DNA of 21,586 nucleotides, taken from positions 1-21,586 of the IMG/VR virus record IMGVR_UViG_3300033146_003135, one strand, 5' to 3'. Below the pieces are notes generated by a model, which saw only the letters and a list, made by a program, of their open reading frames with translations, did no database searches and had not been told where the DNA came from. This document shows, piece after piece, positions 1-21,586 of this stretch. The position numbers and the translations under genes were made by a program. Source of the stretch: a virus. The number at the start of each line of letters is the position of its first letter. Position 1 is the stretch's first letter.

Positions 1-903
1 TTAACATTAGGAGAAAATTCAACTACAGCTTATAGAGGAGATAGAGGTTTAATTGCTTTTACACATAGCCAATTAACAAGTGGTAATCCTCATAATGTAA
101 CAGCTTCAGAAGTTGGTTTAGATACCACTGATGATTTAAGTGAAGGAAGTACAAATAAATATGATAAAACAGTAGCATTAACAGAAGGTGGAGGAACATC
201 AATAAGTGGTACATATCCTAATTTTACAATATCATCTACTGATACTAATACATGGAGAGCAATATTTTTAAATGGTGTTTCTAAATTAAGTAATCTTATA
301 ACAAGTGGTAGATTTAATATAATAAGTGGTAAAGGAATAGCAATCTCTGAAAGTGGCGGCTCATTCACTTTTAAAACAAGACCAAGTGTAGCTAGTTTGT
401 TTATTGCCCCTATTTGTGATAGTGTGGCAACAGATATTGAGGTATATGATAATTGTGGTAGTGATAGTGCAACTATAATTTCATTTACTAATACAGAATA
501 TGAAGGAGAACTTATCGGAGATGTATCAACAGATATTATAAGTAGCACAAATATATTAGAAAATGAAAAAGTATTAGTTAATTTCTCTTGCAATATTAAA
601 TTAAAAAGCACTTCTAATGCCCCTAGTTACAGTGTTGGAACATTAATTCAAGTATATGTTAATGATAGAAACGCACCTAGTGGTTCAAGGAGAATAGCAA
701 GTACAGTAGATGCTAATATATTAAATACAACAGATTATGTTAAGTTTTCAGGAGAAGTATTAATAAGTCCAACTTATTCGACAACGTTAAAAGCATTAGA
801 TTTATCATTACACATAGCAGGATGTTGGAAAAACTGTCCTAGCGGAACAGAGTATATAGCTTGTGAAATATTATCACCTAAATTTACAGTAAAAGCATTT
901 TAA
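1..903 (+). CDS. Phage fibre protein, C-terminal part (5' end outside window)
   Basis: The reading frame is open from the first base to a TAA at 901-903, giving about 300 residues of a protein whose start lies upstream. The N-terminal visible part carries the motif AYRGDRGLIAFTHSQLTSG followed by NPHNVTASEVGL and an STNKYDKT stretch, a combination common in phage tail and head fibres. Next comes GGGTSISGTYPNFTISS, another recurrent fibre element. The rest is beta-rich with a jelly-roll-like C-terminal half (about residues 170-300: VNFSCNIKLKS, IQVYVND, FSGEVLIS, LDLSLHIAG), which is probably the trimeric tip. The role is inferred: host-receptor contact or surface decoration of the virion. Start codons inside the frame (for example TTG at 397) are not needed because the frame continues upstream without a stop. 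Whether it is a tail or a head fibre cannot be decided here. Confidence 0.75.
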   Translation, partial: LTLGENSTTAYRGDRGLIAFTHSQLTSGNPHNVTASEVGLDTTDDLSEGSTNKYDKTVALTEGGGTSISGTYPNFTISSTDTNTWRAIFLNGVSKLSNLITSGRFNIISGKGIAISESGGSFTFKTRPSVASLFIAPICDSVATDIEVYDNCGSDSATIISFTNTEYEGELIGDVSTDIISSTNILENEKVLVNFSCNIKLKSTSNAPSYSVGTLIQVYVNDRNAPSGSRRIASTVDANILNTTDYVKFSGEVLISPTYSTTLKALDLSLHIAGCWKNCPSGTEYIACEILSPKFTVKAF

Positions 904-905
904 TT

Positions 906-1478
906 ATGATAACTAAATTACAAATATACGGAGTAATATTAGTTTTATTCATAATAATGGTTGTAGTTATTTATTTTGGAGGAAAAACTATTATTAAATT
1001 AAATGATAAGATTGATAATTTAGAAACAACTGTATTGCAAACAGATTCTACTAATAAAGTAATTTTACTTGATAATAAAATGTTTAATCGTGTGTTATCA
1101 AAAAAACTTGACTCGATAGAAAAACATACTAATATTAAGCCTAAATTCATAACCAATGTAACAGAGATTCATAATCATTATTATAATGGCGATACAACGA
1201 TATATGAAGCACCTGAGTTATCTAAAGGAATATTTGATATAAGTTATGGGAATAAGTGTTGGGGCTTCACAGGAAGCTTTAATTTAGCTAATAAGGAAGT
1301 TAGTTTAGCAGATAAATGGTCAGATAATAACATTACTATTTATGGGTATTATCAAAGAGATAGATTATTTGGAGTTAAATGGTTTCCTAAATGGGGAACA
1401 AGGAGAGATTTTTTAGGAAGTTATTCTGATTGTGGAATAGAAACAGAAGTTAAGGAATATAAGTTAAAGAAGAAATAA
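906..1478 (+). CDS. Single-pass membrane protein, possible i-spanin-like (Rz-like)
   Basis: This 190-residue protein has one N-terminal transmembrane helix (about residues 8-32, YGVILVLFIIMVVVIYFGG) preceded by a short N-terminus. A predicted coiled-coil stretch follows (about 32-80, LNDKIDNLETTVLQTDS and onward). The C-terminal domain is soluble and beta-rich (about 105-185, including FDISYGNKCWGFTGSF and WFPKWGTRR) and ends in a basic tail. This N-in membrane anchor plus periplasmic helix resembles inner-membrane spanins and the short membrane proteins often found beside tail or lysis genes in Bacteroidota phages. The lysis role is an inference from topology and neighbourhood, and no lysin or outer-membrane spanin lipoprotein is visible in the window. 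The start sits 2 bases after the fibre stop, so the two are probably co-transcribed. A virion membrane-contact role is an alternative. Confidence 0.6.
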   Translation: MITKLQIYGVILVLFIIMVVVIYFGGKTIIKLNDKIDNLETTVLQTDSTNKVILLDNKMFNRVLSKKLDSIEKHTNIKPKFITNVTEIHNHYYNGDTTIYEAPELSKGIFDISYGNKCWGFTGSFNLANKEVSLADKWSDNNITIYGYYQRDRLFGVKWFPKWGTRRDFLGSYSDCGIETEVKEYKLKKK

Positions 1479-1479
1479 T

Positions 1480-2112
1480 ATGGGTACAGTTTTAGATAAA
1501 AAGAATGATATTCTTTATTTTGATAAAGAAGAAAAGAAAGTAAAAATTCAAGATAATTGTCTTAATTTTCCTGAAGTAAAATACTTGTTTAGGAGAGATA
1601 AAAGTTTAGGTAAAAAATATTTTGAAAAATGTATAAATTATTGTTATTATATAAATCATTTAGATTCGCCAATAATACATCAGCCTTTATCAATAAAAAT
1701 TAAAAATGTTTTATTAATAAATGATGGTATGTTAGCTAACTTTGATCCAGAAAATAATGCTTATAAGAAATTTGAAGAATTTTTTATTGAAAATCATCTT
1801 AGTACATTAGAAATAAGATATAATAAATTAATAAAAGATATAGATGATTTAATAGAACATCTTACAGATATTCCTCTTTATAAAAAAATAAAGATGGAAG
1901 TAAATGTAAATACTACTGAATGTTTAAATGGAGAAATAGTAGATGTTGCAAAAAAGGTAATGATAGATCAATTTGTAGACAATAGTAATGAAAAAACAAA
2001 AGCAATAAGTAATATTAAATCGTTAGATGATTTAAAAGAAATGCTTATTAAAAAAATAAAAATAGAGTATAGTAAAAAAGATAACGGAACAAGAAGATAT
2101 TTTGATAGATAA
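1480..2112 (+). CDS. Unknown protein directly upstream of terL (small-terminase candidate by position)
   Basis: This 210-residue, lysine-rich, mainly helical protein resembles no family I recognise. It starts 1 base after the previous stop and ends 3 bases before the large terminase start. Its N-terminal half contains FPEVKYLFRRDKSLGKKYFEKCINYCYYINH, which could form a helical bundle. Its C-terminal half (about residues 165-205) is strongly helical and charged. Genes directly before terL often encode the small terminase that recognises DNA and forms a ring on the motor, and size and helicity are compatible. However, no helix-turn-helix can be confidently read from the sequence. The gene is surely real given its codon use and tight spacing, but its function is unassigned. 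Confidence 0.75.
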   Translation: MGTVLDKKNDILYFDKEEKKVKIQDNCLNFPEVKYLFRRDKSLGKKYFEKCINYCYYINHLDSPIIHQPLSIKIKNVLLINDGMLANFDPENNAYKKFEEFFIENHLSTLEIRYNKLIKDIDDLIEHLTDIPLYKKIKMEVNVNTTECLNGEIVDVAKKVMIDQFVDNSNEKTKAISNIKSLDDLKEMLIKKIKIEYSKKDNGTRRYFDR

Positions 2113-2115
2113 ATT

Positions 2116-5100
2116 ATGAAATTTGTAAATACACATAGATTTTCACCAGTTGCCACAAAGGTAGATATGCCTTTTGAGACTGATTTATTTTATCATGATG
2201 TTAATGATATTCCAGATAATGAAAAACAATTAAAAACCTTTCTTAAAGATAATGGAATAGTTAATGATAAAGAATGGTGGTATGAACAATATAGGAGAGT
2301 ACAAGAAGGCTTTATAATAGAAGATGCAATAGTAAAGGGGGGTAATGCTATTGTTGATGGCAGAGATGCTATATGGAATGAAACAACAAAGCCGATGGAG
2401 TTTTATAATGATAATTTTGATATTCCTATTATTATTCCTCCAGAAACAGTATATCTTAATGATGTTGATATATTTGCTCCACAAGGAAGTTTAGCTATAA
2501 CAGGAAGACATTATTTTTATCTTAATTTTTTTAAGATGTATAATGATGATCCAGAAACAGGAAGAAAAGATATTTTACCTCCAGATTTTACTGATTTAGA
2601 TTATTTAAAATTTGGAAGAATAAGATTACAAGAAAGATGGGGTAAAGATAATACTGAACTTAAAGCACGTCAATTAGGTTATTCAAAAAGTAGTGCTGGA
2701 GGAATATTAGGATATAATTATTTATTCGTAAGAGCTTCTAATAATGTTATAGTAGCAGGTAATGATGAAGATGCAGATGAACTTTTTGCTACAGCAGTAG
2801 ATGGAATAGAATTAGTAAAAAACACTCAATTTTATAAAGCATTTAGTATAAATAGTAAAACAAAACATAGATTAGTTGCTAAATATTATAAGAGTAGAAT
2901 AACAGCATATACAGCAGGGTCAGGCAATGATCAAGTATTATCTAGACTTGTACCTTATTGGGTTGTTTATGAAGAGGTAGGTAAATGGGCTAAAGGGCTT
3001 GTTGAATCTGTTAGAATGTTTGTTGAACCATCTATAGTCACAAAAGGAAGACGTTATGGATATCAGACATTTATTGGTTGTGTATGTAAAGGAACTAAAG
3101 TTTATCAAAATGATGGAAGTAAAGTAAATATAGAGTCATTAGAAAAACTTAATGGCATAATAGGATATTCATCTGAAGGATATTTTAAAGATAAAGTGAT
3201 AAATTATAATCCTCCACAAAAAAAACAATGTTTTAGAATTAAGACAAGATATGGTAGAGAAATTGAATGTAGTTTTGACCATCCATTTTTTATGACATCT
3301 AAAAATATATTTTATGCTAAAAGAGAAATGATTAATGGAAAAAGAAAGAATATTAAAAGGATGAAGCGTTTAATATGGAAAGAAGCTAAAGATTTACAAG
3401 TTGGAGATTATTTAACATTAAGTAGTCTTTCTGGAATGTTTGGTAATAAATCTATGTGGAATCCTAGAGTAGTTGGACAATTAATAGGAGATGGTAGTTA
3501 TGGATTTAATAAAACTCCTGTTATTTCTAATTGTGATGCAGGGGTATTAGATTATATTGAAAATAATTTTGAAACAGTTGTTGAAAAAGAATATACAACT
3601 AAAGATAATAGACAATATAAAGAAATACGGATAAAGGGTATTACAAAACAATTAAGAGAACTTGGAATATATGGTCAAACAAAATCAAAAAAAAGATTAC
3701 CTATAGATATTAATAAATATAATGAAAATTCAATAAAAGAATTAATAGGTGGATTATATGATACAGATGGAAGTGTAAGTATTAATATTTTGCCAGGAGG
3801 CGTTAGGAGTTTTACTATAAATATTTCTCAATTAAGTAAAGAATTATTAATAGAGGTTCAGAGTATATTATTGAAATTTGATATTAATTCTAGTTTAGAT
3901 AAAGTAAAACCTGATTTAAGGGACCGAAAAATAAGAGGGACTAAATCTTTTTGGATTTTAAGAATAGCAAATAGTAATGGACTTATAAATTTTGCAAAAA
4001 ATATTAAATTAACTGTTAAATATAAACAGGATATTTTAAATTATATATTAAAAAATGTTGAATATAAAAAAGCATTATTTAATTTTCCTGTAGAGGTTTT
4101 TTCTAAAAATAAAAGAAAAGTAGATTTAGTAATACATTCTAAAATTTTATATGATACTATTATTGAAATAGAAGATATAGGAATGCAAGATGTTTATAAT
4201 CTTACTACAGAATTATCACATACTTATTTAGCTAATGATTTTATAACTCATAACACAGGGGGTGACATGGAACTTGCGGCAGATGATATGGAAAAGATGC
4301 ATTATTCTACAGATTCAGACACTTTCTTAAGATTTAAAAATAAATTTGAAAGAGGAGCTACTTCTGTTGAAAAGTCAGGGTGGTTTTCTTCTAAAGCGTG
4401 GTTCTCTGTTGTAGATAAGGATGGTAATAGTGATTTGGTCAAAGGAGCTAAATATGTTTTAGCATTAATAGAAAAAGAAAAAGATGCTGTAAAAAAACAC
4501 ATTAAAATAACACAATGGGCTTTATATGCACAAGATGCTTTTATGATGTCTTCTGCTGGTTTTTTTGGAGAAACTAAAATTAATTTACTTAATAAAAGAT
4601 TATCTGAAATAAAACTTCATAAAGAATTGCAAGTAGAACGTCATGGAATACTACAATGGAAAAATCAGAATAAACCTTTTGATGGAGTTGAATTTATAGA
4701 GACTAATGAAAGCGAATCTTTTATTACAATAACAGAGGAACCAATATTAGATGCAAATGGTAATGTTTATAGAAGTCTTTATGAAATAGGTATTGATAGT
4801 TATGATCAAGACGAAAGTCAAACATCTACATCTATGGGAGCATTAACAATAAGAAAAACATTTTTAGATAATTCAACTACATACAATACAGATATTGCAT
4901 TACTTTTGGAGAGACCTAATACAGCTCATGGAGGAAAGAATAAATTTTATGAACATTGTGCAATGGCTGGTGTATGGTGTGGTAATGTTGAAATGATGAT
5001 TGAACATACTAAAGTATTAATTATAGAATGGTTATTAAACAATGGTTTTGGTAATTTAATAGCATTACGTCCTCAGATGGCATTTGCTGCACAATTAAAT

Positions 5101-5415
5101 AAATCTAAAGCAATGAATAAGTATGGAATAGATGGGAGTATGAAGCCTAATGTAATGGCTATTATGTCTAATGATTTAACTCCAGAGTTTATTAATAATA
5201 TGTTCATAACAAAACAAATAAAAGCGTTTATTCGATATAAATATTCACGTAATTATAATTGTGATATAACAGTATCTTCTGCTCATGCAGCAGTAGCAGC
5301 TAAAGAACATGAGAAACGAGTAGCATATTCTACTACAGATAAAAGAAATAAGAGTACAAAACATCATTTTTATTACAAGCAAACACCAAACGGATTAATT
5401 CAGGTATTTGCATAG
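2116..5415 (+). CDS. terL: Terminase large subunit with in-frame intein
   Basis: The 1099-residue precursor is a 707-residue TerL carrying a 392-residue intein. TerL is the ATP-driven motor and nuclease that packages phage DNA through the portal. The N-terminal ATPase shows a Walker A of the T4-like RQLG type (KARQLGYSKSS, residues 183-193; G188, K191, S192). Its Walker B is an hhhhEE variant (PYWVVYEEVGKW, 280-291; E286, E287). The coupling motif FIG/TGGD is split by the intein after residue 321. The C-terminal RNase H-like nuclease shows the first acid in EIGIDSYD (D894), a candidate second acid in MMIEHTK (E963) and a third in NCDITVSSAHAA (D1050), all in precursor numbering. The ATG at 2116 lies 3 bases after the upstream stop, and the gene ends with TAG. 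The portal follows 11 bases later, the usual order. The extein looks intact, so splicing should yield an active enzyme. Confidence 0.95.
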   Translation: MKFVNTHRFSPVATKVDMPFETDLFYHDVNDIPDNEKQLKTFLKDNGIVNDKEWWYEQYRRVQEGFIIEDAIVKGGNAIVDGRDAIWNETTKPMEFYNDNFDIPIIIPPETVYLNDVDIFAPQGSLAITGRHYFYLNFFKMYNDDPETGRKDILPPDFTDLDYLKFGRIRLQERWGKDNTELKARQLGYSKSSAGGILGYNYLFVRASNNVIVAGNDEDADELFATAVDGIELVKNTQFYKAFSINSKTKHRLVAKYYKSRITAYTAGSGNDQVLSRLVPYWVVYEEVGKWAKGLVESVRMFVEPSIVTKGRRYGYQTFIGCVCKGTKVYQNDGSKVNIESLEKLNGIIGYSSEGYFKDKVINYNPPQKKQCFRIKTRYGREIECSFDHPFFMTSKNIFYAKREMINGKRKNIKRMKRLIWKEAKDLQVGDYLTLSSLSGMFGNKSMWNPRVVGQLIGDGSYGFNKTPVISNCDAGVLDYIENNFETVVEKEYTTKDNRQYKEIRIKGITKQLRELGIYGQTKSKKRLPIDINKYNENSIKELIGGLYDTDGSVSINILPGGVRSFTINISQLSKELLIEVQSILLKFDINSSLDKVKPDLRDRKIRGTKSFWILRIANSNGLINFAKNIKLTVKYKQDILNYILKNVEYKKALFNFPVEVFSKNKRKVDLVIHSKILYDTIIEIEDIGMQDVYNLTTELSHTYLANDFITHNTGGDMELAADDMEKMHYSTDSDTFLRFKNKFERGATSVEKSGWFSSKAWFSVVDKDGNSDLVKGAKYVLALIEKEKDAVKKHIKITQWALYAQDAFMMSSAGFFGETKINLLNKRLSEIKLHKELQVERHGILQWKNQNKPFDGVEFIETNESESFITITEEPILDANGNVYRSLYEIGIDSYDQDESQTSTSMGALTIRKTFLDNSTTYNTDIALLLERPNTAHGGKNKFYEHCAMAGVWCGNVEMMIEHTKVLIIEWLLNNGFGNLIALRPQMAFAAQLNKSKAMNKYGIDGSMKPNVMAIMSNDLTPEFINNMFITKQIKAFIRYKYSRNYNCDITVSSAHAAVAAKEHEKRVAYSTTDKRNKSTKHHFYYKQTPNGLIQVFA
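3079..4254 (+). other. Intein with LAGLIDADG homing endonuclease domain, inserted in TerL coupling motif
   Basis: Residues 322-713 of the TerL precursor (392 residues) form a class-1-type intein. It opens with Cys322 in CVCKGTKVY (Hint block A). Block B is ECSFDHPFF with His389. The C-terminal splicing region is VYNLTTELSHTYLAND, then FITHN with penultimate His712 and Asn713. The +1 extein residue is Thr714. Between the splicing halves lie two dodecapeptide motifs of a LAGLIDADG endonuclease: VVGQLIGDGSY (D459) and LIGGLYDTDGSV (D551), about 90 residues apart, both keeping their acidic residue. Both splicing and homing functions therefore look intact. Removal restores a continuous YQTFIG-TGGDMELAADD motif, and the boundaries are read from this junction. 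The first of the two nearby cysteines is chosen as residue 1 because block A normally has C, three residues, then GT. Base composition resembles the host gene, which argues against very recent arrival from an unrelated genome. Confidence 0.95.
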
Positions 5416-5426
5416 ATTAAATCAAT

Positions 5427-7985
5427 ATGAAAGATAAAAAGACTGATTGGATAAAAGGCATAGCTAAAAGCATAACCGAAAATAATTCTGTAAAGAATAA
5501 AGAAGAAATATCTTATTGGAAAAGATATAATTATGATTTTGAAGAAAGATTTGCTTATTTAACAAAAATAGGAAAGTTTTCATTACCAACACAAGATAGA
5601 CATATTCCATTACAAAGGAAATATATTAATTTACTTGTATCAAAGAAAACAATACGTCCTTTTAAATATTCTGTATTTATTGATAGTGATGAAGTAAGAA
5701 AACAAAAATATGATTTAAAAGTTAGGGAGTTTGTTTCTTTTGCTATTGGGAATACTAAGATTGCTTCATTTAATTTAGAAAAACAAATAAGAGAAATTGA
5801 TAGTAAAATACAAAAGGTATATAGAGCTATACAACAACAACAGATAGCCCCAGAAGATACAGCGCAAGCTGAAGAAATGATAAGTCAATTACAATTCTAT
5901 AAAGAATTATTGAATGAAGAGAATATATTAGGCAAACAAATATTAGACCAATATAGGGCAGAGCAACATATGTCTCCAACAGAAGTGTTGGAAAAACTCA
6001 CAACAAGATATCTTAGAACATTAGAAAAGAAAATGAATTTTGTTAGTATAACTACTAATCAATTTAAACATAAACTTGTTACAGGTAAATATGCTTTTTT
6101 AGTAGCTCAATTTAATGAAAATTCAGAACCTATTATAAAGAGTATAGATGCTTCTAGAGTAGTATATGATACATCAGGAAGTGAGGATTCAATCAATAAA
6201 AAAGATTGGGTAATGTATAATGAAAAAATGTCTTTTGGTCAAGTAAAAGAAGGATTTGGCATGCAAATAATAGAGGAGTATGGTGTTGATGCAATGCAAA
6301 GTTTAGAAGAAACTTATTCAACAGGTGATAATTCTCATGATATGTATGCTCTACCAAGTGGAGGGGTTATTTTTGGAAATGAAATAATGAATAATAATTA
6401 TGGAGATACTAATTCTATTTCTGTAAAATGGGTATGGTTTAGAGCTAGTACCCCTGTTTATAGAAGAGTTTCTGTAGGTAAAAATAATTATATCCATAAA
6501 CATATATTACCAAGTAAGGATATTATTAATACTGATGAATATCATTATAGAAAAGGAATTTACGTTCATAAAAAGAATAAAGATAAAAAATATAAGAAAA
6601 GTGAAATTAATACATATTCGAAAAAATCTGGAGATAAATTAGAAAAAAGAGATTTATTTAAAGTTTATCATGCAGTAATAATAAATGATGAATACATAGT
6701 AAATGCAAGTGAATGGAAAAATATAGTTAGGGGTTCTGATAATTATAATAGAATTAATCTTCCAATATTTGGTCCAGCATTTGATTCTGTAATAAATAGA
6801 CCTTATTCATTAATTAAAGAAACTAATGATATTCAAGATTTAATAGATGTTGTTAATATTTCAAGAGAATATATGATAGCAGCAGCAGGTACAAAAACAA
6901 ATGTAATAGATGTATCTCAGAAGCCAGATTATATGAAAGAAGATGAATGGGAATTGAATATTAAATTAGGTCGTATTTATATTCAAACAGTAGATTCAAA
7001 TGGAGTTCCTAAACATATTTCTTTTAATCAATGGCAAAGTTTTGATAATTCAATATCATCAGGTGTTCAATATTATACTCAAATAATAGATAGTTTATCT
7101 TATTTAATGGGAAATATAATAGGTATATCATATCAATCTTTAGGACAAACTGTAAGAACAGATCAAGTAGGAACAACACAAGAAGCTATTCAACAATCAG
7201 AAGTTGTTACAGAGATTTTATTTTATGAATCAGCTCAAACAGAAAAAGAAGTTTTAGAGGAGTATTTAAATCTAAAAATACGAAATGCTAATGGTTCCGA
7301 TTTAGTTTTTACAGAAGAAAATCTTAATAGTAATAATCAAGAAATTTTAAAAACAAGTAAAATAGGGTTGAACAGATTGGCTATTAATTTATATTCTTAT
7401 GGAGAAGATTATAGAAAAATACAAGAATTAAAGCAACTTGCTATGCAAATGAAGCAAGAATTACAATTATCTTTAGGAAGTATTATAAGAATATTTAATG
7501 CTGACACTCTTAAAGAAATGGAAGCTAAGATTGATTATTTTGAGAATCAAGCAAGAAAAGCAGCTTCTGAACAAGCAAGAGCAGCACAAGAACAAGAAAT
7601 GCAAACTTTTAAAGAAACTGAAAAATACAAAAATGATTTAGAAGTTTACTTAGAACAAGTAAAGCAAAAGTTTGAAAGTGCAAAATATCAATTGGATCAA
7701 ATTAAATTAAATCAGGAACAACAAAGAGATTTGTTTGATCAGAAAGCTAAAATGATAGAATTGTCATTGCAAAAAGAAGCAAATAAGATTGATTTGTATA
7801 AAATTAAAGAAGATACTATTGTTGAAAAAGATATGTTATTATTAGATGATAAGCATAAGACAATAGATGAGCAAATAAGGCTATTAGAGCTGCAATTAGA
7901 AGAGAAATTAGGAAATATGAAGATTAGGGTTGATGCTAAAAAAGCACAGCCTGGAGCAGTTAATAATCATATAAACGATAATTAA
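5427..7985 (+). CDS. Portal protein
   Basis: This 852-residue protein starts 11 bases after terL, the standard position of the portal, which forms the dodecameric DNA channel at one capsid vertex. Its length fits the unusually long portals of crAss-like phages. The core includes a wing-like region (SKKTIRPFKYSVFIDSDE) and a helical hairpin (about residues 112-180, rich in Q and E). A stem/clip-like central part contains NRPYSLIKETNDIQDLIDVVNISRE and SYLMGNIIGISYQSLGQTVRTDQVGTTQEA, the latter typical of portal crown or stem segments. From about residue 690 to 840 there is a long Gln/Glu/Lys-rich coiled coil, probably a barrel or crown extension into the head. No Walker or catalytic motif is present, as expected. 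The assignment rests on synteny, length and architecture. No other gene in the window fits the role. Confidence 0.85.
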   Translation: MKDKKTDWIKGIAKSITENNSVKNKEEISYWKRYNYDFEERFAYLTKIGKFSLPTQDRHIPLQRKYINLLVSKKTIRPFKYSVFIDSDEVRKQKYDLKVREFVSFAIGNTKIASFNLEKQIREIDSKIQKVYRAIQQQQIAPEDTAQAEEMISQLQFYKELLNEENILGKQILDQYRAEQHMSPTEVLEKLTTRYLRTLEKKMNFVSITTNQFKHKLVTGKYAFLVAQFNENSEPIIKSIDASRVVYDTSGSEDSINKKDWVMYNEKMSFGQVKEGFGMQIIEEYGVDAMQSLEETYSTGDNSHDMYALPSGGVIFGNEIMNNNYGDTNSISVKWVWFRASTPVYRRVSVGKNNYIHKHILPSKDIINTDEYHYRKGIYVHKKNKDKKYKKSEINTYSKKSGDKLEKRDLFKVYHAVIINDEYIVNASEWKNIVRGSDNYNRINLPIFGPAFDSVINRPYSLIKETNDIQDLIDVVNISREYMIAAAGTKTNVIDVSQKPDYMKEDEWELNIKLGRIYIQTVDSNGVPKHISFNQWQSFDNSISSGVQYYTQIIDSLSYLMGNIIGISYQSLGQTVRTDQVGTTQEAIQQSEVVTEILFYESAQTEKEVLEEYLNLKIRNANGSDLVFTEENLNSNNQEILKTSKIGLNRLAINLYSYGEDYRKIQELKQLAMQMKQELQLSLGSIIRIFNADTLKEMEAKIDYFENQARKAASEQARAAQEQEMQTFKETEKYKNDLEVYLEQVKQKFESAKYQLDQIKLNQEQQRDLFDQKAKMIELSLQKEANKIDLYKIKEDTIVEKDMLLLDDKHKTIDEQIRLLELQLEEKLGNMKIRVDAKKAQPGAVNNHINDN

Positions 7986-8028
7986 TAAATTTTTTATATA
8001 TTTACAAACTAGAAAAACAGTAAAAGTT

Positions 8029-9003
8029 ATGGAAGACAATTTAGGAAATCCAGAAGAAACAGCACAAGAGTTTGCTGAAAGATTAGAAGCAGGTGAAGTA
8101 GGTTCAAAAGGTGAAGAAGGAGGAGGAAATAATGGAGAAGGATTTACACCACCAGTTGATACAGATATGTACTCTGTTGTAAAAGAATTAGGAGTTGGCG
8201 ATTTAGGAGAAGATTATTTTAAATCAGAAAAAGGCGAAGTAATGGACAAAACAGCTGCTACTAAGAAGTTGTTTAATGATATTATTTCGAATGTTAAAAA
8301 TTCTGCTTTTAAAGATGATGAATTTATTTCAAAATATTTAGAAGAAAAAAATAAAGAAGGATTTACAAGAGAAGCTTATGTTAAAACATTAGTAGAAGAG
8401 CAAAAGATTAATGATGAATCTAATGATGCCTATTTAAGAAGAAAACTAAAAGAGGCTGGAAATACTGATGAAAATATTGATGAATTCTTTTCTAAAAAAA
8501 TTAAATTAGAAATTGATGAATTAGCACAGAAGTATAAAGAGAAAGATAAACAAGAATTAACTCAGAAGATTCAATTAGAAGAACAAAAAAAAATAGGCGA
8601 GATTGTTAAAACAGTTAAGTCACAAAATTTAGGAATACAAGAAGCTGTCACAAAGTACACTGATAATATTATTAAAACAGGGAAATTTCCTTTAAAATTA
8701 GGTGAAACCGAATTAGATGAAATTACTAAAGGGATGTTTGGGCTTGTCGAAAAGAAAATAGCAAAAACAGCAAATGGACCTGTTGTATATCAGGAGATAG
8801 ATAATATCTTAGCAGATGATGAGATATTATTAGATTTATTACCTTTTATAGAAGCTAGAAGATTAGGGAAACTTAATGAATATATAGCTAAATCATATAA
8901 GGGTATAAAAGATTCAGAGTTTGAGAAAATAGTAGACTCTTCCAATATAGGAAATGGAGGAAGTCAAGTACAAGGTACCAATTTTGGTAAATTTTTCAAA
9001 TGA
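8029..9003 (+). CDS. Acidic, scaffold-like protein between portal and major capsid protein
   Basis: This 324-residue acidic protein lies between portal and major capsid genes, where many tailed phages encode the scaffold or an internal head protein. The N-terminus (about 1-50) is acidic and Gly/Glu-rich with low complexity (GSKGEEGGGNNGEG). The central part (about 95-205) is strongly helical and charged, including LEIDELAQKYKEKDKQELTQ, consistent with an extended oligomeric scaffold. The C-terminal part has a short folded segment (ILADDEILLDLLPFIEARRLG) and a GGSQVQGTNFGKFFK tail that could bind the capsid protein. No protease motif is visible. The scaffold role is inferred from position and composition. 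An internal structural protein of the mature head is the main alternative. It ends with TGA, immediately followed by TAA. The 43-base gap before it is AT-only-like and shows no clear signal. Confidence 0.7.
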   Translation: MEDNLGNPEETAQEFAERLEAGEVGSKGEEGGGNNGEGFTPPVDTDMYSVVKELGVGDLGEDYFKSEKGEVMDKTAATKKLFNDIISNVKNSAFKDDEFISKYLEEKNKEGFTREAYVKTLVEEQKINDESNDAYLRRKLKEAGNTDENIDEFFSKKIKLEIDELAQKYKEKDKQELTQKIQLEEQKKIGEIVKTVKSQNLGIQEAVTKYTDNIIKTGKFPLKLGETELDEITKGMFGLVEKKIAKTANGPVVYQEIDNILADDEILLDLLPFIEARRLGKLNEYIAKSYKGIKDSEFEKIVDSSNIGNGGSQVQGTNFGKFFK

Positions 9004-9018
9004 TAAAAATTTTATATC

Positions 9019-10461
9019 ATGAAAATAATGCGTGGTGGCGTTATTGAGATCGCCCAAGAATCTATATCAGATAGTATGTTATTTAAGGCAGGAATAGAGA
9101 ATCCTGATTATATTCCAACTATCATGAGGACTTATAGAGATAGTTCTCCTTTAAATTATATCCTTGATATTAAGGGTATGAAAACTTCAAATCTTAATTT
9201 TGGAACGAATAATCATCGTTTCCGTACAGTAGGTAGTAATCACGTTAAATATCGTTTAGATGAAGATGATTTAATTATCAGACATATTAAGTCAAATCAT
9301 TTAGGAGTTACTTACGAATGTGATATGTACCCTGATAAGCCAGGATATAAACAAAGTACAGTAGTATTTTATTCAGATAGCAATTGGGATGGTTTCCAAG
9401 AAGTTATTGAGATGAATGATAATGATACTTATTTATATAACTTGCTTGATCCAGAAGAGATTGGAGATGGTGTATGGAAGCATACAGTTAAGTTAGTAAG
9501 TAATGATCCTGAAGAATGGATTGATTTATCAGTATTTGATGAAGGAGCAGAATATATCGTAAGATATAATATGCATGAACAAGACTTCTCTGAGAGAGGT
9601 GTTGAGAAATATTCTTTCAAAGGATGGGCTGATGGTTATTTAACTCTTCAAAGATTCAAATACTCTATTTCTGGTACTGCAAAAGCAAAACTTAAGAATG
9701 GCAAAGTTAGAGCTTATGTTGTAGAGAATAATGGAGAGAAAGCATTTTTGTTAGAAGCTGAACATCTTATGATGAAGAGAGCTACAGAACAATTGAATGC
9801 TCAATATATTTATGGTAAAACTACTGTTTCTGTTGATACAGGAAAGCCAATTCTTACAAATGCAAAAGGTAGAAATATCTTAGCAGGTAATGGTATTGTA
9901 TTTGGCAATGGTGGTCCTGTTCATATTCCATTTAATGGTTGGACTATTAAATTTTTAGATTGGTTGATTGCAATGATTGACGAATATGTATCTGCTGGAA
10001 ATGATGGACATCAAGAAGTAGTTATGTTAATGGCACCAGCTTCTTATTCTTCTTTTAATTCTTTAATGAGAAGTAAGGGGTTGACTCAAAATTCTAATAT
10101 TACTGGAGAAGGAGCTGAAAAAGGAATTATCGATACTTACAAATTTTATGAATTGGGTGGTATTCGATTAATTGCAATGAAAGAACCAACAATGCGTAAG
10201 AGACCTCGTAAATTAGAATTAGATGGTACATATGCAAATGATTGGGATACAGTATTAGTTCCATTAGGATTAACCGAAGGAGGTAATAACGGTGTAGAAT
10301 TAATGCAACTTAGACCAGCTTCTAAAGGTACTGTAGCAGGTATTGATGAAGGAGGTAATATAGCATCATCTGTAGATGGTAGCTCTACTCACATTCTATT
10401 TCAGAATGGTATTATAAGCCAAAATAAAATCTTTATGTTAAGGAAACCAACTTTAATATAA
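9019..10461 (+). CDS. Major capsid protein (HK97-fold, crAss-like)
   Basis: The 480-residue protein has the size and position of the crAss-type HK97-fold major capsid protein, which forms the icosahedral shell. The N-terminal arm includes SISDSMLFKAGIENPDYIPTIM. A beta-rich region (about residues 99-245, containing STVVFYSDSNWDGFQEVIEM and YSFKGWADGYLTLQRF) resembles the insertion domain seen in this family. It is followed by a spine-helix-like segment (HLMMKRATEQLNAQYIYG, about 246-263), a long helix (WTIKFLDWLIAMIDEYVSA) and a C-terminal beta part ending NKIFMLRKPTLI. The ATG at 9019 gives MKIMRGG; the ATG at 9028 is an alternative start. Arg codon CGT and Phe codon TTC are noticeably more frequent here than in neighbouring genes, which fits high expression. 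A GC-rich hairpin follows the stop. Confidence 0.88.
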   Translation: MKIMRGGVIEIAQESISDSMLFKAGIENPDYIPTIMRTYRDSSPLNYILDIKGMKTSNLNFGTNNHRFRTVGSNHVKYRLDEDDLIIRHIKSNHLGVTYECDMYPDKPGYKQSTVVFYSDSNWDGFQEVIEMNDNDTYLYNLLDPEEIGDGVWKHTVKLVSNDPEEWIDLSVFDEGAEYIVRYNMHEQDFSERGVEKYSFKGWADGYLTLQRFKYSISGTAKAKLKNGKVRAYVVENNGEKAFLLEAEHLMMKRATEQLNAQYIYGKTTVSVDTGKPILTNAKGRNILAGNGIVFGNGGPVHIPFNGWTIKFLDWLIAMIDEYVSAGNDGHQEVVMLMAPASYSSFNSLMRSKGLTQNSNITGEGAEKGIIDTYKFYELGGIRLIAMKEPTMRKRPRKLELDGTYANDWDTVLVPLGLTEGGNNGVELMQLRPASKGTVAGIDEGGNIASSVDGSSTHILFQNGIISQNKIFMLRKPTLI

Positions 10462-10478
10462 GGAATAGATAAATTTAT

Positions 10479-10502
10479 GGTAGGGGGTTTATTCTCCCTA
10501 CC
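10479..10502 (+). terminator. GC-rich hairpin after the major capsid gene (weak or partial terminator)
   Basis: GGTAGGG at 10479-10485 pairs perfectly with CCCTACC at 10496-10502. Two further pairs (one G-T wobble, one G-C) can extend into the 10-base loop. It is one of very few GC-rich elements in the region and lies 17 bases after the capsid stop. The following bases (TATTTAAAATTAG) contain no proper T-run, so full intrinsic termination is doubtful. Partial termination or protection of the capsid mRNA 3' end is more likely. Confidence 0.65.
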
Positions 10503-10521
10503 TATTTAAAATTAGTTTAAG

Positions 10522-11673
10522 ATGAAGAAAAATAGTATTACGATTTTAAGAGCAATTACACCAATTGCAAAGAGGCATGGATTATATGTATCATCGGTGA
10601 TGATAAATGATAATAACTATGCAACAGGACAAGGTATAATTCCAAATAGACCTGAGACCATGAATAATTTAACATTAGATGAAATGATAGGTAAAAAGCC
10701 TTTATCTGATGAAAAAGCTAGAAGGTTTCCTTTCATTATAGATCCTTTTTATGTTTATCATTTTTCTGATGGTCATAAGTTTGATAAGGAATTATTTGAA
10801 GACAATGCAAAATTAGTTTTAATAAGCATTGCGGCAAAAAGAGTAGCAAAGAATAAAGCTTCTATTATTAGAGGTAAGCATGATTTCTATTTGGAAAATA
10901 AAGAAGAAGAAAGTCAAACAACTATTTCATTATTCCAAAAAGTTATTGATGCAGGAAATATAATCAATAAATTACAAATGGATGATATGTTAGATGTTAT
11001 GTCATTTGTAGCAGTAACAACAAAAGATTCATCATTATTTAGAGATATGTCATATAATCTATTAATGGCTGAATTAGTTAAATTAGCTAAAAACAAACCT
11101 GATTTAATTATAAATTCTATTAAACCAGAAAATAAGAATTGGATTCATGTTTCTAAATTAGTTAGGAAAGGTGTTCTTAATATGAAAGGTGGAGAGATTT
11201 ATGAAGGTAAAATGTTTGTAGCTAAAGACATTGCAACATTAGTTAGTATCTATAGTTCAGATATAGATAAGGCTTCACGTTGGGATAATAAATTAAATCA
11301 AAATAAAGTCGGTTCCAGACCTGTTGTTGAAGTAAAGCAAGCAAAAGATAATAGGATAGAGGAATTAAAAGATGCTTGTTTATTAGTAGATAAGAAGCGA
11401 GTAGAGAGACTTTATGATGAATTAAAGGATAGTAAGGATGAAGCAGTAATAAAGCAGCTTAGACGTTATTCTGGCATGATATCTTCAATTTTAGAACAAA
11501 ATGTAGATGCAATAGTAGAAAATGATAGATTAGATATTTTAACTGATGCTCAATTATTGAACAGTTCAATTTCTGATCAATGGGTAATATTTAAGTCTAA
11601 GTTTAAGAAAGCATATCCTGATTCAGAGCTGAAGAAAAAAGAGGAGATGATTAATTTTTTAAAGAATAAGTAA
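10522..11673 (+). CDS. Unknown structural-module protein downstream of major capsid
   Basis: I do not recognise this 383-residue protein. It is mostly helical, with no signal peptide or membrane segment. The N-terminus has a compact segment (ITILRAITPIAKRHGLYVSSVMIND), the middle is helical (VSFVAVTTKDSSLFRDMSYNLLMAELVKLAKNKP), and a charged linker near residues 265-275 leads to a helical C-terminal region (about 275-383) with acidic and basic heptad-like stretches ending YPDSELKKKEEMINFLKNK. Crassvirales genomes carry conserved unknown structural genes just after the capsid gene, and this is a candidate member by position only. The stop overlaps the next start by one base (TAATG), implying coupled translation. 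Head-completion, internal head or assembly-factor roles are all possible. Confidence 0.7.
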   Translation: MKKNSITILRAITPIAKRHGLYVSSVMINDNNYATGQGIIPNRPETMNNLTLDEMIGKKPLSDEKARRFPFIIDPFYVYHFSDGHKFDKELFEDNAKLVLISIAAKRVAKNKASIIRGKHDFYLENKEEESQTTISLFQKVIDAGNIINKLQMDDMLDVMSFVAVTTKDSSLFRDMSYNLLMAELVKLAKNKPDLIINSIKPENKNWIHVSKLVRKGVLNMKGGEIYEGKMFVAKDIATLVSIYSSDIDKASRWDNKLNQNKVGSRPVVEVKQAKDNRIEELKDACLLVDKKRVERLYDELKDSKDEAVIKQLRRYSGMISSILEQNVDAIVENDRLDILTDAQLLNSSISDQWVIFKSKFKKAYPDSELKKKEEMINFLKNK

Positions 11674-12518
11674 TGATATTAGATTCAACATTCAGTTTAT
11701 ATAAAGCATTTCTAGATGGAATAAATAAGTCTGGTAACTTTAGTATTGATATAGATGCTTTTAATAGAATCATTAATGATTGGGGACAAGATGAATGGGT
11801 TAATGATAATGTAATTAAGCCAGAATTAGATCAATTATTAATGGATAGATTATCTATATTAAAAGTAGTAACTGATGATGAATTTGCATATACAGAAAAA
11901 ATTAATGGTGCTGATAAATATATACTAAAAGCTATACCAGCTAATAGTAAATGGACAACAACACCTCATCCTTTACCAGATATTGAAAAATATTTTATGT
12001 ACCCTTTAAACGGTGCTACAACAATAAATACAGTTAAATATCCAGCTTATTTACGATTACTGAATGTAAGTTTTAAGGTGAAATATTTAGCAGGTAATGA
12101 GTGTAATAAAGAGGGAATAAGTGATTGGTTACAAGCTGATGTACTTCGTTCAGACAATGAAATTGCTAATAAGGATAATCCTTTTAGGAAGACTAGAGAA
12201 GATGTTATGTATTACGAATTAATAGGTGACAGTATTAAATTGGTACATGATGAATATCGCGAAGGTGAATCTATGCGATTAAAATACTTTAGATATCCTA
12301 GAAAGATATTTTTAAATGAAGAAAGTACATTACCAGATGATGAGCAAACAGAAGTTCCTGATTATACAGGTTCTACTAATGGCAGTATAAACTGTGAATT
12401 TAGTGGTCAGTTACGTAAAGAAATTCTAGATACAGCTATTCGCATATTTCTAGAGAGAGTACAAGATGTTAGATATAAGTCATATTTAAACGAATTAAAC
12501 ATAAGAAATAATGGATAA
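11673..12518 (+). CDS. Head-tail adaptor-like structural protein
   Basis: This 281-residue protein starts with a helical region (about residues 1-65: SLYKAFLDGINKSGNFSIDIDAFNRIINDWGQDEWV). That pattern of a short helix, a turn, then a helix beginning with FN is shared by a widespread but poorly characterised family in structural modules of Bacteroidota phages. A beta-rich middle follows (about 80-225, including YPAYLRLLNVSFKVKYLAG and YYELIGDSIKLVHDEYREG). A C-terminal helix (REILDTAIRIFLERVQDVRYKSYLN) completes it. The architecture resembles connector or adaptor proteins that sit under the portal, but that is an inference. Its ATG overlaps the previous stop by one base, and its own stop overlaps the next start by 8 bases (ATGGATAA), so the three genes probably form a translationally coupled unit. 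Confidence 0.7.
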   Translation: MILDSTFSLYKAFLDGINKSGNFSIDIDAFNRIINDWGQDEWVNDNVIKPELDQLLMDRLSILKVVTDDEFAYTEKINGADKYILKAIPANSKWTTTPHPLPDIEKYFMYPLNGATTINTVKYPAYLRLLNVSFKVKYLAGNECNKEGISDWLQADVLRSDNEIANKDNPFRKTREDVMYYELIGDSIKLVHDEYREGESMRLKYFRYPRKIFLNEESTLPDDEQTEVPDYTGSTNGSINCEFSGQLRKEILDTAIRIFLERVQDVRYKSYLNELNIRNNG

Positions 12519-13842
12519 TTTAAAATACCCAAAGGAATACCACTTAATGAATACAATTGAGTCTGGTGATTTCATGAAGTCAAGCGACAGTAAAAGGTTG
12601 AACATTGGTTCAATTGGTCAAATGTTTGACACAGATAATGATACTTTAGAAGTATCATATACAAATTTAGGTCATAACAATGGTTATTTCCTTAAACTAA
12701 ATACAAGTCCTATTATTGGTCCTGATAATGTATATGGTTTTGGTTTTTCAGTTAAACGTCAAGAACGTTTCCCTGGTATAATGAATCGTTACCCTGTATT
12801 TCATCAATATTCACGACCATATTTCTCTGAAATGAATGGAGTGACATTATCATCTGGAGTATTAACAGTTGCAGATCAAGAAGAAGCTTTAGATACTTTA
12901 GTTGCTATGATTTTGAAAGATATAAAATCTGATGAATCTAAATTTTTCAATGCAAAGAAAGCATATAAGGTAACTTGGACATCTGGAGCTGTAGGTGTTA
13001 TTACTATTAATGGAACAACTGTTACTGCTAGTTCGGCAACTGCTGTTAGTTTATTAGATGGTATTAATGCAGTTAATGGTGTAGAAGCTTATTTAGATGG
13101 TGCTGCTACATTTATTATTACTACAACAGGAAAAGGAATGCCTTTAACAGTTGTTTCTGGTTCTCATACAGCTATTGATGAAAGAGGATTGATAGTAGTT
13201 TCTACTAGTCCTGAATCTAAAGCTATTGTATCTGTAGATGTAAAAACATTTGTTCCTTCATTATTTTCATTAGTACAATATGATTATAGTGGAATTAGTG
13301 CTACTGTAGATGGTGCATTTGATATTAATTATATTAAAGCAGACAAAACAATAGGCATTAAATCTGTAGCTGTTGCAAGTTCAGCAGCAGGTGTTACTGC
13401 TGTAAATGGAACTGCTGATGGTTTATATGCTTCTGCTGATGGTGATATACTTAATATTGTAAATAAGAAAGGAGTAAGTGAAACTGCTCGTTCTATTACA
13501 TATCCTTATCGATCTGATTTAGTAGCAATAACTAATGCTATTAATGGAGGAGTATTTCCAACACAAACTGCTGATGATTTATTTAGATTATTTGCAGGAA
13601 TTTATAATGGTATGGGTAGTGCTGTTCGACAAAATCAAACTATTGAAGGTGCTGAATATGCTATTTTGAATTTCACGAAGAATATTTTAGCTCCAGGATT
13701 ATCAAGTGGTGCTTCTAGTTTTGAATCTTCTAAGACAAGAGTAGCTCTTGTTATTAAGAAAGAATTATTGGATGAAATATACACTGGTTCAACAACGCTA
13801 GCTGCTTATATTAATTCAGTATTTAGTGGTGCTATATCATAA
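12511..13842 (+). CDS. Beta-rich virion protein, probably abundant (major auxiliary or tail protein)
   Basis: This 443-residue protein has no function I can name with confidence. The N-terminal part (about 1-110) contains SVKRQERFPGIMNRYPVFHQYS. Two similar beta-modules occupy about residues 148-240 and 255-330: each includes a VNG-containing strand, an acidic turn (LDGAATF versus SADGDI), an IITT/NIVN strand and a GKG or KKG turn, suggesting a tandem Ig-like or tube-like duplication. A helical C-terminal region ends ELLDEIYTGSTTLAAYINS. Like the major capsid gene it uses CGN for many arginines (about 7 of 11 by eye) and is closed by its own hairpin terminator, both suggesting high expression. 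Candidate roles are a capsid-decorating auxiliary protein, a tail or collar protein, or a head fibre base. The start overlaps the upstream stop by 8 bases. Confidence 0.75.
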   Translation: MDNLKYPKEYHLMNTIESGDFMKSSDSKRLNIGSIGQMFDTDNDTLEVSYTNLGHNNGYFLKLNTSPIIGPDNVYGFGFSVKRQERFPGIMNRYPVFHQYSRPYFSEMNGVTLSSGVLTVADQEEALDTLVAMILKDIKSDESKFFNAKKAYKVTWTSGAVGVITINGTTVTASSATAVSLLDGINAVNGVEAYLDGAATFIITTTGKGMPLTVVSGSHTAIDERGLIVVSTSPESKAIVSVDVKTFVPSLFSLVQYDYSGISATVDGAFDINYIKADKTIGIKSVAVASSAAGVTAVNGTADGLYASADGDILNIVNKKGVSETARSITYPYRSDLVAITNAINGGVFPTQTADDLFRLFAGIYNGMGSAVRQNQTIEGAEYAILNFTKNILAPGLSSGASSFESSKTRVALVIKKELLDEIYTGSTTLAAYINSVFSGAIS

Positions 13843-13861
13843 TTCTATATTTATTTGTTTT

Positions 13862-13896
13862 AAGTTCTCCCTTGAAATATAGGGAGGACTTTTTTT
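13862..13896 (+). terminator. Strong intrinsic (rho-independent) terminator
   Basis: AAGTTCTCCCT (13862-13872) pairs with AGGGAGGACTT (13881-13891) with a single G-T wobble and an 8-base loop (TGAAATAT). The 3' arm runs into seven consecutive T (13890-13896). It lies 19 bases after the stop of the beta-rich virion protein gene and just before the next start at 13909, separating two overlapping gene blocks. Readthrough or a promoter upstream of the hairpin would be needed to express the following genes. Confidence 0.9.
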
Positions 13897-13908
13897 AAAT
13901 TATACGAT

Positions 13909-14631
13909 ATGTCAACTGTAAAGCAAATTATTTATAAAATAAAAGAACGTCATTCAGCATTTAATGTTACTGATGATTATCCTGTAATTAATGAGCTTAT
14001 TTATTCTTTTATGAATGATGTAAGAGAAACATTAATAAGAGAAGAGTATATTAATACAAGGAAAATAAATAAGCAATATTATCAGTTTATATGTTGTAAT
14101 GAAATAGAGTGCGTAGATGAGACTTGTACATATAATGGTACCGAAGTATCAAAAACATTAGATATGTTCAGGGTGAAGCTGCCACAACTTGTGACAAGGG
14201 TTGACGACCTTGATTTGAAATATGTAGGAGATAAGTCAGGTGTTAATGGATTTGATAGGTTTGAATGGGGCAGATTTGCTACATTAAATAGTAGAATGTT
14301 TACAAAATATTCTCATGCTTATTCAATAATTGGGAATAATTTATTTTTAAGAAATTTATATACAAAAGGACAAAAGTTTGTATGTTTATTAGCATTACTT
14401 CGAGATCCAGTAAAAGCTTGTGATTGGGATGATGATAATTATCCAGTACCAAGTGAAAAGAAATTAATTGATTTAGTATTGTTATCAATGCAGACTAGTA
14501 CAAAGGTTACAGATGTACTTAATAATGCAGCAGATGATTTAATGCAACCAAAGATAAATCAACAAGCAGTAGCTGAACAACAACAATCAATAAGACAAGA
14601 TGAGCCTCAACAACGAAATAGACGAAGCTAG
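13909..14631 (+). CDS. Ring / tail-tubular-like connector protein (P22 gp4 / T7 gp11 type by architecture)
   Basis: This 240-residue protein has an N-terminal helical hairpin (IIYKIKERHSAF, then DYPVINELIYSFMNDVRETLIREEY). That arrangement is characteristic of portal-bound tail adaptor proteins of podoviruses and of the ring proteins of crAss-like phages. A beta-rich central part (about 55-165) includes FRVKLPQLVTRVDDLDLKYVGD and YSIIGNNLFLRNLY. Then comes a helix (LIDLVLLSMQTSTKVTDVLNNAADDL) and a disordered Gln/Arg-rich tail (about 212-240). The likely role is a ring of the head-tail connector, inferred from architecture and the surrounding genes. It is the first gene after the terminator at 13862-13896. 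It ends with TAG and overlaps the next gene by 32 bases. Confidence 0.75.
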   Translation: MSTVKQIIYKIKERHSAFNVTDDYPVINELIYSFMNDVRETLIREEYINTRKINKQYYQFICCNEIECVDETCTYNGTEVSKTLDMFRVKLPQLVTRVDDLDLKYVGDKSGVNGFDRFEWGRFATLNSRMFTKYSHAYSIIGNNLFLRNLYTKGQKFVCLLALLRDPVKACDWDDDNYPVPSEKKLIDLVLLSMQTSTKVTDVLNNAADDLMQPKINQQAVAEQQQSIRQDEPQQRNRRS

Positions 14632-14995
14632 AGTAACTATATTATTACCATTTAATAAATATGATGAAGAAGGTAATTATATATATTATTTTAAACCATT
14701 TACTCAATATTGTTATTCAATAGAAGATGATAAAATAATAGTTGATATTAATGGTCATAAATATAATTTAACAGGAGAAACAATATCATTAGATGTAAGA
14801 ACATTATCTAGTGATGAACAATTATCTCCTAATGATGCAGAAAAAAAGAGACTTGAAGATAATCAAGTCCACGATCATAAAAAAGAAACATTAGAAGTTT
14901 TAGGCATAGATATTAAAGCAGATGAAAGAGCAGATTACAATGGACGTTGGCTCGAAAAATTTTTACGTAAAGAAGACAAAAATATTAATGAATAA
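14600..14995 (+). CDS. Small unknown protein between ring-like genes
   Basis: This 131-residue protein resembles no family I recognise. The ATG at 14600 lies within the end of the previous gene (32-base overlap, different frame) and is the only in-frame ATG, so this start is well supported. The N-terminal half is beta-like (ARVTILLPFNKYDEEGNYIYYFKPF, then DDKIIVDINGHKYNLTGETI). The C-terminal half is charged and helical (about 75-131: SPNDAEKKRLEDNQVHDHKK and onward). The gene overlaps the next start by 8 bases (ATGAATAA). Its position suggests a small virion or assembly protein, possibly a helix that binds a larger tail component, but that is a guess. Confidence 0.7.
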   Translation: MSLNNEIDEARVTILLPFNKYDEEGNYIYYFKPFTQYCYSIEDDKIIVDINGHKYNLTGETISLDVRTLSSDEQLSPNDAEKKRLEDNQVHDHKKETLEVLGIDIKADERADYNGRWLEKFLRKEDKNINE

Positions 14996-15548
14996 TCTTG
15001 AATCAAAAGATTATGTAAAAATAAGAATTAACGGTAAAGATGAGATAGTAGATTTAGTAGATATAATTGAAGAAGTACAGAATTATTATACTTATGAAGA
15101 ATGGAAGAAAATATTGCCAGGATTTGGTTCTGTATCACATAAAACAACAAGGAGTAAGAAATATGTTATGTATAGGTTTATACGTCAATATGTTTCTTTT
15201 TTTGTTTTAAATATCTTTGATGAAATACAAAAGAATAATAAAGTAGTTTTAGGCAAAGGAGATGGATATTTAAGTTTTCATTTAGAGGCTAAACTTATAA
15301 GAGATAGAGATAAGCTTCAGAAATATTATTATGAAGTTAAGGTAGAAAGAAGAGGTTCTTTTTATCGAAAGATAAGATTAGGATATGTTGCTTTTTTACA
15401 TAAAAACATAGTAGCTAGATTTAAGATATTAATGAACAATTATTATAGAGAAAAATTTAAAGCGATAAATTATGCAAGATATATTCACAAGCCCAGATAT
15501 TATATATCACAGAATAATAGGAAAATTCAAAAACAAAACTATCAATAA
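14988..15548 (+). CDS. Small basic unknown protein between ring-like genes
   Basis: From ATG 14988 this encodes 186 residues (MNNLESKDYVKIRING). An ATG at 14922 would add 22 residues but deepen the overlap to 74 bases. The 14988 start, 8-base overlap with the upstream stop, mirrors the 12511 junction and is preferred. The protein is strongly basic, with a helical N-terminal half (VDLVDIIEEVQNYYTYEEWKK) and a Lys/Arg/Tyr-rich C-terminus (LQKYYYEVKVERRGSFYRKIRLGY and onward). The family could not be recognised. Its basic charge would allow contact with DNA, and its FRIKIR-like patterns and placement beside ring proteins make a structural or morphogenetic role likely. Its last 77 bases overlap the next gene in another frame. 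Confidence 0.65.
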   Translation: MNNLESKDYVKIRINGKDEIVDLVDIIEEVQNYYTYEEWKKILPGFGSVSHKTTRSKKYVMYRFIRQYVSFFVLNIFDEIQKNNKVVLGKGDGYLSFHLEAKLIRDRDKLQKYYYEVKVERRGSFYRKIRLGYVAFLHKNIVARFKILMNNYYREKFKAINYARYIHKPRYYISQNNRKIQKQNYQ

Positions 15549-16080
15549 AAGTGATATAATAGAGATGTGTTTTGATTGTGAGATTAATTACATTAAAGAT
15601 GCAGATACTATGAGAACATATATTGATGCAGAATTACAAGTAGATCAAGAAACTCTTCAAGCAATAATCCCATGTAATAATTCAAGAATATTAAATGTTT
15701 ATGATAAGGACAATAATGTTGTAGATTACGTCTTAATAGGGTCCAACAGGATAAAAGTATCAGGGAAAAGAGAAAGTGTTTATATGAGCTATATAGGGCT
15801 ATTTGTAGATGATGAAGGAAATCCTATGATACGAACAGATCATATTCCTGCATTAACAACATTTTGTATTAAGAATATAGTAGAAGATGATTTTTTAATA
15901 GATAGAGCACCATATAATAAATTTTTATTGTATGATCAAAAATTCAGTAATCAAGTAACAGCTATAAAACAAGGTTGGAGTCATAAAGACCATGAGCATC
16001 ATAATAAGATTGATGCAATAAGATTTAATATGTTACCAGTAGCAGCACAAAGAGGTTTATTACATAAATATTATAGTTAA
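15472..16080 (+). CDS. Ring / head-tail stopper-like structural protein
   Basis: This 202-residue protein has the layout of a common crAss-type connector family. An N-terminal helical hairpin (SPDIIYHRIIGKFKNKTI, then KSDIIEMCFDCEINYI) comes first. A beta domain follows with IIPCNNSRILNVYDKDNNVV, SNRIKVSGKRESVYMSYIGL and FVDDEGNPMIRTDHIPALT. A C-terminal helical part (FLLYDQKFSNQVTAIKQG and onward) ends AAQRGLLHKYYS. The ATG at 15472 lies 77 bases inside the preceding gene. It is preferred over the later ATG at 15565 because the first helix of the family would otherwise be lost. The protein probably stacks below the portal to close the channel or carry the tail, by analogy only. The stop overlaps the next start by one base. 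Confidence 0.75.
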   Translation: MQDIFTSPDIIYHRIIGKFKNKTINKSDIIEMCFDCEINYIKDADTMRTYIDAELQVDQETLQAIIPCNNSRILNVYDKDNNVVDYVLIGSNRIKVSGKRESVYMSYIGLFVDDEGNPMIRTDHIPALTTFCIKNIVEDDFLIDRAPYNKFLLYDQKFSNQVTAIKQGWSHKDHEHHNKIDAIRFNMLPVAAQRGLLHKYYS

Positions 16081-19000
16081 TGAAAGCGGTTAATAAATTT
16101 ACAGGAGGTGTAAAGAAATTTAAAGATTATTCTTTTTATAAAAATACAGAATGGACATTTCCAACTATTAATATAAGAATAGTAAATACAGGAGATCAAG
16201 GTTTTCTTATTATTCCTATGAATAGTAATGAGGAAGCATTTAGTGTTAATAGTGATTATATTGTTATAGGGGCAAAAGAATATAAAGGAATAATATATTT
16301 AATATCTGTAAACAAGACTAATAATGGATTTACAGAAATAGGTTGTTATCCTTCACCTAAAACATGGTCTGAAACAAATACTGAATTTGAAAAGACATAT
16401 AAGCCTTTACATAATTATTATAATGGAAGTTCTGTTGTAGATTTAAAAACGGATAAATTTGGATATACTACTAATCACGAAATAGAATTAATTATTAAGG
16501 AAATAAAAGATAGCTCTGTTAATCTTTATATAAGTGATTATAATAATCCAAATATAGTTATTAATAATGGATTTAATATTTATAATGGTTCAACTAATGG
16601 TCAATTAATAAATAATTCTCATTTTGGTAATTCTATGAACCATATAGTAAGTTCAGAAAAAAATATAGACCCAATATTCAAAGGATTAAATAATGGAGGC
16701 AATTTAAAGCCTGGCAACTACGAATTATATTTTAGGTATGTAGATTCAAATTTTAATAGAACTAACTTCTTAGGGCAGATGTATCCTATTGTAGTAGGTA
16801 ATTTAGGGGATATTTACATTTCAGCAGGTGTTCCAGAAGAAGATGTATATAAACATAGTAATAATACATCGTCAAATATTACAATTAATATTCCTTATTC
16901 AACATTAGATTTATCTTTTAAATATATAGAGATAGCTGTAATAAGAAAATCTTATACAGAAACAAGTGGTATTATTTATGATTCTTATTTAATAAACAAA
17001 TTATATAAGATAGAAACTTTTAGTAATGGAAATGATACAGTAATTACAGGATTTGAAGATAAAATATCATTACCAAAAGAGGAGATATTGTTTTCACTTC
17101 CTACTTCTAATACTAATAAAACGCATACAATAGTTAAATCAAGATATTATGGAGGAAATTGGAAAGGATTTCAATATGATAAAATGGCATTATCTGAATA
17201 TGCAAAAAATATAACTGCTTCTTATCATGTAGGTACAACCATTAATGATGCATGTAAATATTCTGATTTATGTTCTAATAATTATCAACATAAAAGATTA
17301 TCTATTTCAGAAGGACAAATAACATATGATTTTACACAATATTTTAGAGGAGAAATAGTACCATTTGGAGTTGTATTTATTTTAAAAGGAGGATTTGAAA
17401 CAGAAGTATTTCCTATTAATGGAGGTGATTATTGGGATTCTGCTACAGGTTTTGATGAATTATCTAAATATGGGGAAGTAAAAGGATTATATAGATTTCC
17501 TGCTGTTAACCCAACTAACGCTACATTAGGATTAATAGATTCTAGGAAACCTATGGGAATAAAATTCAATAATTTTTCTGCTATTAGTTTATTGTCTAAT
17601 ACTGATTATGATTTTTCTAATGTTATTGGATTTTATTATGTACGAGGAAAGAAAATAGAAAATTTAATTTATCAAGGATTATCTGTTCCTATGTCTAAAA
17701 TGGTTGTGGATTTATCAGGTTCTACATCATCTCCTACAATAGAAGATTATTCGTTAGATGGGGAAATTCCTTGTATTTCACCAGGCATTATTAAATTAGG
17801 ATCAAGATATTTTACAGGTCTAAAATATGATGTATCAGGGGTAGAGACTATAGATATATATAAAGTATTCCCTATTACAGAATATGAATTAAATGTATCT
17901 GGAGAAGTTGATAAGGCAAATAGATATCAACGAGGAATAGAATGTGTTCCTGATGAAATGGCTATATATGCACCAGATCATATATTTGATTTAATAAATA
18001 ATCTTCCTGATAATACAAATGTTGTAATAGAAACTATTTTTAAATATGAAAATATTTATTATACTTATGATAATATTAAACATAAGCATATTCTAGATTA
18101 TAATACAGCTAATTCTGGCACTACTAAGTCTATTGATTTTCATAAATATAATGGAGTAATAAAAAATGTAGAAGCAGGTTCAGGAACAAAGGGAAATTTA
18201 TTTGCATATACAGAAGGGTATGAAGTTGATAATTCTAAAAGTATTTATTTTAGAGAACAATCAGGAAGTCCAGATTTAGTTTATTCTAATAGAAGTATGA
18301 GTAAGCATAAGTATCTTCATATAAAGTTAAATGCAAATCCAGGGAGAGATATTTGGAATTGTATTACTAATATTTATTTATATGATAATACATTTGATAA
18401 TACAGGAGCTACAGGATTTTTTAAATCTTCATATGAGGGCTTTAATCCAGCAACTGCAATGTATTGGAGAATAAGTAATGTTTCTTTATTAAATAATAAT
18501 ACTTCTTCAGATATAAATTATAAAGGAGATTCAATGTATCATCGTGTATATTTAAGAGAAAATCATCCTTTTGGTGGCGATAGTTATATAGATAAATCAG
18601 AAGAGGTTTATAAATATAATCATGGTGTATTGTATTCAATAGATACTGAAAATAGAATAAATGTAGCAATGAGAAATGAAGTTGTAGCATTTGACCCTGA
18701 CGACCCAAATAGTACATTTGAATATAGTTATTATCCATTAGTAAGGAACAAGTCTTATAGCTTCGATGAATGGCTTACAGACCCATTTAATAAGAACGTA
18801 TTATATGAGGCTATTCAAGTAAATAGAGGATATAATGAATTGGATTGTTTAAATAAGAAATATGGATTTGATATAGATAGGTCTTATAATAATTTAACAT
18901 ATAATACAAGAATATATTTTTCATTAACTTCTACTAAAAATGAATTAGATGATAGTTTCAGAAAAATAAGTATGATTAATTATCAAGATTTTCCAGTAGA

Positions 19001-20375
19001 ATATGGAGATATAATAAAGCTTATAGAATTAAATGGAGAATTAGTATCTATACAAGAGCATTCAATAAATAGGCATTATTTAGGACAACAAAAAATGTCT
19101 TCAAATAATAGTTCAGATATTGTATTAAAGAATACAGGATTATTTTTATCAAAACAATTTAAAAAACTTTCAAACTTTGGAACACAACATCAAAAAAGCA
19201 TTATTAAAACAGATGATTTTTGTTATGGAGTAGATGCTAAAAGTCAATTAACGATATGGATGATTTCCCAAGGTCAAACAACTTCTGGAGCAATTACATT
19301 TGGAGTAAAAGATATATCAACAGAGAAGGAGATAAGAGGCTGGTTGGATGATTTAATAGAACAATATAATCTTAATGACATTACAAATAACATAGATGAT
19401 AATCCAGTTAATGCAGTAGGTATAGTTAGTGGTTGGAATAAAAAATATAAAGAAATTTATTTTTCATTTCATTTAAGAGCATTTACTGTTGAATATATGA
19501 TTTTAAAAGGGGGCACATTATTAGATTATAAAATATATAGTAGTTCTAAATCATATGTAAATTATGAAACAGTTTACGTTCAATCAATAAATCAATGGTC
19601 TTATATGTTTGATGATGAAAGTGGAACACCTACTTCATATTTTAAAATAAAAGGATTAATAAAATTTTATCAAGGAATAGATGTGAAAGAAGGATATGCT
19701 TATTATGATAATGCAACTTGTTATATGGCACATACCTCAACTAATAATGTACAATCTATTAATGATTTAAAGTATGAAGTTTCTAGTGTAATAAGGAATC
19801 AAGTATTTGTAAATTATGAAGCACCAGTACAAAGAACAATAATGTATAGTGAATTATTACAAACATTTATTGGAGAAGTTTCATTTGTTCCTGGTAAATA
19901 TATGAAATTACAAAGTAGTATGTTAACACAAGAAGATTCAGAAAATTCAACTTCGAATAAAATATATATTCATGATGTAGAAGGAGATTATCTTAATTTT
20001 TTCGGACAAGATAAGGAAATGAAAATAAGTGTAATTGTAAATGGAGGAGAAAAAGCATTAATGATTATGAAAGTATTTGGTTCTTATCAGATAGCTACTA
20101 ATAAAGAAGAATTATATAAAATAGAATTCTCTACAGATACAATGAATAGTGAGATAAATCCTTTTATACCTACACAATGGAAGTATGAAGGTATTAAGCC
20201 AAAGTATAAAGAAAATAGTTGGAGAGGACCAATACCATATAATCATAATACAGATAAATTTGGTGTTGATAAAGATTTACATGGAGAGTGGATAAAAATA
20301 ATTATAACATTCAAACAAAATAAGTATTTTTATATCCGAGAAATTATTACAAATTATATTCAATCTTTTATATAA
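16080..20375 (+). CDS. Giant tail nozzle / muzzle-like protein
   Basis: This 1431-residue, beta-dominated protein follows the ring-like genes, where crAss-like phages encode the large muzzle that forms the short tail's exit (analogous to T7 gp12 and P22 gp10 nozzles). The N-terminus contains a GGV motif followed by TFPTINIRIVNTGDQGFLIIP and YIVIGAKEYKGIIYLISVNK, the arrangement of an opening beta-propeller blade in such nozzle proteins. Later propeller-like strands recur (GNLKPGNYELYFRYVDSN; LVRNKSYSFDEWLTDPF). The region near residues 870-885 has an acidic FDPDDPNS turn. No membrane segment or enzymatic motif was seen. Protein length matches the large family size expected. The ATG overlaps the preceding stop by one base, and its stop overlaps the next start by one base. 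The AGGAGGTG at 16103-16110 is codons of GGV, not a ribosome site. Confidence 0.8.
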   Translation: MKAVNKFTGGVKKFKDYSFYKNTEWTFPTINIRIVNTGDQGFLIIPMNSNEEAFSVNSDYIVIGAKEYKGIIYLISVNKTNNGFTEIGCYPSPKTWSETNTEFEKTYKPLHNYYNGSSVVDLKTDKFGYTTNHEIELIIKEIKDSSVNLYISDYNNPNIVINNGFNIYNGSTNGQLINNSHFGNSMNHIVSSEKNIDPIFKGLNNGGNLKPGNYELYFRYVDSNFNRTNFLGQMYPIVVGNLGDIYISAGVPEEDVYKHSNNTSSNITINIPYSTLDLSFKYIEIAVIRKSYTETSGIIYDSYLINKLYKIETFSNGNDTVITGFEDKISLPKEEILFSLPTSNTNKTHTIVKSRYYGGNWKGFQYDKMALSEYAKNITASYHVGTTINDACKYSDLCSNNYQHKRLSISEGQITYDFTQYFRGEIVPFGVVFILKGGFETEVFPINGGDYWDSATGFDELSKYGEVKGLYRFPAVNPTNATLGLIDSRKPMGIKFNNFSAISLLSNTDYDFSNVIGFYYVRGKKIENLIYQGLSVPMSKMVVDLSGSTSSPTIEDYSLDGEIPCISPGIIKLGSRYFTGLKYDVSGVETIDIYKVFPITEYELNVSGEVDKANRYQRGIECVPDEMAIYAPDHIFDLINNLPDNTNVVIETIFKYENIYYTYDNIKHKHILDYNTANSGTTKSIDFHKYNGVIKNVEAGSGTKGNLFAYTEGYEVDNSKSIYFREQSGSPDLVYSNRSMSKHKYLHIKLNANPGRDIWNCITNIYLYDNTFDNTGATGFFKSSYEGFNPATAMYWRISNVSLLNNNTSSDINYKGDSMYHRVYLRENHPFGGDSYIDKSEEVYKYNHGVLYSIDTENRINVAMRNEVVAFDPDDPNSTFEYSYYPLVRNKSYSFDEWLTDPFNKNVLYEAIQVNRGYNELDCLNKKYGFDIDRSYNNLTYNTRIYFSLTSTKNELDDSFRKISMINYQDFPVEYGDIIKLIELNGELVSIQEHSINRHYLGQQKMSSNNSSDIVLKNTGLFLSKQFKKLSNFGTQHQKSIIKTDDFCYGVDAKSQLTIWMISQGQTTSGAITFGVKDISTEKEIRGWLDDLIEQYNLNDITNNIDDNPVNAVGIVSGWNKKYKEIYFSFHLRAFTVEYMILKGGTLLDYKIYSSSKSYVNYETVYVQSINQWSYMFDDESGTPTSYFKIKGLIKFYQGIDVKEGYAYYDNATCYMAHTSTNNVQSINDLKYEVSSVIRNQVFVNYEAPVQRTIMYSELLQTFIGEVSFVPGKYMKLQSSMLTQEDSENSTSNKIYIHDVEGDYLNFFGQDKEMKISVIVNGGEKALMIMKVFGSYQIATNKEELYKIEFSTDTMNSEINPFIPTQWKYEGIKPKYKENSWRGPIPYNHNTDKFGVDKDLHGEWIKIIITFKQNKYFYIREIITNYIQSFI

Positions 20376-21328
20376 TGATTTATAATTCAAGAACAACAAA
20401 AAGACCAGATTATTATAATGATCAAGCAGGTAATATAGCTGGTGATATAGCTATTGCAGGAGCCAATATGATTCCTGTAGTTGGTTCAGTAGTATCAGCA
20501 AGTTTAGCAGCAGGTAAATTTGCAAGTAAGATGATTCCTACAGATGAATATGGTATTGCAAAATCAGAATTTGGAGCATCAATGCAAGGTATGTTAGATC
20601 CTTTTTCTAATATAGATACAGCTTCTAATGATTGGGAAGATGGAAATTATGGAAGAGCAGTGTATGATATATTAAATCCTATGGCGGGAGGAGTAAGGAG
20701 AAGAGAACAACAATTAGAAGACTTAACAGAAGCTAAAAAGGGGTCTGTGACAAAACAAGTAGGAGCATTTGATAATATGGCAGGAACATTAAGTGGACAC
20801 TCTACAGGAGTAGATACAATAATAGATAAGCCATTTGTACAAGAAGCAGGATATACAGGACCAACAACAGCAGATGCAATTGAATTAGGTACATCAATAG
20901 TTAGTGCTGGTAAACAGATAAAAACTAATAAAGCAAATGCCTTAATAGATGAATCAAAAGATGTAATAGATACAGCAGAAAAAACTGTTAATAAATCTAT
21001 AGTAGAAGGAGGAGTAGATAAAGCAACAGGAGATGTATCTGATTTAGGAGACCCTGATTTTAGTCAATTAGATTTAGAAATTGATAATGAATTAGTAATG
21101 GGGAGTAAAAATTATCAAGATATATATAATCCAATAATAGGAAATGATCCAATAGGATTAATCAATAATCCTCCACAGATGAAGAGTATATATTCTCCAG
21201 ACCAATCATTTAGTATTAATGATTCTGTATATACACCTCCATCAAGTAAATCAAAAGAGTTAGACATTAATAGTTTACTTACAAGTGCTAATCCTTATGA
21301 AAGAAAAAGATTTTCAATTTACAGATAA
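20375..21328 (+). CDS. Cargo / ejection-like virion protein with hydrophobic N-terminal segment
   Basis: This 317-residue protein begins with a short tail (MIYNSRTTKRPDYYNDQ). A Gly/Ala-rich hydrophobic stretch follows (about residues 19-52: GDIAIAGANMIPVVGSVVSA and onward), able to associate with membranes. The middle is helical with GSVTKQVGAFDNMAG and THR-rich turns, and the C-terminal third is acidic and probably disordered (Ser/Pro/Asp-rich, about 225-317). This composition is typical of internal virion or ejection proteins delivered with DNA, and crAss-like phages encode cargo proteins directly after the muzzle gene. The function is inferred from composition and position, with no recognised domain. 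It overlaps the muzzle stop by one base and ends 12 bases before the next start. Confidence 0.65.
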   Translation: MIYNSRTTKRPDYYNDQAGNIAGDIAIAGANMIPVVGSVVSASLAAGKFASKMIPTDEYGIAKSEFGASMQGMLDPFSNIDTASNDWEDGNYGRAVYDILNPMAGGVRRREQQLEDLTEAKKGSVTKQVGAFDNMAGTLSGHSTGVDTIIDKPFVQEAGYTGPTTADAIELGTSIVSAGKQIKTNKANALIDESKDVIDTAEKTVNKSIVEGGVDKATGDVSDLGDPDFSQLDLEIDNELVMGSKNYQDIYNPIIGNDPIGLINNPPQMKSIYSPDQSFSINDSVYTPPSSKSKELDINSLLTSANPYERKRFSIYR

Positions 21329-21340
21329 AAATATAATATT

Positions 21341-21586
21341 ATGATACGTGCAAGATTAGAATATGATCCAACAAAAAAGGAAACTAAAGAAGAACGAAAA
21401 GCTCGACTTTTAAAGGAAGCTAAAGAAAGGCAAGATGCTTTAATTAAAGCTCAAAGAGAAAGGGATACTCAATATGCAAAAGATTGGGAAAATACAAAAG
21501 CCTTTTTTAAAGATGTTTTTACAGATAAGCGTTCAGAAGAGAATGTATTAAGAAAAAAAGAAGAAGCAAAAGAAAGGTCAATAAGA
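21341..21586 (+). CDS. Charged helical protein, N-terminal 82 residues (runs off the window)
   Basis: The frame opens with ATG at 21341, 12 bases after the previous stop, and stays open to the last base. The first 82 residues (MIRARLEYDPTKKETKEERK and onward) are dominated by Lys, Glu and Arg with few hydrophobics and a coiled-coil-like periodicity. The AT-rich leader AAAATATAATATT precedes the start. In related phages large internal virion proteins, including the giant RNA polymerase region, lie further along from the muzzle gene, but the visible part is too short to name. It could be another cargo protein or a helical assembly factor. Confidence 0.7.
   Translation, partial: MIRARLEYDPTKKETKEERKARLLKEAKERQDALIKAQRERDTQYAKDWENTKAFFKDVFTDKRSEENVLRKKEEAKERSIR

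Follow-up and report, generated by a model that had tools for sequence, protein, structure and literature searches.

A probable mobile class 1 intein in the predicted ATPase coupling motif of a crAss-like phage terminase

As judged from sequence and structure models, a mobile intein of class 1 that carries a LAGLIDADG homing endonuclease very probably occupies the coupling motif of the terminase large subunit (TerL) of a distant crAss-like phage, and we infer splicing and cutting by this particular copy. The gene was found in a 21,586-nucleotide stretch of viral DNA (hereafter the window) as an open reading frame of 1,099 aa with zero internal stops (2116-5415), in which the intein takes up 392 codons (3079-4254, residues 322-713) with the junctions FIG/Cys...His-Asn/TGGD. 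Its computed excision leaves a TerL of 707 aa, and the exteins match the TerL family phrog_6681 (E 1.8e-32). A first-pass annotation had proposed a complete 392-residue intein at this place, and its boundaries proved exact to the base, profile matches and the gapless alignment of an intein-free homologue (L115) being in agreement. The features of the gene are as follows.

2116-3078, + strand: TerL N-extein, residues 1-321, comprising the ATPase domain as far as the strand of the coupling motif (phrog_6681; alignment to intein-free L115)
2662-2685, + strand: Walker A region, deviant KARQLGYS, residues 183-190 (hhalign to T4 gp17 SRQLGKTT)
2956-2976, + strand: Walker B YWVVYEE, residues 281-287 (hhalign to gp17 MIYIDE; strand in the L115 model)
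3070-3078, + strand: predicted coupling motif, first half FIG (end of strand 315-321 in the L115 model; G invariant in alignment A3)
3079-4254, + strand: class 1 intein with LAGLIDADG endonuclease, 392 residues, Cys1...His391-Asn392 (profiles, residues, structure match)
3271-3282, + strand: splicing block B SFDH, S386 and H389 (S/T and H invariant in 48 related inteins)
3490-3492, + strand: first LAGLIDADG acid D459 (invariant in 48 of 48)
3766-3768, + strand: second LAGLIDADG acid D551, with D549 beside it (D551 invariant in 48 of 48)
4249-4254, + strand: intein C-terminus His712-Asn713 (TIGR01443; invariant in related inteins)
4255-4266, + strand: predicted coupling motif, second half TGGD, with the +1 residue Thr714 (alignments with intein-free TerLs)
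4255-5415, + strand: TerL C-extein, residues 714-1099, end of the ATPase and RNase H-like nuclease (phrog_6681 match at 713-1009; 3c6a fold match)

Evidence for an intact intein and endonuclease

The product of the TerL frame is matched above cut-off by splicing and endonuclease profiles, namely Pfam Intein_splicing (50.8 bits, cut-off 35.8) and LAGLIDADG_3 (41.5 bits, cut-off 22.5), and by the NCBIfam models intein_Nterm (32.8, cut-off 24.5), whose match begins at residue 322, and intein_Cterm (18.4, cut-off 15.6), whose match ends at residue 714. The class 1 nucleophile Cys1 (Cys322) stands at the N-terminal boundary, as in 48 of 48 related inteins; block B follows the Thr/Ser-x-x-His pattern as S386-F-D-H389; the C-terminal H712-N713 is followed by T714, one of the Ser/Thr/Cys residues expected there; and two LAGLIDADG motifs are present with their acidic residues D459 and D551. 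All the residues named in the first-pass annotation (Cys1, His389, the HN end, Thr +1, D459 and D551) are as it had them. The intein has Asn in block F where many inteins have Asp, and Ser in block B where most have Thr; since both are (nearly) fixed across the family, they are probably tolerated.

A HINT fold was recovered from the structure model of the precursor, in which approximately residues 320-713 match crystal structures of endonuclease-bearing inteins, 7qsu among them (Z 26.6, rmsd 4.2, 318 aligned); the match to 1mi8 has Z 21.3 and rmsd 1.6 over 136 aligned residues. The G+C content of the intein is 23.6%, as against 30% in the exteins, which suits a foreign origin and proves nothing.

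Phage identity

The crAss-like host proposed at first reading was borne out by tail ring 2 and muzzle proteins above the Pfam cut-off of 27 (CrAss_Ring_2 34.9, crAss_MUZ 36.3) and by the portal match.

5427-7985, + strand: portal gene (phrog_6547; crAss-like portals)
9019-10461, + strand: major capsid protein gene (Crass_capsid 26.9 bits, just under the cut-off of 27)

Its sequence assigns the host to a distant crAss-like lineage because its TerL is far from those of named phages (about 25% identity at best), and the lineage can be called divergent because tblastn with the major capsid protein found nothing among 50,697 phage records and its Crass_capsid match falls just below cut-off. The window holds nothing that would show a gut origin. 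Phage records gave no megablast match to the window, and in the TerL tree the window falls, on a long branch, outside a 100/100 clade of six Suoliviridae-like rows.

Insertion site within the packaging motor

The closest known TerL, L115, is an intein-free protein recovered by scanning viral contigs with the TerL alignment, and is 62% identical to the exteins of the window over its full length. It reads FQYFIGTGGDME where the window has YQTFIG/intein/TGGDME, so that the junction FIGTGGDME is gapless, and the TerLs of the intein-free crAss-like phages cr55_1, cr50_1 and cr109_1 also align continuously across this point. Because L115 has no intein, the element was gained or lost since the two TerLs split. 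Scans of viral contigs for close relatives with the C-extein alone or the intein alone gave no match, and alignments were needed. Of 80 loci in the TerL scan, which ranks uninterrupted genes first, only two showed any similarity to inteins, and that weak; the intein scan finds carriers only and the TerL scan favours uninterrupted genes, so neither gives the prevalence of the intein.

The L115 structure model (mean pLDDT 77) has the ASCE ATPase and RNase H-like nuclease of a T4 gp17-like TerL, matching 2o0j for the gp17 ATPase (Z 20.3, rmsd 3.4, 256 aligned) and 3c6a for the RB49 nuclease (Z 18.4, rmsd 2.7, 187 aligned); by hmmsearch the TerL profile found nothing in the PDB, though the fold search matched well. 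Residues 814-1068 of the precursor model likewise match the RB49 gp17 nuclease 3c6a (Z 18.8, rmsd 2.9, 186 aligned); this model is of low confidence (pTM 0.40) and was excluded as evidence on extein structure.

In the L115 model the Walker B strand spans 281-285 and the following strand, 315-321, ends in GTGGD, which is invariant in TerL alignment A3; G-T-G-G is invariant in A4 (18 sequences). The residue-level hhalign alignment with T4 gp17 took in only Walker A and Walker B and ended before the coupling motif, so it is strand order, spacing and conservation that place the insertion point in the predicted coupling motif. The gp17 coupling motif is one which we take to be TTT 285-287, the letters at those positions being confirmed. 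The first-pass reading that the intein splits FIG/TGGD in this motif agrees with strand order and conservation; its description of the site as just after Walker B was loose, as the insertion lies 35 residues past Glu287 (the distance is 29 in gp17), beyond a further helix and strand.

The TerL P-loop of the window (2662-2685) is deviant, with KARQLGYS in place of GKT/S, and resembles a form found in lambda-type terminases; K183, R185 and G188 of this region are invariant in alignments A3 and A4.

Related inteins and their spread

Relatives of the intein are encoded in 95 viral-contig stretches and 23 genome-contig loci, as found with a profile of five related inteins; the search required an endonuclease motif and hides dead or mini inteins, and because it favoured intact endonucleases the absence of decayed copies is uninformative. 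The 48 distinct inteins examined (window included) sit at three TerL sites or in the TerL of L005, and all 48 keep Cys1, the Ser/Thr and His of block B, the two endonuclease Asp residues and His-Asn. The +1 residue is Thr in 44 and Ser in 4, and the -1 residue is Gly in 46 and Ala in 2. The three insertion points, always between Gly and Thr/Ser, are:

Site a, G/TGG: the site of the window
Site b, GTGG/T, 9 bp downstream of site a: L029, L032, L034, L038, L042, L043 and L044
Site c, GTGGxxG/S, 18 bp downstream of site a: L003, L035, L039 and L050

For relatives with measurable dS, the HINT half and the endonuclease half each have a dN/dS well below 1, the window's copy having no close relative. 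One carrier, L092 (JAGAKD010000106.1), a crAss-like TerL with this intein on a Lachnospiraceae MAG contig from water deer cecum, is probably a mis-binned phage contig. Several TerL genes appear to hold more than one intein: apparently three each in L024 (coupling motif and two nuclease motifs), L046 (Walker A, coupling motif and nuclease motif) and L064, and apparently two in several others. In-frame TAG occurs in TerL and intein in L012, L016, L022, L023, L030, L037, L039, L050 and L052, and in-frame TGA instead of TAG in L045 and L058; the intein family is common to recoded and standard-code phages.

The inteins have a history different from that of their carrier genes. For the window, the intein was more similar than TerL in 44 of 44 comparisons, and for the twelve best matches to its intein, identity is 41-45% between inteins and 15-25% between TerLs; across the family the same holds for 879 of 990 pairs. 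Insertion sites are scattered on the TerL tree (13 changes, versus 13.6 for shuffled labels), and close-sister TerLs differ: L012 has site a, cr53_1 site c, and cr109_1 is intein-free. The TerLs of L023 (site a) and L050 (site c) are 83% identical, whereas their inteins are 37% identical. Horizontal homing is supported because intein and TerL trees disagree strongly and the catalytic residues are kept in 48 of 48 copies; the comparisons show that the family has spread between TerLs horizontally, as independent homing predicts, in line with the capacity for spread that the first-pass annotation had raised.

On the intein tree, insertion sites cluster. Site b forms one clade (100/99), apparently nested among site-a inteins (starred on the tree), which suggests a shifted insertion point; a tree in which the core site-a inteins stay separate is, however, not rejected by the AU test (p 0.138). 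A related intein also occurs at A/TGGT in L005:6004-7071 (MT835482.1, human faecal phage), whose TerL belongs to phrog_5909 and shows no similarity to that of the window (E 6.9). The L005 intein is of the site-a type, grouping with L019, L025, L026 and L048 (99/98), and its insertion lies about nine residues before that protein's own coupling motif (placed by eye, with NHFWYE as anchor against gp17 NHFYD). We tentatively propose, as plausible though not favoured, that one intein lineage moved its insertion point within the coupling motif, before each Thr/Ser that follows Gly in GTGGTEGS, and jumped to an unrelated TerL family at the look-alike A/TGGT. If true, endonuclease target and splice point can be uncoupled, and a single lineage of inteins would take over all positions of a motif that are compatible with splicing. 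A literature search on intein sliding found no paper, most subscription journals being outside its reach.

Proposed mechanism and alternatives

Under the proposed mechanism the whole 1,099-aa precursor would be translated, Cys322 would attack the bond to Gly321 and the chain would pass to Thr714; Asn713 would then cyclise with the help of His389 and His712, and the exteins would ligate as FIG-TGGD into the 707-aa TerL. The endonuclease would cut intein-free terL at the conserved GTGG(D/T) codons, for which L115 is a candidate target, and during co-infection repair would copy the intein into the cut gene. Residence in a catalytic loop with little freedom to vary would make imprecise loss of the intein lethal and targets common. 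From the position of the insertion, the unspliced precursor likely makes no working motor, a conclusion drawn earlier for mycobacteriophage terminases (PMC5050341).

An intein that still splices, with a dead endonuclease and inheritance that is now vertical, is an unlikely alternative for the window's copy. It would fit the fact that this copy has no close relatives from which recent mobility could be read, its best intein match being about 45% identical, but both catalytic Asp residues are kept, the closest known TerL is free of the intein, and trees are incongruent family-wide.

Considerably less probable is a regulated switch, in which a late or environmental cue to splicing would time DNA packaging; timing of packaging had been raised in the first-pass annotation. 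In its favour, the insertion splits the coupling motif, the motif strand is absent from the low-confidence precursor model (301-321, pLDDT <50) and formed in the intein-free model, and pentamers have been argued to be unlikely with inteins in place (Kelley 2016, PMC5050341). However, packaging does not need the intein, since the intein-free relatives L115, cr55_1, cr50_1 and cr109_1 exist; the scattered distribution fits a parasite; and the timing idea is further weakened because the mycobacteriophage TerL inteins that were tested splice with ease, and for four of five of them no precursor was readily visible. Regulation of packaging by splicing is thus speculation with little support.

A reading of the 392 residues as a native domain of TerL, as their being in frame and stop-free might allow, is refuted by L115, which has no gap at the junction at 62% identity, and contradicted by the intein profiles and structure match, so that the check for homologues with such a domain, proposed at first reading, came out in favour of an intein.

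Comparison with known systems

Inteins at this place in TerL and in crAss-like TerLs are already known, as the first-pass annotation acknowledged for the class (Yutin et al. 2021, PMC7886860; Kelley et al. 2016, PMC5050341). In Delta crAss-like phages "TerL typically contains an intein", and one TerL has two (PMC7886860). These Delta (Suoliviridae) inteins, for example that of cr53_1 (Blohavirus), have gene, phage order and intein family in common with the window, whose intein is 33% identical to that of cr53_1; the latter lies six residues further on (GTGGDEG/Ser), and the window's TerL, on its long branch, falls outside the supported Suoliviridae clade of the TerL tree. Closer in position are Dulem virus 42 and 41 (lemur faeces), with the same site G/TGG(T/S) and inteins 43% and 39% identical to the window's; their TerL exteins are about 20-25% identical, and Dulem virus 42, unlike the window, reads TAG as an amino acid.

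Mycobacteriophage terminases have seven intein insertion sites, one of them in the putative coupling motif; splicing was shown for five of the inteins and endonuclease activity for two, and splicing was argued to precede motor assembly (Kelley et al. 2016, PMC5050341). The TerL6-f inteins share the putative coupling (C) motif insertion with the window, with splicing shown for Chandler gp6 (PMC5050341), whereas TerL family and hosts differ. The endonuclease-bearing PI-SceI and TliVMA inteins share the HINT and LAGLIDADG architecture (Z 22.6-26.6), with a VMA ATPase as host protein instead of TerL and sequence identity of about 20%.

To these systems the window adds a divergent crAss-like phage with an intein-bearing terminase and the matched intein-free allele L115. 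The intein family offers a clear case of movement between terminases independent of the carrier genes, and an example, open to test, of how an insertion point within a catalytic motif shifts in steps of whole codons. Annotators are also warned to expect that one to three inteins may interrupt a crAss-like TerL gene.
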